From Paludibacteraceae bacterium (GTDB lineage Bacteria; Bacteroidota; Bacteroidia; Bacteroidales; Paludibacteraceae): DNA of 64,000 bases. Below are positions 1-64,000 of this stretch, one piece after another. The position numbers were made by a program, and so were the translations under genes. Position 1 is the stretch's first letter; every line of letters starts with the position of its first letter. Where the stretch lies: positions 1 to 64,000 of the forward strand of contig JAFVTU010000020.1 in the NCBI GenBank assembly GCA_017503075.1. The letters are read 5' to 3'. The notes under the pieces were generated by a model. The model searched no databases and had not been told where the DNA came from. It worked only from the letters and a program-made list of their open reading frames with translations.

Positions 1-144
1 TTCAACAACTTGTTGTTTGAATGACTGAGAGTAATAATTTACTGTTCGCTTCATAAAACTTGAATCTTAATAATTGATACTTTTTGTTCATTTTATGAGT
101 AAACCTATTTCAGTATAAGACATACTTTTATTAAGATTGCCGTC

Positions 145-233
145 TCTTTTCCCTCTCTTATACCTTCCCCTATTCTACCGACCGACGACCGAGAGAACTC
201 CGACAGAACTCCGACTCAACTCCCTGCCCACAA
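145..233. repeat. Degenerate tandem array, 11-bp period
   Basis: Consecutive 11-mers such as GAGAACTCCGA, CAGAACTCCGA and CTCAACTCCCT follow one another without gaps. The period extends upstream into a C/T-rich part with weaker identity. The array is bracketed by two 19-bp direct repeats 115 bp apart. It belongs to the same style of array seen at 8608, 10816, 19740, 27224, 43087 and 58157. Confidence 0.6.
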
Positions 234-307
234 AAAGTACTTTTATTAAGATTACCTTCTTTCTAAGTTCCAAACAGTAGGCACTCAGTGCCGTATACTA
301 AACCAAT

Positions 308-330
308 AAATGGCGAAAAAGTCGCCATTT
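308..330. terminator. Perfect 9-bp hairpin upstream of the first gene
   Basis: AAATGGCGA and TCGCCATTT pair around a 5-base AAAAG loop. The hairpin lies just upstream of the -33/-7 promoter of the gene at 443. It could end transcription coming from the left or act as an upstream control site. There is no clear T tract, so the terminator label is tentative. Confidence 0.4.
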
Positions 331-331
331 A

Positions 332-363
332 TTTGCACATCTCAAAAAAAAGCACTACCTTTG
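332..363 (+). promoter_or_regulatory. Bacteroidota promoter (-33 TTTG, -7 TACCTTTG)
   Basis: TTTG at 332-335 and TACCTTTG at 356-363 are 20 bases apart, matching the Bacteroidota sigma-ABfr consensus. It predicts a start near 369 and a leader of about 74 nt before the ATG at 443. Confidence 0.75.
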
Positions 364-373
364 CACCGCAAAG

Positions 374-389
374 GTCAAAATACTTTGAC
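374..389. promoter_or_regulatory. Palindrome GTCAAA-N4-TTTGAC at the start of the leader
   Basis: A perfect 6+6 inverted repeat lies directly after the predicted transcription start for the gene at 443. Its position suits a repressor operator or a leader hairpin. No regulator gene is adjacent. Confidence 0.45.
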
Positions 390-442
390 TTTTTGCATAA
401 AAATAGCAGCTAGAATCCGCGCGATGTTCTAATGAATACAAT

Positions 443-904
443 ATGACAACTTTAACACCAGAACAGAAAGAGGCTCAAATGGCGAGCATGAAATCCTTTG
501 ATGAGGAGATGCCTTCAGTGGGTATCTTTTGGTATGACCCTCAAGAACACGAGTTCTTTGGTGTGTATAAGAAAGAACTGACACCAAAGATGATTGAGGA
601 GGCTGCTAATAAGGGATTACCTTTTATCAATTATCCTAAATTGCATCGTCAAGTATGGAAAGAGCAATATTTCCGTGCTTTGGCATCGCATAAACCCACT
701 CGTTTCACGGGAGATTATACGATGATACCTCGAGGTCGTGTTGCATGGAATATTGATAAGTTCATTGTTTTTGTTGGCAAGTGGGCGGAAGATATACAAG
801 ACGAGTTGACAGAGTTGATCAATAAGCACTTTGCATTGCCATTTTTTGAGTTTGTCTATGATGAGCATTGGGACTTAGGGCATGGCTGGTCTGGTGACTT
901 TTAG
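443..904 (+). CDS. Conserved hypothetical protein, 153 aa
   Basis: I do not recognise an annotated family. The protein is acidic, soluble and has no signal peptide or membrane segment. Distinct stretches include GIFWYDP near residue 27, an IPRGR motif near residue 95, and a C-terminal HWDLGHGW just before the stop. These look like positions of a conserved fold of its own. The gene stands alone with its own promoter and an operator-like palindrome, and nothing with a related job is next to it. The start at 443 fits the promoter; a nearby ATG at 432 is out of frame and stops after four codons. The function is unknown. Confidence 0.75.
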   Translation: MTTLTPEQKEAQMASMKSFDEEMPSVGIFWYDPQEHEFFGVYKKELTPKMIEEAANKGLPFINYPKLHRQVWKEQYFRALASHKPTRFTGDYTMIPRGRVAWNIDKFIVFVGKWAEDIQDELTELINKHFALPFFEFVYDEHWDLGHGWSGDF

Positions 905-1312
905 TAAAAAAAACTGAAAACATTGATAGAAAAAATAATATTAACCCTATAAAATTACTTATTACTCATCACTTATAGTTCTTATCTCGCCTATATGGCT
1001 CGAACGATTTAAACATAACTTGCCCGCAACGATCCGTTGCTCGACATATTTAGTATAGCGTTATAAGCCACACTTGACATCTTGAAAACTGGACACTTTC
1101 AAATGATCAATTATTCTTCAAGTTACGGTTTATGCACGCTCGCGTTTCCAGCGTGAGTTTTCTGTGCGTAGATTTGAAGAATAAAGGTAGTCCAGATTCC
1201 TCAAAATGTCAAATTGAAGCGAACGAAAGTTCACGCTTTTTTCGTAAAAAAGCAATAAAATGTAATATTCAGTCACCTTGATTTGTCTAATGGATAGTAA
1301 ACAATATATAGT
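905..1312. other. 408-bp spacer with small palindromes
   Basis: No gene is supported. The spacer is AT-rich and carries three small dyads: the TTATCTCGCC...GGCTCGAACGATT element at 981-1010, GCAACG-ATC-CGTTGC at 1026-1040, and CACGCT-N9-AGCGTG around 1135-1155. No clear TAnnTTTG promoter was found for the exporter operon that begins at 1313. Confidence 0.5.
981..1010. repeat. Small palindromic element, copy at 981
   Basis: The sequence CTTATCTCGCC-N4-GGCTCGAACGATT recurs at 8390-8418 with CCAATGGG in its centre, where it sits inside a longer repeat as a 46-bp insertion. Here another palindrome (1026-1040) follows, as a different one follows the copy at 8390. Confidence 0.55.
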
Positions 1313-1972
1313 ATGATACATTTAGAAAACATACACAAGACCTACAACTTGGGCACTCCCAACGCGTTGCATGTGCTGAAAGGAATCGACCTGCATATCA
1401 ACAAGGGCGAACTGGTGTCTATCATGGGTTCTTCGGGTTCGGGCAAGTCCACGCTGCTCAACATCTTGGGCATCTTGGACAACTACGACGAGGGCACGTA
1501 TCACCTCAACGGACACCTAATCAAAGACCTCAACGAGACACAAGGTGCACGCCTGCGCAACGAATTGATTGGGTTTGTATTCCAGAGCTTCAACCTGCTG
1601 AACTTCAAGAACGCAGTCGAGAATGTGGCATTGCCCCTATATTATAAAGGTGTACCACGCAAAGAACGCTACATGCGTGCCATGGAGCAACTGGAGCGTA
1701 TGGGGCTCAAAGACTGGGCTACGCACCTGCCTCACGAGATGTCGGGTGGTCAGCGCCAACGCGTAGCCATCGCTCGCGCGATTGTAGGCAATCCAAGCGT
1801 GCTACTGGCGGATGAGCCAACGGGTGCATTGGATTCCAAGACTTCGGTGGAGATGATGGACGTCTTCAAGCAACTCAATTCCGAAGGTATCACCACCGTG
1901 ATTGTCACCCACGAACAGAGCATTGCGGACGCTACGCAACGTATTATTCGGATTAAAGACGGGGTTATTTAG
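1313..1972 (+). CDS. ABC exporter ATPase, MacB/LolD type
   Basis: A 219-residue stand-alone nucleotide-binding subunit. Walker A is GSSGSGKST (39-47), the Q-loop glutamine is about residue 91, the signature MSGGQRQR starts at 143, Walker B is VLLADEPTG (163-171), and the switch histidine is at 200. The length and the LNET/GFVFQSFNLL style are typical of MacB/LolD/FtsE-type ATPases. It is the first gene of a five-gene set with two MacB-like permeases, a MacA-like adaptor and a TolC-like channel. It should energise export or efflux across the envelope rather than uptake. The substrate (drug, lipoprotein, peptide or siderophore) cannot be read from the sequence. Confidence 0.9.
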   Translation: MIHLENIHKTYNLGTPNALHVLKGIDLHINKGELVSIMGSSGSGKSTLLNILGILDNYDEGTYHLNGHLIKDLNETQGARLRNELIGFVFQSFNLLNFKNAVENVALPLYYKGVPRKERYMRAMEQLERMGLKDWATHLPHEMSGGQRQRVAIARAIVGNPSVLLADEPTGALDSKTSVEMMDVFKQLNSEGITTVIVTHEQSIADATQRIIRIKDGVI

Positions 1973-2010
1973 GTGTAGGGTGTAAAGTGTAGAGTGTAAA
2001 GGCAAGGGAG
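1973..2010. repeat. Short direct repeats between ATPase and permease
   Basis: The 38-bp gap is built from near copies of GTGTAGGGTGTAAA and GTGTAGAGTGTAAA immediately before the ATG at 2011. It is one of the many repeat-built gaps in this window. Confidence 0.5.
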
Positions 2011-3228
2011 ATGAGAGATTTATTGCACGAAATATGGGAATCGCTGCGGCAGAATAAGTTCCGCACCGCCATGACTGGCTTTGCTGTGGTGTGGGGAATC
2101 TTTATTCTCGTAGTACTCTTAGGCGTGAGCAAGGGATTGGAAAATGGCATGCAAGCCAACTACGGTTCGCGCCTCAGCAATTCGGTAGATATCTGGACAT
2201 CATGGACCACCCTACCATACAAAGGTCTGCCTTCCTCGCGCTACCTATTCTTCACCGACAACGATGCACAACTGATTCGCAACCTGCCCGAGGTGGAACT
2301 ATTTTCGCGCGTCGCATCCAAATATGGCGTGGAAACGGTCTATGGCAAAGAGAGCATCACCTTAGAAGTGACGGGCATCGAAGGCGATTATCAGCATATC
2401 TTCAATAAGAACCTACTATGCGGACGCTTCGTGAACGCACGCGATATTGCCCAGCGAGAGAAAATATGCGTCCTTGATGAACGTGCCATAGAGATGTTGG
2501 GCATCAGCGCAGAGCAGATATTAGGGGAGTTTATCAAGGTAAATAGCGTGCGCTTCCGCGTGGTGGGAGTATGTGAGAAAGGCGAACGGTGGCAAGGTGC
2601 CAGTATGTTTATTCCTTTCTCCACACACCAAAACATTTTCAGCACCAGCCGCAAGTTCCAAAAGATGTCAATGACCATGACCAGTGGCACACGCAATATT
2701 GAAAAGCGCGTCAAGACCCTCTTGGCAGGACCAATGCAATTCGACAAAGACGATCCGGGTGCTGTGGGCGTATGGACACAAGAGGAGTCGGTAGAGGAGC
2801 AAGCACGTGTGATGGGGGATATCCGACTATTTATCTTGATATTAGGTCTTTGTACATTGGTGTCCGGTGCAGTAGGCGTGAGCAATATCATGTTGGTATC
2901 GGTGCGCGAACGCACCAAGGAGTTGGGTATCCGCAAGGCATTAGGCGCACCGCCTATCACGGTGATGCTGTCCGTAGTGGGCGAGTCGCTGGCGATTACC
3001 AGTATCTTTGGCTTGATAGGTGTGCTGTTGGGTAGCGGCGTAGTGTCGCTGATTGGCATGCTGACCGCCAACGCACAAGAGCAAGTACTGGTCAATCCAT
3101 CTGTGGATGGCTGGGCAGTAATGGTGGCTACCCTAATATTGATTATTATTGGCGTGATTGCAGGTGCTATCCCTGCCTATCGCGCTATGCGTATCAAACC
3201 GATTGAGGCAATGAATGCGGATAAGTAG
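2011..3228 (+). CDS. ABC transporter permease, MacB/FtsX family (first copy)
   Basis: A 405-residue MacB-type permease. One membrane segment lies near residues 20-42, followed by a large periplasmic core (MacB_PCD, about 45-260) and a C-terminal FtsX domain with three segments (about 270-400). The hallmark VSGAVGVSNIMLVSVRERTKE, shared by this family, sits after the second segment, with GIRKALGA next to it. The N-terminus MRDLLHEIW aligns with that of the next gene, which supports this start. It should pair with the neighbouring permease as a heterodimer powered by the upstream ATPase. It transmits conformational change to the adaptor and channel rather than forming a classical pore. Confidence 0.9.
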   Translation: MRDLLHEIWESLRQNKFRTAMTGFAVVWGIFILVVLLGVSKGLENGMQANYGSRLSNSVDIWTSWTTLPYKGLPSSRYLFFTDNDAQLIRNLPEVELFSRVASKYGVETVYGKESITLEVTGIEGDYQHIFNKNLLCGRFVNARDIAQREKICVLDERAIEMLGISAEQILGEFIKVNSVRFRVVGVCEKGERWQGASMFIPFSTHQNIFSTSRKFQKMSMTMTSGTRNIEKRVKTLLAGPMQFDKDDPGAVGVWTQEESVEEQARVMGDIRLFILILGLCTLVSGAVGVSNIMLVSVRERTKELGIRKALGAPPITVMLSVVGESLAITSIFGLIGVLLGSGVVSLIGMLTANAQEQVLVNPSVDGWAVMVATLILIIIGVIAGAIPAYRAMRIKPIEAMNADK

Positions 3229-3258
3229 TTTAGTGTTTAGAGTTTAGTGTTTAGAGGA
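3229..3258. repeat. Tandem GTTTAGTGTTTAGAG-type repeat between permeases
   Basis: Two near-perfect copies of GTTTAGTGTTTAGA fill the gap between the two permease genes. The repeat overlaps the upstream GTG at 3247 that would be the longer start. The same CTAAAC/GTTTAG word recurs at 14697, 17195, 27946, 55165 and 59198. Confidence 0.55.
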
Positions 3259-4494
3259 ATGGACTTTTTTGAAGAAATATGGGCTACGATTACCAAGAAC
3301 CGTTCACGCAGTATCTTGACGGGCTTTGGTGTCTTTTGGGGCATGATGATGCTATTGGTATTGGTGGGCTTGGGGCAATCGCTCACCCAAGGTATCATGG
3401 CTAACGTCGAGGGCTTTGCTATCAATTCGTGCTTTGTGATTCCCGACCGCACCAGCAAACCCTACAAGGGCTTGCAAAAGGGACGGACTTGGTCTATCCA
3501 CAACCAAGACATGCCCACTATTCGCCATGCAGCCACCCACGCTGATGTCATAGCACCCATGTGCTTTGGCGGAGAAAGCACCGTGCGCTTTGGTACAAGG
3601 CACGATGAGTATAATATGGTGGGTATCACTCCCGACTATCCCCAAATATTATATATCCCATTGCTCTACGGACGCGAGATCAACGAGATTGATGTACAGG
3701 AGAAGCGAAAAGTATGTGTCATAGGCAACGAAGTGTACAACAAACTATTCCCCGAAGGAGGCAACCCCGTAGGCAAACTCCTGCATATTGGCAACATGCA
3801 GTTCCGCATAGTGGGCGTGAAGAAAAAGACCAAAGCGCAAGTCTATCTAGGGGGGCATCCCGACCAACAAGTCTTCTGGCCAATCTCCACGCTGCAGCAA
3901 GCTCGCCAACTGGGCGAAAATATCCATCTCATCATGGCTATTGCCCAATCGAACACACCCGTCAGTATCGTGGAAGAAGAACTGAAGACTGTGCTAAAAG
4001 ACCTCTATACAATCGCTCCCGATGACAACCGCGCCATGTACACCATGAACATGGAGGAAACGCTCAAAGCATTCCAATATCTGGTTGTCGGATTAAGCGC
4101 ACTGATATGGCTCATCGGTTTAGGCACACTGATTTCGGGTGCGGTAGGTGTCAGCAATATCATGCTTGTCACCGTGCGCGAACGCACCAAAGAGATAGGT
4201 ATCCGCCGTGCCATTGGTGCCAGCCCGTGGGTGATTACCAAGCAGATATTAGCGGAAAGTACCTTGCTCACGCTGTTAGCAGGACTGTTAGGTATCGTGG
4301 CAGGCGTTGGCGTACTGCAATTGGCACAACAGCTCTTGCAGGGCAATGAGATGTTTAGCCAAGACATGCAAATCAGCTTTGGCGTAGCCATTGGCGGATT
4401 AGCCATCTTATTGCTGATCGGACTATTAGCAGGACTATTGCCGGCTCGCCGAGCATTAGCCATCAAGCCTATCGAGGCACTTAATGAAGAATAA
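3259..4494 (+). CDS. ABC transporter permease, MacB/FtsX family (second copy)
   Basis: A MacB-type permease of 411 residues from the ATG at 3259. A GTG at 3247 would add four residues made of repeat sequence, and MDFFEEIW matches the start of the preceding permease, so 3259 is preferred. It has a segment near residues 20-42, a periplasmic core domain, and a C-terminal FtsX domain with SGAVGVSNIMLVTVRERTKE and GIRRAIGA. It is clearly related to the first permease but well diverged, which suggests an obligate heterodimer rather than a recent duplication. Same operon as the ATPase, adaptor and TolC-like channel. Confidence 0.9.
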   Translation: MDFFEEIWATITKNRSRSILTGFGVFWGMMMLLVLVGLGQSLTQGIMANVEGFAINSCFVIPDRTSKPYKGLQKGRTWSIHNQDMPTIRHAATHADVIAPMCFGGESTVRFGTRHDEYNMVGITPDYPQILYIPLLYGREINEIDVQEKRKVCVIGNEVYNKLFPEGGNPVGKLLHIGNMQFRIVGVKKKTKAQVYLGGHPDQQVFWPISTLQQARQLGENIHLIMAIAQSNTPVSIVEEELKTVLKDLYTIAPDDNRAMYTMNMEETLKAFQYLVVGLSALIWLIGLGTLISGAVGVSNIMLVTVRERTKEIGIRRAIGASPWVITKQILAESTLLTLLAGLLGIVAGVGVLQLAQQLLQGNEMFSQDMQISFGVAIGGLAILLLIGLLAGLLPARRALAIKPIEALNEE

Positions 4495-4510
4495 TAAAAA
4501 TAACAAACAT

Positions 4511-5608
4511 ATGAAAAAAGCAAAGAAATGGATTCTGTTGGCAGTTATCGCCGCAGTGGTAGTAGGAGTATTCGTGTATCTATGGCAACAGTCACGCCCC
4601 AAAGAAGTGAAGTATGAAACCAAGGTTGTGACAGTAGGTACTATCCAAAAAACAACGATTGTCACGGGTAAGATCGAGCCACGCGATGAAGTGGAAATCA
4701 AACCACAAATATCGGGTATCATTACCGAACTCTACAAGCAAGCAGGCGACAAAGTGCGTGTGGGAGATGCTATTGCCAAGATCAAAGTCATTCCCGATAT
4801 GGCGCAACTCAATAGCGCAGAATCGCGTGTGCGTTTGGCAAAATACAACTTAGAGAACGCTCGCCAGGTCTTTGAGCGCGACTCTATATTGCTCGCGCAG
4901 GAGGTCATTGCACACGAGACCTACGAGAAATCGCGCCTGCAATATATATCCGATCTTGAAGAACTGCAAGCGGCAGAGGATCACTTGAGTATTACCCGTG
5001 ATGGTGTTACAAAGAAGGCAGAAACTGACTTTACCAACACCATTGTGAAATCCACTATCACAGGTACGGTGCTGGATGTGCCTGTCAAAGTGGGCAACTC
5101 AGTCGTTTTGACCAACACTTTCAACGATGGTACGACCATTGCCACGGTGGCGGATATGCAGGATCTCCTTTTTGTGGGTAGTATCGATGAGACGGAAGTG
5201 GGCAAACTGCGCGAAGGCATGCGCATGGATTTGGTCATTGGCGCATTGAATGACCAACGCTTCACAGCCACATTGGAGTATATTGCCCCCAAAGGTACCG
5301 AACAAAATGGTGCCATGATGTTCGAAATCAAAGGTGCAGCCACTATCCCTGACACCGTGATTATTCGTGCAGGATATAGTGCCAATGCCGAGATTGTACT
5401 CAATGAGCGTGTGAATGTACTCACTATTCCAGAAGCCAATGTAGAGATGGAGGACGACAAGTCATTCGTGCAACTCATTACCGACACCACCACCCAAGCG
5501 GTAACCCGCACCGAAATCCAAACGGGTCTTTCCGATGGACTGACCATTGAAGTGACAGAAGGTCTAAAAGCGGGCGATATGATTCGTGGTAACCAAATTA
5601 CTCAATAA
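4511..5608 (+). CDS. Periplasmic adaptor (membrane fusion protein), MacA/HlyD type
   Basis: A 365-residue adaptor from the ATG at 4511. The earlier in-frame ATG at 4484 would overlap the permease and add lysine/asparagine-rich residues before a normal signal-anchor, so it is less likely. An N-terminal anchor (about 8-25) leads to a biotinyl-lipoyl-like half with VEIKPQISGIITELY, an alpha-helical hairpin (about 95-155), the second lipoyl half, and beta-barrel and membrane-proximal domains. It bridges the inner-membrane MacB-like pair and the outer-membrane channel encoded just downstream. Only three bases separate it from the channel gene, so the two are very likely co-translated. Confidence 0.9.
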   Translation: MKKAKKWILLAVIAAVVVGVFVYLWQQSRPKEVKYETKVVTVGTIQKTTIVTGKIEPRDEVEIKPQISGIITELYKQAGDKVRVGDAIAKIKVIPDMAQLNSAESRVRLAKYNLENARQVFERDSILLAQEVIAHETYEKSRLQYISDLEELQAAEDHLSITRDGVTKKAETDFTNTIVKSTITGTVLDVPVKVGNSVVLTNTFNDGTTIATVADMQDLLFVGSIDETEVGKLREGMRMDLVIGALNDQRFTATLEYIAPKGTEQNGAMMFEIKGAATIPDTVIIRAGYSANAEIVLNERVNVLTIPEANVEMEDDKSFVQLITDTTTQAVTRTEIQTGLSDGLTIEVTEGLKAGDMIRGNQITQ

Positions 5609-5611
5609 ACT

Positions 5612-6913
5612 ATGAAACAATTACTTATCATTTCTCTATGCCTCCTTTCATTGAGTATCAACGCCGAAGTTCTTACTTTGCAACAATGTATCGACTCGGC
5701 ATTACTCAATAGTCTGACCATACAGAAACAGGGCAATCAATACGCCTCTCAACGCTTGCAATACACCCAGTCTAAGGCAGACATATCGCCCTCTATAAGC
5801 GGTTCGGCAGGACAGAGTTGGATATTCGGTCGTTCTATCGGAGCAGACAACATTTATCATGCGCAGAACTCCTCACAAACGACATTCAACCTTTCAGCGA
5901 ATATCGTGCTTTTTGACGGTCTGCAAATGAAGTACAATATCGACCAAGCACGTGCCAACATGCAAGCAACCGAAGCCAATATGCAGGCATTGCAGATGCA
6001 AATCAAGATGAACGTATCTACCATGTATCTACAAGTCTTGCTCTGCAAGGAATTGCTCCTTGTCGCTGACAATCAGTTAGCAGATACACGCTTGAAGTTG
6101 CAACGCGATTCGGCGTTGGTGGCTGTTAATCGTTTGCCAGCAGGCGAACTCTATACCCTGCAAGCCCAAATAGCACGCGAGGAGTTGGAAGTCACGCAGC
6201 GCCAAAACAACCTGCAACTATCGCTCTTGGACTTAGCACAAGCCATCGAACTGCAAGACATTACCCATTTCGATATTGCTACTCCAAGCCACGAAGAACT
6301 GGCAGGGGGCTTACTGCCCAACAACGAAGAAGTGTATCAAATCGCCTTGCAGTCTCGCCCAGAGATTAAGGCATTAGAATACACGATTCAAGCCAACGAG
6401 AGCGCACTCAAAGGCACCAAGTCCGCCTATTCGCCTACGCTCTCTGCGGGGGCTAATGTCGGAACGGGCTACTACGATATGCAAGGGGCGGATAATAATA
6501 CTTTCGGCACCCAAATGAGGGACAACTTCAGCGCATCGGTGGGCTTAAACCTGCATGTGCCAATCTACGACAAGATGCAAACCTCCACTCGCGTGAAGCA
6601 ACAGAAACTGGCATTGGAGAATGCACGTCTGGATTTAGAGCAACAGAAGAAAGACCTGCGCAAGGAGATAGACCAAGCATACTACAACGCTCGCAATGCC
6701 TATGCCGAGCAAATAGCTTCCGAGAAAGCAGAACAATCTACTGCTGAAGCTTTGCGCTATATCACACAGAAATACGAAGCAGGTAGGGCAACCTCCTATG
6801 AATATCAAGAGGCACGTAACAACCATCTGCAAGCTGAGTCCACTCGTCTGCAGGCGCAGTATAACTATCTATTCCGTTTGCGTATCCTACAATACTATCA
6901 AGGCGTTTTGTGA
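5612..6913 (+). CDS. Outer-membrane efflux channel, TolC family
   Basis: 433 residues with a signal peptide (1-18, ending near NA-EV). Two OEP repeats follow, each with long alpha-helical stretches rich in Q, A and E that build the TolC tunnel. LTLQQCIDSAL at the mature N-terminus and KYEAGRATSYEYQEARNN near residue 390 are typical. It closes the exporter operon. The stop at 6913 is followed by a 192-bp gap shared with the convergent ATPase gene, in which a repeat-derived hairpin may end transcription from both sides. Confidence 0.9.
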   Translation: MKQLLIISLCLLSLSINAEVLTLQQCIDSALLNSLTIQKQGNQYASQRLQYTQSKADISPSISGSAGQSWIFGRSIGADNIYHAQNSSQTTFNLSANIVLFDGLQMKYNIDQARANMQATEANMQALQMQIKMNVSTMYLQVLLCKELLLVADNQLADTRLKLQRDSALVAVNRLPAGELYTLQAQIAREELEVTQRQNNLQLSLLDLAQAIELQDITHFDIATPSHEELAGGLLPNNEEVYQIALQSRPEIKALEYTIQANESALKGTKSAYSPTLSAGANVGTGYYDMQGADNNTFGTQMRDNFSASVGLNLHVPIYDKMQTSTRVKQQKLALENARLDLEQQKKDLRKEIDQAYYNARNAYAEQIASEKAEQSTAEALRYITQKYEAGRATSYEYQEARNNHLQAESTRLQAQYNYLFRLRILQYYQGVL

Positions 6914-6995
6914 TTCGCAATCCTTTTTCAAATCTCTACGGACGCGGCGAAGGAGAACTAAATACGCAGATAGGTCGCATTTTAGCAGGCAGTTA

Positions 6996-7080
6996 GCACA
7001 ATCTCCTGCACTCGAAAACTTTTTTCAAAAAAAATACACCCACGCGGAAAGCTTAGTAAACACTACACTTCCCGCGTGAG
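6996..7080. repeat. Interspersed element A, partial copy 1
   Basis: This stretch matches the left part of the element at 8371 and 10629: GCACAATCT, then CGAAAACTTTTTTCAAAAAAA, shared in all copies, then the hairpin CACGCGG...CTTCCCGCGTG (7041-7078). The right half with the second hairpin and the 11-bp array is missing. It lies between two convergent genes. Confidence 0.65.
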
Positions 7081-7105
7081 TTATTAGTCATACTACGAAT
7101 TAAAT

Positions 7106-8248
7106 CTATTTTCTTGTCACGTGCCTGAAATTTATCAAATGTGTATCACCTACGGACTTTTCTGAGCCAGTATAGATGATGTTCATGCTCAACAAATCAT
7201 CTTTGAGCAGCCCTTTGAGATAATCCAGTGAATTCATAAAGTCTGGATGAAAACGCTCGGCTGACTTGATTTCGTATGCATGTATTTTGCCTGCCTCTTC
7301 TTGCAAGATATCTACTTCTCGTGATTTGTCCCGATAGAACAAAATATTCTTTTCTAATCCCTGATTATAACGCGCTTTCAATATATCACAAACTACCATA
7401 TTCTCAAATATCGCACCGCGCAAAGGATGATTAGCCAACTGCTGAGCCGTCTCTATACCCAAGAGATAACATACCAAACCTATATCGTAGAAATACACCT
7501 TAGGTGTTTTAGTCAGTCGTTTACCTATGTTGCGATAAAATGGATGTAGCAAAAATGCTGTATATGAGGTCTCCAATATACTCATCCATGATTGAATAGT
7601 CTTGTAATCTACAGCTAATTCCGCACTGATAGATGATGCTACAAACTCCGTACCCACTCGAGAAGCAAGAATAGTTAGAAAGCGACGGAAAAGACTCAAA
7701 TCTTTGATATTCACTATCTGGCGGACATCCTTTTGAATATAAGTAGCCACATAACTATCATATACTGTGTGCGGGTCTTTCTTATCCCCCCATACAGCAG
7801 GATAGAATCCTCGCCACATCAGTTCATTGACATCTATATTCGCATCATCGCCTAACTCCGACAAACTCAATGGAAGTAGGCGCATAACCGCCACACGACC
7901 AGCTAAGGATTGAGATATATTTTGCATCAACAAGAAGTCACTGCTACCACTTAGCACATAGCGCAATGATTTGTTTTCATCAACTACCACTTGTAGAACA
8001 GAAAACAACTCGGGCAAGTTCTGTGCTTCGTCTATAATCAATCCATTGGGATATTGTAGCAAGAAGCCCTCAATGTCATGTTCAACTAAAGCTCGGGTTG
8101 TAGCACGCTCCAAATTCACATATTCGCAATCAGGAAATGCCATTTTGCATAGTGTAGTCTTACCTGATTGACGTGGTCCTGTCACAGAAATGACAGACCA
8201 ATGCTCACTTAACTCTAAAAGTTTGTTTTGTAACTCTCTGCTATACAT
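7106..8248 (-). CDS. AAA-family ATPase with C-terminal DUF4143
   Basis: 380 residues with the usual AAA_14 + DUF4143 layout. Walker A is GPRQSGKTT (about 25-33), Walker B is LIIDEAQNLPE (about 69-79), and sensor LSGSSDFLL is near 100. The C-terminal part (from about 185) is DUF4143, with the nuclease-like ExK pattern REVDILQEE...YEIKSAER near residues 310-330 that is common in this family. Such proteins are widespread single-gene cassettes in Bacteroidetes, usually of unknown cellular role and often laterally acquired. It has its own promoter with a 13-bp perfect inverted repeat over the predicted transcription start, which suggests a dedicated repressor or autoregulation. Confidence 0.85.
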   Translation of the reverse strand: MYSRELQNKLLELSEHWSVISVTGPRQSGKTTLCKMAFPDCEYVNLERATTRALVEHDIEGFLLQYPNGLIIDEAQNLPELFSVLQVVVDENKSLRYVLSGSSDFLLMQNISQSLAGRVAVMRLLPLSLSELGDDANIDVNELMWRGFYPAVWGDKKDPHTVYDSYVATYIQKDVRQIVNIKDLSLFRRFLTILASRVGTEFVASSISAELAVDYKTIQSWMSILETSYTAFLLHPFYRNIGKRLTKTPKVYFYDIGLVCYLLGIETAQQLANHPLRGAIFENMVVCDILKARYNQGLEKNILFYRDKSREVDILQEEAGKIHAYEIKSAERFHPDFMNSLDYLKGLLKDDLLSMNIIYTGSEKSVGDTHLINFRHVTRK

Positions 8249-8265
8249 ACAATTATTGTCTTTAT

Positions 8266-8298
8266 GGACAAATTAGGAACACAACTCCTAATTTGTCC
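8266..8298. promoter_or_regulatory. 13-bp perfect inverted repeat, probable operator
   Basis: GGACAAATTAGGA and TCCTAATTTGTCC are exact reverse complements around a 7-base loop. The right arm ends two bases before the -7 box at 8300, so it covers the predicted transcription start of the ATPase gene. It could be bound by a repressor or form a leader hairpin. Confidence 0.6.
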
Positions 8299-8299
8299 G

Positions 8300-8307
8300 C
8301 AAAGGTA
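8300..8307 (-). promoter_or_regulatory. -7 box TACCTTTG for the AAA/DUF4143 ATPase
   Basis: Exact Bacteroidota -7 consensus on the minus strand, 52 bases upstream of the start codon at 8248. Confidence 0.65.
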
Positions 8308-8386
8308 CTATATTTATTTGACATACGCAAGAGTATGAGCGAAAAATGTGATTTTTTTAGCGATAATTGGTAACTTTCGGCACAAT

Positions 8387-8432
8387 CGTCTTATCTCGCC
8401 CAATGGGCTCGAACGATTAATCGCAAGCGATT
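8387..8432. repeat. 46-bp palindromic insertion inside element A copy 2
   Basis: Copy 3 reads AATC directly into TTCGGCACACG, while copy 2 has 46 extra bases at that point. The insert contains CTCGCCCAATGGGCTCG and AATCGC-AA-GCGATT. Its left two thirds recur at 981-1010. This gives a filled and an empty site for a very small palindromic element. Confidence 0.6.
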
Positions 8433-8607
8433 CTTCGGCACGCGAAAACTTTTTTTCTAAAAAAATACACTCACGCGGGAAGCTTAGTAAATACTACACT
8501 TCCCGCGTGTTATATATACCACTTTACCCTACAAATTCTCCAATCTTCGGCGCACCCCCCCCTTCCGCGCCGAAGATTTTTGCAACATTATTATAGAGAC
8601 ACGTATA

Positions 8608-8651
8608 AAGCAAGCCACAGAAAGCCCACCGAAGTCCCACAGATCTCCTTG
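8608..8651. repeat. 11-bp array in element A copy 2
   Basis: Units AAGCAAGCCAC, AGAAAGCCCAC, CGAAGTCCCAC and AGATCTCCTTG follow at exactly 11-bp steps. Confidence 0.6.
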
Positions 8652-8773
8652 TTATCTATTCTATGTATTGCTCTACTTCCTCACTATGGGGATAGTTCGG
8701 GAGCAATACTCGGAGTGCGTTCCGTCGCACTCCTTCAGGTCCCGAAACCTGTGGGGAACTTATGGGACTCTCG

Positions 8774-10492
8774 CTAAAGTCTTGAGCAAACTAATTTGAT
8801 AATCGCAATATTGTTTGCAAAATAAGGGAAAACAACTTTGCCATTGTGCACCTTCGTCTTTTGTCCAGTGTAGAGTTCTACGACCTCTGCGCCTTCCGCA
8901 AAAGTGTTGTCAAGGCAAATCGCTTGTCCTGCTATCGGTAGTACACGAATAACCACTGTATCATTATCGTTGTATCGTGCACAAGTATGCACATCTATCG
9001 TATGTTGCTTGCCTGTGCCAATCACGGGATAGGTTTTGCGTATCTGCCCTAAACGCTGAAAATGTTGCAACTGATTTTCATTAATATCGCTCCAATCCAT
9101 ATCTGAACGAAAGGCTTGATCACTATCTACGTTGAAGCGCGCATCACTCAATTTTCTACCAGTCTCATCTCCATAAAACACTTGCACGGCACCTGGAGCC
9201 AACAATAGCGTGGTAGCGCAATCAATCATATTAGACATGTCTGCATCGCGATGATACGAGTTGTTGAGATAGCTAAATGGGTGCCAATTCGTGTACATAT
9301 TTAGGCTATCAGCATACGCTTGCCAAGTATATACTATCCCATCCAAATCGCCGTGCTTAGGGAAATAGAAATTGACCATACTACCAAATCCCGCACTTGC
9401 ATATTCGGGTTTATAATCTATTGATGCGCAATCGAAGTCGCCCGTCATATAAAAATCCTCTGTCCATTGGGCTGCGGCATCTTTGGGATGAGCCAAACGC
9501 CACTCTCGCAATGCCTCGTTGCAGGCGATATGCAGAGCTTTCCAACTATCTATATGAACATTCTCAACAATATCACAACGGAAACCATCAATACCAAATT
9601 CGCGAACCCACGAGGCAATCCAATCTACTAAATATTTTTGTACAGTGGCTTTTCGGTCTTTGCGTAGCACTCGTGCAGAAGGATTCACCCACGCATCATT
9701 CGCTTTGCCCTCTGCTTTCCATTTACGTTTGAGAAACGCAGGGATACGAACCATCTCCGTACTTTCCTCTTTGAAGTCAGGCATACCAAACACCGTTGCC
9801 TCTAACGGATTATTCTCGTCCCAATGCTCATCTGGCATACGAATCCATGGACGGTCATACCAACCAGACCATGTCAATCGCTGCGCAAAGAAATCATCAA
9901 AACTCCACTCACGTATGTGTTCTGCTGCTTGTTGCGGGGTCAATCCCACTTCTGCAAAACCATACTGTATGGCATCTAATAGAGTCGGATAACCTGGATT
10001 ATTCAAGTTAGCTCCGAGCATCACGCGTATTCCTTGTGCATGCAGTGTATCTACCAATGCACGAAACTCCTCTACTGTTCCATAGTTCTTATCTATTTGG
10101 GTGTAATCCAGTGGATAATAACCATGATAGCCATAGTGCGGAAAATCGTTGATTGAGCCACTGCCTGACATCCAACCATGGATTTGTTCATAGACATCAG
10201 TCATCCATACAACATCCACTCCTAAATCGGTGAAGTACCCCTCTTTGGCTTTTTGCAACAAACCTTTGAAATCTCCGCCATGAAAGGTGGCAGCATTCAA
10301 TTGTTCAGTACCATAATCAACTATGCGCCCATAGTTGATATCATTGGTGGTATCTCCATTGCAAAACCGATCAGTAATGACAAAATATACCGAAGCGCCA
10401 CGCCAATCAAATGTGTCTGCCGTGTTATTTGAGGCGAACAACGATATTGCGTTACAGACCAATACACTAAATAGAATGAATTGTTTCTTCAT
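8774..10492 (-). CDS. GH13 alpha-amylase-family protein, likely catalytically impaired
   Basis: 572 residues with a signal peptide (1-20), so exported. The GH13 barrel is recognisable: FVITDRFCNGD near 37, GVDVVWMTDVYEQI near 91, GYHGYYPLDYTQID near 121, and GIDGFRCD (300-307), whose D307 is the usual nucleophile. Other conserved regions are altered. Region I, normally DxxxNH, reads LGANLNNPG (159-167). The acid/base region, normally a GE, reads MTGDFD (349-354). Region IV, normally a HD pair, reads NNSYHRD (410-416). A C-terminal beta domain follows. It may be a binding or regulatory pseudoenzyme. It sits between two direct copies of element A, alone on its strand segment. Confidence 0.85.
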   Translation of the reverse strand: MKKQFILFSVLVCNAISLFASNNTADTFDWRGASVYFVITDRFCNGDTTNDINYGRIVDYGTEQLNAATFHGGDFKGLLQKAKEGYFTDLGVDVVWMTDVYEQIHGWMSGSGSINDFPHYGYHGYYPLDYTQIDKNYGTVEEFRALVDTLHAQGIRVMLGANLNNPGYPTLLDAIQYGFAEVGLTPQQAAEHIREWSFDDFFAQRLTWSGWYDRPWIRMPDEHWDENNPLEATVFGMPDFKEESTEMVRIPAFLKRKWKAEGKANDAWVNPSARVLRKDRKATVQKYLVDWIASWVREFGIDGFRCDIVENVHIDSWKALHIACNEALREWRLAHPKDAAAQWTEDFYMTGDFDCASIDYKPEYASAGFGSMVNFYFPKHGDLDGIVYTWQAYADSLNMYTNWHPFSYLNNSYHRDADMSNMIDCATTLLLAPGAVQVFYGDETGRKLSDARFNVDSDQAFRSDMDWSDINENQLQHFQRLGQIRKTYPVIGTGKQHTIDVHTCARYNDNDTVVIRVLPIAGQAICLDNTFAEGAEVVELYTGQKTKVHNGKVVFPYFANNIAIIKLVCSRL

Positions 10493-10855
10493 ACAATTAT
10501 GTTTAATAAATCATGTAGTTATATTTAATAAATCTTTATATTCTCGTACAAATTCTATGCAAAACCTATAACTATATAGCAGCATTTTTATACATTTTTA
10601 ACATTTGAACAGATATGATTTTAGTAGGAACTTTCGGCATAATCTTCGGCACACGAAAACTTTTTTCAAAAAAATACACTCACGCGGGAAGTATTTGTAA
10701 TACAGATGCTTCTGCGTGTTGTATATACCATTTTACCCTCCACATTCTCCAACCTTCGGCACAAAACCCCTTCCGCGCCGAAGATTTTTGCAGCATTATT
10801 ATAGAGACACGTTTAAAGAAAGCCACAGAAAGCCCATAGAAGTCCCACAGATCTC
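10493..10855. other. 363-bp spacer holding element A copy 3
   Basis: Upstream of the GH13 gene it is very AT-rich (10493-10615) with no clear TAnnTTTG box. Element A copy 3 fills 10629-10859. Short plus-strand reading frames here differ in frame from those of copy 2 and are not called as genes. Confidence 0.6.
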
Positions 10856-10859
10856 CTAT
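10629..10859. repeat. Interspersed element A, copy 3
   Basis: Matches copy 2 without the 46-bp insert. Hairpin 1 is imperfect here (CACGCGGGAAG with CTTCTGCGTG) and has a changed loop containing GTATT-TGT-AATAC. Hairpin 2 is shortened to CTTCGGC/GCCGAAG (10754-10760 and 10777-10783), again followed by ATTTTTG. The right end runs into the 11-bp array and the 3' end of the ferredoxin gene. Confidence 0.7.
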
Positions 10860-10903
10860 CGTGGTCCCCTAACTTGCAGGGAACTTGTGAGAGTCGCGCT
10901 AAC
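10816..10903. repeat. 11-bp array, eight units, running into a coding end
   Basis: Units such as AGAAAGCCCAT, AGAAGTCCCAC, AACTTGCAGGG and AACTTGTGAGA sit at strict 11-bp spacing. From 10856 on, the array is also the last codons of the minus-strand ferredoxin gene. Confidence 0.6.
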
Positions 10904-11650
10904 GTAGCTACTTATCCGATATTGTTTCTTCCCTTTCGTGAACTTACCATACTGAATGGCATTCACAGGGCAGATATGGAAACAGGCCAAGCACTGCGTA
11001 CAGTGGTCGCTCCACTCTGGACGACCATCTGCCAGCGAAATATTATGTACTGGACATGTCTGTGCGCAACGCCCACAGGAGGTGCAAGCGTCTGTTGTGA
11101 AGAATGGCTCGGCGGTGAGTTGGTACTTATTGAAACTACTACCTATCACATAACTCTTGAATCGTGCCAATGGTCCTTCGTGGCAGTCAAAAACATGTTG
11201 CTGCGACTTCAGTTGCTCCACAATCTGTGGCAATCGCTCTTTGGCAGCAGCAATCTTGCGAGCAGCCACCTCATCGACATCAATGCCAAAACCAGGGAAC
11301 GACACATAGGTGTTAGGCATCACTACCGAATAGCCCGCATGGCATTGCCATCCGCGTGCAGTCACCGCCTCACAGAAGATATCCGCCGTCTTGCCTGCCT
11401 CTGCTCCGCAAGTACACACAAAATACAGATAATTGGGCGCACTCATCTTCACACGTCCAATAAAATCCATCACCAATTTGGGCGGAGCCCACGAATATAC
11501 AGGAAACACAAAGCCCACCTTCTCGTCGGGCTGAATATCCAACTGCTCATCCGCATAATCAGCCATCTTAACGAGCCGTTCGCCCAACTGTTCTGCTAAC
11601 ACTTGCGTCACCCACGCCGAGTTGCCTACTCCAGAAAAATAGAAAATCAT
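10856..11650 (-). CDS. EFR1-type flavodoxin/ferredoxin protein
   Basis: 264 residues from the ATG at 11650; the longer frame upstream would start before the promoter at 11675-11682. The N-terminal half is a flavodoxin-like domain beginning MIFYFSGVGNSAW with FVFPVYSWAPP near residue 60. The C-terminal half has two 4Fe-4S motifs: CTSCGRCAQTCP and CTQCLACFHICP. It should shuttle electrons between flavin and iron-sulfur centres; partners are not visible here. The last 17 residues (roughly SYVSATLTSSLQVRGPR) are encoded by an 11-bp-period array and look like a recent extension past the family's natural end. Confidence 0.85.
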   Translation of the reverse strand: MIFYFSGVGNSAWVTQVLAEQLGERLVKMADYADEQLDIQPDEKVGFVFPVYSWAPPKLVMDFIGRVKMSAPNYLYFVCTCGAEAGKTADIFCEAVTARGWQCHAGYSVVMPNTYVSFPGFGIDVDEVAARKIAAAKERLPQIVEQLKSQQHVFDCHEGPLARFKSYVIGSSFNKYQLTAEPFFTTDACTSCGRCAQTCPVHNISLADGRPEWSDHCTQCLACFHICPVNAIQYGKFTKGKKQYRISSYVSATLTSSLQVRGPR

Positions 11651-11674
11651 ATCTGCCTTCTTTTTATTCAGGGA

Positions 11675-11682
11675 CAAAGGTA
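11675..11682 (-). promoter_or_regulatory. -7 box TACCTTTG for the EFR1 gene
   Basis: Exact consensus on the minus strand, 25 bases upstream of the ATG at 11650, which also argues against the longer reading frame. Confidence 0.65.
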
Positions 11683-11750
11683 CAGAAAATTTTTCATATA
11701 TGCAAATTTTTGTTCTTGGAGCGCTTTGGAGTGAGTAATCTGTGCCACCT

Positions 11751-11786
11751 ACAAAAACAGCATCGCCCATTTCGAGCGGTGCTGTT
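11751..11786 (-). terminator. Intrinsic terminator after the holin-like gene
   Basis: AACAGCATCGC (11756-11766) pairs with GCGGTGCTGTT (11776-11786) with one wobble. Read on the minus strand, the hairpin is followed by TTTTTGT. It ends the two-gene unit 12613-11813. Confidence 0.6.
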
Positions 11787-11812
11787 GAATGATAGCCATC
11801 AATCGCGAAGAA

Positions 11813-12307
11813 CTATACCTCCTTTTTAGGAGAAATGATTTCTCGCAAGAGTGCGAAGAGTTGCTGTACCTGTGCCCAGTCGCGTTGCACAGTTGCGATG
11901 TCGCGCTCCAATAGTTCGCGCTGCATAGCAGATTGGTTTTCAATGGCTTGCTTCTGTTGCTTCAGTGGAGCAGGACTATCCATTATGACTTCGCTAAGGT
12001 GCTTTTCTATTGGGCGCACAAACCACAATCGTCTGCCCCAATACACCCCTAACGCAATCAATCCCATGCCTCCAGCAATCACCAGATACGAAGCCCACAT
12101 TGGCAGCCACTGTTCGAGCCAAGCAGCCAAAGCTATAGCCAAGAAAATGAGTCCAACAACCACGATTGCCGTAATAGCGAACAGCGCAATAATGAGCCCT
12201 AACAACTGACTTGTTTGTTCTACGCTCTGCACTTTCAATAGTTGAAATTGCGACTTAATATATGCTTGAATATCAGCAAGTAGCTGATTGTAAAGACTGG
12301 TGTTCAT
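11813..12307 (-). CDS. Phage-holin-superfamily-like membrane protein (PF07332 type)
   Basis: 164 residues. An amphipathic N-terminus is followed by two adjacent hydrophobic segments (about 46-72 and 78-98, AIVVVGLIFLAIALAAWL and YLVIAGGMGLIALGVYW) and a charged, helical C-terminus. This is the usual shape of the small YqjE/holin-3-6 proteins of Bacteroidetes, which are chromosomal envelope proteins rather than lysis factors. It lies 45 bp downstream of a YtxH-like gene on the same strand, a pairing often seen with stress-response membrane proteins. The exact role is unknown. Confidence 0.7.
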   Translation of the reverse strand: MNTSLYNQLLADIQAYIKSQFQLLKVQSVEQTSQLLGLIIALFAITAIVVVGLIFLAIALAAWLEQWLPMWASYLVIAGGMGLIALGVYWGRRLWFVRPIEKHLSEVIMDSPAPLKQQKQAIENQSAMQRELLERDIATVQRDWAQVQQLFALLREIISPKKEV

Positions 12308-12352
12308 AGTTTTTTAGGTTAGAGGTTAAAGGCGAGAGGTTAGAGGCAGGGG
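12308..12352. repeat. Short AGGTTAGAGGTTAAAGG-type repeats between the pair
   Basis: The 45-bp gap consists of repeated GGTTAGAG / GGTTAAAGG / GAGGTTAGAGG words. Similar words occur at 62909-62987 and inside the histidine kinase gene at 13548. Confidence 0.5.
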
Positions 12353-12613
12353 TTATTTTGCAGCATCTTCTACTGCGGCTTCGATGTCGGCTTTGCAGTG
12401 GCAGTTGCACATACCATTGCGGATGCGGCTCATCACTTTGTCCACGAGTTTGTTGATTTCATCGAGATTGAGGTTTTTGTACTTCTCGCGAGCGATTGCT
12501 GCGATTTCGGAGCGCAATTCTGCGCCACTCTTTGGAGCAAATAGCAATGCTGCTGTAGCTCCCACTACTGCTCCTCCCAGAAGAGCCAATAGCATTTTGG
12601 TTACGTTTGTCAT
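12353..12613 (-). CDS. YtxH-domain protein
   Basis: 86 residues from the ATG at 12613; the ATG 30 bp upstream adds a run that does not fit the family. A glycine/alanine-rich membrane segment (LLALLGGAVVGATAALLFAPKSG, residues about 7-29; the FAPKSG ending is the family hallmark) precedes an amphipathic helix. The tail contains CNCHC near residue 70, unusual for the family and possibly metal binding. First gene of a two-gene unit with the holin-like protein. YtxH-type proteins are linked to envelope stress, but the mechanism is not established. Confidence 0.75.
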   Translation of the reverse strand: MTNVTKMLLALLGGAVVGATAALLFAPKSGAELRSEIAAIAREKYKNLNLDEINKLVDKVMSRIRNGMCNCHCKADIEAAVEDAAK

Positions 12614-12726
12614 AGTTGGTTTGGTTAAAAAGTTTCGGAGCACTTGCTCCTTGTATAAATCAAAGCAAAATCTATGCCAAAACCACGGATTTATTCTATC
12701 AATTTGCGAATATCAAAAAAAAACAC

Positions 12727-12734
12727 TACCTTTG
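12727..12734 (+). promoter_or_regulatory. -7 box TACCTTTG for the histidine kinase
   Basis: Exact consensus 26 bases upstream of the ATG at 12760. It lies inside the longer reading frame that would start at 12616, which rules that start out. Confidence 0.7.
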
Positions 12735-12759
12735 CGCCAAAATCAATAATCATTTTCAC

Positions 12760-13956
12760 ATGAAACGACTAAATTCTAACATACTGAGCATTGGAATCAC
12801 CCTACTACTGGCAATCGTAGTAGTAGTAAGTTCGCTGGTTACCAGTCACATCGTAGAGCAGTTTGAACAGGAAGAACAAAAGAAAATCGAACTGTGGGCA
12901 GAAGCTACACGACAATTCATATTGGCAGGCGAGAATGAGAACATTGATCTCCTTCTCCAAGTAATGGAAGGCAACACCACTATCCCCGTATATATGGTGG
13001 ATACCAACTACAACCTACTCCTCTCGCGTAACGTGCCAGAACCCAAGCGCAACGTGGAACGCTTCTATATCAAGAAAATCAACGAACTACGTGCTACACA
13101 AGAACCCATAGAAGTACGCATCTCCGATAGCGTGATGCAGTACATCTACTACGAGCAGTCTTCCACGTTGCAATGGCTATCCTATTTCCCTTATATTCAG
13201 CTGGTTGTTATGCTCGCATTGGCAGGATTGGCTGCAATAGCCCTGCTTATGGTACAACGCAGTGAAAAGAATAGTCTGTGGGTGGGACTCTCTAAAGAAA
13301 CAGCCCACCAACTCGGCACCCCCATATCCTCGCTCAACGCGTGGAACGAACTGCTAAAAGCCACATACCCCAATGACCCACTACTTCCACAAATGGACGA
13401 GGATATTCGCCGCTTGCAGATGATAGCAGAGCGTTTTTCTAAGATTGGCTCACAACCTACATTGGAGCCATGCGAAGTGCTACCTATCGTACAATCCGCA
13501 ATAGATTATATGCGCGCGCGAACATCTAGTAAAATTGAGTATAGACTGAATGTTGATGGTTTAAGGTTTAAGGCGAAAGATGAAAGGTTGAAGGTTAAAG
13601 CTATGTTATGCGCACCGCTATTTGAATGGGTAATTGAAAACCTGTGCAAAAATGCTATCGACTCGATGGAAGGAAAAGGATCAATCACTATTGAGGTGAA
13701 AACGGAAAACGGAAAGGGGAAAGCGGAAAATCTATATATTGATATAACTGATACGGGTAAGGGTATTGACCGTAGGAACTTTAAGCGAATCTTCCAACCC
13801 GGTTACACCAGTAAGAAACGCGGATGGGGATTGGGATTGAGTTTAGGCAAGCGTATCATCGAAGATTACCATCGAGGCAAACTCTTCGTGAAACAGTCGC
13901 AATTGGGCGTCGGTACTACCTTCCGCATTGTGTTGGAACAAACCAAAGACTGTTGA
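12760..13956 (+). CDS. Orphan sensor histidine kinase
   Basis: 398 residues. Two membrane segments (about 10-30 and 147-167) enclose a periplasmic sensor of about 115 residues. The phosphoacceptor region is KETAHQLGTPISSL, with histidine near 183. The HATPase domain has ENLCKNAIDSM (N box), DTGKGI (G1) and GWGLGLSLGKRI (G2). No response regulator is adjacent. Two stretches of the ATPase domain carry repeat-like DNA: GLRFKAKDERLKVKA (13557-13603) and TENGKGKAENL (13700-13733), both in loops. The last 114 bp overlap the convergent ispE gene. The signal it senses is unknown. Confidence 0.88.
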   Translation: MKRLNSNILSIGITLLLAIVVVVSSLVTSHIVEQFEQEEQKKIELWAEATRQFILAGENENIDLLLQVMEGNTTIPVYMVDTNYNLLLSRNVPEPKRNVERFYIKKINELRATQEPIEVRISDSVMQYIYYEQSSTLQWLSYFPYIQLVVMLALAGLAAIALLMVQRSEKNSLWVGLSKETAHQLGTPISSLNAWNELLKATYPNDPLLPQMDEDIRRLQMIAERFSKIGSQPTLEPCEVLPIVQSAIDYMRARTSSKIEYRLNVDGLRFKAKDERLKVKAMLCAPLFEWVIENLCKNAIDSMEGKGSITIEVKTENGKGKAENLYIDITDTGKGIDRRNFKRIFQPGYTSKKRGWGLGLSLGKRIIEDYHRGKLFVKQSQLGVGTTFRIVLEQTKDC

Positions 13957-14694
13957 ACCAGAACCTGACATGGCTACGTACACAGCACCTGCTTCTTGTA
14001 GGCGCTTTTTAATTTCAGCTATCTCATGATGAAGAGGGAAAATGGTTTGCTCAAAGTCATTGACCAACAACGGACGCATATCTGCAAACGACTGCCCATC
14101 CTGCAATGCCTGTTTGATTTGCCCTTCCACCTCAGGGTGACGTATTATTCCGCTATATGCTTCGCGAGTGGAAACGCCGCAATGGGGCTTAATCATCACA
14201 AGGCGCAAACCACTCAAATCCAATGATATAGGCATTAGTTTATCGCCAATACCTTCCGCATAGCATGGAGTGTTATAAATAAAGAATGGACAGTCGGCAC
14301 CCAGTGGGCGCACTTCCTCAGCCAATTGCTCTTTGGTCAGTCCAAGGTGGAAAATCTCATTGAGCGCAATAGCCATGTGTGCTGCATCGCTGCTGCCACC
14401 ACCCAAACCTGCACCAAAAGGAATATTCTTCTTGAAAGTGATTTTGACATTGCCTATCTGCGGAAAATGCGCCTGCATACGCTTGTACACTTTAACAATA
14501 AGGTTATCCGTAGGTAAGCAATCGACGACTAAACCATCCTGCAGAAAAGCAAACTTCTCTGCTTTCTCCACCTCCAACTCATCATGCAAGCCCATCACAG
14601 GATAGAAGATAGTCTCTAAATCATGATAACCATCCTCACGTTTGCGCACTACACGCAAACCGATATTAATCTTGCAATTAGGATATAATACCAT
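13843..14694 (-). CDS. ispE: 4-diphosphocytidyl-2-C-methyl-D-erythritol kinase
   Basis: 283 residues, a GHMP kinase of the non-mevalonate isoprenoid pathway that phosphorylates CDP-methylerythritol. KINIGLRVVRKREDGYHDLE is the substrate-binding N-terminus (20 residues quoted from position 8), PFGAGLGGGSSDAA is the ATP loop, and MSGSGSTVFG is the C-terminal glycine motif. The last 38 codons overlap the 3' end of the plus-strand histidine kinase; both proteins have near-normal C-termini, so the overlap seems genuine. The later pathway gene ispF is about 6 kb away. Confidence 0.93.
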   Translation of the reverse strand: MVLYPNCKINIGLRVVRKREDGYHDLETIFYPVMGLHDELEVEKAEKFAFLQDGLVVDCLPTDNLIVKVYKRMQAHFPQIGNVKITFKKNIPFGAGLGGGSSDAAHMAIALNEIFHLGLTKEQLAEEVRPLGADCPFFIYNTPCYAEGIGDKLMPISLDLSGLRLVMIKPHCGVSTREAYSGIIRHPEVEGQIKQALQDGQSFADMRPLLVNDFEQTIFPLHHEIAEIKKRLQEAGAVYVAMSGSGSTVFGLFQHNAEGSTDAQLRLFHEEFASMVIFDDTLA

Positions 14695-14696
14695 TG

Positions 14697-14733
14697 TATC
14701 TAAACACTAAACAGTAGCGCAGCCTCCCCTAAA
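14697..14733. repeat. CTAAAC repeats around a GTAG-GC-rich core
   Basis: CTAAACACTAAACAGTAGCG leads into a GC-rich core and another CCTAAAC. It has the same layout as the elements at 17195 (reversed), 27946 and, within ligA, 55165. Confidence 0.5.
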
Positions 14734-14735
14734 CA

Positions 14736-15593
14736 TCACACCGTATCCATAAAGGATTTTTGTACTTTATTGAAGACCACGATACCTAATGCGAGGAGTA
14801 CCACCATAAAGCCAAAGCTGTAGCCCAGCATCCACCACTCGTGGTTACCTACGCCCAACATGCCATACTTGAAGAACTCTACGATACCCGTCAAAGGGTT
14901 GAGCTGCATGACGAGGCGCAGTTTCTCGTTGGTGATTGTAGAAAGCGGATAAATGACAGGGGTGGCGTACATCCATAGGCTGACAAAGAAACTCAATAAG
15001 AGTTGCAGGTCGCGGTACTTGGTAGTCATACTAGAAAACAGAATTCCAAATCCCAATGCTAATCCTGCCAACATAATCACCAATACTGGCAGCAATAGGG
15101 CATATAAATTAGGTTGGATATTCGCATCTGTGAAGATGAAATAGTACAAATATACAATTAAGAACAGCGCGAATTGGATACCGAAGCGCACAAGGTTGCT
15201 AATTACATCGCTGAGTGGCGTGACTAAACGAGGGAAATACACCTTGCCGAAAATACCCGCGTTGTTTACAAAGGTATTGGAGGTCTTGGTTAGACAGTCA
15301 GCGAAATATTGCCAAAAACTGATACCTGCTAGGTAAAATAGTGGTTGGGGGAGTCCATCAGTAGAGATTTTTGCTATGCCACCAAATACAACCATATACA
15401 TCACTGTGGTCATAAGTGGCTGAATGACATACCATAATGGTCCAAGGATAGTTTGCTTGTATTGGGTGATAATATTACGCTTGACGAATAGCATCATCAA
15501 GTCGCGATACTGCCAAATCTCCTTGAAATCTACAGATAGTAGTTTATCTTTCGGACGAATCTCGGTCGTCCATCCTTGCTCTATTTCTGCCAT
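14736..15593 (-). CDS. Polysaccharide/O-antigen ABC transporter permease (Wzm/TagG type)
   Basis: 285 residues from the ATG at 15593, which matches the divergent promoter at 15613-15620. The N-terminus has the amphipathic KEIWQYRDLMMLFVKRNI run typical of the ABC2 export permeases, followed by six membrane segments. It resembles Wzm/TagG permeases that export lipid-linked polysaccharide. The partner ATPase (Wzt/TagH) is not next to it here: downstream lies ispE and upstream is the divergent DUF349 gene. It would act in the inner membrane. Confidence 0.85.
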   Translation of the reverse strand: MAEIEQGWTTEIRPKDKLLSVDFKEIWQYRDLMMLFVKRNIITQYKQTILGPLWYVIQPLMTTVMYMVVFGGIAKISTDGLPQPLFYLAGISFWQYFADCLTKTSNTFVNNAGIFGKVYFPRLVTPLSDVISNLVRFGIQFALFLIVYLYYFIFTDANIQPNLYALLLPVLVIMLAGLALGFGILFSSMTTKYRDLQLLLSFFVSLWMYATPVIYPLSTITNEKLRLVMQLNPLTGIVEFFKYGMLGVGNHEWWMLGYSFGFMVVLLALGIVVFNKVQKSFMDTV

Positions 15594-15612
15594 AATTTTA
15601 TTAAATTGGGCA

Positions 15613-15620
15613 CAAAGGTA
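15613..15620 (-). promoter_or_regulatory. -7 box TACCTTTG for the polysaccharide permease
   Basis: Exact consensus 20 bases before the ATG at 15593, back to back with the promoter at 15653. Confidence 0.7.
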
Positions 15621-15652
15621 CAGAATTTTTTGCAAATGTGCAAATTTATTTG

Positions 15653-15660
15653 TATCTTTG
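15653..15660 (+). promoter_or_regulatory. -7 box TATCTTTG for the DUF349 gene
   Basis: Near-consensus box 49 bases upstream of the ATG at 15709. The leader contains the palindrome CGCCC-TAT-GGGCG at 15680-15692, one of the GCC-N-GGC palindromes common in these spacers. Confidence 0.65.
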
Positions 15661-15708
15661 CACCGAATTTTATGAACCCCGCCCTATGGGCGTAACTATT
15701 TTAGAATT

Positions 15709-17193
15709 ATGGCAAATGAAAAACAACAGTTCGTGGACGAACTAAAGGAACTACTACAAAAGAATGTAGCGGAAGTGAAAGAGCAAGTAGAAGCAGTGAA
15801 AACACAATTCTACCGTCAGTATCATCTTGAATTAGAAGCACAAAAGAAAGCTGCTTTGGAGGCTGCTGAGGCTGCGGGTGAAGTGCTAGAGAATTGGTTA
15901 CCCTCAATGGATGAACTGGAGCAAGAGTTTCGCGAATTGTTGAATCAATATAAGCAACGCCGTGCAGAATTGCAGAAACAAGTGGAGGAAGAATTACAAC
16001 GGAACCTTTTGCGCAAGGAAAATATCCTAGCACAAATGAAGGAGATGGCAGATGCTGAAACTGCAGATGTGATGGATAATTTAAAGAAAATGCGAGAGCT
16101 GCAAGCAGAATGGAAAACTATCGGCGCCGTACCTGCTCCTAAGGCACAAGAGATTTGGAAAAACTATCAACAATACCAAGAGCGCTTCTATGATCTTGTG
16201 AAAATTAATATTGAATTGCGTGACTTGGACTTCAAGAAAAACCTTGAGATGAAGACTCTGCTATGCGAAGCTGCAGAGAAACTTCAAAATAATCCTAATA
16301 TTGTAGAAGCAAATCGTGCTTTGCAACAGTTGCACGATGAGTGGGCTGAGATTGGTCCTGTGGCTCGTGAGTTGCGCGAAGACTTGTGGAACCGCTTCAA
16401 ACAGGCGAGTAGCGTAATTAACAAAAAACATCAAGCATATTTTGATGAGTTGCATGCCAAGGAAAATGAAAATTTGGAGAAGAAACAAGCATTGGTTGAT
16501 CAACTCAAAACATTGGATGTCAATAAGTTAAAATCTAATAAGCAATGGGATGAAGCTACAGAGAAAGTGCAATCTATTCAACAAGAATGGCGTACCATTG
16601 GCTTCGCTCCAAAGAAACAAAACCAAGCGATATATAACGAATATCGTGCGTTATGTGAGGCATTCTTCAAGGCAAAGACCGCATATTATAAAGGTATGCG
16701 TGATGAGTTTAATGAGAATTTGAAAAAGAAACGCGCACTCGTTGAGGCAGCAGAGGCACTCAAAGATAGTATTGAATGGACTGAAACTACCAATCGACTA
16801 ATCGAACTACAAGCTGAGTGGAAGAAAGTTGGTCCAGTAGCACGCAAATACTCCGACGACCTTTGGAAGAAGTTTACTGCTGCTTGCGATAGTTTCTTTG
16901 AAGCAAAACGTGAGGCTACTAAAGAATTGCGTGAGCAATATGCACAAAAGCGTGCAGAGGCTAAAGAACGTTGGAACAAAAAAGTAGATCAGATGACTGA
17001 CCGTCAAAAGCTCATTCGTATGTATGAGAACTTGCAACAAGAGATTAAAACCGCTGAAAACAATATTCTGTTCTTTACAGGAAAGAGCAAATCTGCCAAC
17101 AAACTAGTTGACGATATGCAAAAGAAGATTGACACATTGAAAGCACAACTCACTGATCTAGAAAATAAAATCAATCAAATGGACGCAGAGTAG
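15709..17193 (+). CDS. DUF349 repeat protein
   Basis: 494 residues, highly charged and almost wholly helical. Several DUF349 units of about 70 residues are visible through the recurring LQAEWKTIGAVP, LHDEWAEIGPVA, IQQEWRTIGFAP and LQAEWKKVGPVA near positions 130, 204, 282 and 355. The C-terminus is a coiled coil ending in MDAE. There is no signal peptide. DUF349 proteins are common in Bacteroidetes and of uncertain function, with some links to cell division or stress. It is followed by ftsE in the same direction, with 40 bp between them. Confidence 0.85.
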   Translation: MANEKQQFVDELKELLQKNVAEVKEQVEAVKTQFYRQYHLELEAQKKAALEAAEAAGEVLENWLPSMDELEQEFRELLNQYKQRRAELQKQVEEELQRNLLRKENILAQMKEMADAETADVMDNLKKMRELQAEWKTIGAVPAPKAQEIWKNYQQYQERFYDLVKINIELRDLDFKKNLEMKTLLCEAAEKLQNNPNIVEANRALQQLHDEWAEIGPVARELREDLWNRFKQASSVINKKHQAYFDELHAKENENLEKKQALVDQLKTLDVNKLKSNKQWDEATEKVQSIQQEWRTIGFAPKKQNQAIYNEYRALCEAFFKAKTAYYKGMRDEFNENLKKKRALVEAAEALKDSIEWTETTNRLIELQAEWKKVGPVARKYSDDLWKKFTAACDSFFEAKREATKELREQYAQKRAEAKERWNKKVDQMTDRQKLIRMYENLQQEIKTAENNILFFTGKSKSANKLVDDMQKKIDTLKAQLTDLENKINQMDAE

Positions 17194-17194
17194 T

Positions 17195-17232
17195 GTTTAG
17201 TATACGCTACGCTGCAGTTTAGAATTTAGAGG
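17195..17232. repeat. GTTTAG repeats around a GC-rich core
   Basis: GTGTTTAGTATACGCTACGC, a short core, and GTTTAGAATTTAGAGG fill the gap up to the ATG of ftsE. It is the reverse orientation of the CTAAAC...GTAG...CTAAAC layout. Confidence 0.5.
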
Positions 17233-17233
17233 A

Positions 17234-17899
17234 ATGAAAGACCTAATTGTATATAAGGATGTTGAAATTTGTCAAGATGAACAAATCGTATTGAAAGATG
17301 TGGACTTGACCATTTCTTCGGGTGAGATGGTATATCTCTTAGGCAAGGTAGGTTCAGGAAAGTCTAGTTTTATGAAGACTATCTATGGTGAATTGCCAGT
17401 GGTAGGAACTGAGGCAATGGCTTTGGATTATGACCTGCTGAAATTGCGTCGTCGAGAGATACCATATTTACGCAGAAAGGTGGGAGTTGTGTTCCAAGAC
17501 TTTCAATTGCTAGTTGATCGCAGTGTAGAAGAAAACCTGATGTTTGTACTGAAAGCTACGGGTTGGACAGACAAACACGCAATGAAGAATAACATCTACG
17601 ATGTACTGAAACAGGTTGGTATGGAGGATAAAACATACAAGATGCCATACCAATTGTCTGGCGGAGAGCAGCAGCGTGTGGTGATTGCTCGTGCTTTGCT
17701 CAATTCGCCCGACTTGATTCTTGCAGATGAACCTACTGGAAACTTAGATCCAGAAACGGGAAGAGGTATCATGGAACTGCTTTATAGTATCAGCCAAGCA
17801 GGCATGACGGTGATTATGTCCACTCATAACCCCAATTGGCCTGAACAATTTCCTGGACGCATGCTACAATTTGTAGATGGTAAAATTTCAGAGTTGTAA
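17234..17899 (+). CDS. ftsE: Cell division ATP-binding protein FtsE
   Basis: 221 residues, a single ABC ATPase. Walker A is GKVGSGKSS (37-45), the Q-loop is VFQDFQLL (about 86), the signature LSGGEQQRV starts at 141, and Walker B is [12 protein letters not shown] (about 161-172). The GKVGSGKSS and early [12 protein letters not shown] pattern is typical of Bacteroidetes FtsE. It would act with the permease FtsX to control peptidoglycan hydrolases at the division site; ftsX is not in this window, which is common in the phylum. It closes the unit with the DUF349 gene and is followed by a strong bidirectional terminator. Confidence 0.85.
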
Positions 17900-17913
17900 A
17901 CAACGATTATACC

Positions 17914-17951
17914 AACGAAAATGGACACTCCAATGAGTGTCCATTTTCGTT
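17914..17951. terminator. 17-bp perfect hairpin, bidirectional terminator
   Basis: AACGAAAATGGACACTC (17914-17930), loop CAAT, and its exact reverse complement (17935-17951). A/T-rich outer stems give T tracts on both strands. It separates convergent ftsE and the DUF2490 gene. Confidence 0.85.
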
Positions 17952-17963
17952 TATGATTGTACA

Positions 17964-18722
17964 TTACCAATCAAACTTGTAGGTGAGCAGCATCACGTGT
18001 TTGTGGACATAAGCGTGCGTAAGTGAGGCATAAGCATCATCCAGCATTGTGATTTTTCTATCATACTTGTAGTTATACCTATATGCGAGATTGAGGGTAT
18101 TCTTCTTATTGACTTTCCATTGCAAGCCAATTTCAGGTCGTAACTCGCTGATATACTGGCCATAGTATTTGGCATTCAAGGTGTTGAACACCTCCATCTT
18201 TGCCACGATACTCAATGGTTGATTTGGAATCGCATATACCGCTTGTAAGCGTGAGCGAAGGGTATAGTCCACTTTATTCGTCTCTAATGGATTGACCTCA
18301 TCTGTGCGTGCATCCAACATCAGTCGTTCACGCCACGACAGTTTCCATTGACCGATTGCCACTTGTCCTGTAGCATCCACATTCACACGATGTCGCAAAA
18401 ACTTATTTGGGTCATTCCAACCTTTGTCGCCATAGAGTTTGAGCACGTAGCCAGCACTAAACGAAAGATACTCAATGGGCGTATATGCCAAAGAAACAGT
18501 TGTGTGTAGGCGTTTGAATGGTTGCTTCGATTCTAATGCGACACGCATTTCTTCTTCCAATGTGAGTTTTAAGCCATGGTCGAATGATTTGACAAACGAT
18601 GCAATCATATGCACTTTGGCAAATTGTTCGCTTGTAGAATCTTGCGAGGCAATCTCCTGTGCAAAAAGAACAGAAGAAAATAGCAATAGGCATGCAATAA
18701 TAATGGGGCGCAAGTGTTTCAT
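17964..18722 (-). CDS. DUF2490-type outer-membrane beta-barrel protein
   Basis: 252 residues with a signal peptide (1-21, FSSVLFA-QE). The rest alternates polar and aromatic residues as in a beta barrel and ends in a terminal aromatic strand, VHKHVMLLTYKFDW. The pattern SWRERLMLDAR and ELRPEIGLQWKV matches DUF2490 proteins of Bacteroidetes, which have no known function. It is the last gene of the long minus-strand block starting at 25791, five bases after sufE. Confidence 0.7.
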   Translation of the reverse strand: MKHLRPIIIACLLLFSSVLFAQEIASQDSTSEQFAKVHMIASFVKSFDHGLKLTLEEEMRVALESKQPFKRLHTTVSLAYTPIEYLSFSAGYVLKLYGDKGWNDPNKFLRHRVNVDATGQVAIGQWKLSWRERLMLDARTDEVNPLETNKVDYTLRSRLQAVYAIPNQPLSIVAKMEVFNTLNAKYYGQYISELRPEIGLQWKVNKKNTLNLAYRYNYKYDRKITMLDDAYASLTHAYVHKHVMLLTYKFDW

Positions 18723-18727
18723 GGACT

Positions 18728-19144
18728 TTAAAGTTGATTGAAAGTGAGTGCAAAGAGTCGCATTTGTTTGAGCATGGCATTTAGTCCGTTGCTGCGGGTA
18801 GGGGAGAGGTGTTCACGGAGATTGATTTCATCAATGAAGTACAAGTTTGTATCAACAATCTCTTTTGGAGTATGTCCACTCAACACACGAATCAGCAACG
18901 CTACAATACCCTTTACCAAAATAGCATCAGAATCGCCCTTGTAAATAACCTTGCCATCTTGCATCTCTGCAGTAAACCACACCTTTGACTGACACCCATC
19001 AATCAAATTTTGTTCGGTCTTAGCTAATTCGGGAAATGGTTCTAATCCATTGCCATAATCAATGAGCAAACTATATCGATCCATCCAGTCATCAAAACTG
19101 TTGAACTCTTCAATGATTTCGTCTTGTATAGCGTTGATATTCAT
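18728..19144 (-). CDS. sufE: SufE-family cysteine desulfuration protein
   Basis: 138 residues. The sulfur-accepting cysteine is in LIDGCQSKVWF (Cys51), and the second conserved region VKGIVALLIRVLSGHTP follows. SufE takes persulfide sulfur from the desulfurase SufS and raises its activity for Fe-S cluster assembly. No other suf genes are nearby. It is compact with aroK (three bases between) and the DUF2490 gene, so it is probably transcribed with them. Confidence 0.92.
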   Translation of the reverse strand: MNINAIQDEIIEEFNSFDDWMDRYSLLIDYGNGLEPFPELAKTEQNLIDGCQSKVWFTAEMQDGKVIYKGDSDAILVKGIVALLIRVLSGHTPKEIVDTNLYFIDEINLREHLSPTRSNGLNAMLKQMRLFALTFNQL

Positions 19145-19147
19145 AAT

Positions 19148-19711
19148 CTATTTTGTTGTTATCAGTTTGTATAGCATCTCAGCTATGTATTGGTCATCCT
19201 CAGCTGCGATTTCTTTCACGGGAGCTTGGATGATGTAATCTGCTTTCATATAAAACGGCTCGCGAGCTTCTAATTGGGGAGTAATGAAGGCGAGTAGTTC
19301 TCCTTCAGTTTTACCTTGTAGTATAGGTCTCTGAGTCAAATCCGTTAGCATTAATCGCTCTGCTAGGTGTTTAGGTTGCCACTTGATGTAGATGCTTGTA
19401 CCTAACTCCTTAAGGCATTCCATATTGTCTTCCCAACATGGATATCCACCGCCCGTAGCATAAATCACTTTTTCAAGAGGTAATTCAGCAAGATCCTCTA
19501 CTACATACTTTTCTTTCTTGCGAAAGTCTTCTATACCATATTCACGAATGCATTCGGCAGGTGTCATGCCATGAATCTCTACAAAGGCTTCATCTAGATC
19601 CACAAAATGCCATCCCAATAGGTCAGCTAGTAAGCGTCCAACGGTGGTCTTTCCAGCTGCCATATAGCCGATAAGGTAAATCGGTAGTTGAATATGTTCT
19701 ATAGGTTTCAA
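19148..19711 (-). CDS. aroK: Shikimate kinase
   Basis: 187 residues. Phosphorylates shikimate in the aromatic amino acid pathway. Walker A is GYMAAGKTT (15-23), the shikimate-binding DLDEAF is near 40, the GGG motif (ATGGGYPCW) near 85, and the lid includes LTQRPIL near 127. Length and motif spacing match stand-alone bacterial shikimate kinases. It lies between sufE and a small secreted protein. Confidence 0.92.
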   Translation of the reverse strand: MKPIEHIQLPIYLIGYMAAGKTTVGRLLADLLGWHFVDLDEAFVEIHGMTPAECIREYGIEDFRKKEKYVVEDLAELPLEKVIYATGGGYPCWEDNMECLKELGTSIYIKWQPKHLAERLMLTDLTQRPILQGKTEGELLAFITPQLEAREPFYMKADYIIQAPVKEIAAEDDQYIAEMLYKLITTK

Positions 19712-19739
19712 AGTTTTAATGTATTTGTACGGTTTTCTT

Positions 19740-19783
19740 CCGAGTGATAACGGAGTGGTATCGGTTGTGACTATAGAAGACTA
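19740..19783. repeat. 11-bp array upstream of aroK
   Basis: CCGAGTGATAA, CGGAGTGGTAT and CGGTTGTGACT follow at 11-bp steps. The reverse complement reads ATACCACTCCG-TTATCACTCGG, close to the CCACTACGATA / CCACTCTGATA units at 58190-58211, so the two distant arrays look related. Confidence 0.5.
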
Positions 19784-20131
19784 GGGAAGAGGCGAATAGT
19801 CAAAATTGTCGTTGTCACGCCATAGTACTCTGCCGTCTTCTATATACGCTTCAGGAAAAGGAGATTTAAAAGGCGGTTTCAAAACACCTATTTCCTTCCA
19901 CTCCTTATTATATATGCGCGCGTGCGAGGAACAAATGGGTGCGCAAACTGTATGGATTACAATGATGCTATCGTTTGTTAGCAGCGTATCACGCACGCTG
20001 ACAAGTTCAGCGCTCTGCTTGTTCAATTCTTGCGTGGCAGGCTGATCAGCAGTAGTGGTGTGTTGTGCAAACGAATATATGCTTGCTATACAAGCATACA
20101 ATAGGATTGATATGAACTGCTTATAATTCAA
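19781..20131 (-). CDS. Small secreted protein, unknown
   Basis: 116 residues with a signal peptide (1-22, SIYSFA-QH). After a low-complexity stretch rich in T and Q comes VRDTLLTNDSIIVIHTVCAP with a nearby second cysteine (ICSS), then an IYNKEWKEIG strand and a DNFDYSPLP end. The C-x-x-x-C pair could form a disulfide in the periplasm. I do not recognise the family. It sits between aroK and ispF with a five-base gap to ispF, inside the T9SS/isoprenoid block. Confidence 0.6.
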   Translation of the reverse strand: MNYKQFISILLYACIASIYSFAQHTTTADQPATQELNKQSAELVSVRDTLLTNDSIIVIHTVCAPICSSHARIYNKEWKEIGVLKPPFKSPFPEAYIEDGRVLWRDNDNFDYSPLP

Positions 20132-20136
20132 AATTT

Positions 20137-20613
20137 CTAATTCTTAGTTATCAGCACCACGGCGTGTGCTGCTATACCTTCTTTTCGTCCGACAAATCCT
20201 AGTTGTTCGGTAGTAGTTGCTTTGATGCTGATTTGTGTTTCGTGTACTCCCATCACTTCAGCCAGACAAGTGGTCATTGAAGGAATATGTGGATTGAGTT
20301 TAGGCGCTTCTGCGCAAATAGTACAATCGCAGTTGCCTAATTCGTATCCGGCCTCGCGAAGCATTTGCATCACTTTGCGGAGTAGGATCTTAGAGTCTAT
20401 ATTCTCGTATTCATTGCCTTTGATAGGCGGAAAATGATAGCCAATATCGCGCATAGCGGCAGCACCAAGCAGTGCATCGCATAAAGCATGGATTAATACA
20501 TCCGCGTCTGAGTGCCCTAATAATCCTTGTTCAGCAGGTACACGAATGCCTCCCAACCACAGTTCGCGGTTGGGGGCAAAAGCGTGTACATCATATCCAA
20601 AACCGATGCGCAT
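20137..20613 (-). CDS. ispF: 2-C-methyl-D-erythritol 2,4-cyclodiphosphate synthase
   Basis: 158 residues, the complete small trimeric enzyme of the non-mevalonate pathway. Metal-binding GYDVHAF (Asp8, His10) and GHSDADVLIHALCDALLGA are intact, as are DIGYHFP and the C-terminal TTEQLGFVGRKEGIAA. It directly follows porV: the start codon overlaps the porV stop by one base. The order porU, porV, ispF is shared with Porphyromonas-type genomes. Confidence 0.95.
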   Translation of the reverse strand: MRIGFGYDVHAFAPNRELWLGGIRVPAEQGLLGHSDADVLIHALCDALLGAAAMRDIGYHFPPIKGNEYENIDSKILLRKVMQMLREAGYELGNCDCTICAEAPKLNPHIPSMTTCLAEVMGVHETQISIKATTTEQLGFVGRKEGIAAHAVVLITKN

Positions 20614-21806
20614 TATTTTCGGTTGTTCACAAGATCTTTGATACCAGCGAGGTCGAAGCCCAGTGTGAAGCGCATGGTTTGATCCAATGGGTTAGATGGG
20701 GCAGTGGCTATACAGTATGCAAAATCAAGTGAGAAAATGCTTAGGTGGAATCCTGCACCTACAGTTACATAGCGGCGGTTGCCTTTCCAATAATTCTCGT
20801 GGCTATATCCGACGCGACCAAAGAATTGGCGGTTATAACTATACTCAAGACCTACACCCCATTGTACTTCTTGGAATTCTTCTGCAAGTGGTGATACTAC
20901 TTTACCATCATCTGTAGTGTAGCCAGGTGCATCGTAGAATGATTGCCACCATCCTTTAGGAGAGGAAATAGCAGAATATTCATCTTGTGTATATTTATTA
21001 TCGGTTTGATTTGTTGCAAATTTAGAGTAGTAAGTTGGAACTAACATCTTGTTGCACTCTACTGTAGCCATCAATCGGTTGTAGTTGTCGAATGGAATCT
21101 CATAGCTTACACCTAAACGCATATTAGTTGGTATGAAATTTTGAGTAACACCCTCATCGTGTGTGATTTTACCACCTAGGTTGCTAATATTAAGACCCAG
21201 ACCAAAGTAGCTTTCACCCATAGGTAATGAGATAGGTTGTTTGTAGTACAAAGCCACATCTGCTGCCATTGTCCAACCAGGGTACATCTCTTGTGCACTA
21301 GTACCACTGAGGTTTGCACCATTCGTTAGGTCACTGTACAAAAAGCGTAGCGCTACTGCCATACTTACATATTCATGTAATTTGCGAGAATATGCTAAGT
21401 CGAGGGCCCACTCGTTAGGAGTAGCGTCTGCAAAGTCAACACCTCCAATATCTACCAATTTTACTTCACCCATTGAGAAGTATGTGAAACTAGCAGAGAG
21501 TGTTCCTGCCATATCACCCATATTGTAATAACCAGCTATATAAGCCAAGTTGATATCATCTACCAATTTGGTCAGCCATGGAGTATAGTTGGCAGTGATA
21601 CCGCCTTTACTATCCATGAAAGCATACTTAGCTGGATTCCAATGTTGTGAGTTGAGGTCTGCATTGGTGGCTACACCCACATCACCCATACCTGCTGCAC
21701 GTCCGTCAGGCGCGATAGTGAGAGAAGGCATTGCTGGATTAACAGGGTTGAGCGCCATTGCCGATACAGCAAAAAGCGAAAAGATTGAAAAAAGAATTTT
21801 CTTCAT
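20613..21806 (-). CDS. porV: Type IX secretion outer-membrane shuttle protein PorV (LptO)
   Basis: 397 residues with a signal peptide (about 1-18, AVSAMA). A FadL/PorV-type beta barrel follows, with MPSLTIAPDGRAAGMGDVGVA at the mature N-terminus (family hallmark), SQHWNPAKYAF, and a terminal strand. PorV carries T9SS cargo from the translocon to the sortase PorU in the outer membrane. The adjacent porU gene is direct support for the call. Confidence 0.93.
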   Translation of the reverse strand: MKKILFSIFSLFAVSAMALNPVNPAMPSLTIAPDGRAAGMGDVGVATNADLNSQHWNPAKYAFMDSKGGITANYTPWLTKLVDDINLAYIAGYYNMGDMAGTLSASFTYFSMGEVKLVDIGGVDFADATPNEWALDLAYSRKLHEYVSMAVALRFLYSDLTNGANLSGTSAQEMYPGWTMAADVALYYKQPISLPMGESYFGLGLNISNLGGKITHDEGVTQNFIPTNMRLGVSYEIPFDNYNRLMATVECNKMLVPTYYSKFATNQTDNKYTQDEYSAISSPKGWWQSFYDAPGYTTDDGKVVSPLAEEFQEVQWGVGLEYSYNRQFFGRVGYSHENYWKGNRRYVTVGAGFHLSIFSLDFAYCIATAPSNPLDQTMRFTLGFDLAGIKDLVNNRK

Positions 21807-21889
21807 TGTTGTTTATGTTTTTAGTTGTTATTAATTACGAATTGGTTTATATTACTAGTTAATGATTTCTAAAGTTGTTTCATAGGCAA

Positions 21890-24800
21890 TTATTGAGTGA
21901 TAATGACTTTACCTGCTTTCGAAGTAAAGTTTGAAGTAGTAGTTTTTATTTTTACTTGATATACATATATTCCTGCAGGTGTGTTCATATCGCTTAGGTT
22001 CCATTGAATGAGATCATTACCTTTTTGCGTATGAGTATGTACTATTTGTCCACTTAGATTGTATAGGTAAACAGTAGATTCAATAATTTCGTTGGGTCTG
22101 TCATGCTCAATGAGTATGTTCAGTACACCAGTGCTAGTGGTTGGATTGGGATAGGTTGATATACTATATATTTGGGGGTCAAGTCCTTTAATTACTTGGA
22201 AATTGAGCGAAGCCGTGCTACTATTGTTGTGTAAATCCCATGCTCGGAAAGTTAAGGTGTGTGTGCCTTCTTTCTGTTCTGCCATCTTATAACTTACCAA
22301 ACCTTCTTGGTAGCTATTATTTTTTGCTTGAAAATAGGAGTTGAGTACGTATGTTTGCTTGGCATCGTTGTCTATCACCATTAGTAAGTCGTGTCCGATA
22401 CCCGTACCTGCCGTATTGATACCATTCTCGTCATATATCTCTGCGTAGAATTGTGGAAACTCATGTGTCTCGTCCCCACTAGAGAAATTGATATTGTTGA
22501 GATAAATATTTAGTTCTGGTCCAACAGTGTCTTGAGCAATAATGGAACTACTACCTCCTATTATAAAATCTTCATAATGTCCAATAGCTTCCTCGCGGCT
22601 CTCTAGGTCGTGAGCGTAGTACACAATACGACCATTCCCATAGTTATAGCGGATATCCTTTGGCACCATGAAAGTAACTTCGAATTTGCCATCAATCACA
22701 TCCGTTTGTCCCACGAAAAGCGTGTTGGGATAGTCTTTGTACTTATATTTTACTTTTTCAGATTCTATTATCTCATCATTATCTCGGGTAACAATCTCTT
22801 GCATTTTATCAAAAATTGTTATATCCAATTTACCATTAAACCAATATGCAGAATCGTGGTCAGGTGTTTCAATATATCCGCAGATGGTTTGAATGCTGAG
22901 CGCATGTAGCGTGTCAAGTTTGGATGTTGTTTGGATTTGGTAATCCGTAGGGTAGTTAAGTCGAAGAGCAGGATCACCGAGCAAGATATATGGTAGTTTA
23001 TTGATTTTGTTACCTGTTTGATTTTTAGCGATGCGTGTAGCCTCTCCTATTGTCATTGGGTAATCAAATGCTGTTCTATGCCCAAAGATTGTATCACAAA
23101 GGTTTTGATTGAGAATGGTATTTTCTGTTGCGTACACCGTGCGGCATGCGGATAATACGCCAATTGCACCTCCGTTAGGATTTAATACCGCTTCCTCACC
23201 CGCAGATATCTTGCCACCATCGAAATGTGAGAAACTACATGTTGCTAAGAACCAAAATGCCTGATTGACATTATTCATGCGTTGAATATCATTGATACGC
23301 ATAAATAACTCGTTAGTGATATTATTGTATCCTCCGTGTCCAGAATAGTTCATAAAGAGTACACCACTACTCATAAGGTTGTCAAATTGATTCTTCGCCA
23401 AGGGATAACTTTCGCCTGCAGCGCTTACTTCTTGAGTATGTGCATCCAAGTAGATTTTGTTGACGACAAAATCTGCATTTTTCTTGCAAAAGCGTTCTGC
23501 TCCACCTTCTGCCGTGAGTAGGTGTGTACCATGATCACCATCGTCGGCAAGAAAAAGAATTTGAGATTTCCATTTTCCCAATACTTGATCATCAATGTAT
23601 GTACAAATTTTATCTACCACTTGGTTAGCCTCTTCTATCGTTTTTACAGGCAAACGTCCGACACCAATATTCATCAGCGCATTCTCTTCCTGGAAAACGC
23701 CCGAACTAATACCTGCGTGGTCAGTTAGAAAACCAAAGTAGTCATCTGTTCCATATGCGTGGGTCTCTTCTGTGGAATTACGTGCTTGGAATGTTAATAG
23801 TAGATTTGCTCCTGATTCTATAGGTTTATAAATTCTTCTATTATCATAAGTACCTTTGCCCATTAATAGGAGGTTTTTAGGGCTTTTAACACGATCTCCA
23901 TTGGCACGATCATATAGCATCTTCATTAGCCATCTATAAGCAGATGCGTCTGGAGTTCCTGATGAGAATTCGTTATATACTTGCTCATCTGTGACTACTG
24001 CATAGGTTAGATTATCCACCTCTTCGTGCTTTTTTGCCAAGCGCTGTGCAGGCACCAAAAATTCTTTTGGACATATAATCACATAGTCAATATTATCTAA
24101 AGCATGTAAATTTTGATTAGGAACTTTACCTATTGTAGTTGGCATCTTCCATGTTGTCGCGGTAGGGTTTAATGCTACATATTTTTCTGCGGTAGTATTA
24201 TCACCTATCCATGTGAGGATTCCATTATTAAAATCTGTAGGCATCTGCTCTACGAATACACCATCGGTAACTCGCCAAATTTGTGTTTCCAGTGTTGCTC
24301 CTTGTAGATGATAGCGTATTGCAGGTTTGTGACCGATAAGTTGAGTGTTTGTAATAGGCATTTCATTTCCTACCATAACCAAATCGCAAGGAATATTCAA
24401 TTCAATATAGTTTAGATATACAGCTGCACTGGATTCTGTTGCGTTGAAATGGAGAGTTATCTCTTGCGTGTTCGTAGATGTAGGCTTCGTGTCTATAGTG
24501 ATAGAGTCTGTAACAGCTCGCATATGCGGGCGGCTTATTGGAGCTATTTTTTTTGTCTGCCTGCTACCTGCATAACTAATCTGGATAGGTGTTGGTGATG
24601 ATCCAGAATATGCCGCCATATGAATGTTGCAACGTGCATTTATGTCGCTACGGACATGCTGAGTGGGATATGAGATGGTTAAACTTTTGTTTTTAAGGTT
24701 CATGGTTTCGCCATAAAATTCTCTACCACCACCATTCGTACCTGTCACATCAATAAGATTGATTAAATCTTTCTCATACACATAGTGTGCTATATACCAA

Positions 24801-25294
24801 TCTACATCTTCTACATTATTAGGATTATATTGGGTTTCCGACAATGTGATTTTGCGTTGAAGATGCTGTTTGTCTGTAACAAAATAGTAACCATAGTGAC
24901 TATATGGATTCTGTGTGTGTCTCCAATAGTTGTTTTTATCTAGTGTCCATTTGATAGGACCTTGTGCATAGAACAAAATATAATCTCCGCTATTGAATTG
25001 CTTATCGGCACCTGTGTGCATATAAAATGATACAGGTGGCAGATCGTCGTAACGCTCAAGCATGAAATTCTCGGATAACATAGCTCCTCCATATCCCAAT
25101 AAGCAGACATTGTTCGGTTGTAGTCCCCATGCAGCAATAGAGTCATATGGAATCATATAAATTCCCGTTTCATTCACACGAATCTTGATGATATTGCCGC
25201 TTTTCAATACCGATTCAGTGGTATAGGTATGCAGACCTGCCCACGCAGAGTGCACCAGTATTAAACCACATATTAGCCAAGTTAATCGTTTCAT
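21890..25294 (-). CDS. porU: Type IX secretion sortase PorU
   Basis: 1134 residues from the ATG at 25294, which overlaps the upstream stop as ATGA. The ATG 12 bp earlier is also in frame. A signal peptide is followed by beta domains and a C25 gingipain-like peptidase domain with the catalytic histidine in NYSGHGGYNN and cysteine in FLATCSFSHFDGG. The C-terminus is a T9SS sorting domain (YPNPTT...GIYVYQVKI...GKVIIT). PorU cleaves the sorting domain of cargo and joins it to anionic LPS on the cell surface. Together with PorV it shows that this organism has a T9SS; the translocon genes are elsewhere. Confidence 0.95.
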   Translation of the reverse strand: MKRLTWLICGLILVHSAWAGLHTYTTESVLKSGNIIKIRVNETGIYMIPYDSIAAWGLQPNNVCLLGYGGAMLSENFMLERYDDLPPVSFYMHTGADKQFNSGDYILFYAQGPIKWTLDKNNYWRHTQNPYSHYGYYFVTDKQHLQRKITLSETQYNPNNVEDVDWYIAHYVYEKDLINLIDVTGTNGGGREFYGETMNLKNKSLTISYPTQHVRSDINARCNIHMAAYSGSSPTPIQISYAGSRQTKKIAPISRPHMRAVTDSITIDTKPTSTNTQEITLHFNATESSAAVYLNYIELNIPCDLVMVGNEMPITNTQLIGHKPAIRYHLQGATLETQIWRVTDGVFVEQMPTDFNNGILTWIGDNTTAEKYVALNPTATTWKMPTTIGKVPNQNLHALDNIDYVIICPKEFLVPAQRLAKKHEEVDNLTYAVVTDEQVYNEFSSGTPDASAYRWLMKMLYDRANGDRVKSPKNLLLMGKGTYDNRRIYKPIESGANLLLTFQARNSTEETHAYGTDDYFGFLTDHAGISSGVFQEENALMNIGVGRLPVKTIEEANQVVDKICTYIDDQVLGKWKSQILFLADDGDHGTHLLTAEGGAERFCKKNADFVVNKIYLDAHTQEVSAAGESYPLAKNQFDNLMSSGVLFMNYSGHGGYNNITNELFMRINDIQRMNNVNQAFWFLATCSFSHFDGGKISAGEEAVLNPNGGAIGVLSACRTVYATENTILNQNLCDTIFGHRTAFDYPMTIGEATRIAKNQTGNKINKLPYILLGDPALRLNYPTDYQIQTTSKLDTLHALSIQTICGYIETPDHDSAYWFNGKLDITIFDKMQEIVTRDNDEIIESEKVKYKYKDYPNTLFVGQTDVIDGKFEVTFMVPKDIRYNYGNGRIVYYAHDLESREEAIGHYEDFIIGGSSSIIAQDTVGPELNIYLNNINFSSGDETHEFPQFYAEIYDENGINTAGTGIGHDLLMVIDNDAKQTYVLNSYFQAKNNSYQEGLVSYKMAEQKEGTHTLTFRAWDLHNNSSTASLNFQVIKGLDPQIYSISTYPNPTTSTGVLNILIEHDRPNEIIESTVYLYNLSGQIVHTHTQKGNDLIQWNLSDMNTPAGIYVYQVKIKTTTSNFTSKAGKVIITQ

Positions 25295-25791
25295 TTTATT
25301 TTGCAATAGAGGAGCTCTTCCCCATTGTTTTTGATTTGTATCACTTCTTCTTTGTTTAATTGTCGCGAAGGTATGTTGCAGTCAATTGCAATCATGTCTC
25401 CTTGTCGTATGGTCATCACTTTGCTCGCTTGCTCTATGGCTTCTTCCATAGTAATAATTAGTTCTTGCCAGGGATTTTCGTCTATGGATATCCATTTACC
25501 TAGTGGTAATGAATAGTCAAATGCCCAACCGCGTGTCCAATCTCCTTGTGCTACATAATCAGCTGCATAAATATTCAATCCAAGAGCTACAACATCATAG
25601 TAGCGATGAGCAAAAGCTGCAGTGATATTCTTACCTAATCGACTAATGCGTAAGACCACACAAGGAGTCATCTGTATATCATTACTCCAATCTGGGATAA
25701 AGAAAGGTTTGTGGTTGACTAGTAGGGACGAATCCCCTTTCAGTACCATCTTCACTTCTCCGCCAATATTACTAAATCCTATAATCTTCAT
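25291..25791 (-). CDS. Eroded fumarylacetoacetate hydrolase-family protein
   Basis: 166 residues. NHKPFFIPDW, RISRLGKNI and FAHRYYDVVALG match the FAH-like proteins that accompany porU in other Bacteroidales. Intact relatives are just over 200 residues. Here the N-terminal MNY-like motif, the E-x-E metal ligands (the equivalent stretch reads MTPCVVL) and about 35 central residues are missing. The C-terminus still aligns (QGDMIAIDCNIPS for the usual GDLLFTGTP). It is probably a pseudoenzyme kept for structure or for translation coupling to porU, whose start overlaps its stop (ATGA). The promoter is only nine bases from the ATG. Confidence 0.7.
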   Translation of the reverse strand: MKIIGFSNIGGEVKMVLKGDSSLLVNHKPFFIPDWSNDIQMTPCVVLRISRLGKNITAAFAHRYYDVVALGLNIYAADYVAQGDWTRGWAFDYSLPLGKWISIDENPWQELIITMEEAIEQASKVMTIRQGDMIAIDCNIPSRQLNKEEVIQIKNNGEELLYCKIK

Positions 25792-25799
25792 TTAGCCGA

Positions 25800-25807
25800 C
25801 AAAGGTA
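25800..25807 (-). promoter_or_regulatory. -7 box TACCTTTG at the head of the porU block
   Basis: Exact consensus ending nine bases before the start codon at 25791, which predicts a leader of only a few bases. It probably drives FAH-like, porU, porV, ispF and possibly the genes after them. Confidence 0.7.
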
Positions 25808-25879
25808 CGAAAAATATTGTACGCACGCAAGCGTTTCACAACAAAATACATATCATTCTTAAAAAAATAGCCTCCTTTT

Positions 25880-27193
25880 TTACTTTGCACGAATAAATAT
25901 TTGTACAGGTGTGCCATTAAAATCCCACCATTCACGTAGTTTGTTCTCCAAAAAACGGCGATAAGGCTCTTTCACATATTGTGGCAGATTGGCGAAGAAC
26001 ACAAACGTAGGAATTTGTGTATTAGGCAATTGCGTACAATACTTGATTTTGATATACTTGCCCTTCGTTGCTGGTGGGGGATAGTTCTCAATCAATGGCA
26101 AGAAGCGTTCGTTGAGTTGCGCGGTAGGCACTTTGCGTTGCTTGTTCTCATACACGTGCAAAGCGGTCTCCATCACCTTGAAAATGCGTTGTTTCGTCAG
26201 AGCAGAAGTAAAGATAATAGGAAAGTCCTTGAATGGTGCAATACGCTCGCGGATAGCACGTTCATAACCTTTGATGTCCGCATTGGTCTTACTCTCAATC
26301 AAATCCCATTTGTTAACGCAGACTACCAATCCCTTTTTATTCTTTTGCACCAAAGAATATATATTCAAGTCTTGCGCTTCAATACCACGTGTAGCATCAA
26401 TCATCAATATACACACATCCGAGTTCTCTATCGCACGAATACTACGTACTACTGAATAATACTCCAAATCTTCATTCACTTTGGCTTTTTTGCGAATACC
26501 CGCAGTATCAACGAGATAAAAATCTTTACCAAACTTGTTGTAACGAGTGTAGATACTATCACGTGTGGTGCCAGGTATGTCGGTTACAATAGTGCGTTCT
26601 TCGCCGATAAACGCATTCAATATGCTACTTTTTCCTGCATTTGGACGACCTACAATAGCAAAACGTGGCAATTCTTCCAAATCTTCGCCAGCTACGGTGT
26701 CTTTGAAACGGCTGCAAATCTCATCCAGCAAATCGCCTGTACCTAATCCATTCTCTGCCGACAAGATATATGGCTCGCCCAAACCAAGCTTATAGAACTC
26801 TGGCGCACCATATTGTTGATCAAATTGATCCACTTTGTTTACTGCCAACACGGTCTCTTTCTTGGCTTGACGAAGTAGGTGAGCTACCTCCATATCAAAT
26901 TGCGTTACACCCGCGTTCACATCCACCACCAAGAGAATCACATCCGCTTCCTTGATGGCGAGGTTCACCTGACGGTTGATCTCGCTCTCAAACGTATCAT
27001 CGGAGTTAACTACCCATCCGCCAGTATCAATGACGGAAAATTCTTTGCCACACCATTCGCTTTTGCCGTATTGGCGGTCACGAGTAGTGCCTGCTGTATC
27101 ATTTACTATTGCTCGACGTGTTTTGGTCAAGCGGTTGAATAGGGTCGATTTCCCGACATTAGGACGACCCACTATCGCTAAAATATTTGCCAT
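25880..27193 (-). CDS. der: Ribosome-assembly GTPase Der (EngA)
   Basis: 437 residues with two tandem GTPase domains: the first with GRPNVGKST (8-16) and NKVD, the second with GRPNAGKSS (about 181-189), DTAGIRKK and NKWD. A C-terminal KH-like domain follows (from about 350). Der is essential for 50S subunit maturation. Its motifs are complete. The upstream spacer is almost wholly an 11-bp array. Confidence 0.95.
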
Positions 27194-27223
27194 AGTATTT
27201 TTGTTTTTTTATAATTCTTAGTT

Positions 27224-27342
27224 GCCTATTATATGCCTATTGTTTGCCACCTATTTGCCACCTGCCTTCATAGAGACCTCATAGGAACTTCATAGGGACT
27301 TCATCGGAACCTCACCGAGCCTTTACCGTGACTTCTTCGTGC
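27224..27342. repeat. 11-bp array, about eleven units
   Basis: The clearest array in the window. GCCTATTATAT, GCCTATTGTTT, GCCACCTATTT at the left pass into CCTCATAGGAA, CTTCATAGGGA, CTTCATCGGAA, CCTCACCGAGC and CTTTACCGTGA, always at 11-bp steps over 119 bp. It fills the gap between der and slyD. The motif GGAACTT-CATAGGGACTT is also found near 8755 in GGGAACTTATGGGACTCT. Confidence 0.7.
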
Positions 27343-27352
27343 CATCTACGGA

Positions 27353-27931
27353 CTAACAATTGCAGTTTCCGCAGCCTCCTTCTTGGCAATCACCGCCACA
27401 GTCTCCGCCATTGCAATGACCGCCACAGCCGCCACAACCGCGATGGTGCAGTGCTTTCAACTCACCTTCGGTCACGTCGCGAAGATTCAATACCTTGCCC
27501 ACAAAGTGCAAGTTCTCGCCTGCCAATGGGTGGTTGAGGTCAATGGTCACGTTATCTGCGGTGATCTCTGCTATCTGTGCATTGATGACTTGTCCATCTG
27601 CTGTGTTCATAGGTACGATAGCACCTACATATACGCGTTCACTATCGAACTCGCCATCGCCATTGTAAAACATCTTCTTATCCAAGGTCAGTACGCCTTC
27701 ATCGTCATACTCGCCATATGCGTCTTGGCAGGCGATGCGGAAATCAAATGCTTCGCCCTCTGCCAAACCTTCCATTTGTTGCTCAAAGGCAGGCAACATC
27801 ATGCCTTCGCCGTGGCAATATACCAATGGAGCTTCAGCGGTAGCTTTCTCCATCAATTCTTCTTGTCCATTTTCGCCATCTACGTACAAATCGTACTCCA
27901 GCGTTACTACTTTCTTTGCTTCAATTTTCAT
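27353..27931 (-). CDS. slyD: FKBP-type peptidyl-prolyl isomerase SlyD
   Basis: 192 residues. The N-terminal half is a SlyD-type FKBP with an IF (insert-in-flap) domain; LVYCHGEGMMLPAFEQQMEG and DLNHPLAGENLHFVGKVL are typical. The C-terminus is a Cys/His-rich metal-binding tail with eight cysteines in the last 31 residues (HHRGCGGCGGHC, then CGGDC and CGNCNC). It acts as a folding helper and can hold nickel or zinc. The tail is a normal SlyD feature but is especially cysteine-rich here. Confidence 0.9.
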   Translation of the reverse strand: MKIEAKKVVTLEYDLYVDGENGQEELMEKATAEAPLVYCHGEGMMLPAFEQQMEGLAEGEAFDFRIACQDAYGEYDDEGVLTLDKKMFYNGDGEFDSERVYVGAIVPMNTADGQVINAQIAEITADNVTIDLNHPLAGENLHFVGKVLNLRDVTEGELKALHHRGCGGCGGHCNGGDCGGDCQEGGCGNCNC

Positions 27932-27945
27932 ATTTTCTTAACTTT

Positions 27946-27994
27946 TTAACTCTAAACTCTAAACGGTAGCGGCTCAGCCGCGTTCACTAAACAC
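27946..27994. repeat. CTAAAC repeats around palindrome GCGGCT-C-AGCCGC
   Basis: CTCTAAACTCTAAACGGTAG, the perfect palindrome at 27969-27981, then CACTAAAC. It lies upstream of slyD on its strand and just before the lptD stop. It is the clearest intergenic match to the element found inside ligA at 55165-55221. Confidence 0.6.
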
Positions 27995-27998
27995 AAAA

Positions 27999-30767
27999 CT
28001 ACCACCAATCAATCCGCTTACCTGTGGCATCACTGCTACTCTTATCATATTTCAAATCGGCTAACATGCCGGCATTAACACCGATATGGAATGTATAACT
28101 TTTATATGGACCGAATGGCACAAAACTGGCATTCATACTCCAACAGTGTAAGTCGCGGCTGACATTTATGCTAGTATATGATAGTTTCTTTGCACTCACG
28201 TCGTAACTGAGTGAAGTGCTTGCCTTCCAACCGCTACCTAAGCCGATTGATGCGGAGAAACTCAAGTTGTGCATAAATCCCATCTTGGGGTAATTGCGTT
28301 TCTCATCCCATTCCGAGCCCATCGCACCATATCGCAAACTATATGATACGCTCAAACTCCAAGGAATCTTTGCAAATAGATAACCATCGTCAGTGACGTT
28401 GTCTTTATCTCTGTCTTTAGCTTTTTTCTTAGAAGGTACTTCTGGCTCAATAAGTTCTCCAGTCAAAGGGTCAATCGTAGGCTCAGTTGCAACATCATCT
28501 TTCTCTTGTTCTTGATTATTTCCTCCAGAATCCTTGTCAAACCAGCGTTTCACTACATCATTGTTGAATGTATAACTAAAACTAGTACTCGTACCTAAGA
28601 AATGTGGGAATCTGCCATGATTCCAATATAATTCATTACAACGGACACGGCGACCTGTTGGAGTAGTTGTGTACATGTATGGGTCAAACTGTCCACTTAA
28701 GTTAATCGTGTAATTAACTTTAGGAATTTTTATACGCAGGTTAACTGAAAAATTCTGCCAATTCATGGAATCAGCGATGAAGTTATATCCGCCACTAATG
28801 CTTAAGTTGTCAATGATGCTATATACTTTGTATGGTTCTTTCCCCGTAGTGTCCTTATCATTGCGTAATTTCATTTCGAGGTTATTACCGAGTGAGAAAT
28901 TAAGGGTGGCTGCGGCACCTCTACCAGGAGCTTCTTTGAAACGAGAGTAGTGAATCACTTCGTATATTGGCAATCCATTTTCATCTAACTTTGGAACAAT
29001 GTTACCTGCAGCATCGCGTGTCGTAACTGGTTGATCATAACTGCCATAGAAACCGCCATAACGCTTAGCCCAGTAATCTTTTCCAAAATCGGGACGATAG
29101 TTAAAGCTGATAGACGGTGTCATCACATGGCGGAAACGGTCCACTTTGTCGCCAAACCATTTGCGAAAGGGGATATAGAAACCATATAGTTTGGTAGACA
29201 TACTGATGCTGGCATTGAAGTCGTACACGTTGTAGAAGCCCATGACGGTATCTTTCTGCACTTGGTTGAGTTCTTCGTTCCAACTCTGATCCACACGTGA
29301 GAAAAACATCCGATCTGTAAATGTAATACTTGGAGTGATACTCAAATATTTAAATGCAGTGAACGATGCCGAACTACTAAGAGTATGCTTTAAGCGATTA
29401 TCCCAATCTTTTACAAAATTCGATTTAAAGAAATAATCTTCTTTGCACGTAATAGAGTTGGTAAAACTACCATTATATTGCAAACTAATCTTCTCATACC
29501 ACTTCTCTTTACCTACACGCTGTTTGCGCTTGAACGGGTATATTCGACTCATACTCACAGTTAAACTGGGTAAATTAACATTTAATGTAGAGTCTTTGTT
29601 ACGTTGAGTTAAGTTCATACTCAGTCCGATATTCCATGGACTATCGGGGAAACGTTGCGTATAACTGATACTACTACTAGTGGTATTTTCGGAGTTTGCT
29701 TGTACATTATAGTAACTATTGATGTTGCTTCGATTGTATCCCGCAGTCTTAAAATTTACACTTGCAGAGAAGTTGTTGTATGGGTTAGCTTTTGCATCTT
29801 GTGAATGTGTCCACTGTATGCTTAAGTTCTTGTTCACACTATAGTCAGGCATATCTTTCTCTCCAATAACATCCCAACGATAATTGACGCTGAAACTACC
29901 ACTGAATTTATATCGTTTTATGTATCTGCTTCGCGCGTTGATAGCCCATGTGCCGCGCGTGTAAATATCTCCCGTAATTTGCAAGTCCATATAATCATTG
30001 ATGGCAAAGTAATAACCCAGTCCTGATAGGTATAATCCGCGAGTGTAGTCATCGCCAAAGTTTGGCATGATGAGTCCGCTAGAGTATTTACTGGTAAATG
30101 GGAAAAAACCAAATGGAATAGCTAGAGGCAATGGTACATCACCCACTACTAGATATGCAGGACCTGTAGCTATGTAGTCGCCTGGTTTTACTTTGGCTTT
30201 GGTCATGTGCAGATAGAAGTGTGGATGGTCGTGTTGATCGCAAGTGGTGTACTTACCTGCCGCCATCATCAATACATCATCCCCAACTTTTTTTGTCTTG
30301 CCAGCAAGTATATATCCTTCTCCTTGCTCTGTGACGGCATTGAGAATTAGTCCCTTTTGTGTTCGTAGATTGTATGTGATTTCGTCTGTTTCATACTCGT
30401 CGTTGCCTTCGGAGAAGATGGGCTTACCTATCCATTCGTTTTCTATTGTATCAAACACTCCTTTCGCATAAAGTGTACTACTATCCATATGCACTCGTAT
30501 ATACTCGGCGGTTAACTCCATGCTCTTGTATTTGAGATCACCGCTACCATACATATGCGCGATGCCATTGCCCATAATTACCATGGAATCGGAGGAAGTG
30601 TATTCAATTTTTGCGTCAATAGGATTAGTCTTTGGTTGTGTTTTCAAGCTGTTGTTTCCGATACTATCACTAGATATGGATACACTATCTCGTACCACAT
30701 CTTGTGCCAATATTGGTGCTGCTAATTGCAGCATTCCCAGCAATAATATGAGTAGTTTATTATTCAA
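27999..30767 (-). CDS. LPS-assembly protein LptD-like outer-membrane protein
   Basis: 922 residues with a signal peptide (1-21, AAPILA-QD). An OstA/LptA-like periplasmic beta-jellyroll follows (about 50-230, with GNGIAHMYGSGDLKYKSMEL and related turns) and a very large C-terminal barrel. A low-complexity acidic/lysine stretch (about 755-805) is inserted in a loop. In Bacteroidetes this is the LptD equivalent that inserts LPS into the outer leaflet, fitting the lpxK and msbA-like genes nearby. The ATG at 30767 is 65 bases from the promoter at 30832-30839. Confidence 0.85.
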   Translation of the reverse strand: MNNKLLILLLGMLQLAAPILAQDVVRDSVSISSDSIGNNSLKTQPKTNPIDAKIEYTSSDSMVIMGNGIAHMYGSGDLKYKSMELTAEYIRVHMDSSTLYAKGVFDTIENEWIGKPIFSEGNDEYETDEITYNLRTQKGLILNAVTEQGEGYILAGKTKKVGDDVLMMAAGKYTTCDQHDHPHFYLHMTKAKVKPGDYIATGPAYLVVGDVPLPLAIPFGFFPFTSKYSSGLIMPNFGDDYTRGLYLSGLGYYFAINDYMDLQITGDIYTRGTWAINARSRYIKRYKFSGSFSVNYRWDVIGEKDMPDYSVNKNLSIQWTHSQDAKANPYNNFSASVNFKTAGYNRSNINSYYNVQANSENTTSSSISYTQRFPDSPWNIGLSMNLTQRNKDSTLNVNLPSLTVSMSRIYPFKRKQRVGKEKWYEKISLQYNGSFTNSITCKEDYFFKSNFVKDWDNRLKHTLSSSASFTAFKYLSITPSITFTDRMFFSRVDQSWNEELNQVQKDTVMGFYNVYDFNASISMSTKLYGFYIPFRKWFGDKVDRFRHVMTPSISFNYRPDFGKDYWAKRYGGFYGSYDQPVTTRDAAGNIVPKLDENGLPIYEVIHYSRFKEAPGRGAAATLNFSLGNNLEMKLRNDKDTTGKEPYKVYSIIDNLSISGGYNFIADSMNWQNFSVNLRIKIPKVNYTINLSGQFDPYMYTTTPTGRRVRCNELYWNHGRFPHFLGTSTSFSYTFNNDVVKRWFDKDSGGNNQEQEKDDVATEPTIDPLTGELIEPEVPSKKKAKDRDKDNVTDDGYLFAKIPWSLSVSYSLRYGAMGSEWDEKRNYPKMGFMHNLSFSASIGLGSGWKASTSLSYDVSAKKLSYTSINVSRDLHCWSMNASFVPFGPYKSYTFHIGVNAGMLADLKYDKSSSDATGKRIDWW

Positions 30768-30831
30768 CTTCCGTTAAGTATCTTTACTTTATTCTCTTTA
30801 CACGCATGCGCGCGTTATGCAAAAAAACGTA

Positions 30832-30839
30832 CAAAGGTA
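30832..30839 (-). promoter_or_regulatory. -7 box TACCTTTG for lptD
   Basis: Exact consensus on the minus strand 65 bases before the lptD start. Confidence 0.65.
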
Positions 30840-31227
30840 CGACTTTTTTTTGAATCCTGCAAATAAATCTGTTCGTTCTTCTATTAATTTAAACTTTAAT
30901 CGAATATTTTATGACTGCCTTGTGTCAGTGTATTTGTGATGTTTTTATAATGTTTTTTAACAAATGTAGGAATGGCTGAGTTGGCGATATTCTGCTACTT
31001 GTTATCTGACAATTCTTATTGAAAATAACTACTTTACATATGTGTTAGATTGTGCATTTTTTGAAATCATTGTTTTTTTAATTGATGCTATTTTTGTTGT
31101 GATTTTGTTAATATATATTAAATGTTTTCTGCTGTTTTATGCTGGTGCATTTCTTGTGTAAGAAAGTTATTGTTGAAGTTTTTTGCATATTTTATTCTTT
31201 AAATTTGTATGTTTGCAAAACTTTTAC

Positions 31228-31235
31228 TACCTTTG
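31228..31235 (+). promoter_or_regulatory. -7 box TACCTTTG for tamL
   Basis: Exact consensus 13 bases before the ATG at 31249, so the leader would be under ten bases. It also rules out the longer reading frame from 31183. Confidence 0.7.
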
Positions 31236-31248
31236 CAAACTGGTTACT

Positions 31249-33537
31249 ATGCGCGAGCGCGTGATAAATATTGTTGTTTTGCTTAAGAGGTCAATCGCAG
31301 GATTGTCCTTGCTGGTTTGTTGTGTCTGCTTTACGGCATGTAATGTAACGAAGTTCGTACCTCAAGGCGAGTTTCTGCTCAATGATGTTAAAGTTAAAGT
31401 ACAGGATACTAAGCAGGTACCATCTAGTGATTTGATGAAGTATGTACAGCAGAAGCAAAATACTGAAATACTTGGATTTTGGAAATTGCAACTTGATATC
31501 TATAATACAGCACCAGAGGATACTGCTTCATGGCTTAGTAGAAATGCGCGTAGGATAGGTGAGGCTCCCGTGATTTATTCACCAGACTTAACGGAGTCTA
31601 GTTGCTGGCAGCTTACTCAGGCAATGAAGAATAAAGGCTACTTTTTGACTCAGGTTGATACTATAGTTACTAGAAATAAGAGAAAAGTCAATCTGATATA
31701 TGAGGTGACGGCTAATCAAGCTTATAGTATTGGTGAATACAGGATCTGCGTGGATAATCAAGAATTAGCTGATATCGCTACGAATGAGAAAACTAGTCTC
31801 GTTCAAGAGGGTATGCAATTTGATACAGATTTACTCAATCAAGAGCGAAAAAGGGTGGCGAGTGTAATGAGAAGAAGAGGATACTATTATTTTGATGAAG
31901 AGTTGCTTTACTATCAAGCAGATAGCGCGAAGCATGAGGGGAAAGTAGATTTGGAGATGAAATTGATAGATAGCCTTAACATTGTTGAAGGATACGATAA
32001 AATTTTTCGTAAATATAGAATAGCAAAGGTGTTTTTTCATATAGATTATGATACTACTCGTATATCGCAATCTGAAGAAATGTATTCAAATAGTGTGGGG
32101 AATTATGTTTTTACTTGGGGAGGTAAGAAACTCTTACGTGACAAAGTATTGATACGCAATTGTCCTATTCGCCCTGGCGATTTGTATAGCGAATATTTGC
32201 TAGAGAGAGCGTATGTACGACTCAATCAGTTAGCACCTATAAAATATGTGGATATCAATTTCGAACCTGTATATAATGGTTCATCTAATGCAGATACATT
32301 ATTAAATTGCCATGTGGTGTTGTCGCGTAATAAACTCAATTCTGTTTCTGCAGAAATAGAAGGTACTTATTCTGCAGGTGATTGGGGAGTCGCATTAGGA
32401 GCTGGATATATGAATCGCAATCTCTTTAAAGGAGCAGAGGAAATGTCTGTCAATGCGCGTGCTAGTTATGAGTGGCGTCAAAACGGAGGACGAGCTATTG
32501 AGGCTAAAGCGGCAGCTGAGTTGAAATTCCCATCTGATGTTGCAGTTAACATTAGTTATAATTTTCAAAATAGGCCAGACGAATATACTCGTTCAATCTT
32601 TGGAGCGGGATTAAACTATACTATCAACCAATCACACCTGGGTTTGAATCATCAATTTCGTTTTATTGATATTAGTTATGTTTATTTGCCGTGGATTAGT
32701 GATGTGTTCCGTGATCAATTCTTACAACCAACTAATATCCTCAAATATTCTTACGAAAACCACTTTATTGTAGGGTTAGGTTATTCGGGACATTATACCT
32801 CATTCCGTGCTCGCAATCCGCATCGATCATATTGGAATTTATATTATAATATTGAAACAGCGGGTAACTTGCTGCGTGCATTGGCAAAGCCTCTGAAACT
32901 ATCTACAGACCAGGAGTCTGGCAACTATATTCTTTTCAATACACAGTTTGCACAGTTTGCAAAAGCAGATTTTTCAGCAACTTATAACCAAATGTTGCAC
33001 CCAAATCATCGCCTTGTTTTTCATGCGGATTTAGGTCTGGCGGTTCCCTATGGAAATTCGCAAACAATTCCTTTCGAAAAACGCTATTTTGCTGGTGGCG
33101 CTAATAGTGTACGTGGATGGTCCGCACGTACACTTGGACCTGGAGGGTATAGAGGAAATGGCAAGTTAATAGATTTTAACAACCAATCAGGAGATGTTAA
33201 GTTGAATTTGAACGTGGAATACCGTGCTAAAGTATGGTCTATTATAGAGCTCGCTGCGTTTTTTGATGCAGGAAATATATGGACAGTGTTTGATTATGAG
33301 GCACAGCCAAATGGTGTGTTCAAATGGAATCAATTCTATAAGCAGATAGCCATGGCATATGGTGTGGGATTGCGTTTAGATTTCTCGTTCTTTATATTCC
33401 GCGTGGATTTTGGTGTTAAACTATATGATCCTAGTTTGCTTTACAATGGCTCCGGTAAACAATGGCGTACCGTGTCGAATGGCTTGAATTGGAAGGATGA
33501 CATGGCGTTCCACTTTGCCATCGGCTATCCGTTCTAA
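31249..33537 (+). CDS. TamA/BamA-family outer-membrane lipoprotein (TamL)
   Basis: 762 residues from the ATG at 31249. The signal peptide ends in a lipobox (VCFTACN, cysteine about residue 30), so the protein is a lipoprotein. Then come POTRA-like repeats (about 50-370) and a 16-strand BamA-type barrel, with the RYFAGGANSVRGW loop (lid-lock motif VRGW) near residue 625 and a terminal strand ending FHFAIGYPF. Bacteroidetes carry such a lipoprotein variant, TamL, working with TamB in outer-membrane assembly; tamB is not in the window. The gene is more AT-rich than the exporter operon. Confidence 0.85.
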   Translation: MRERVINIVVLLKRSIAGLSLLVCCVCFTACNVTKFVPQGEFLLNDVKVKVQDTKQVPSSDLMKYVQQKQNTEILGFWKLQLDIYNTAPEDTASWLSRNARRIGEAPVIYSPDLTESSCWQLTQAMKNKGYFLTQVDTIVTRNKRKVNLIYEVTANQAYSIGEYRICVDNQELADIATNEKTSLVQEGMQFDTDLLNQERKRVASVMRRRGYYYFDEELLYYQADSAKHEGKVDLEMKLIDSLNIVEGYDKIFRKYRIAKVFFHIDYDTTRISQSEEMYSNSVGNYVFTWGGKKLLRDKVLIRNCPIRPGDLYSEYLLERAYVRLNQLAPIKYVDINFEPVYNGSSNADTLLNCHVVLSRNKLNSVSAEIEGTYSAGDWGVALGAGYMNRNLFKGAEEMSVNARASYEWRQNGGRAIEAKAAAELKFPSDVAVNISYNFQNRPDEYTRSIFGAGLNYTINQSHLGLNHQFRFIDISYVYLPWISDVFRDQFLQPTNILKYSYENHFIVGLGYSGHYTSFRARNPHRSYWNLYYNIETAGNLLRALAKPLKLSTDQESGNYILFNTQFAQFAKADFSATYNQMLHPNHRLVFHADLGLAVPYGNSQTIPFEKRYFAGGANSVRGWSARTLGPGGYRGNGKLIDFNNQSGDVKLNLNVEYRAKVWSIIELAAFFDAGNIWTVFDYEAQPNGVFKWNQFYKQIAMAYGVGLRLDFSFFIFRVDFGVKLYDPSLLYNGSGKQWRTVSNGLNWKDDMAFHFAIGYPF

Positions 33538-33551
33538 TATCGGTTGTTAAT

Positions 33552-34172
33552 ATGTTAGAAGCATCGTACATAAAGGGGGTTATTGAGGCTGGCTGTGATG
33601 AAGCAGGTCGTGGACCGTTAGCTGGCAGTGTATTTGCGGCGGCTGTAGTGTTAGATTCTGATATAATTACTAACCAACTGCATACTCACTGGCTAGAGAT
33701 GCTCAATGACTCCAAACAACTAACCGAAAACGAACGCATTTTCTTGCGTCCAAACATAGAGCGATATGCCACAGCTTGGGCAGTTGTAGAGGTGACAGCA
33801 GAGGAAATAGATAGGATAAACATATTAAACGCTTCTATTATTGGTATGCAGCGAGCTTTGGACAAATTGCCGATAACGCCTCAGCATATAATTGTAGATG
33901 GCAATAAGTGGAAACCCTATATACCTAAAGGAGAAGTTATGGAGATTCCTGCTCGTACGATTGTAAAGGGAGATGGAAAATATTTATCGATAGCAGCAGC
34001 AAGCGTACTCGCAAAGACTTATCGCGATGAATATATGATGCGATTGCACGAGCAATATCCTCAGTATCATTGGGATACCAATATGGGGTATCCCACCAAA
34101 GCGCACTACGAGGCTATCCGGAAGTATGGTATTACGCCCTATCATCGCAAGACGTTTAAACTGCTCAAATAA
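33552..34172 (+). CDS. rnhB: Ribonuclease HII
   Basis: 206 residues. Removes RNA from RNA:DNA hybrids, including single ribonucleotides. The metal-binding GCDEAGRGPLAG (Asp16, Glu17) is intact, with DSKQLTENER, the IIVDGNKWKP strand carrying the third acidic residue, and AAASVLAKTYRD. It follows tamL by 14 bases and precedes sppA. Confidence 0.94.
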   Translation: MLEASYIKGVIEAGCDEAGRGPLAGSVFAAAVVLDSDIITNQLHTHWLEMLNDSKQLTENERIFLRPNIERYATAWAVVEVTAEEIDRINILNASIIGMQRALDKLPITPQHIIVDGNKWKPYIPKGEVMEIPARTIVKGDGKYLSIAAASVLAKTYRDEYMMRLHEQYPQYHWDTNMGYPTKAHYEAIRKYGITPYHRKTFKLLK

Positions 34173-34241
34173 ACATTTATAACTTTTGAAACTTAGAAAC
34201 AAGCGCCAATGGCGCGTGAAACTTTTAAAACTTTATAACAC
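34173..34241. repeat. GAAACTT repeats around palindrome GCGCC-AAT-GGCGC
   Basis: AACTTTTGAAACTTAGAAAC, the palindrome at 34203-34215, then GAAACTTTTAAAACTTTATAAC. Direct repeats flank a GC palindrome directly before the sppA start. Same layout as at 27946, but with a different repeat word. Confidence 0.55.
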
Positions 34242-35990
34242 ATGGCAATTTTTGTAAAAAACAGCGAACAACCTCGCAAACAAATGGGGTGTTTAGGTAA
34301 AACCATTATCGGTATTGGAGTGTATTTCTTATTCTGCGGAATTATGGGGTGGATGATGGGTGACATGATGTCCACGCCAACTACTAAATTGGAGGAAAAT
34401 ACCATCTATCGTATTGATTTGAAAGGAACGTTGGTGGAGCAAGCAGGCGAGGAGAATCCTTTTGATGCACTCTTTGCAGAGATGTATGGTCAATCCACAA
34501 CGACAGTGGGATTAAGTGATTTGCTCAGCAATATCGCTCTAGCGAAAGACAACGATAAGATTTTGGGTATTTATCTAAAAGGTGGTATGCTTTCTGCTGG
34601 TCCTGCTTCGGCTAAGGCACTTCGTGATGCACTCCTTGATTTCAAGCAGTCGGGTAAGTTTGTGATTGCGTATGCAGATTCGTATTCGCAGACTAACTAC
34701 TATATTGCTTCGGTGGCAGATAAGATGTTCTTCAATCCAGTGGGTTCGTTGGCATGGGACGGCTTGACCGCACAAAAAGAGTACTATACTCGCCTTTTCG
34801 AGAAGATTGGTATTGAGATGCAGATACTCAAGGTCGGCACATTCAAATCAGCGGTCGAACCATACTTCCGCACCTCAATGTCAGATGCTGACCGCAAACA
34901 AACCGAGCAATATCTGGGTGGTATCTGGAGTGAGATGAAGTCGGCAGTCGGAAAAAGTCGCCAAATCGCTACGGAGCAATTGAACACCTATGCCGATGAG
35001 TGTATGTCATTGCAACCCCAAGAGAAATACCTCACCTACAACTTTGTGGACTCATTGGTGTATATCCAAGAGATGGATTCTATCTTGCGCACCTATGCGG
35101 GTACCAAAGATTATAAGCAACTCTCTACTAGCAAGATGACCAATGTAGAGCGTACTAAGATAGAGGCGAAGGACAAAGTAGCTGTTCTCTATGCCGAAGG
35201 TGCTATATCGGATGAAGGTGCCGAAGGTATTGTAGAGGGTAAGATATTGAAAACTATCAAGAAGATTTATAAGGATGACGATGTAAAAGCAGTAGTTTTC
35301 CGTGTCAATAGTCCTGGTGGTAGTGCAGATGCGAGTGAGCAGATTTGGCACGCGATGAAGATGTTGCAAGACAAAGGTGTTCCAGTAGTTGTTTCTATGG
35401 GCGATTATGCAGCATCGGGTGGCTATTATATCTCTTGCAACGCGGATTATATTTACGCAGAGCCTACTACATTGACTGGTTCGATTGGTATTTTTGGTAC
35501 AGTGCCTAATATCAACAAACTCCGCGAGAAAGTGGGCTTAGATATTGATGGTGTATCTACCAACAAGCATTCCGCATTGAATGTCAATGCTATCTATAGG
35601 GGCATGAATCCTCAAGAGACAGCTCTTATGCAAAACATGGTAGAGCGTGGTTATGACCTCTTTACCCGTCGTTGTGCCGATGGTCGCGGAATGTCGCAAG
35701 ATGATATTAAGCAGATTGGCGAGGGTAGAGTATGGCTCGGCAAAGATGCCATAGAGATAGGTTTAGTGGATAGTTTGGGTAATATTAACGATGCTATTGC
35801 AAAAGCAGTGGAATTGGCTGAGTTGGGTGATTATCAGTTGGTTAGTTATCCCGAAAAGAAAGACCCAATCGAGGAGATGCTCAAGATGTTTGACACCACA
35901 ACGCCAGAGGAGCGTCTTATCATGCAAGTGCGTGAGTTTGCAGCCAAACCACGTATCATGGCACTCATGCCAGAAGTAACAATTCAGTAA
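34242..35990 (+). CDS. sppA: Signal peptide peptidase SppA, 67K type
   Basis: 582 residues with an N-terminal membrane anchor (about 20-42) and two peptidase_S49 domains (about 120-270 and 330-480). The C-terminal domain holds the nucleophile serine in DYAASGGYY, and VVFRVNSPGGSADASE marks the core; the general-base lysine is expected in the N-terminal repeat. It digests cleaved signal peptides in the inner membrane. It is in the tamL, rnhB, sppA, lpxK, msbA-like run. Confidence 0.92.
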   Translation: MAIFVKNSEQPRKQMGCLGKTIIGIGVYFLFCGIMGWMMGDMMSTPTTKLEENTIYRIDLKGTLVEQAGEENPFDALFAEMYGQSTTTVGLSDLLSNIALAKDNDKILGIYLKGGMLSAGPASAKALRDALLDFKQSGKFVIAYADSYSQTNYYIASVADKMFFNPVGSLAWDGLTAQKEYYTRLFEKIGIEMQILKVGTFKSAVEPYFRTSMSDADRKQTEQYLGGIWSEMKSAVGKSRQIATEQLNTYADECMSLQPQEKYLTYNFVDSLVYIQEMDSILRTYAGTKDYKQLSTSKMTNVERTKIEAKDKVAVLYAEGAISDEGAEGIVEGKILKTIKKIYKDDDVKAVVFRVNSPGGSADASEQIWHAMKMLQDKGVPVVVSMGDYAASGGYYISCNADYIYAEPTTLTGSIGIFGTVPNINKLREKVGLDIDGVSTNKHSALNVNAIYRGMNPQETALMQNMVERGYDLFTRRCADGRGMSQDDIKQIGEGRVWLGKDAIEIGLVDSLGNINDAIAKAVELAELGDYQLVSYPEKKDPIEEMLKMFDTTTPEERLIMQVREFAAKPRIMALMPEVTIQ

Positions 35991-35999
35991 CATAGCGTC

Positions 36000-37034
36000 A
36001 TAAAAAAGATTCTAAACATATTATATATACCCATATCATGGATCTATGGATTTGTGATATGGGTGCGTAATATGCTATATGATAAACATATTCTTTCTTC
36101 AACGGAGGTAAATATTGCTACGATTGCTGTTGGTAACTTAGCGGTAGGAGGGACGGGAAAGACGCCTATGACTGAATACCTGATTCGATTGCTCTCGTCT
36201 ACATATCAAATCGCGGTACTTTCGCGTGGATATGGCAGAACGACACGAGGTTTTCGTTTAGCGGATAAAAATGATACTGCAGCAACTATTGGAGATGAAC
36301 CAATGCAGATTCATTGTAAGTTTCCAAACGTTCCGATGGCCGTATGTGCGGATCGAATAAAAGGTGTGACACAATTGCAACAATTGTATCCAGACCTGCA
36401 ATGTATAATATTAGATGATGCATACCAACATCGTAGATTGCGTTGTGGGTATTATATACTATTAACGCCGTATTCTCGCTTGTATGTAAATGATCGTATG
36501 TTGCCATGGGGAAGATTGCGCGATTTGCCTTCACAAAGCATTCGAGCTAATACCATTGTCGTAACAAAATGTCCACCCATTATGCAACTTATTGATCGAC
36601 AAGTAGTAAGCGACAATTTGCAATTGGCATCTTATCAACACTTGTATTATTCCTCAATTAACTATTTGCCTTTGAATTTATCGAGTGTACCTTTGTTAGT
36701 TACGGGAATAGCCAATCCAATGCCATTATTAGAGTATGTGAAGCAACAATATCCATCCACCCAATTGCTACAATATCCAGATCATCATACTTTTACTCAA
36801 AAAGATATTACACAAATTATAAATGCTGCTAAGCAATATGACTGTGTGGTCACAACTGAAAAAGATTATATGCGCATGCAGCAAACACCTTTAGTAGAAT
36901 TGTTGGCTGAGAAGTTGCATGTCATCGCAATTCAAACAGATTTTGGGAGTGATAAAGAAGCATTTGACCAAGAAATACTGCGCTATGTCAGTGAAAAAAA
37001 ACTAATAGAACTAAATTATAAACCACAGATATGA
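36000..37034 (+). CDS. lpxK: Tetraacyldisaccharide 4'-kinase
   Basis: Phosphorylates the lipid A precursor at the inner membrane. VGGTGKTP is the Walker A, with DDAYQHRRLRCGYYI near residue 140 and TTEKDYMRM near 290. The first ATG/GTG/TTG in frame is the GTG at 36054, which would remove the conserved membrane-associated N-terminus. The frame upstream of it reads IKKILNILYIPISWIYGFV, matching other LpxK proteins, back to the sppA stop. I therefore place the start at ATA 36000; ATT at 36009 is possible. The stop overlaps the next ATG by four bases (ATGA). Confidence 0.82.
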   Translation: MKKILNILYIPISWIYGFVIWVRNMLYDKHILSSTEVNIATIAVGNLAVGGTGKTPMTEYLIRLLSSTYQIAVLSRGYGRTTRGFRLADKNDTAATIGDEPMQIHCKFPNVPMAVCADRIKGVTQLQQLYPDLQCIILDDAYQHRRLRCGYYILLTPYSRLYVNDRMLPWGRLRDLPSQSIRANTIVVTKCPPIMQLIDRQVVSDNLQLASYQHLYYSSINYLPLNLSSVPLLVTGIANPMPLLEYVKQQYPSTQLLQYPDHHTFTQKDITQIINAAKQYDCVVTTEKDYMRMQQTPLVELLAEKLHVIAIQTDFGSDKEAFDQEILRYVSEKKLIELNYKPQI

Positions 37035-38869
37035 CCATTTTTTCTCTTCTTCGTCGATTTGTACCGCCATATCGTTGGCAAGTGGCAGCAAACCTGTTTT
37101 TCAATATCCTCTCTACGATATTGTCGCTATTCTCATTTGCTACGATTATTCCCGTGTTGCAAATTCTATTTGGATTATCTGAGGCCATAGCTACATATGT
37201 GCCATGGGAATCTGCAAACTCGATGCAGGAAATGCTTGATATTCTCAAAAATAATCTTTATTATTTTCTACAAACACAGATTGACGCACATGGAGGCCAG
37301 TATGTACTGCTGCTTTTGGGAGGTTGTTTAGTTTTGCTAACGGGTTGTAAGTGCCTTACAGCATGGTTAGCCAACTACTTTATGGTACCTATACGAACGG
37401 GAGTATTGCGTGATTTGCGTGCCCAACTCTACCAAAAAGTTGTCAGTTTGCCTATTGGTTTTTTCACAGAAGAACGCAAGGGCGATGTCATGTCGCGTAT
37501 GACCAACGATGTCAATGAGGTAGAGGCCAGTATTATGTCCACATTGGATATGCTGTTCAAAGATCCTATAATGATCCTTGTTTATCTCATTACACTATTT
37601 ACCATCTCATGGCAACTCACACTGTTTGTATTAGTACTGTTGCCTATTGCAGGATTATTGATTGGTCGTATTGGTCGTTCACTCAAACGAGCATCCACCA
37701 AGGGACAGGAGCAGAATGCAGAGATTCTTACCCAAATAGATGAAACCTTGGGCGGCTTGCGTGTGGTGAAGGCTTTTAATGCAGAAAGCAAACTCACTAT
37801 TCGTTTTATCCAGCTCATCAATGCCACTCGCGCTACGTTCAACCGAATCAATCGTCGCTACTATCTGGCACACCCCGTATCGGAGTTCTTTGGTACGGCA
37901 CTCATTGCCATACTTTTATGGTTTGGTGGAACACTTATTTTGGGTGATCATTCATCAATAGATGCAGCTACATTTATCTATTATCTGGTTATATTTTACT
38001 CAATCATAAATCCTGCTAAAGATTTGAGTAAAGCTACCTACGGAATACGAAGAGGAATGGCCTCGTTAGAGCGAATAGATAAGATACTTGATACAGAATC
38101 CAATATTCGCATATCGGATAATCCAAAACAGATTACAGATTTTCAGTCGGTTATACGATATGAAGATGTGTCGTTTTCCTATCAGGCAGACCGACCTGTA
38201 CTACAGCACATTAATTTAGATATTCATAAAGGACAAACTATTGCTTTAGTGGGGCAATCGGGCAGTGGAAAGACTACGATGGCAGACCTGCTACCTCGTT
38301 TCTATGATACCACTGCAGGACGTATTACCATTGACGGAGTAGATATTCGTGAGGTAAAGACTTTTGACCTACGTGCGCTTATGGGTAATGTGAATCAAGA
38401 GGCCATTCTTTTCAATGACACCTTTTATAATAATATTACTTTCGGTGTTGAATCTGCTACTATGGAGGAAGTGCGCCAAGCAGCGCGTATTGCCAATGCA
38501 GATGACTTTATCATGGCAACGCCTGACCAATATCAAACCACTATTGGCGACCGTGGCTCGCGCCTCAGTGGAGGACAACGTCAACGTATATCCATTGCTC
38601 GCGCTATTCTCAAGAATCCACCTATCCTCATCTTGGATGAAGCTACCTCAGCTTTGGATACCGAATCCGAGAAACTAGTACAAGAGGCACTTGAAAACCT
38701 TATGAAAGATCGTACTACCTTAGTGGTGGCTCACCGCTTGAGTACTATCCGCAATGCTGACCTTATTTGTGTGCTTCATGAGGGACAAATCGTAGAGCGA
38801 GGCACGCATGATGAACTGTATGCAATTGACGGTTACTACCGTAAACTCGTAGATATGCAGCAAGAGTAA
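37031..38869 (+). CDS. ABC exporter, lipid A flippase MsbA-like
   Basis: 612 residues. Six membrane segments (to about 320) are fused to an ABC ATPase. Walker A is GQSGSGKTT (about 415), the signature LSGGQRQRIS near 512, and Walker B ILILDEATSALD near 532. It is translationally coupled to lpxK (ATGA overlap), which is strong context for flipping lipid A across the inner membrane. A generic multidrug exporter of the same family would look alike in sequence alone. Confidence 0.88.
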   Translation: MTIFSLLRRFVPPYRWQVAANLFFNILSTILSLFSFATIIPVLQILFGLSEAIATYVPWESANSMQEMLDILKNNLYYFLQTQIDAHGGQYVLLLLGGCLVLLTGCKCLTAWLANYFMVPIRTGVLRDLRAQLYQKVVSLPIGFFTEERKGDVMSRMTNDVNEVEASIMSTLDMLFKDPIMILVYLITLFTISWQLTLFVLVLLPIAGLLIGRIGRSLKRASTKGQEQNAEILTQIDETLGGLRVVKAFNAESKLTIRFIQLINATRATFNRINRRYYLAHPVSEFFGTALIAILLWFGGTLILGDHSSIDAATFIYYLVIFYSIINPAKDLSKATYGIRRGMASLERIDKILDTESNIRISDNPKQITDFQSVIRYEDVSFSYQADRPVLQHINLDIHKGQTIALVGQSGSGKTTMADLLPRFYDTTAGRITIDGVDIREVKTFDLRALMGNVNQEAILFNDTFYNNITFGVESATMEEVRQAARIANADDFIMATPDQYQTTIGDRGSRLSGGQRQRISIARAILKNPPILILDEATSALDTESEKLVQEALENLMKDRTTLVVAHRLSTIRNADLICVLHEGQIVERGTHDELYAIDGYYRKLVDMQQE

Positions 38870-38873
38870 TCAT

Positions 38874-38912
38874 AAAAAAAGGGATTGTGCAAATTACACA
38901 ATCCCCTTTTTT
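38874..38912. terminator. Bidirectional terminator hairpin
   Basis: GGGATTGTG (38881-38889) pairs with CACAATCCC (38897-38905), with A and T runs on the outside. It separates the msbA-like gene from the convergent small lipoprotein gene. Confidence 0.8.
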
Positions 38913-38933
38913 ACAAATCTTTAACAGCACCAA

Positions 38934-39200
38934 TTAATAGCACTCTTCTTGGCTTTTGCTTGCTTTCTTGTAAGCGATAGTGTAAGCATCTTTGCTCAAG
39001 CCCATAGCCTCAAACGTTGCTTCGATTTCATCAATAGCGGCATCCAATTCATTGGAAGTTCCCCACACATAACTGGTAGAAGAAGTTTCTACACCAAGAA
39101 CATTGTACTTTTGTGTGATTTCGTAGCAATAGTTAGTATCGCCACAACTGCTCAATACGCCTGCCAATAATACGGCACATGCAAGAACGATTTTTTTCAT
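38934..39200 (-). CDS. Small lipoprotein, unknown
   Basis: 88 residues from the ATG at 39200; an in-frame ATG 42 bp upstream would put extra residues before a normal signal peptide. The signal peptide ends in the lipobox GVLSSC (cysteine about 19), so the mature protein is a lipoprotein of about 70 residues. It has three further cysteines (YCYEIT near the start and EECY at the end) and a helical stretch between. No family was recognised. It stands alone with its own promoter and the terminator at 38874. Confidence 0.65.
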   Translation of the reverse strand: MKKIVLACAVLLAGVLSSCGDTNYCYEITQKYNVLGVETSSTSYVWGTSNELDAAIDEIEATFEAMGLSKDAYTIAYKKASKSQEECY

Positions 39201-39239
39201 AATGTTACTAATTTTGATTGTGTTAATGTAAATTTTCTG

Positions 39240-39247
39240 CAAAATTA
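39240..39247 (-). promoter_or_regulatory. -7 box TAATTTTG for the small lipoprotein
   Basis: Near-consensus box on the minus strand, 40 bases before the ATG at 39200. Confidence 0.5.
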
Positions 39248-39284
39248 CAAAAAATATTGTATAAATGCAAATAATTGCTGCATA

Positions 39285-40019
39285 TTATAGATAAAAATCT
39301 TTAGTTAGTTCCTTGTATTCTTCGCTGCGAGGAGAGGTGGCTGATTCTATATAGAAGTGACTGATTATTAATTCACGATACTCTAACGATGTGGATTTCA
39401 TAGATATCAATATGCGTTTGGCAGGTTTCCCCTCTTTGGCGTGTACATAAGTAATATGTATGGGTGTTAATTTGTTTGTTTTTGCCAATTCTAAAATTTC
39501 AGTTTCTGCTTCTAGAGGGAGGATCAACGATAATGTTCCATCACTCTTCAGCAAGCGTTTACTATGCGCTAGTAACTCTGTATAGGTCAATGTATCCGTA
39601 TGGCGTGCTGTTGCGCGACTTCTATCTGGATTCTTCAAACTATTTTGGAAATAGGGTGGGTTACTTACGATCAAATCAAACCCTTCATTGTCAACCAACT
39701 TTTGTACTGAACTTTCCTGTGCACTTAAATATAATGCCCATGGTGATTGTTCAAAATTGATATTACTTTGCTCTACTGCATTTTGTTCAATATCTATAGC
39801 ATAAATCTTAAATTGTTGTCTATCTTGTTCTAAACGTTGTGCCAACATTAGTGCAATAAGTCCACTACCTGTGCCGATATCCAGCACGCGCACACATTTG
39901 TTATTCACTCGGGGTAATTCGCACCAAGCACCTAGCAGTACACCATCTGTGCCCACTTTCATTGCACATCTATCGTGCCATACGGTAAACCGTTTAAAAC
40001 GAAAATAGGGCGATCCCAT
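39285..40019 (-). CDS. tRNA1(Val) A37 N6-methyltransferase (TrmN6/YfiC family)
   Basis: 244 residues from the ATG at 40019; a TTG three codons earlier overlaps the upstream gene. SAM-binding VLDIGTGSGLIALMLAQR is near residue 45, and DLIVSNPPYFQNS holds the NPPY catalytic motif of adenine-N6 methyltransferases. The first residues (YFRFKRFTVWHDRCAMKVGTD) are typical of the TrmN6 branch. It modifies A37 of tRNA-Val. The gene directly follows the permease at 40025-40753. Confidence 0.85.
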   Translation of the reverse strand: MGSPYFRFKRFTVWHDRCAMKVGTDGVLLGAWCELPRVNNKCVRVLDIGTGSGLIALMLAQRLEQDRQQFKIYAIDIEQNAVEQSNINFEQSPWALYLSAQESSVQKLVDNEGFDLIVSNPPYFQNSLKNPDRSRATARHTDTLTYTELLAHSKRLLKSDGTLSLILPLEAETEILELAKTNKLTPIHITYVHAKEGKPAKRILISMKSTSLEYRELIISHFYIESATSPRSEEYKELTKDFYL

Positions 40020-40024
40020 AACAA

Positions 40025-40753
40025 TCAATCATGCGATGTGACGCATGTAGAATGATGATGGCTACAACTACAACCCTCTTCATGAGCGAATATATGTACG
40101 CTTAGGTAGATTCCGTAGCTAATAAATAATACGGCAGAGATATACCGTATCCATTTTTCAATGGTGTGCATGCGTTTAGTTAGTGTAGCAATAGATACCG
40201 CACTATACGAAATCAACCATGCTATAATCATAATGGGTAAACCAGTTCCTAAACCAAATACGATTGGTAGCATCCAATTCCAAGTTGTTGGTAGACTTAT
40301 AGTAATATCTACCATTGTGAAAAAATATACCAATCTATGCGGACAAAAGGCAATAGCAAAGAATATACCCAACATAAATGACCAAAGCCCACTACTTTGA
40401 CTGTCAATGTTTTGTATCCACTTTTTTACGCCGTGATCATGTTCATGGTGATGATGCCCTGTAAATAGGAGCAACATGCCACAAATAAGCATAAATCCTG
40501 CTAACAATGGTTCACCCCATTCATGTAGGAACTGCTTTATCCCATCGCTCTTAGCACCCATAATAAAGGGGATTGCCAGTAAGGTATAAGTAGCCAATTT
40601 CCCAAGCACAAACATCAATCCACTTATGAGCACCCTTTTGCGATTGGCAATTTCTTTATCTATATAGCCAATAGCTGCAATACTCGTAAAGAGTGTGCAG
40701 GGGTCTAGTATCATCAGAAAACCTAATAATAGTGATGTTAAGATATGCACCAT
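40025..40753 (-). CDS. CcdA/ArsG-like membrane permease with His/Cys-rich ends
   Basis: 242 residues from the ATG at 40753. The longer frame to 40819 would run through the promoter at 40789-40796. Six or seven membrane segments are present. LDPCTLFTSIAAIGYI near residue 17 and IAFCPHRLVYFFTM near 133 place it with CcdA- and ArsG-type permeases (LysE/DsbD superfamily), in which such cysteines move electrons or metal/arsenical ions. Between segments is HHHHEHDH, and the C-terminus reads EEGCSCSHHHSTC, both likely metal binding. The substrate is not known. It is translated just ahead of trmN6. Confidence 0.75.
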   Translation of the reverse strand: MVHILTSLLLGFLMILDPCTLFTSIAAIGYIDKEIANRKRVLISGLMFVLGKLATYTLLAIPFIMGAKSDGIKQFLHEWGEPLLAGFMLICGMLLLFTGHHHHEHDHGVKKWIQNIDSQSSGLWSFMLGIFFAIAFCPHRLVYFFTMVDITISLPTTWNWMLPIVFGLGTGLPIMIIAWLISYSAVSIATLTKRMHTIEKWIRYISAVLFISYGIYLSVHIFAHEEGCSCSHHHSTCVTSHD

Positions 40754-40788
40754 TTGATGAATGATATATGATTTTATAAAAATATCTG

Positions 40789-40796
40789 CAAAGGTA
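40789..40796 (-). promoter_or_regulatory. -7 box TACCTTTG for the permease
   Basis: Exact consensus 36 bases before the ATG at 40753, and 33 bases from the divergent box at 40829. Confidence 0.65.
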
Positions 40797-40828
40797 CTAA
40801 AAAATTTGGATATATCCAAAAAAAGTTG

Positions 40829-40836
40829 TATTTTTG
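40829..40836 (+). promoter_or_regulatory. -7 box TATTTTTG for the NtrY-like kinase
   Basis: Near-consensus box only four bases before the ATG at 40841. Transcription would start at or next to the ATG, giving a leaderless mRNA. Confidence 0.6.
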
Positions 40837-40840
40837 CAGC

Positions 40841-43063
40841 ATGAAAACGATATATAAGATACTATTTGTGTTATCTAGCGTCTTGCTTTTGTTTGCTTCG
40901 TGTGACCAAATGGCAAGAGATGGTAGGCAGCTACAGCGTACTTTGCATGAGCAACAACGCCAAGCTGAGATACTCACGCTGCAACTTGCCAATGCAATTA
41001 AAACCAACAACTTTGACTCGCTATGGCTCTACTCACATGTGGATGAAAACATCGTTTTCTATATTTATCGATACGATAAAATGGTCTATTGGTCCAATGC
41101 GTGGCTCACTTCTACTGCGCGGGTTGTAAGACCACTTTATGATCAATGGTATTTTACACAATGGGATAATGCACAAGGAGTTTGTTATCGAACCAAGATC
41201 AATGAATTTCAACTCGTTGTTGCCATTCCTATAAAGTATAATTATTCTGTCACTAGTAGCCAATTGCATAATTCTTTCATCTCCCCTTTCCATGCTGACG
41301 AAAAATGGACATTAAACTACAATAGGAGTGATTCTGCTTACCCAATTTACTCATACGATAATACTTACTTATTTTCGATTGATAAGCAAAAAACTGCTCA
41401 GTTATCTAGTTCGTTGGTGGGGGTAAATGATGTGATGGATAATTTTTCCTATCGCTCCATTTTTTCTTCTAACGAATCTAATGATACTTCCGATAAGTTG
41501 CGGACATATTATGCTCTGATTTTTTCGCTTATTATAGTGCTTTTAGGGATTGCTATCTATAGTTTAGTGCGTTATAAGGGATTCAAACGAATGAGATTAG
41601 GTGGAAAATTCCAAATTGTTTTAACCCCTATGGTGCTAGTGATATTATTGTCAATATTCTTTGCTTCACTTGAACAATCTCGCCGTGTTTTTATTGAAAC
41701 CCAACAGTTGCGTTTGAGCAAGAAGGCACAATATGCCAAGATTACTCTACAAAATATGTATTTTTGGGATATTGCGCTTACTCCTGCCCATACTCAATCT
41801 CTCAATGTGGATCTGCGTGATATGAGTTTTGCTTTTGAAACGGATATCCATGTCTATGACCTTAACGGAACATTGATTGGTACTTCGGCACCACAACTCT
41901 TTCAACATGGATTACTTCCTACCCACATTGCCCCTCAACCTCTATTCCTACAAGATTGCCCTACTGTCCAATATGAGCACATTGGAGATGTTAAGTACCT
42001 TTCTGCTTACACTGAATTTATCAATGGTAACTATACGCAGATTGGTTATATTGCTTTACCTAGTTTCATCTCGCAACAGGAACTTTCTGAGCACCTGCAC
42101 TCATATATGCTCCAAACTTTTCCACTTTATATTGTCTTGCTCTTGATTGCTATTATTGTAGTGTGGGCAGTCTCAAGACGAGTAACATCTTCATTAGGCA
42201 TGGTTAGTGAACAACTCAAGGAAAATCATCTTGGAGAACGTGGTAAACATATTGATTACTCTTTTTCTGATGAGGTAGGGGAACTAGTTATGCACTATAA
42301 TCAAATGATGGATGCACTTGCAGAATCCACTGAAAGACTTGCACGGTCCGAACGAGAAATGGCTTGGAGAACAATGGCTAGACAGGTGGCGCATGAAATC
42401 AACAATCCTCTTACACCTATGAAACTCACGTTGCAACAATTACAACGAACCAAAGGTACCGAACGGTTTGACACAACTTTTGACCGATCAATCCAATTGC
42501 TTATTGATCAGATTGATAATCTTAGTCATATCGCAAAATCTTTCTCAGATTTTGCCAAGATGCCGGAGGTTAATCCTACCACGGTAGATGTTGCTGCTAA
42601 ATTATATGATTTCATTATGTTTATGCGCAATAATCCTTCTTCAATTCCTATTCGGTATATCGGTCCAGATAAGGGAGTTAATGCCATTGCAGATGCTGAT
42701 CAGATTACACAAGTATTTACCAATATTGTCAAGAATGCGCTTCAAGCTATGCAAGGGCGACCAAATAGTGATATTATAATTATTCTTAAAACGCATATCA
42801 AGCAGACGCAAACTTTGACAGAACTCTTACATTCATCTGTGAATGGTTGGATAGAGATATCCATTTCGGATAATGGACCTGGCATAGAACCAGAGGCACG
42901 CAAAAAAATATTTGTTCCGAATTTTACAACTAAGAATACTGGTGCTGGATTAGGATTACCAATCTCGAAGAACATTGTTGAGGGGAGCGGCGGTAAAATT
43001 TCCTTCCATACATCTGAAGCGGGGACTACCTTCTTTATCTACCTCAGAAAATCAACATCATAA
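40841..43063 (+). CDS. NtrY-like sensor histidine kinase
   Basis: 740 residues. A signal-anchor (about 5-22, FASCDQ could be read as a lipobox but further membrane segments follow), a sensor region with a second segment near 228-248, another at about 265-285, and a later one near 430-448 are followed by HAMP (about 450-505). The kinase core has RQVAHEINNPLTPMKLTLQQ (H box; exactly 20 residues quoted) and FTNIVKNALQAM (N box), DNGPGI (G1) and GAGLGLPI (G2). This NtrY-type core normally pairs with an NtrC-like sigma-54 activator; none is adjacent. The protein is multi-sensory and envelope-located. Confidence 0.87.
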   Translation: MKTIYKILFVLSSVLLLFASCDQMARDGRQLQRTLHEQQRQAEILTLQLANAIKTNNFDSLWLYSHVDENIVFYIYRYDKMVYWSNAWLTSTARVVRPLYDQWYFTQWDNAQGVCYRTKINEFQLVVAIPIKYNYSVTSSQLHNSFISPFHADEKWTLNYNRSDSAYPIYSYDNTYLFSIDKQKTAQLSSSLVGVNDVMDNFSYRSIFSSNESNDTSDKLRTYYALIFSLIIVLLGIAIYSLVRYKGFKRMRLGGKFQIVLTPMVLVILLSIFFASLEQSRRVFIETQQLRLSKKAQYAKITLQNMYFWDIALTPAHTQSLNVDLRDMSFAFETDIHVYDLNGTLIGTSAPQLFQHGLLPTHIAPQPLFLQDCPTVQYEHIGDVKYLSAYTEFINGNYTQIGYIALPSFISQQELSEHLHSYMLQTFPLYIVLLLIAIIVVWAVSRRVTSSLGMVSEQLKENHLGERGKHIDYSFSDEVGELVMHYNQMMDALAESTERLARSEREMAWRTMARQVAHEINNPLTPMKLTLQQLQRTKGTERFDTTFDRSIQLLIDQIDNLSHIAKSFSDFAKMPEVNPTTVDVAAKLYDFIMFMRNNPSSIPIRYIGPDKGVNAIADADQITQVFTNIVKNALQAMQGRPNSDIIIILKTHIKQTQTLTELLHSSVNGWIEISISDNGPGIEPEARKKIFVPNFTTKNTGAGLGLPISKNIVEGSGGKISFHTSEAGTTFFIYLRKSTS

Positions 43064-43086
43064 CCACCACTATGCTACACTACAAT

Positions 43087-43119
43087 TTAGTTAGTGATTA
43101 GTTAGTGATTAGTTAGTGA
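43087..43119. repeat. Perfect 3 x 11-bp tandem repeat
   Basis: TTAGTTAGTGA is repeated three times exactly. It lies between the kinase stop and the gdhA promoter. It is the only error-free 11-bp array in the window. Confidence 0.85.
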
Positions 43120-43189
43120 TTCTGATAAACCTACCGAAAGGTTTGAGAAATAATTAAGCAAAACTATTGTAGAATTGCAAAAAAAAATG

Positions 43190-43197
43190 TACCTTTG
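43190..43197 (+). promoter_or_regulatory. -7 box TACCTTTG for gdhA
   Basis: Exact consensus 45 bases before the ATG at 43243. Confidence 0.7.
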
Positions 43198-43242
43198 CAA
43201 ACGATTTTTAGAAATCAATACCAAACTTAAAATTATAATACA

Positions 43243-44586
43243 ATGAAAGTAATGGACATTATGCAGCATCTAGCTGCGAAGCATCCAGGCGAAGCAGAGT
43301 ATTTGCAAGCCGTGCAAGAAGTTCTTGAGTCAATTGAAGAGGTGTATAATCAACACCCAGAGTACGAAAAGGCCAAAATCGTAGAGCGTATGGTTGAGCC
43401 TGATCGCATCTTTACTTTCCGTGTAACTTGGATTGACGATCAGGGAGAAGTACAAACCAACTTGGGTTATCGTGTGCAATTCAACTCCGCTATCGGCCCT
43501 TACAAAGGCGGACTGCGTTTCCATAAAGCTGTTAACCCATCCATGCTCAAGTTCTTGGGATTTGAGCAAACCTTCAAGAACGCGTTGACTACATTACCAA
43601 TGGGAGGTGCTAAGGGTGGTTCTGATTTCGATCCTGTCGGGAAATCCGATGCTGAGATCATGCGTTTCTGCCAAGCCTTCATGCTCGAACTTTGGCGCAA
43701 TATTGGCGTAGACACCGATGTGCCTGCTGGTGATGTGGGTGTTGGTGGTCGTGAAATCGGTTTCCTCAATGGTATGTATCAAAAGCTCGCGCGCGAATAT
43801 CATACAGGTGTGTTGACCGGCAAAGGCATGACATGGGGTGGCTCTATCCTTCGTCCAGAGGCAACTGGTTATGGTGCACTCTATTTCACGGAGCACCTCC
43901 TCCATCAAGCAGGCAAGAGTATCGAGGGTAAGACTGTAGCAATCTCTGGATTTGGTAACGTGGCTTGGGGTGCAGCTCAAAAAGCAACCGAGTTGGGTGC
44001 GAAAGTAGTGGCTATCTCTGGTCCTGACGGCGTATGTGCAATTCCTAATGGTATTACCGCAGAGATGATTGACTACATGCTTGTTATGCGTGCAAGCAAC
44101 CGCAATAAGGTACAAGATATGGCGGACAAGTTCCCAGGTCAAGCACACTTTACTGCTGGCAAAAAAGCATGGTCAGTACCTTGCGATATCGCTCTCCCAT
44201 GTGCGTTCCAAAACGAGCTTAGCGAGGATGATGCTAAGGAATTGAAGGCTAATGGCTGCTGGTGCTGCTGCGAGGTAAGTAACATGGGGTGCCAACCTGG
44301 CGCAATTCATTACTTCCAACACAATGGCGTACTCTTTGCTCCTGGCAAGGCGGTTAATGCCGGTGGTGTAGCTACTTCTGGTCTTGAGATGACACAAAAC
44401 TGCGAGCACCTCAGTTGGACAGCGCAAGAGGTGGATACTCGTCTACACCAAATCATGCAATCTATCCACGAACAATGCGTGAAGTTCGGTACACAAGCCG
44501 ACGGCACAATTGACTACGTGAAGGGTGCTAACATCGCTGGCTTTATGAAAGTGGCTCAAGCGATGTTGGAGCAAGGGATTGTGTAA
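43243..44586 (+). CDS. gdhA: NADP-specific glutamate dehydrogenase
   Basis: 447 residues, hexameric bacterial type. PYKGGLRFHKAVN near residue 88 and PMGGAKGGSDFDPVGKSD near 118 hold the substrate and catalytic lysines; ISGFGNVAWG near 228 is the dinucleotide loop, and the C-terminal NCEHLSWTAQEVD is typical of the NADP enzymes. It makes glutamate from 2-oxoglutarate and ammonia, the main ammonia-assimilation route in many gut Bacteroidales. It has its own promoter and a terminator. Confidence 0.95.
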   Translation: MKVMDIMQHLAAKHPGEAEYLQAVQEVLESIEEVYNQHPEYEKAKIVERMVEPDRIFTFRVTWIDDQGEVQTNLGYRVQFNSAIGPYKGGLRFHKAVNPSMLKFLGFEQTFKNALTTLPMGGAKGGSDFDPVGKSDAEIMRFCQAFMLELWRNIGVDTDVPAGDVGVGGREIGFLNGMYQKLAREYHTGVLTGKGMTWGGSILRPEATGYGALYFTEHLLHQAGKSIEGKTVAISGFGNVAWGAAQKATELGAKVVAISGPDGVCAIPNGITAEMIDYMLVMRASNRNKVQDMADKFPGQAHFTAGKKAWSVPCDIALPCAFQNELSEDDAKELKANGCWCCCEVSNMGCQPGAIHYFQHNGVLFAPGKAVNAGGVATSGLEMTQNCEHLSWTAQEVDTRLHQIMQSIHEQCVKFGTQADGTIDYVKGANIAGFMKVAQAMLEQGIV

Positions 44587-44641
44587 GGTGAAAACGGAAA
44601 ACTAGAAAGGTAAAAACTGAAAGGTTTGTACGTTGATAAAA

Positions 44642-44674
44642 AATAAGAGCGTGTCCCGTGGGCACGCTCTTATT
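44642..44674. terminator. Bidirectional terminator hairpin after gdhA
   Basis: AATAAGAGCGTG (44642-44653) pairs with CACGCTCTTATT (44663-44674). It separates gdhA from the convergent lipoprotein gene. Confidence 0.8.
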
Positions 44675-44694
44675 GTATAGAATAGGGATGTGAA

Positions 44695-46188
44695 TTATTT
44701 CACGATAACCTCTTTGATTTCCCAAGTAGCAGAAACGTCGTTGCAAACATACTTCCATGCGATGCGGCAGTTTGCTTTGAGATTCTCAGCAGGGATTGCG
44801 ATCTCGCCAGAAGAAACATAGCCCCAACCGGTGGTACCATATACCATACCCTTGAGCTCGGTCCAAGTAGCAGCTTTCACGTCTTTGTCAAAGTCGTTAG
44901 AAACCCAGATGGTATATTGAGCTTTAGTTGCCTCTGTGTTAGGTACTTGAGCAGCAGGACCAAATGCATGGTTGAAGGTAAGGGTAGCAGCACTCTTGCC
45001 AGACAAATCCAAAGCAGGAGTGATGAACCAGTCTTCGTTTGGATGAGTAGCATTGTCAGCAAAACCAGACATCTTCGCGCCATATTTAGCATCGAAAGTC
45101 CATACTTGGTCACCCGATACGTTTACGGTTGTAAACTTATCAAAGCTTGCTTGTGCGAGCAATGTTTCATTGAGTAATTCTTCACCCGTAACTTCAGCTG
45201 GTTTTGTACCAAACTCTTTTCCCTCAACCACAGCGTATGTTGGATTCTTGATACCAGCCGCGCTAAAATATCCTTCCAATGAACCATAGATAATAATTTC
45301 TTTGCCATACATACTTGGATTTTCTGGCAAGTTTAATCCAGTGCGAAGAGCACCTGAAGGCAACTGTACAGGAACCATTTTAGTAGCATCTGTCTCTGTT
45401 TGAGAATCAGCAATAACGATATTAGTTTGGTATGTTTTTCCATCTTGAGTACCCCAAGGCTCATTCAATTCAAGATTGTTCATATTCATACCATTTACTT
45501 GACCAACAATATAGCCTTTTACATAGAAAACACCACCTGATACATCTTTGGTTTTATTACCTAACGCAATTACGTCCGATGTTGTGTAAGGACTTTCTAA
45601 TGTACCTTCACCAATCACCTCACCAGGGTTTGTGCCTGGATTGGTACCAGGGTCTGTGCTGCTAAGATTAGCATTGGTAGATTTCCAAATGTATGCTCCG
45701 CTCGCAGTTTCAAAAGTACCTTTGAAGTTTTTGATCTTTCCATACAAAACAACGAAGTCTCCTACTGCTACGGCACCGTCACTAGCAAGCTTTTCATTAT
45801 TAGGTCCTTTTACACGATAAGCTTCAAAGTCATCTTGTGAATTAGCACCTTTTACATCTTCAATGTAGAAAGTAGCGTTTCCGTATTGGGTGCTAACTTC
45901 TTTAACTTTCTTAACCCAGCCCATTACATAGTATTCTTCTGTGGATGTTGAGTCGCCAGTTGTTAATCCTGCGCAAATCTCGCGTGCTTGAGCAACGGTC
46001 AAAGCACCAGCAGGAATATTCCAACTAGCAGTGTCAGGAGCTTGGCCTACTACTGTACTAGTTGTGTCTCCACCGTTATTTCCACTGCCAGGACCGTTTG
46101 GACCTACAGGAGGGTTGTTTGGCTCGCAGGCTGCAAAAGCAACTGCCATAATCAGCATAGATGCTGCAAAAAAATTGTTCAGTTTCAT
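44695..46188 (-). CDS. Multidomain surface lipoprotein (OB-fold, DUF6359-like, choice-of-anchor J)
   Basis: 497 residues. A signal peptide with lipobox VAFAACE (cysteine about 20) is followed by a proline/glycine linker. An OB-fold-like domain (about 60-170, EYYVMGWVKKVKEV...FYIEDVKG) leads to a linker of repeated DPGTNPGTNPG, then a DUF6359-like domain (about 195-320, VFYVKGYIVGQVNG). At the C-terminus is a choice-of-anchor J domain (about 345-497, GAKMSGF...DWFITPALDLSG). This layout is typical of Bacteroidetes surface lipoproteins next to polysaccharide-use genes; a ligand cannot be named. Its C-terminal domain resembles that of the lipoprotein at 51928. Confidence 0.8.
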   Translation of the reverse strand: MKLNNFFAASMLIMAVAFAACEPNNPPVGPNGPGSGNNGGDTTSTVVGQAPDTASWNIPAGALTVAQAREICAGLTTGDSTSTEEYYVMGWVKKVKEVSTQYGNATFYIEDVKGANSQDDFEAYRVKGPNNEKLASDGAVAVGDFVVLYGKIKNFKGTFETASGAYIWKSTNANLSSTDPGTNPGTNPGEVIGEGTLESPYTTSDVIALGNKTKDVSGGVFYVKGYIVGQVNGMNMNNLELNEPWGTQDGKTYQTNIVIADSQTETDATKMVPVQLPSGALRTGLNLPENPSMYGKEIIIYGSLEGYFSAAGIKNPTYAVVEGKEFGTKPAEVTGEELLNETLLAQASFDKFTTVNVSGDQVWTFDAKYGAKMSGFADNATHPNEDWFITPALDLSGKSAATLTFNHAFGPAAQVPNTEATKAQYTIWVSNDFDKDVKAATWTELKGMVYGTTGWGYVSSGEIAIPAENLKANCRIAWKYVCNDVSATWEIKEVIVK

Positions 46189-46255
46189 TGTTTTTGATTT
46201 TTATAAAGTGAATAATATATGTGTTTCGCCTTTTTACGCAAAGTAAAATCAACTG

Positions 46256-46263
46256 CAAAGTTA
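46256..46263 (-). promoter_or_regulatory. -7 box TAACTTTG for the lipoprotein
   Basis: Consensus-type box 68 bases before the start codon at 46188. Confidence 0.55.
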
Positions 46264-46387
46264 CGAAAACTTTATTATATACGCAAAAAAAAGGTGTAAA
46301 AAATATTTTTTTAAGCATTCTGTTCGCAAAAATGAATGAAAATCTTATTTTTTATTAAAAATATTTTGTGGAATCAGAAAAAAGCAG

Positions 46388-46395
46388 TAATTTTG
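46388..46395 (+). promoter_or_regulatory. -7 box TAATTTTG for infC-rpmI-rplT
   Basis: Near-consensus box that predicts a transcript starting about 46402 with a leader of about 68 nt. Confidence 0.6.
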
Positions 46396-46455
46396 CATGC
46401 TGAATTGCGAATGTAGGTTTATGTCGCAGTCAAAACGCGTTTTTATTAATTAATT

Positions 46456-46461
46456 AGGAGG
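46456..46461 (+). promoter_or_regulatory. Shine-Dalgarno AGGAGG before an AUA start
   Basis: A full AGGAGG lies eight bases ahead of ATA 46470. Shine-Dalgarno sequences are rare in Bacteroidetes, whose ribosomes largely hide the anti-SD, so this one probably matters for choosing the start. Confidence 0.7.
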
Positions 46462-46469
46462 ATAAAACT

Positions 46470-47027
46470 ATAGCAAATCCACAAAAAGGCCCACAACAAC
46501 GTCGTGGCCGCGTAGAAAAAGAAATGCCCAATCGCATCAACGATGCGATTCGCGGTGTGAAAGAAGTGCGCCTAGTAGGCGACAATGTAGAGCAAGGTAT
46601 CTATTCGTATGAAGCAGCGATGCGTATGGCGGATGATATGAACTTGGACTTAGTAGAAATTTCAGCCAATGCAGTACCACCTGTGTGCCGTATTTTGGAT
46701 TATCAGAAATTCCTCTATCAAAAGAAACGCAAGGAAAAAGAAATCAAAGCGAACTCTGCCAAGGTTGTGATAAAGGAGATTCGTTTTGGACCTCAGACTG
46801 ATGAGCACGATTACAACTTTAAGTTGAAGCACGCGCAAGAGTTCTTGAAAGACGGCAACAAGGTGAAGGCATATGTATTCTTCCGTGGTCGTAGTATTTT
46901 GTTCAAAGACCAAGGAGAGTTGCTGCTCGCGCGTTTTGCAAATGACCTAGAAGAGTATGGCAAAGTGGAAGCTATGCCAAAACTCGAAGGCAAACGCATG
47001 ATTGTGAATATCGCACCTAAAAAATAA
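46470..47027 (+). CDS. infC: Translation initiation factor IF-3 with probable AUA start
   Basis: 185 residues if it starts at ATA 46470. The first ATG in frame, at 46524, would give a 167-residue protein lacking the basic N-terminus ([18 protein letters not shown]) usual in Bacteroidetes IF-3. Between the stop at 46455 and that ATG no ATG, GTG or TTG exists. The two IF-3 domains are complete: [19 protein letters not shown] at the start, and the C-terminal domain from about 100. In E. coli infC starts at AUU and is self-regulated because IF-3 rejects such codons; an AUA start here suggests the same circuit. First gene of infC-rpmI-rplT. Confidence 0.9.
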
Positions 47028-47035
47028 ATGAGGAT

Positions 47036-47110
47036 ATATGGCGAGGTGACAATGCTATACCATTCTACACCACGCTACACCATACTACAGTCGTAGGGCC
47101 ACCAATGGCT
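47036..47110. repeat. 10-bp repeats plus GTAG-palindrome between infC and rpmI
   Basis: CTATACCATT, CTACACCACG, CTACACCATA and CTACAGTCGT at 10-bp steps (47055-47094) run into GTAGGGCCACCAATGGCTGCC, whose GCCA-CCAA-TGGC is a hairpin (47098-47109). Same layout as other spacer elements but a different repeat word, and placed inside a ribosomal operon. Confidence 0.6.
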
Positions 47111-47155
47111 GCCTGAGACTTAAAATCAATATTAACAATTTAAATTATTAACAAA

Positions 47156-47353
47156 ATGCCAAAGGTAAAGACTAATTCCGGTGCTAAAAAAAGATTCGCT
47201 CTTACCGGAACGGGCAAAATCAAGCGTAAACACGCTTACAAGAGTCACATTCTGACAAAGAAGACTAAAAAACAAAAACGCAACTTGACTCACGTTGCAT
47301 TGGTAGATTCAACAAACTTGCGCTCTGTTCGCGAAATGTTGGTTCTCCGTTAA
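47156..47353 (+). CDS. rpmI: 50S ribosomal protein L35
   Basis: 65 residues, very basic. [20 protein letters not shown] and the [14 protein letters not shown] stretch are hallmarks. Second gene of the infC-rpmI-rplT operon. Confidence 0.97.
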
Positions 47354-47387
47354 TTATTAACCACCAAATTATTAAACTAGTAAAACT

Positions 47388-47741
47388 ATGCCAAGATCAG
47401 TCAATCACGTTGCTTCGCGCAACCGTCGTAAGAAGATTTTGAGCCTCACACGAGGCAATTTTGGTGGCCGTGCAAACGTTTGGACAGTTGCCAAAAACAC
47501 ATGGGAGAAAGGTCTCCAGTACGCTTATCGCGATCGTAAGAACAAAAAACGCACTTTCCGTGCGTTGTGGATTCAACGTATCAATGCAGCCGCTCGTTTG
47601 GAGGGCTTGAGCTACAGCCAATTGATGGGTGCATTGAAGAAAGCTGGTATCGAAATCAATCGTAAAGTCCTCGCAGACTTGGCGATGAACCAGCCACAAG
47701 CGTTCAAAGCTATCGTTGAACAAGCGAAGCATTCTCTCTAA
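47388..47741 (+). CDS. rplT: 50S ribosomal protein L20
   Basis: 117 residues, basic and helical. [18 protein letters not shown] at the start and [20 protein letters not shown] are typical. Required early in 50S assembly; in many bacteria L20 represses its own operon by binding the mRNA. It closes the operon and is followed by a terminator. Confidence 0.97.
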
Positions 47742-47757
47742 TGTGAAGAAAAAGCGA

Positions 47758-47802
47758 AATAAGGTGTTCCTGCTAAATGGCAAGGCACCTTATTCCTTTT
47801 TT
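47758..47802 (+). terminator. Intrinsic terminator after rplT
   Basis: AATAAGGTG (47758-47766) pairs with CACCTTATT (47786-47794), then a T run. A second perfect palindrome ACACGCG-TG-CGCGTGT follows at 47812-47827. Confidence 0.8.
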
Positions 47803-47864
47803 TATATACGCACACGCGTGCGCGTGTATTGAGGTGAATAATCCAAAAATAAATCTATAAAAAT

Positions 47865-49064
47865 ATGAAAAAGACCATGATTCTGTTGGTGGCTATACTT
47901 TCCACCATTTCTATGTCGGCAGCCGAATTGCCAGGCTTCCGCTATGAAGATGCAACGAAGTTCCAAATTATCAACAAAGGTTGGGACAATACCACCGAAC
48001 CTTATACCCGTCTGCCTCAGGCATTTATGGATAGTTGCCGCGAGGAGCAAGCATGGTTGTACAACCATTCGGCAGGCATTGCTGTTCGTTTCGCTACCAA
48101 TAGCAAGCGTATTGCTGCACAATATAACTTGAAGAACAATTTCCATATGCAACATATGGCGATGACGGGTATCAAAGGCACCGACCTCTATTACCTCAAC
48201 GAACAGCGTAATGTATGGGAGCATGTCAATACCGCTCGCCCACAAGAAAAGAATCTAATTGCAGACTCTATTCAGTCAAAACTCTATGTGGAGAATTTGG
48301 ATGGTGAGATGCATGAATATATGATTTACTTGCCATTGTATGATGGTATCAATTGGTTGCAAATCGGAGTGGACTCTACTGCAGAGCTCTGCATGCCACG
48401 TGTAGAGAATCCTCGTAAGATGGGCAAGATAGTGATTTATGGTACAAGTATCCAACAAGGCGGTTGTGCTAGTCGCGTGGGTATGGTGCCAAGCGCAATG
48501 ATTCAACGCGAATACAATTTGGAGTGTGTAAACTTGGCTACTTCAGGCAATGCACGTATGGATTTCTACATTGCAGAAGCATTGGCAAGCATCGAAGATG
48601 CCATCTGCTATGTGATAGACCCTGTGCCAAACTGTACCGAAGACCGTTGTGATACAGCCACTTATGATTTTATCAACATACTTCGTACCTTGCGCCCTGA
48701 AGTACCTATCATCATGGTAGAGGGCATTATGTATCCATACACTCGTCATGATAGCTACTTTGCAGAGTACTTGCCCAAGAAGAATGCAGCATTCCGTCGC
48801 GGCTATGAGCAACACTTGGCGGAGAATCCTAAAGGCTTGTATTACATGACTTACGAAGGACAAGTAGGTCCTGAGATGGAAGGCACGGTGGATGGCGTGC
48901 ATTTGACGGATTATGGTTTCCGTGCATATGCAGACTTGCTTGAGGTCAAGATTAAAGAGGCATTGGATGATACCGATGTGGATTATGACCTCACTCCATC
49001 TTACAATATCGTGCGCCCAAAAACATGGTGGGAGCGACTCGTGTATTTATTCAAAGGCAATTAA
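47865..49064 (+). CDS. SGNH/GDSL hydrolase with GxDLY N-terminal domain
   Basis: 399 residues with a signal peptide (1-19, SMSA-AE). The N-terminal domain (about 25-175) carries the GTDLYYL signature of GxDLY proteins. The SGNH domain begins IVIYGTSIQQGGCAS (nucleophile serine), and DGVHLTDYGF near residue 345 supplies the Asp/His pair. Such pairs are exported esterases acting on acylated sugars or other esters. It is directly upstream (24 bp) of a TonB receptor and lipoprotein and may process what that pair imports. Not closely related to the CE2 esterases at 60.4-64 kb. Confidence 0.87.
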   Translation: MKKTMILLVAILSTISMSAAELPGFRYEDATKFQIINKGWDNTTEPYTRLPQAFMDSCREEQAWLYNHSAGIAVRFATNSKRIAAQYNLKNNFHMQHMAMTGIKGTDLYYLNEQRNVWEHVNTARPQEKNLIADSIQSKLYVENLDGEMHEYMIYLPLYDGINWLQIGVDSTAELCMPRVENPRKMGKIVIYGTSIQQGGCASRVGMVPSAMIQREYNLECVNLATSGNARMDFYIAEALASIEDAICYVIDPVPNCTEDRCDTATYDFINILRTLRPEVPIIMVEGIMYPYTRHDSYFAEYLPKKNAAFRRGYEQHLAENPKGLYYMTYEGQVGPEMEGTVDGVHLTDYGFRAYADLLEVKIKEALDDTDVDYDLTPSYNIVRPKTWWERLVYLFKGN

Positions 49065-49088
49065 CATCAATCTATAATATTAATCATT

Positions 49089-51875
49089 ATGAAGAAAGTA
49101 CTTTTATTTCTTTTTTGCGCAATGGCTTCAGTTGCCATCTCAGCGCAGACCGTCAGTGGTACTGTTATCGATGCTGATAACAATGAACCTCTGATAGGTG
49201 TTTCTATCCTTGAAGTCGGTACTGCTAACGGTATTGTGACTGACATCGATGGCAATTTTGAGCTATCCGTTAATGACGGTGCTAAGTTACAACTCTCTTA
49301 TGTAGGTTATGAGACCAAGGAAATCGCTGTTGGCAAAAAGTCCAACCTCGGAGTCATTGAAATGACACCAGAAGCTGTTGGCTTGCAAGACGTTACAGTG
49401 ACTGGTCAAATAGCTATACAGCGGAAGACTCCTATCGCTGTAAGCCAAGTGACAGCTCTTGATATCGAAGAGCGTATTGGTGGTGGCGAGTTCGTGGAGG
49501 TGCTCAAGAATACTCCTGGTGTACATGCTAACTCCAATGGTGGTAGCTGGGGTGATAGCGAGATTTGGATGCGTGGTTTTGACAACACCAATATCGCTAT
49601 GATGATTAACGGTGTACCTATGAACGGTATGGAGAACGGTAAAGTGTATTGGTCTAACTGGCAAGGTCTTGCTGATGTGACCTCTGTTATGCAAACGCAA
49701 CGTGGTCTTGGTGCCTCTAAGATGAGTGCGCCTTCTGTAGGTGGTACTATCAATATCGTTACCAAAGGTCTAGATGCGAAACGTGGTGGTACATTCTCTT
49801 ACTCTCTGGGTGATAATGGCTACAACAAAGTGACATTCTCTGTTTCTACAGGTCTAATGTCTAACGGTTGGGCTATCACTTTGATGGGTGGTCGTACTTG
49901 GGGTGATGGTTATATCCAAGGTACAAGCTTCGAGGGCTACAACTATTTTGCAAACATCTCTAAGCGTATCAACGAAAACCACCAATTGTCTTTGACCGCT
50001 TTTGGTGCACCACAAGAGCACTACCAACGTAGTGGAAGTGGTGGCGCGTTGACAATGTCTGAGTGGAATAATGTACGCAAATATATGAAGGATGGTGTAC
50101 ACTTCTCTCGTTTCAATCCTACCTATGGCTATGATAACTACGGCCATGAAAACTCTGCTAACTACAATGTATATCATAAACCACAAATCTCTCTTAACCA
50201 TGTATGGCAAATCGACCACAAATCATCTCTTTCTACAACTGCCTATGTATCAATCGGCCGCGGTTATGGTCGTACTGCTGAGCCTGGTTTAGGTTACGAT
50301 GGCAGTTATTCAGATTTGACCTATGGAGCCAATTACGGTACTTTGTCCTACAAATTCCGTCGTGAAGATGGTACATTTGATTACGGAGCGGTAATGGAAC
50401 TTAACAATCCTGCTAATCCAATCTACAATCCAGAGTCTAGTGAGTTTGAACGTTATTATACAGGTTCTCAATTGGTTATTTGCGAGAACCGTAATGACCA
50501 CAACTGGTACGGATTGACGTCTACTTATACCAATAAGTTTGCGGACATGTTTGATTTCTATGCAGGTATTGATGTCCGTTACTATCAAGGTAAGCACAAT
50601 GCAACCATTTCTAATCTACTAGGCGGTGATTATTTCATTGATAAAACTCGTGCAGATGTAGATCCTACTAAGAATAGTGCAGCATTGGACCACGCATGGG
50701 TAAATGAAAAACTCACTATCGGTGATATCGCATACCGTAACTACGACGGTTTTGTGGTACAAGAAGGTGCTTTTGCACAATTAGAGTACAACCAAAATAA
50801 TTGGTCTGCATTCATCAACGGATCTATCAACTACAACCACTATTGGAAGGTAGATTATTTCTACTACGATGCTGCGCAAGGCAAATCTGATGTCCTTGGC
50901 TTCTTGGGAGGAACTATCAAAGCTGGTGCTAACTATGAGTTCAACAAGCACCACAATGCTTTTGTTAACGTAGGTTATATTTCTCGTGCGCCAAACTTTG
51001 ATAACGGTGCTTTTATGCAAGCTAGTACAAGCAATGTAGTTAATATTGAGGCAAAGAACGAACAGGTTGCTAGTGCAGAGATTGGCTATGGATTCCACAA
51101 TGAATATGTAAATGTGGCTGTTAACGGCTATTTCACCGAGTGGATGGACAAGACTATGACCAAGAGAGGTACCGTTAGTAAGAAAGATGATAAAGGACAA
51201 GATATCCAAGGTACAGAACAAGAGTATGCTATGAATATGACAGGCGTAAATGCACGTCACATGGGTCTTGAGTTTGAGGTAAAAGCGCGTCCTGCTAAGT
51301 GGGTAGAGCTTTCAGCTATGTTATCGCTAGGTGATTGGAAATGGGATAGTGATTCTGTCGTAGGTTATATCTACGATGAAAAAGGTCAGGCACTTACTAA
51401 TTCCAACGAAATCACTACACCAGGTGCCCCTGATCATGCACATGCGATTATCAATATGAAGGGTATCAATGTCGGTGGTTCTGCTCAAACTACTGCTAAC
51501 CTCGGTGTTACTTTCAAACCATTCAAAGGATTCCGCATAGGTGCTGAATATACGCTCTATGATCGCAACTACGCATATTATTCATTCTCAGGAAAGGATC
51601 TTAATTTAGGTAAGACAATGAATGTAGTTAAACCATGGCGTGTGCCTACGGGTGGTCAATTGGATATGCGTGCTTCTTATAGTTTTGAGATTGGTGGTGT
51701 AAGAGCAACACTTTCTGGTAATGTAACTAACTTGCTCAATCAATACTATATAGAGAAAGCTTGGAACCCAGCTGCCGTTAGTACATCAGCAGATAAGGTC
51801 GTTACAGCAGATGAGGTTTACTTCTATTTTGCAAAAGGAATTCAATACAACGTTCGTTTGAAAGTTAACTTCTAA
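49089..51875 (+). CDS. TonB-dependent receptor with carboxypeptidase-like N-domain
   Basis: 928 residues. A signal peptide (1-19, AISA-QT) is followed by a CarboxypepD_reg-like domain (about 20-97, VSGTVIDADNNEPLIGVSI), a plug domain (about 105-225, with EIWMRGFDNTNIAMMINGVP), and a 22-strand barrel ending in FAKGIQYNVRLKVNF. The plug is of the general receptor type rather than the SusC type, and there is no SusD gene; the following gene is a different lipoprotein. The substrate could be a metal chelate or a glycan. Only 25 bp separate it from the lipoprotein's repeat-built upstream gap. Confidence 0.9.
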   Translation: MKKVLLFLFCAMASVAISAQTVSGTVIDADNNEPLIGVSILEVGTANGIVTDIDGNFELSVNDGAKLQLSYVGYETKEIAVGKKSNLGVIEMTPEAVGLQDVTVTGQIAIQRKTPIAVSQVTALDIEERIGGGEFVEVLKNTPGVHANSNGGSWGDSEIWMRGFDNTNIAMMINGVPMNGMENGKVYWSNWQGLADVTSVMQTQRGLGASKMSAPSVGGTINIVTKGLDAKRGGTFSYSLGDNGYNKVTFSVSTGLMSNGWAITLMGGRTWGDGYIQGTSFEGYNYFANISKRINENHQLSLTAFGAPQEHYQRSGSGGALTMSEWNNVRKYMKDGVHFSRFNPTYGYDNYGHENSANYNVYHKPQISLNHVWQIDHKSSLSTTAYVSIGRGYGRTAEPGLGYDGSYSDLTYGANYGTLSYKFRREDGTFDYGAVMELNNPANPIYNPESSEFERYYTGSQLVICENRNDHNWYGLTSTYTNKFADMFDFYAGIDVRYYQGKHNATISNLLGGDYFIDKTRADVDPTKNSAALDHAWVNEKLTIGDIAYRNYDGFVVQEGAFAQLEYNQNNWSAFINGSINYNHYWKVDYFYYDAAQGKSDVLGFLGGTIKAGANYEFNKHHNAFVNVGYISRAPNFDNGAFMQASTSNVVNIEAKNEQVASAEIGYGFHNEYVNVAVNGYFTEWMDKTMTKRGTVSKKDDKGQDIQGTEQEYAMNMTGVNARHMGLEFEVKARPAKWVELSAMLSLGDWKWDSDSVVGYIYDEKGQALTNSNEITTPGAPDHAHAIINMKGINVGGSAQTTANLGVTFKPFKGFRIGAEYTLYDRNYAYYSFSGKDLNLGKTMNVVKPWRVPTGGQLDMRASYSFEIGGVRATLSGNVTNLLNQYYIEKAWNPAAVSTSADKVVTADEVYFYFAKGIQYNVRLKVNF

Positions 51876-51927
51876 TCTAGAAGTTTGAAACTTTGAGACT
51901 TTGAAACTTTTAAATTATTTAATAACA
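51876..51927. repeat. GAAACTTTGA repeats before the lipoprotein
   Basis: AGTTTGAAACTTTGAGACTTTGAAACTTTT fills most of the gap (words of about ten bases repeated three times). Similar words occur at 34173. Confidence 0.5.
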
Positions 51928-52872
51928 ATGAAAAAGATTTTATTATTCCTCGCAACCATGCTAGTGTTTGCATCATGCGAGAATTGGTATATGGATAAGC
52001 ATCTAGGAGGAAGTGATTATCATCCAACGGATGTAAGAACTATTGACTATACCCTTACTGAGGCCGATTATGTCGCGATTGCTGCAAATGCAAAGAATGT
52101 GGAAATTGCTTTGGAGCTGTGTACTTTTGATTCAATTATAACAGATTCAATTATTGATTCTACTTATTACCATGCGCTATTGCAAATCGCTGATACTTTA
52201 GCATTTAATAGTTTGGCACCAGCAGAAACATATGTACCAGCTTTTTTGAATGAAAAGTTCCCACAATTGTCTCCTGGTTCTATTGTGAATCTTACCTACA
52301 ATAATTTAGGTGAGGACCAGCCAGCCAAAGCTACATATTCGCTGACTGATATATGGGGATCTTCTATATACTACAAGCAAGCTATTATCGGTGAAGGTCA
52401 AGGTAAATTAGTGATTCAAGATGTAGTCATAGATCCTGCTCTATCTTACATTTGGAAATACGATGATAGATATGGTATGAAAGCCAGTGGCTTTCTAGGT
52501 AAAGCATATGCAACTGAGTCTTGGGTTGTTACACCTGGCATCAATCTCGCACGTGCAACTAATCCACAATTGAGTTTTGATCAAGCAAGAAAATATGGAG
52601 ACTTCCTCGCGCAATGTTTTGTAATGGCATCTACTGATTATGCAGGAGATGTAACTACATGTACTTGGGACACCATTCCTTTTAACAAAGATGAAAATGA
52701 CGAGTATATTGTACCAGATGGTTCTAACTGGAATTTCATCTCCACAGGTGAGTTGGATCTTTCTGCATATGTAGGTAAAGAAGTATATATTGGTTTCCAA
52801 TACACAAGTGATGAAAGTAATGCTGCTACATGGGAGTTCCAAAATATCCTTGTTGCTGAACCACAAGAGTAA
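51928..52872 (+). CDS. Choice-of-anchor J / DUF5017-like lipoprotein
   Basis: 314 residues from the ATG at 51928; an earlier ATG at 51901 lies in the repeat. The signal peptide has lipobox VFASCE (cysteine about 17). The middle region is unassigned. From about 170 it has a choice-of-anchor J domain: GMKASGFLGKA, SWVVTPGINLA, STGELDLSAYVGKEVYIGFQY and WEFQNILV. The domain resembles the C-terminal domain of the lipoprotein at 44695. It lies directly after the TonB receptor gene, in the place where SusD would be, so it may be a substrate-binding partner. Confidence 0.8.
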   Translation: MKKILLFLATMLVFASCENWYMDKHLGGSDYHPTDVRTIDYTLTEADYVAIAANAKNVEIALELCTFDSIITDSIIDSTYYHALLQIADTLAFNSLAPAETYVPAFLNEKFPQLSPGSIVNLTYNNLGEDQPAKATYSLTDIWGSSIYYKQAIIGEGQGKLVIQDVVIDPALSYIWKYDDRYGMKASGFLGKAYATESWVVTPGINLARATNPQLSFDQARKYGDFLAQCFVMASTDYAGDVTTCTWDTIPFNKDENDEYIVPDGSNWNFISTGELDLSAYVGKEVYIGFQYTSDESNAATWEFQNILVAEPQE

Positions 52873-52882
52873 CTAAATCCAA

Positions 52883-52918
52883 CTCTAGATACTCTAGTTC
52901 ATCTAGTCTATCTAGATT
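52883..52918. repeat. 9-bp tandem array of CTAG words
   Basis: CTCTAGATA, CTCTAGTTC, ATCTAGTCT and ATCTAGATT follow at 9-bp steps, just after the lipoprotein stop. It is the only 9-bp-period array seen; a 7-bp TACACCT repeat follows the terminator at about 52968-52992. Confidence 0.6.
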
Positions 52919-52925
52919 ACAAAGA

Positions 52926-52954
52926 AATAAGGTTGCGAATCTCGCAACCTTATT
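52926..52954. terminator. 13-bp perfect bidirectional terminator
   Basis: AATAAGGTTGCGA (52926-52938), loop ATC, TCGCAACCTTATT (52942-52954). Separates the lipoprotein gene from convergent dapA. Confidence 0.85.
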
Positions 52955-53004
52955 TTATTTTCAAGCCTTTACACCCTACACCTTACACCTTAGCAATCTT
53001 TGCG

Positions 53005-53862
53005 CTACCCTTGCGCTAGCGCTCGGCGGATGACCATCTGTGTATTCTCGGTACAAGGTACCATTGGCAAGCGCAGCACGTTCTTTATCATTCCCATCTC
53101 TGTCAATACCGTCTTTATGCCGCTAGGATTACCTTCTACAAACAAGAGGTGAATCCTATGTCCCATTTTGCTTTGCATCATGGCGTCTTTCTCTAAGACA
53201 ATCTGCTTCATCTCTTTGGGCCATGCGTTGCTTGCTACACTAATCAATCCATCTCCACCTGCTTTCATCATCTCATATGCTAGATCATCATCGCCACTGA
53301 TTACGGCAAAATCGCCATTGGCGATATTTACGGTTTCAGTAAATTGCTCTACACTATTGCATGCTTCTTTGATACCCATAATCTTATCAGGATGAGCGTT
53401 ATAGATGCGTCGCGTAGTCTCTGGCAACAAGTTCACTCCTGTGCGTTTGGGTACATTGTACAAGATTACTGGCACAGGACTAGCCTCTGCCACAGCGCAG
53501 AAATGCTGATACAATCCTTCTTGTTGTGGCCTGTTGTAATAGGGCGTGACCGACAATATCGCCGCAAAATGTGCTACCAATTGTTCTTTCAATTCTTCAA
53601 TGCGTTCCACTACGGCTGCCGTGCTATTGCCACCAATACCCAATACGAGTGGAATTCTACCTGCTACTTTTTGAACAACATATTCTATGATTATATCTTG
53701 CTCCTTGTGGGTGAGAGTAGGGATCTCGCTCGTAGTTCCCAATATCACAAGATAATCTGTACCGCCTGCCACTTGGTGCTCTATAAGTTGACCTAGTGAT
53801 TCATAATCTACTTTCCCTTCTTTTGTAAAGGGTGTTACCAATGCTGTACCTAATCCCTTCAT
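53005..53862 (-). CDS. dapA: 4-hydroxy-tetrahydrodipicolinate synthase
   Basis: 285 residues, a TIM-barrel aldolase that joins pyruvate to aspartate semialdehyde on the way to lysine and meso-diaminopimelate. The active-site lysine is Lys165 in MGIKEACNS, Tyr135 lies in ILYNVPKRTG, and the substrate loop GTTSE is at 42-46. Full length and all motifs intact. The C-terminus RRALAQG is encoded across a GCGCTAGCGC palindrome. Confidence 0.95.
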   Translation of the reverse strand: MKGLGTALVTPFTKEGKVDYESLGQLIEHQVAGGTDYLVILGTTSEIPTLTHKEQDIIIEYVVQKVAGRIPLVLGIGGNSTAAVVERIEELKEQLVAHFAAILSVTPYYNRPQQEGLYQHFCAVAEASPVPVILYNVPKRTGVNLLPETTRRIYNAHPDKIMGIKEACNSVEQFTETVNIANGDFAVISGDDDLAYEMMKAGGDGLISVASNAWPKEMKQIVLEKDAMMQSKMGHRIHLLFVEGNPSGIKTVLTEMGMIKNVLRLPMVPCTENTQMVIRRALAQG

Positions 53863-53867
53863 ATCAT

Positions 53868-54329
53868 TTAACTATTTTGGCTAAACATATTGATGTATTT
53901 GATAATCTGTTCAAACAAAAAGTCTGGTTTCTCTTGAGCAGGCGTATTAATTGTCATATCATAGATGCCTTCACGAGTATGTCTTCCTACCTTGAAATCC
54001 GCGCATATATACATTGCCATATACTGCATGGTGCGTGATGGTTCTTGTGTCAAATCTATCAGTATATCAAATTGTCTTGCACTAATCTGTTCTTTTACAT
54101 CAGATTTAGGACGCTGAGTTAGCCGACAAATCTTCTTCTTATCTGGCATGGTAAATAGTACCACATCCTTCTGTGATTGTTCAATCTTTTGGATAAGATG
54201 CTGAATATCATCCGTTGGATACAATACCGCCACACTGCGTACTTCATCCCATGTAGGCATTACCACGGTTCTTGTTGCTTGATGCTTTAGTGTCCAAGCA
54301 AAAATCCCTTCTCTAATTGTATCTATCAT
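53868..54329 (-). CDS. Conserved protein of unknown function (DUF6913-like)
   Basis: 153 residues from the ATG at 54329; a GTG at 54353 would overlap the ligA stop and add eight residues. A compact alpha/beta protein without a signal peptide. RSVAVLYPTDDIQHLIQKI, FDILIDLTQEPSRTMQYM and ICADFKVGRHTREGIYDM are the most distinctive stretches, the last also seen in small proteins next to dapA in other Bacteroidetes (DUF6913, low confidence). Six bases separate it from dapA, so the two are probably co-expressed. Confidence 0.6.
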   Translation of the reverse strand: MIDTIREGIFAWTLKHQATRTVVMPTWDEVRSVAVLYPTDDIQHLIQKIEQSQKDVVLFTMPDKKKICRLTQRPKSDVKEQISARQFDILIDLTQEPSRTMQYMAMYICADFKVGRHTREGIYDMTINTPAQEKPDFLFEQIIKYINMFSQNS

Positions 54330-54342
54330 AAGCTTTTTATTT

Positions 54343-58070
<3,728 letters not shown>

Positions 58071-58102
58071 TAATCTATTACCTATTGTACACGATTAGTC
58101 TG

Positions 58103-58110
58103 CAAAAGTA
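58103..58110 (-). promoter_or_regulatory. -7 box TACTTTTG for the nuclease-ligA unit
   Basis: Near-consensus box 33 bases before the start at 58070. Confidence 0.55.
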
Positions 58111-58156
58111 CAATTTTTTTTGCATATATGCAAATTTATGCATATATTTTTGCAAA

Positions 58157-58222
58157 TTTCTGCCGCTCTCTCAACGGGCTTTCCCGATACCACTACGATA
58201 CCACTCTGATATTTTGCGAGAT
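58157..58222. repeat. 11-bp array in the divergent spacer
   Basis: CTCTCAACGGG, CTTTCCCGATA, CCACTACGATA, CCACTCTGATA and TTTTGCGAGAT at 11-bp steps. It lies between the nuclease promoter and the yceD promoter. Close to the array at 19740 when that is read on the other strand. Confidence 0.6.
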
Positions 58223-58314
58223 CATAACCATGTATGTTACGGATAATTCTTATTTGATGTAATATTTTTTTTACACTTTTTTCAAAAATATTTGGTCAAT
58301 TCAAAAAAAAGCAG

Positions 58315-58322
58315 TACCTTTG
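58315..58322 (+). promoter_or_regulatory. -7 box TACCTTTG for yceD-rpmF
   Basis: Exact consensus 27 bases before the start at 58349. Confidence 0.7.
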
Positions 58323-58348
58323 CAAGCCAATTTGGATAAAAGTGTAGT

Positions 58349-58777
58349 ATGATGGATAAAAAATCGCATATTGTGACTTTGGATTTGCTGGGGTTAGGTA
58401 GTCATGTGTTTGATTTTCAGTTAGATGATGCTTACTTTTCCGAAATAGAGGGCTCTGAGTTGCTAGGTGGAGATGTTCAGGTCAATGTGACGCTCAATCT
58501 GCGTGAGTATGACTTTGATTTGCACATAGCGGTCAAAGGATTGGTGCAAGTCACTTGTGATCGATGTCTTGATGAGATGGATATCGTCGTTGATGCTGAA
58601 GAGTGCGAGTGGGAGTGGGATGAGCAACCTAAGCAATTAGACCTCAGTTGGCTAGCATACGAGTTGATCATAGTTAATCTTCCTTTGGTGCACAGTCACC
58701 AAGATGGTGGTTGTAATCCTGAAATGGATGCACTTCTCCAAAACCACCTTTGTGCTAAAGTTGAAGATGAAGAATGA
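58349..58777 (+). CDS. YceD/DUF177 protein
   Basis: 142 residues. Conserved central VQVTCDRCLDEMD, with a C-x-x-C that can bind metal, and an acidic C-terminus. In most bacteria this gene precedes rpmF (L32), as here, and the protein has been tied to 23S rRNA processing. Two in-frame ATGs lie next to each other (58349 and 58352); either is possible. Confidence 0.87.
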   Translation: MMDKKSHIVTLDLLGLGSHVFDFQLDDAYFSEIEGSELLGGDVQVNVTLNLREYDFDLHIAVKGLVQVTCDRCLDEMDIVVDAEECEWEWDEQPKQLDLSWLAYELIIVNLPLVHSHQDGGCNPEMDALLQNHLCAKVEDEE

Positions 58778-58882
58778 TATATGAAGGCTTGATATGGTTG
58801 TGATTTGGCAGTTCTGCGTGGTCAAACATAACATTGATGGCTGGATAAAGTTTAAAAATAACATATAAAAAAATAAAGAATT

Positions 58883-59068
58883 ATGGCACATCCAAAAAGA
58901 AGACAATCGCACACCAGACAAGCGAAACGTCGTACTCACGACAAGGCTAAAATGCCAGCATTGGCTCTCTGTCCTAACTGTGGCGCACACTACATTTACC
59001 ACACTATCTGCCCTACTTGTGGATACTATCGTGGTAAATTGGCTGTAGAGCAAGCAGCAGAGGCCTAA
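58883..59068 (+). CDS. rpmF: 50S ribosomal protein L32
   Basis: 61 residues. MAHPKRRQSHTRQAKRRTHD is the usual start, and the zinc ribbon CPNC...CPTCGYYRGK is complete (C+ form). It follows yceD. Confidence 0.97.
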   Translation: MAHPKRRQSHTRQAKRRTHDKAKMPALALCPNCGAHYIYHTICPTCGYYRGKLAVEQAAEA

Positions 59069-59080
59069 CGGTAGGCGGTT

Positions 59081-59158
59081 GATAGGAGGCGTCGAGAGGA
59101 CGCTGCTCCTAATCTTGAACAACGCGTATAGGCTCTGAGTGTAAACTTAGAGCCTATA
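59081..59158 (+). terminator. Two hairpins after rpmF
   Basis: AGGAGGCGTC-N-GACGCTGCTCCT (about 59081-59111) is followed by TATAGGCTCT (59127-59136) pairing with AGAGCCTATA (59149-59158). They close the yceD-rpmF unit, although the T run is weak. Confidence 0.55.
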
Positions 59159-59197
59159 TGTTGAAAATCGACCAAGACCTTTCTTGAAACATTCGCT

Positions 59198-59231
59198 AAA
59201 CACTAAACACTCAACACTAAACAAAACTAAC
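59198..59231. repeat. CTAAACA repeats before the pseudouridine synthase
   Basis: CTAAACACTAAACACTCAACACTAAAC directly precedes the ATG at 59232. No palindrome here. Confidence 0.5.
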
Positions 59232-60296
59232 ATGTTTGATCCAAACAATCGCACCCCACGCCGTGGTGGCTACCGTCAGGATGAGAATCCGCGTGAGCGA
59301 AGCGGCGCGACTATGTCTGCTGATGGAGCTACTTTCCGTCCTCGTTTTAATCCTAATGCTACACCTCAAGAAGGAGGTGTTCGCCGCCGACAACGCATCA
59401 CACGCACTGCGGGTGCTACACGCGTAGAGAAGGTTGAGGCTCGTCCTTCTTTCCGAAATGCTGCTACATCAAATGCTAATAGCACTGCAGACCACGGTTT
59501 CCGTCCACGTCCAAAGCATAATGCAGATGTGTACTCTAATAAGAAACGACAAGAATATATTAAGAAATACGAAGATCCTACCAAGCCAATTCGCCTTAAT
59601 AAATACCTTGCCAATGCAGGTATTTGTTCACGCCGCGAAGCTGATGATTTTATCCAAGCTGGTATCATTACCGTCAATGGTATTGTTGTAGATAATCTTG
59701 GAGCTAAGGTGTTGCCTACCGACAAGGTTATGTTTCATGATCAACCTGTTCGCCGCGAACGCAAAGTATATATCTTGCTCAATAAACCGAAGAATACTGT
59801 AACGACCACCGATGATCCACAAGAGCGTCATACCGTATTAGATATCGTGCGCAACGCGTGCGCGGAGCGTATCTATCCGGTAGGTCGTCTCGACCGCAAT
59901 ACCACAGGCGTACTCCTGCTCACTAATGATGGTGACCTTGCTGCTAAACTCACACATCCTAAATTTGGCAAGAAGAAGATATATGCCGTTACGCTTGATC
60001 GTGAACTTGAGGATGCTGATGAGGTTGTTTTACGTGCGGGTATCACATTGGATGATGAGAAGATTGTACCTGACGCGATGGAATTCCCACAAGAGGACCG
60101 CAAGCATATTGGTCTCGAGATTCACTCTGGACAAAATCGTGTTGTGCGCCGTATGTTCGAGAAAGTGGGCTATCGCGTTACCAAACTCGATCGCGTTTCT
60201 TTCGCTGGACTTACTAAGAAGAATGTGGCGCGTGGTAAGTACCGATTCTTGACGGCTAAGGAGGTTTCTATGTTGCAAATGGGAGCATTTGAATAA
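59232..60296 (+). CDS. RsuA/RluB-family pseudouridine synthase with long basic N-terminus
   Basis: 354 residues from the ATG at 59232; an ATG at 59184 lies in the repeat and overlaps a terminator-like hairpin. The first 115 residues are basic, low in complexity and rich in R, N and P (PRRGGYRQDENPRERSG), usual in Bacteroidetes members. The S4 domain starts at about 120 (IRLNKYLANAGICSRREAD), followed by the catalytic domain with the aspartate in VGRLDRNTTGVLLLTNDG. Modifies uridine in 23S or 16S rRNA; which site cannot be told from the sequence. Confidence 0.88.
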   Translation: MFDPNNRTPRRGGYRQDENPRERSGATMSADGATFRPRFNPNATPQEGGVRRRQRITRTAGATRVEKVEARPSFRNAATSNANSTADHGFRPRPKHNADVYSNKKRQEYIKKYEDPTKPIRLNKYLANAGICSRREADDFIQAGIITVNGIVVDNLGAKVLPTDKVMFHDQPVRRERKVYILLNKPKNTVTTTDDPQERHTVLDIVRNACAERIYPVGRLDRNTTGVLLLTNDGDLAAKLTHPKFGKKKIYAVTLDRELEDADEVVLRAGITLDDEKIVPDAMEFPQEDRKHIGLEIHSGQNRVVRRMFEKVGYRVTKLDRVSFAGLTKKNVARGKYRFLTAKEVSMLQMGAFE

Positions 60297-60407
60297 ATTG
60301 GTTACAGAGGCGCGAGGCGAATTGCCTTACGCCTTTGCTTTTTTGAAATAATTTTGTTTAACGACTTAATGACCTTAAAAGTCCTTAATGTCCTTAATTT
60401 TAATTCT
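60297..60407. repeat. Spacer with 9-11-bp CTTAATGACC words and weak terminator
   Basis: AGGCG-N-CGCCT followed by TTTGCTTTTTT (60313-60341) could end the synthase transcript. Then CTTAATGACCTTAAAAGTCC and CTTAATGTCCTTAATTTT repeat up to the esterase start. Confidence 0.5.
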
Positions 60408-61556
60408 ATGAAAAAAATCTTTTTCCTCGCAGCCATGTCGCTGCTCACAATTGGACTCTTTGCTGAGACCGTTCCTGCTGTTGACACTCGTGTCACTTTT
60501 GTTGGACGTACAGCTGTTGAAGGCACCAGTGTTTCTTTTGACTGGACTGCTACTTACTTCCGTATCGCATTCTCTGGAGAGGGACTGACTATGAAGGCGT
60601 CAGATGTAAAACTTGGCGTTGACACCGAAGAGGCTGCTGCCAAACTCCACAACTACTATGCTGTATGGATTGACTCTCCTACTAGTGCTGAGCCACATCG
60701 TATCATCGAAGTTAAGCCTGGTCAGCAAGTAATCGAACTTGTTGATCCTATGTACCTCAAGAAGTCGCGCCGCTCTGTGCACGAGGTTGTTGTACAAAAG
60801 CGTACCGAGGGCGAACAAGGCAAAACTACCATTCATGAGTTTACTGCCATCAAGGGAAAATTCTTCCCTGCTACTCCGCTCAAGGAGCGCCAATTGGAGT
60901 TTATCGGCGATAGTTACACCTGTGGTTATGGTATCGATGCTCCTACTAAAGAGGAGAAGTTTTCACCTGAAACTGAGAACGCTTCTCGTAGTTATGCTGC
61001 CATCGTTTCTCGTTATTTCGATGCAGACTATATTGCTGTGGCGCACTCAGGTATGGGTATTGCACGCAACTACAACTCTAAGTTCCCTAAATGGCATATG
61101 CCTGATCGCTATTTGCAAACTTTCGACATGGACTCTACGCAAGCTACTCGTTGGAATGCAGCAGAGCATGCTTTCAAACCAGCAATGACGGTGATTTATT
61201 TGGGACCTAACGATTTTTCTGTATCGTTGCAACCTAAATACGAAAGTTATCGTGACAACTACTATCGCCTAATCCGCTCTATCAAAGCTAATTATGGCGA
61301 AGATCACCCAGTGTTATGTGTCGCAGCGAAGTCTCATGAGTATCTCGGAGAGTACGTGCGTGAGTTGGCTAAGAATAGTGGCATGAAGAATGTCAACTAT
61401 CTCGTGTATTGCCCAGCGCAACACAACCATACCAATGAGGATTTGGGTGCTGACGTTCACCCTAACTACAATGGTCAAAAGAAGAAAGCATATTCTATCA
61501 TTCCTTATATCGCCACCATCACCGGCTGGGGATTGCAAGACGCTATTGTAGAGTAA
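60408..61556 (+). CDS. CE2-type carbohydrate esterase, copy 1 of 3
   Basis: 382 residues from the ATG at 60408 (a longer frame begins in the repeat). A signal peptide (1-18, GLFA-ET) is followed by the CE2 N-terminal jelly roll (about 20-160, VDTRVTFVGRTAVEGTSVSF) and the SGNH domain: FIGDSYTCGYG (nucleophile serine about 171), YLGPNDF, and DVHPNYNGQKKKA (catalytic histidine). CE2 enzymes remove acetyl groups from xylan, glucomannan and similar sugars. First of three tandem copies; it keeps the full GDS motif. It ends AIVE like copy 2. Confidence 0.9.
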   Translation: MKKIFFLAAMSLLTIGLFAETVPAVDTRVTFVGRTAVEGTSVSFDWTATYFRIAFSGEGLTMKASDVKLGVDTEEAAAKLHNYYAVWIDSPTSAEPHRIIEVKPGQQVIELVDPMYLKKSRRSVHEVVVQKRTEGEQGKTTIHEFTAIKGKFFPATPLKERQLEFIGDSYTCGYGIDAPTKEEKFSPETENASRSYAAIVSRYFDADYIAVAHSGMGIARNYNSKFPKWHMPDRYLQTFDMDSTQATRWNAAEHAFKPAMTVIYLGPNDFSVSLQPKYESYRDNYYRLIRSIKANYGEDHPVLCVAAKSHEYLGEYVRELAKNSGMKNVNYLVYCPAQHNHTNEDLGADVHPNYNGQKKKAYSIIPYIATITGWGLQDAIVE

Positions 61557-61804
61557 TTAGATCGCTGTGCTGTAGATCGTTTCGCTGTCGCTACACTGTA
61601 GATCAGTGCAAAGTACCTTGAAGAAAAGAATTTATTTTTGTTTTGCTTACCAATGCAGTGCACTGCATTCTTATAAGCAAAACAAAATAAATATCCTTGA
61701 TTTTTGAATATTTTTTAAGCGTAGCGCATTTTTGTTTTAAAGAAAGAAATTGACAATAATTGACGTGTATAAAATTGACGCCAATTGTCTTAAAAAAAAC
61801 ATAT
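61557..61804. other. Spacer with a very long hairpin and AATTGAC repeats
   Basis: Holds GCTGT...TGTAGATC repeats (61559-61608), a long hairpin (61631-61693) and three AATTGAC words (61748-61754, 61758-61764, 61773-61779) near the start of the next gene. No TAnnTTTG box is clear. Confidence 0.55.
61631..61693. terminator. Nearly perfect 20-bp hairpin with an inner palindrome
   Basis: ATTTATTTTTGTTTTGCTTA (61631-61650) pairs with 61675-61693 (one base fewer) around the perfect palindrome AATGCAGTGCACTGCATT (61653-61670). The overall stem is about 60 nt. It could stop transcription on both strands between esterase copies 1 and 2, or be a remnant of a mobile element. Confidence 0.7.
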
Positions 61805-62908
61805 ATGAAAAAGTTGTTTTTTATTGCAGTTTCCATGCTGTTATCCACAGCCGCTTGGGCGGAGACCGTCCCTGCTACCGACTCTCGCATCACTTTCGTC
61901 GGTCGCTCTGTCGTTGAGAACGATTCCTATCGTTTTGATTTTCCATCCACCTACTTTCGCGTAGCGTTTACAGGCAAGAAACTCTCCATGCGTGTGACTG
62001 ATACCAAACGCAATTTCTACGCTGTTTGGCTAGATACTCCTACTTCTGCTGAGCCTACTCATGTGATTGAAGTAAAGGGTAATGATACTATTATTAATTT
62101 GATAACTTTGGCAGATACTAAGAAGTCGAAAATCAAAGAGCATCAGGTAGTTATACAACGTCGTACGGAAGCTAACTGCGGTACAACAACTGTTAAGGAA
62201 TTCATTACCGATGGTAAGTTCCTTCAAGCGGAACCATTAAAAACTCGTCAAATCGAGTTCATAGGCGATAGCTATACTTGTGGCTATGGCGTAGATGCCC
62301 CATCTCGTCGAGATCCTTTCAAAGACGAAACTGAGAATGCTTCACGTACCTATGCTAGTATCGTTGCGCGCTATTTCAATGCAGACTATTTCACCATTGC
62401 TCACTCTGGTCGCGGTATCACTCGCAACGCAGGTTCGGGTGTTCCTTGGGAGGTCATGACTGATATCTATCAATATACCCTTGATCGCGACTCACTCTCA
62501 CGTTGGAATGTAGCAAATTCTGATTTTCGCCCTGCCATGACGGTTATCTACTTGGGAGCCAATGACTTCTCATCGTCTATGGCACCAGCGTATAACAAGT
62601 TTGAGAAGGATTATCTCCGCCTATTGGGCTATGTCAAGGCCAATTATGGTGAGAATCATCCTATCTTGTGCGTTTCTACCAAGGCGCATGACTATTTGTT
62701 TACCTACGTAAAACAAGTGGTTAAGACTTGTGGGTTGAAGAATGTAGAGTATTTGGGCTATTTCCCTGCTCAACATCACGATACCGACGAGGACCTGGGT
62801 GCGGGTTGGCATCCTAACTACAATGGTCAAAAGAAACTAGCTTTCTCTATCATACCATACATCGCTACCATGACTGGTTGGGGATTGCAGGATGCTATTG
62901 TAGAATAA
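61805..62908 (+). CDS. CE2-type carbohydrate esterase, copy 2 of 3
   Basis: 367 residues from the ATG at 61805, right after the AATTGAC words. A signal peptide (1-18, AAWA-ET) is followed by a CE2 jelly roll that is about 14 residues shorter than in copies 1 and 3 between MRVTD and FYAVWLD. The SGNH domain has FIGDSYTCGYG, YLGANDF and GWHPNYNGQKKLA. Its substrate may differ slightly because of the shorter loop. It shares near-identical 3' sequence (TGGGGATTGCA) with copy 1. Confidence 0.9.
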   Translation: MKKLFFIAVSMLLSTAAWAETVPATDSRITFVGRSVVENDSYRFDFPSTYFRVAFTGKKLSMRVTDTKRNFYAVWLDTPTSAEPTHVIEVKGNDTIINLITLADTKKSKIKEHQVVIQRRTEANCGTTTVKEFITDGKFLQAEPLKTRQIEFIGDSYTCGYGVDAPSRRDPFKDETENASRTYASIVARYFNADYFTIAHSGRGITRNAGSGVPWEVMTDIYQYTLDRDSLSRWNVANSDFRPAMTVIYLGANDFSSSMAPAYNKFEKDYLRLLGYVKANYGENHPILCVSTKAHDYLFTYVKQVVKTCGLKNVEYLGYFPAQHHDTDEDLGAGWHPNYNGQKKLAFSIIPYIATMTGWGLQDAIVE

Positions 62909-62987
62909 AAGTTTAAAGTTTATGGTTTAAGGTTTAAAGGCGGGGGTCCCTAGCCTTTAACCTCTAACCTTTAACCTCTCATCTAAT
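62909..62987. repeat. GGTTTAAAGG repeats and hairpin before copy 3
   Basis: GTTTAAAGTTTATGGTTTAAGG and the reverse-complement words CCTTTAACCTCTAACC face each other around GGGGGTCCC. GGTTTAAAGGC and GCCTTTAACC form the hairpin. It lies directly ahead of the ATG at 62988. Confidence 0.6.
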
Positions 62988-64000
62988 ATGAAAAAGTCAT
63001 TTTTCTTTCTCCTTAGCCTCATCACCTTATCGCCTCTTTGCCTTATGGCAGAGACCATGCCTGCTAGTGATGCGCGTGTGACCTACGTAGGTCGTACTCT
63101 TGTTGAAGGCACTGACGTGTCTTTCGACTGGACGGGCGTCTATTTCCGCCTTTCTTTCTCGGGCAAGTCATTGACTATGCGTGCCTCTGATACCAAGTGG
63201 GCGGAAAGTCCCGAATGGATGGCCAAGCGTCATAATTACTACAATGTCTGGATTGATGCTCCTATGAGTGCCGAACCTCATCGCATCATCGAAGTGGCTA
63301 GTGCGGACACCGTTATCGAACTGATCGACCTTGATTATCTCAAGGCATCCAAACTCAAACAGCATACTGTCATCGTACAAAAACGTACTGAGGGCGAGCA
63401 AGGCAAGATGACTGTCCATGAGTTTGCCACGGATGCCAAAGGCGCTTTCTACCAAGCTGAACCTATTCGTAAACGCCAATTGGAGTTTATCGGTGCCAGC
63501 TATGACTGTGGTTATGGCGTGGATGACATCAGCCGCTTGGCTAAGTTCACCCCAGAGACCGAGAACGCTTCGCGCTCCTTTTGTGCGATTATCTCGCGCT
63601 ATTTCGATGCGGATTATGTGGTAGTAGCGCACTCGGGTATGGGGGCTGCGCGCAACTATAACTCCAAGTTCGATGGCTATCATATGCCTGACCGCTATCT
63701 CCAGACTTTCGATATGGACTCTACTCAAGCTACTCGCTGGAATGCTGCGGAGTCGGATATCCGTCCTGCATTGACATGTATCTACTTGGGAGGTAATGAT
63801 TTCTCTGTCTCGATGCAACCATCCTACGAGAAGTTCCGCGATGGCTATTATCGCCTAATTCGCTCAATCAAAGATAATTACGGCGAGGATCATCCTGTGC
63901 TCTGCGTATCTAGTAAGGCACATAGTACCTTGCTTGATTATATGCGCGAGATGGTGAATACGTGCCCTATGTCGAATGTACATTTCATGGCGTGTTGTCC
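62988..64000 (+). CDS. CE2-type carbohydrate esterase, copy 3 of 3 (cut by window edge)
   Basis: 337 complete residues before the window ends; the stop is outside. Signal peptide (about 1-21, LCLMA-ET), CE2 jelly roll, SGNH domain. The nucleophile motif reads FIGASYDCGYG where copies 1 and 2 have FIGDSYTCGYG: the serine is kept but the aspartate before it is alanine. YLGGNDF is present. The catalytic histidine lies beyond the window, so activity cannot be judged. Confidence 0.88.
   Translation, partial: MKKSFFFLLSLITLSPLCLMAETMPASDARVTYVGRTLVEGTDVSFDWTGVYFRLSFSGKSLTMRASDTKWAESPEWMAKRHNYYNVWIDAPMSAEPHRIIEVASADTVIELIDLDYLKASKLKQHTVIVQKRTEGEQGKMTVHEFATDAKGAFYQAEPIRKRQLEFIGASYDCGYGVDDISRLAKFTPETENASRSFCAIISRYFDADYVVVAHSGMGAARNYNSKFDGYHMPDRYLQTFDMDSTQATRWNAAESDIRPALTCIYLGGNDFSVSMQPSYEKFRDGYYRLIRSIKDNYGEDHPVLCVSSKAHSTLLDYMREMVNTCPMSNVHFMACC

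What the first reader, a model, noticed from the sequence alone, without database searches (positions are those of the whole stretch)
27224..27342. About eleven units of an 11-bp-period degenerate array between der and slyD
Units of exactly 11 bp run without a gap for 119 bp, drifting in sequence (GCCTATTATAT to CTTCATAGGGA to CTTTACCGTGA) but keeping the spacing. A constant step with a changing word is not what simple slippage leaves. An 11-bp step is close to one turn of DNA, so the array could present one face of the helix to a nucleoid protein or fix a curve. The period is seen directly; the role is inference.
Basis: partly seen in the sequence, partly recalled or inferred. Interest (0 to 1): 0.72.

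Follow-up and report, generated by a model that had tools for sequence, protein, structure and literature searches.

The report
Eleven-base DNA arrays with partner genes
The 11-base-step array between two ordinary genes is one of many scattered copies of a DNA site whose other copies lie right beside genes for an uncharacterised family of small proteins, which suggests a lineage-specific set of matched protein and DNA-array pairs in gut bacteria.

Summary
The array is real: 12 gap-free 11-bp units (27223-27354); 72 of 108 matches at lag 11, reached by 0 of 3000 dinucleotide shuffles. It is not a local oddity: the genome has 13 matching places, and the 12 viewed repeat the same order of words. 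Lag 11 is in excess over intergenic DNA here, in a near relative and pooled over the genus, not pooled over other families of the order.

Copies of the same array lie directly downstream of a ~119-aa orphan gene ("X") in 40 of 40 X loci viewed, against 6% of 978 control genes. Homologous subfamilies carry arrays with other words: family Y has one upstream in 29 of 30 loci viewed; in the own genome 10 of 13 members found have an 11-bp array within 250 bp. Orientation is flipped in 9 of 69 cases, so duplex DNA is probably what is read. The proteins have no convincing match in Pfam, NCBIfam, PHROGs or PDB sequences.

Best reading: the window array is a gene-less member of a site family bound by X, about one unit per helical turn. 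Binding and effect are inferred; mobility is the main rival.

The parts
27223..27354 (-). Whole family-A array, 12 gap-free units of 11 bp. Read on the - strand (slyD towards der) it has the same arrangement as the commoner orientation of arrays behind X genes: array downstream of a stop codon
27311..27354 (-). Head units (on + strand CTCACCGAGCC, TTTACCGTGAC, TTCTTCGTGCC, ATCTACGGACT); the last overlaps the slyD stop
   Evidence: CACCG/TACCG units in other copies
27267..27310 (-). Core word units (on + strand TTCATAGAGAC, CTCATAGGAAC, TTCATAGGGAC, TTCATCGGAAC)
27223..27266 (-). Tail units (on + strand TGCCTATTATA, TGCCTATTGTT, TGCCACCTATT, TGCCACCTGCC), corresponding to AGGTGGnAA-type units of X-linked arrays
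27353..27931 (-). slyD-type gene upstream in the transcription direction (192 aa; flank, not part of the system)
25880..27193 (-). der (flank, not part of the system)
43064..43141 (+). Second 11-bp array in the window, family B (TTAGTTAGTGA, 3 copies), with no partner gene seen here; a similar word (TTAGTGATAAG) stands upstream of the superfamily gene at G000:C7:173627-174010

Best explanation
The array is a gene-less ('solo') member of a dispersed site family whose cognate protein is X, a small orphan protein encoded three times elsewhere in the same genome, each time beside such an array. X belongs to a lineage-restricted superfamily, mostly of ~100-140 aa proteins (two longer ones look fused to an acetyltransferase-like part, recognised from recall). 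Subfamilies have their own 11-bp word, or a 10-bp step in one subfamily. Proposed working: one protein unit binds each 11-bp unit of duplex DNA, so that successive units sit on the same face of the helix and several copies line up along 4-12 turns. The array beside the gene gives self-recognition (own promoter or 3' end), and the solo arrays are further sites for the same protein, organising or tuning intergenic DNA. Shown: array structure, dispersal, gene linkage, subfamily-specific words, free orientation, homology of X and Y. Inferred: DNA binding, one-face geometry, oligomerisation, and any effect on transcription or nucleoid.
For: X loci: a lag-11 array starting within -25 to +162 bp of the stop codon in 40 of 40 viewed (counted); controls, same detector, 60 of 978 downstream and 71 of 978 upstream. 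Y loci: array upstream in 29 of 30 viewed. All 6 superfamily members that two profiles found in 1.26 Mb of two genomes have an array within 180 bp of the open frame. Own genome: 10 of 13 members found have a lag-11 array within 250 bp. X and Y are homologous by profile comparison (prob 97.8, E 8e-13, 114 columns, 22% identity). Words track subfamilies: X-I GAGGTTCCGAT/GAAGTTCCTAT, X-II GAGCATCCGAT, X-III GAGCATATATT, X-IV CAGCATCCATT, Y ATACACGATAG, Z TTGTGCGTCTA, J-type ACGGCAACGAC, B-type TTAGTGATAAG. Strong (E<=1e-15) X-II-word arrays occur in 12 of 28 genomes, each with one such array beside an X place, and in 0 of the other 16. Core logo: A4, T5, G7, A10 in 117 of 117 units while positions 1, 6 and 9 vary (with the bias named above). 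Orientation relative to the gene flips in 5 of 40 X and 4 of 29 Y arrays.
Against: No binding data. The X and Y loci are best hits, one or a few per genome, and many are orthologous, some nearly identical (L298/L300, L303/L305), so 40 and 30 are not independent counts. One Y gene (L292) has no upstream array in 900 bp. In the further 20-locus test 8 had no lag-11 array within 400 bp: six of eight loci of genus g31 and two 103-aa-type genes of the own genome. G041 and G043 have family-A arrays but no X found; G041 seems to be G293, rated 84% complete (same coordinates). Three own-genome members lack an 11-bp array (C11, C20, C30:17550). Partners for array families E/D, G and H were not found. 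Arrays sit in all kinds of gaps roughly in proportion to bases (34 tandem, 27 divergent, 15 convergent of 76), unlike ordinary operators. Lag-11 excess was clear in only 3 of 8 further genomes of the genus. Word-subfamily agreement is partly expected from linkage and kinship.
Confidence: 0.55

Rival explanations
1. Gene plus array is a mobile or selfish module, and the solo arrays are its gene-less offspring (works like REPIN-RAYT). X would recognise the array to help it spread; solos are relics.
For: Dispersed copies, 3-19 hits per genome in 10 of 10 genomes; closely similar X genes with a similar leader stand before different downstream genes (by eye); array present or absent at the same gene pair; at one gene pair G270 has word III and G249 word II in the opposite orientation; hits per genome rise with X copies (Spearman 0.84, solos 0.69, n=10, kinship ignored).
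Against: No terminal inverted repeat or target duplication was noticed (by eye; no systematic search was made); no nuclease or transposase match; no set of acidic or catalytic residues is shared by alignments A1 and A2 (my reading); core units keep invariant positions (biased). Only 42 of 205 gaps could be paired between G000 and G041, one of them with family A, so the lack of a clean insertion there says little.
Confidence: 0.27
2. Neutral tandem growth: slippage in intergenic DNA makes short-step arrays, and gene linkage is hitch-hiking of whole regions.
For: Unit number changes by whole units at slyD-der; 7- and 10-bp-step arrays are also common; some members have no array.
Against: 40 of 40 and 29 of 30 linkage, with differing neighbours, against 6-7% for controls; same word order in non-orthologous copies; invariant positions beside free ones.
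Confidence: 0.08
3. The array acts as RNA (leader of Y, 3' UTR of X) bound by the protein or by a ribonucleoprotein.
For: Many Y arrays sit just upstream of the start codon, some directly after a promoter-like TACCTTTG (promoter box recalled); X arrays start near the stop codon.
Against: Flipped orientation in 9 of 69 arrays; arrays in convergent and divergent gaps; no Rfam match at gathering score in window 20000-64000.
Confidence: 0.06
4. Partition-like or centromere-like system, as ParR on its 11-bp parC repeats.
For: Small protein next to an array of 11-bp direct repeats, as in R1 (PMC9426499, passages).
Against: Many dispersed arrays per genome, mostly without the gene; no match for one Y-type protein in the phage and plasmid collections nor for A2 in viral contigs. 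A ParM-type partner was not looked for.
Confidence: 0.03

Closest known systems
ParR-parC (plasmid R1)
   Same: DNA-binding adaptor protein and a run of 11-bp direct repeats beside its genes; binding seeds a higher-order protein-DNA structure (PMC9426499, passages read)
   Different: One plasmid centromere with an actin-like partner; here many dispersed arrays and diversifying words, and the sequence is not recognised as ribbon-helix-helix
REPIN-RAYT
   Same: Dispersed intergenic repeats plus a cognate gene flanked by the same repeat (PMC3116915, passages read)
   Different: REPs are palindromic and RAYTs are related to IS200/IS605 transposases; here direct repeats, no palindrome seen, no transposase match
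PHO boxes of PhoB/PhoP
   Same: 11-nt direct repeat units, degenerate, varying in number (PMC4415409, passages read)
   Different: There the regulator is a response regulator controlling transcription; here orphan proteins and arrays in all types of gap
TAACTGA heptamer repeats (Beggiatoaceae, cyanobacteria, some Bacteroidetes including Paludibacter)
   Same: Dispersed intergenic direct-repeat sets, function unproven (PMC4679880, abstract and one section read)
   Different: 7-bp step, one word, no linked gene family reported in the parts I read

Membership tests
REPIN-RAYT | Gene flanked by the repeat that is dispersed in the genome | tested here: met
   40 of 40 X loci viewed; solo copies in the same genomes
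REPIN-RAYT | Linked gene is an IS200/IS605-like tyrosine transposase | tested here: not met
   No convincing Pfam, NCBIfam, PHROG or PDB-sequence match
REPIN-RAYT | Repeat is a palindrome, mobile unit an inverted pair | tested here: not met
   Direct 11-bp units in one orientation within an array; no palindromic pair seen in the copies printed (by eye)
ParR-parC | 11-bp direct repeats adjacent to a small protein gene | tested here: met
ParR-parC | ParR family (ribbon-helix-helix) protein | tested here: inconclusive
   No Pfam match; fold prediction unavailable
ParR-parC | ParM-type ATPase partner in the operon | not tested
   Neighbours were not searched for ATPases
PHO box operon control | Sites bound by an OmpR/PhoB-type response regulator at regulated promoters | tested here: inconclusive
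   Arrays occur in tandem, divergent and convergent gaps; regulator not tested
TAACTGA-type heptamer repeats | 7-bp step with the word TAACTGA | tested here: not met
   Step is 11, word different

The most novel reading that the evidence does not exclude
A lineage-restricted superfamily of small proteins that diversify together with their own helically phased DNA words, so that each subfamily owns a separate set of arrays in the same chromosome: a natural, readable protein-DNA recognition code used to address intergenic DNA.
Probability: 0.3. Interest if true: 0.93.

Novelty: categorically new. Interest (0 to 1): 0.83.

Why it matters
If true, a set of matched orphan proteins and DNA arrays, with several subfamilies per genome and many array copies, would be a new kind of gene-site pairing in bacteria. 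It would provide natural series of protein variants with their cognate words, from which a recognition code could be read. It would also turn a class of intergenic repeats usually passed over into testable binding sites.

Tried and rejected
Structured RNA: no Rfam match at gathering score in window 20000-64000, and orientation is not fixed. Coding repeat: an 11-bp step is not a multiple of 3 and the array lies between genes. Lag-20 signal: I take part of it for the spacing of Bacteroidetes promoter boxes (recalled, by eye). Apparent replacement of array A by other families at C10:64267 and C1:41896 in G041: withdrawn as clean cases because the right-hand neighbour differs, so these look like synteny breakpoints. 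Gap comparison G000-G041: 42 of 205 gaps could be paired; two pairs carry 11-bp arrays in both and two more in G041 alone; too few for a turnover rate. Partner genes for families E/D, G and H: none found by clustering neighbours. Phages, plasmids, viral contigs: no relative of one Y-type protein or of A2. Phylum-wide search with the Y profile: 1 of 395 genomes (own only) at E<=1e-5. Weak library matches I set aside: Pfam DUF7848 (best E 0.0036, 3 of 22 X proteins), PHROG 4628 (E 0.006), PDB none better than 0.58. Literature: searches returned nothing; some searches listed only the analogues and off-topic papers.

Dropped rows: L256 (31-aa fragment) and L259 (copy with a stop) were left out of the 40 X loci; L260, L262, L264, L266-L268 were left out as the same places as loci; L005 duplicates L004. 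One search reported X places in 72 of 300 genomes and Y places in 87 of 300 (its list was cut); only the 30 loci fetched from each were examined. In one search arrays were gathered by similarity to the window array and the three best-matching units of each were used, which favours conserved units; its controls include the few superfamily genes of the sample. In one search the arrays of minus-strand hits were printed unturned, so its column table is not used.

Full report
Observation. The 119 bp between der and slyD show 72 of 108 matches at lag 11, 54 of 97 at lag 22 and 42 of 86 at lag 33. None of 3000 dinucleotide shuffles reaches 72; their maximum is 46. Written in rows of 11 the array is 12 units without a gap, 27223-27354. 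The units fall in three groups: TGCC-type, TCAT-type and CACCG/TACCG-type.

Dispersal. A search of the own genome (G000, 2.06 Mb, 30 contigs) with the array gives 12 places at E<=0.001 and 13 at E<=0.01. The 11 others were printed and by eye keep the same order of groups in the 11-bp frame; the thirteenth was not viewed. Two of the places (C29 and C13) are identical including the flanks printed, perhaps one region assembled twice. Relatives found through slyD are mostly MAGs titled Paludibacteraceae or Bacteroidales, many from herbivore gut samples. The ten genomes searched together have 3-19 hits each, 90 in all, some of them pieces of one array. Of 40 genomes drawn as relatives by the tool itself, one (G005) had a match at E<=0.001.

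Same locus in relatives. Of 39 slyD relatives viewed (61 fetched), the family-A array follows slyD in L044, L045, L046, L047, L056 and L057. It is absent, with gaps of 35-53 bp to der, in L048, L049, L051, L052, L053 and L055. L050 has a 7-bp-step array there. The L044 gap is 22 bp, exactly two units, longer than the window gap.

Genome-wide test. In 461 kb of the own genome 25 lag-11 arrays were found, against 5 at lag 12 and 1 at lag 13 (but 37 at lag 7 and 16 at lag 10); one second-order Markov sequence gave 0 at lag 11. G041 gave 64 in 800 kb, with 10 at lag 12 and 0 at lag 13. The lag-11 excess over intergenic DNA was z 10.1 in G000, 18.8 in G041, 7.6 pooled over ten other genomes of the genus, and 1.2 pooled over ten genomes of other families (independence assumed). 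Within the genus pool it was 3 or more in 3 of 8 usable genomes, so the arrays are not equally common everywhere. Arrays fall in tandem, divergent and convergent gaps about in proportion to bases: 34, 27 and 15 of 76, with 13 more of 89 inside or across called frames. Many words exist besides that of the window, several of them at more than one locus.

Partner gene X. Three of the own-genome places lie beside copies of one small gene. A protein search of ten genomes found 17 copies (one with a stop) plus a 31-aa fragment, in 8 of 10 genomes. Its relatives occur in 72 of 300 genomes of the family, all but two of the 72 in the own genus. I examined 40 X loci with 40 distinct proteins, dropping repeats of the same place, one fragment and one broken copy. 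All 40 have a lag-11 array starting between 25 bp before and 162 bp after the stop codon. Many of the loci are orthologous between species, so 40 is not a count of independent events. Among 978 control frames of at least 100 aa, with the same detector, the rate is 60 downstream and 71 upstream. In four X subfamilies the core word differs but keeps the frame: GAGGTTCCGAT/GAAGTTCCTAT, GAGCATCCGAT, GAGCATATATT, CAGCATCCATT. Head (GGTGA-type) and tail (AGGTGGnAA-type) units recur in most of them (by eye).

Partner gene Y and others. Arrays of word ATACACGATAG stand beside a second small gene, Y, related to X by profile comparison (prob 97.8, E 8e-13 over 114 columns). Of 30 Y loci fetched, 29 have an array upstream of the start; L292 has none in 900 bp. 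A profile scan of 1.26 Mb found six members, all six with an array within 180 bp of the open frame. I then fetched 20 more loci chosen from the Y search (one from the X search) before looking at their flanks: 12 of 20 have a lag-11 array within 400 bp (one at the detector's threshold, one at 373 bp with a threshold one nearer, one mixed with a 10-bp step). The eight misses are L365, L366, L367 and L374 (one subfamily), L369 and L370 (7-bp array), all of genus g31, and the own-genome 103-aa genes L362 (none) and L363 (10-bp step). Four loci outside the own genus do carry arrays: L372 (g48), L373 (g43), L368 and L371 (g31). A phylum-wide search with the Y profile found the family in 1 of 395 genomes, the own one. 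In the own genome 13 members were found (11 plus the X genes at C1 and C27); 10 of 13 have a lag-11 array within 250 bp, and C11, C20 and C30:17550 do not. Word families and subfamilies pair as follows: A with X, C with Y, F with Z, I with a second Z-type, B with the C7 gene, J with the MAQAELNITID type, and a 10-bp step with the 103-aa type.

Trans pattern. Arrays with the X-II word (E<=1e-15) occur in 12 of 28 genomes. In each of the 12 one array lies beside an X place, and seven of the 12 also have copies (ten in all) with no X place near; the other 16 genomes have none at this threshold. X-III-word arrays at the same threshold occur in 11 of 28 genomes, ten of them with an array beside an X place; the eleventh, G294, has one near a contig end. 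Hits per genome rise with X copies (Spearman 0.84, solos alone 0.69, ten genomes, kinship ignored). One gene pair carries word III in G270 and word II, turned round, in G249; arrays L355 and L356 mix two words.

Reading. Orientation relative to the gene is reversed in 5 of 40 X arrays and 4 of 29 Y arrays, which argues for duplex DNA rather than RNA. In 117 core units of 39 family-A arrays positions A4, T5, G7 and A10 never vary, while positions 1, 6 and 9 do (arrays were collected by similarity and the three best-matching units of each were used, which favours conserved units). A site read by a protein once per turn explains these facts best. Binding is not shown. The main rival is a mobile gene-array module like REPIN-RAYT, which the dispersal, the changing neighbours and the copy-number trend also fit. 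The two could both be true.

Known systems. ParR of plasmid R1 needs at least two 11-bp repeats of parC for binding (PMC9426499, passages). PHO boxes are 11-nt direct repeat units (PMC4415409, passages). REPs flank their RAYT gene and are dispersed (PMC3116915, passages). TAACTGA repeats are dispersed 7-bp sets also found in some Bacteroidetes, among them Paludibacter (PMC4679880, abstract and one section). Each shares one aspect; the features that could be tested rule out REPIN-RAYT and the heptamer class as filed. The ten library searches listed no description of this pairing; most subscription papers are not in that library, and a search by protein sequence in the literature was not possible. 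The rating 'categorically new' rests on that and on the missing family matches.

Noticed in passing
Own genome and G041; e.g. window 62895-62996, 1972-2013: Abundant 7-bp-step intergenic arrays (TTCATAA, CTTTAAA and others), 37 at lag 7 in 461 kb, with no clear partner gene; one 99-aa superfamily member (L389) has only 7-bp arrays beside it.
   Followed up: partly
L361 (= L383), L363: A 103-aa subfamily is followed by a 10-bp-step array (TATAGGATGG) and then by another small gene that looks like a further member.
   Followed up: partly
L375, L376: Superfamily domain fused to what looks like a GNAT acetyltransferase (276-283 aa; recognised from recall, not by a search), with an 11-bp array upstream.
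   Followed up: no
L355, L356: Hybrid arrays in which units of two X-type words follow each other in one 11-bp frame.
   Followed up: no
L061, just after slyD: A more distant relative, with another neighbour than der, carries what looks by eye like an 11-bp-step array with the word AGTCCTATGCA after slyD.
   Followed up: no
C28:192985-193215, C1:147119, G041 C2 and C4: A conserved leader (CCCCTCCGACGGCAAGGAGGAG...) recurs before Y genes and elsewhere; possibly a structured leader. No Rfam search was made on it.
   Followed up: no
G000:C29:35252 and C13:5864: Identical array and flanks on two contigs; the MAG is rated 5.5% contaminated, so perhaps one region assembled twice.
   Followed up: no
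G000 C1:131084, 138883, 36268: 22-bp-step intergenic repeats around GTTCGC...TTCACGAAA; at two paired gaps (C1:130986, C1:138865) present in G000 and not in G041.
   Followed up: no
window 161-238; G000 C1:195072-195257; G041 several: Array families E (ACCAAGGA) and D (ACCGACCGAGAG) repeatedly occur side by side as one long element; partner unknown.
   Followed up: partly
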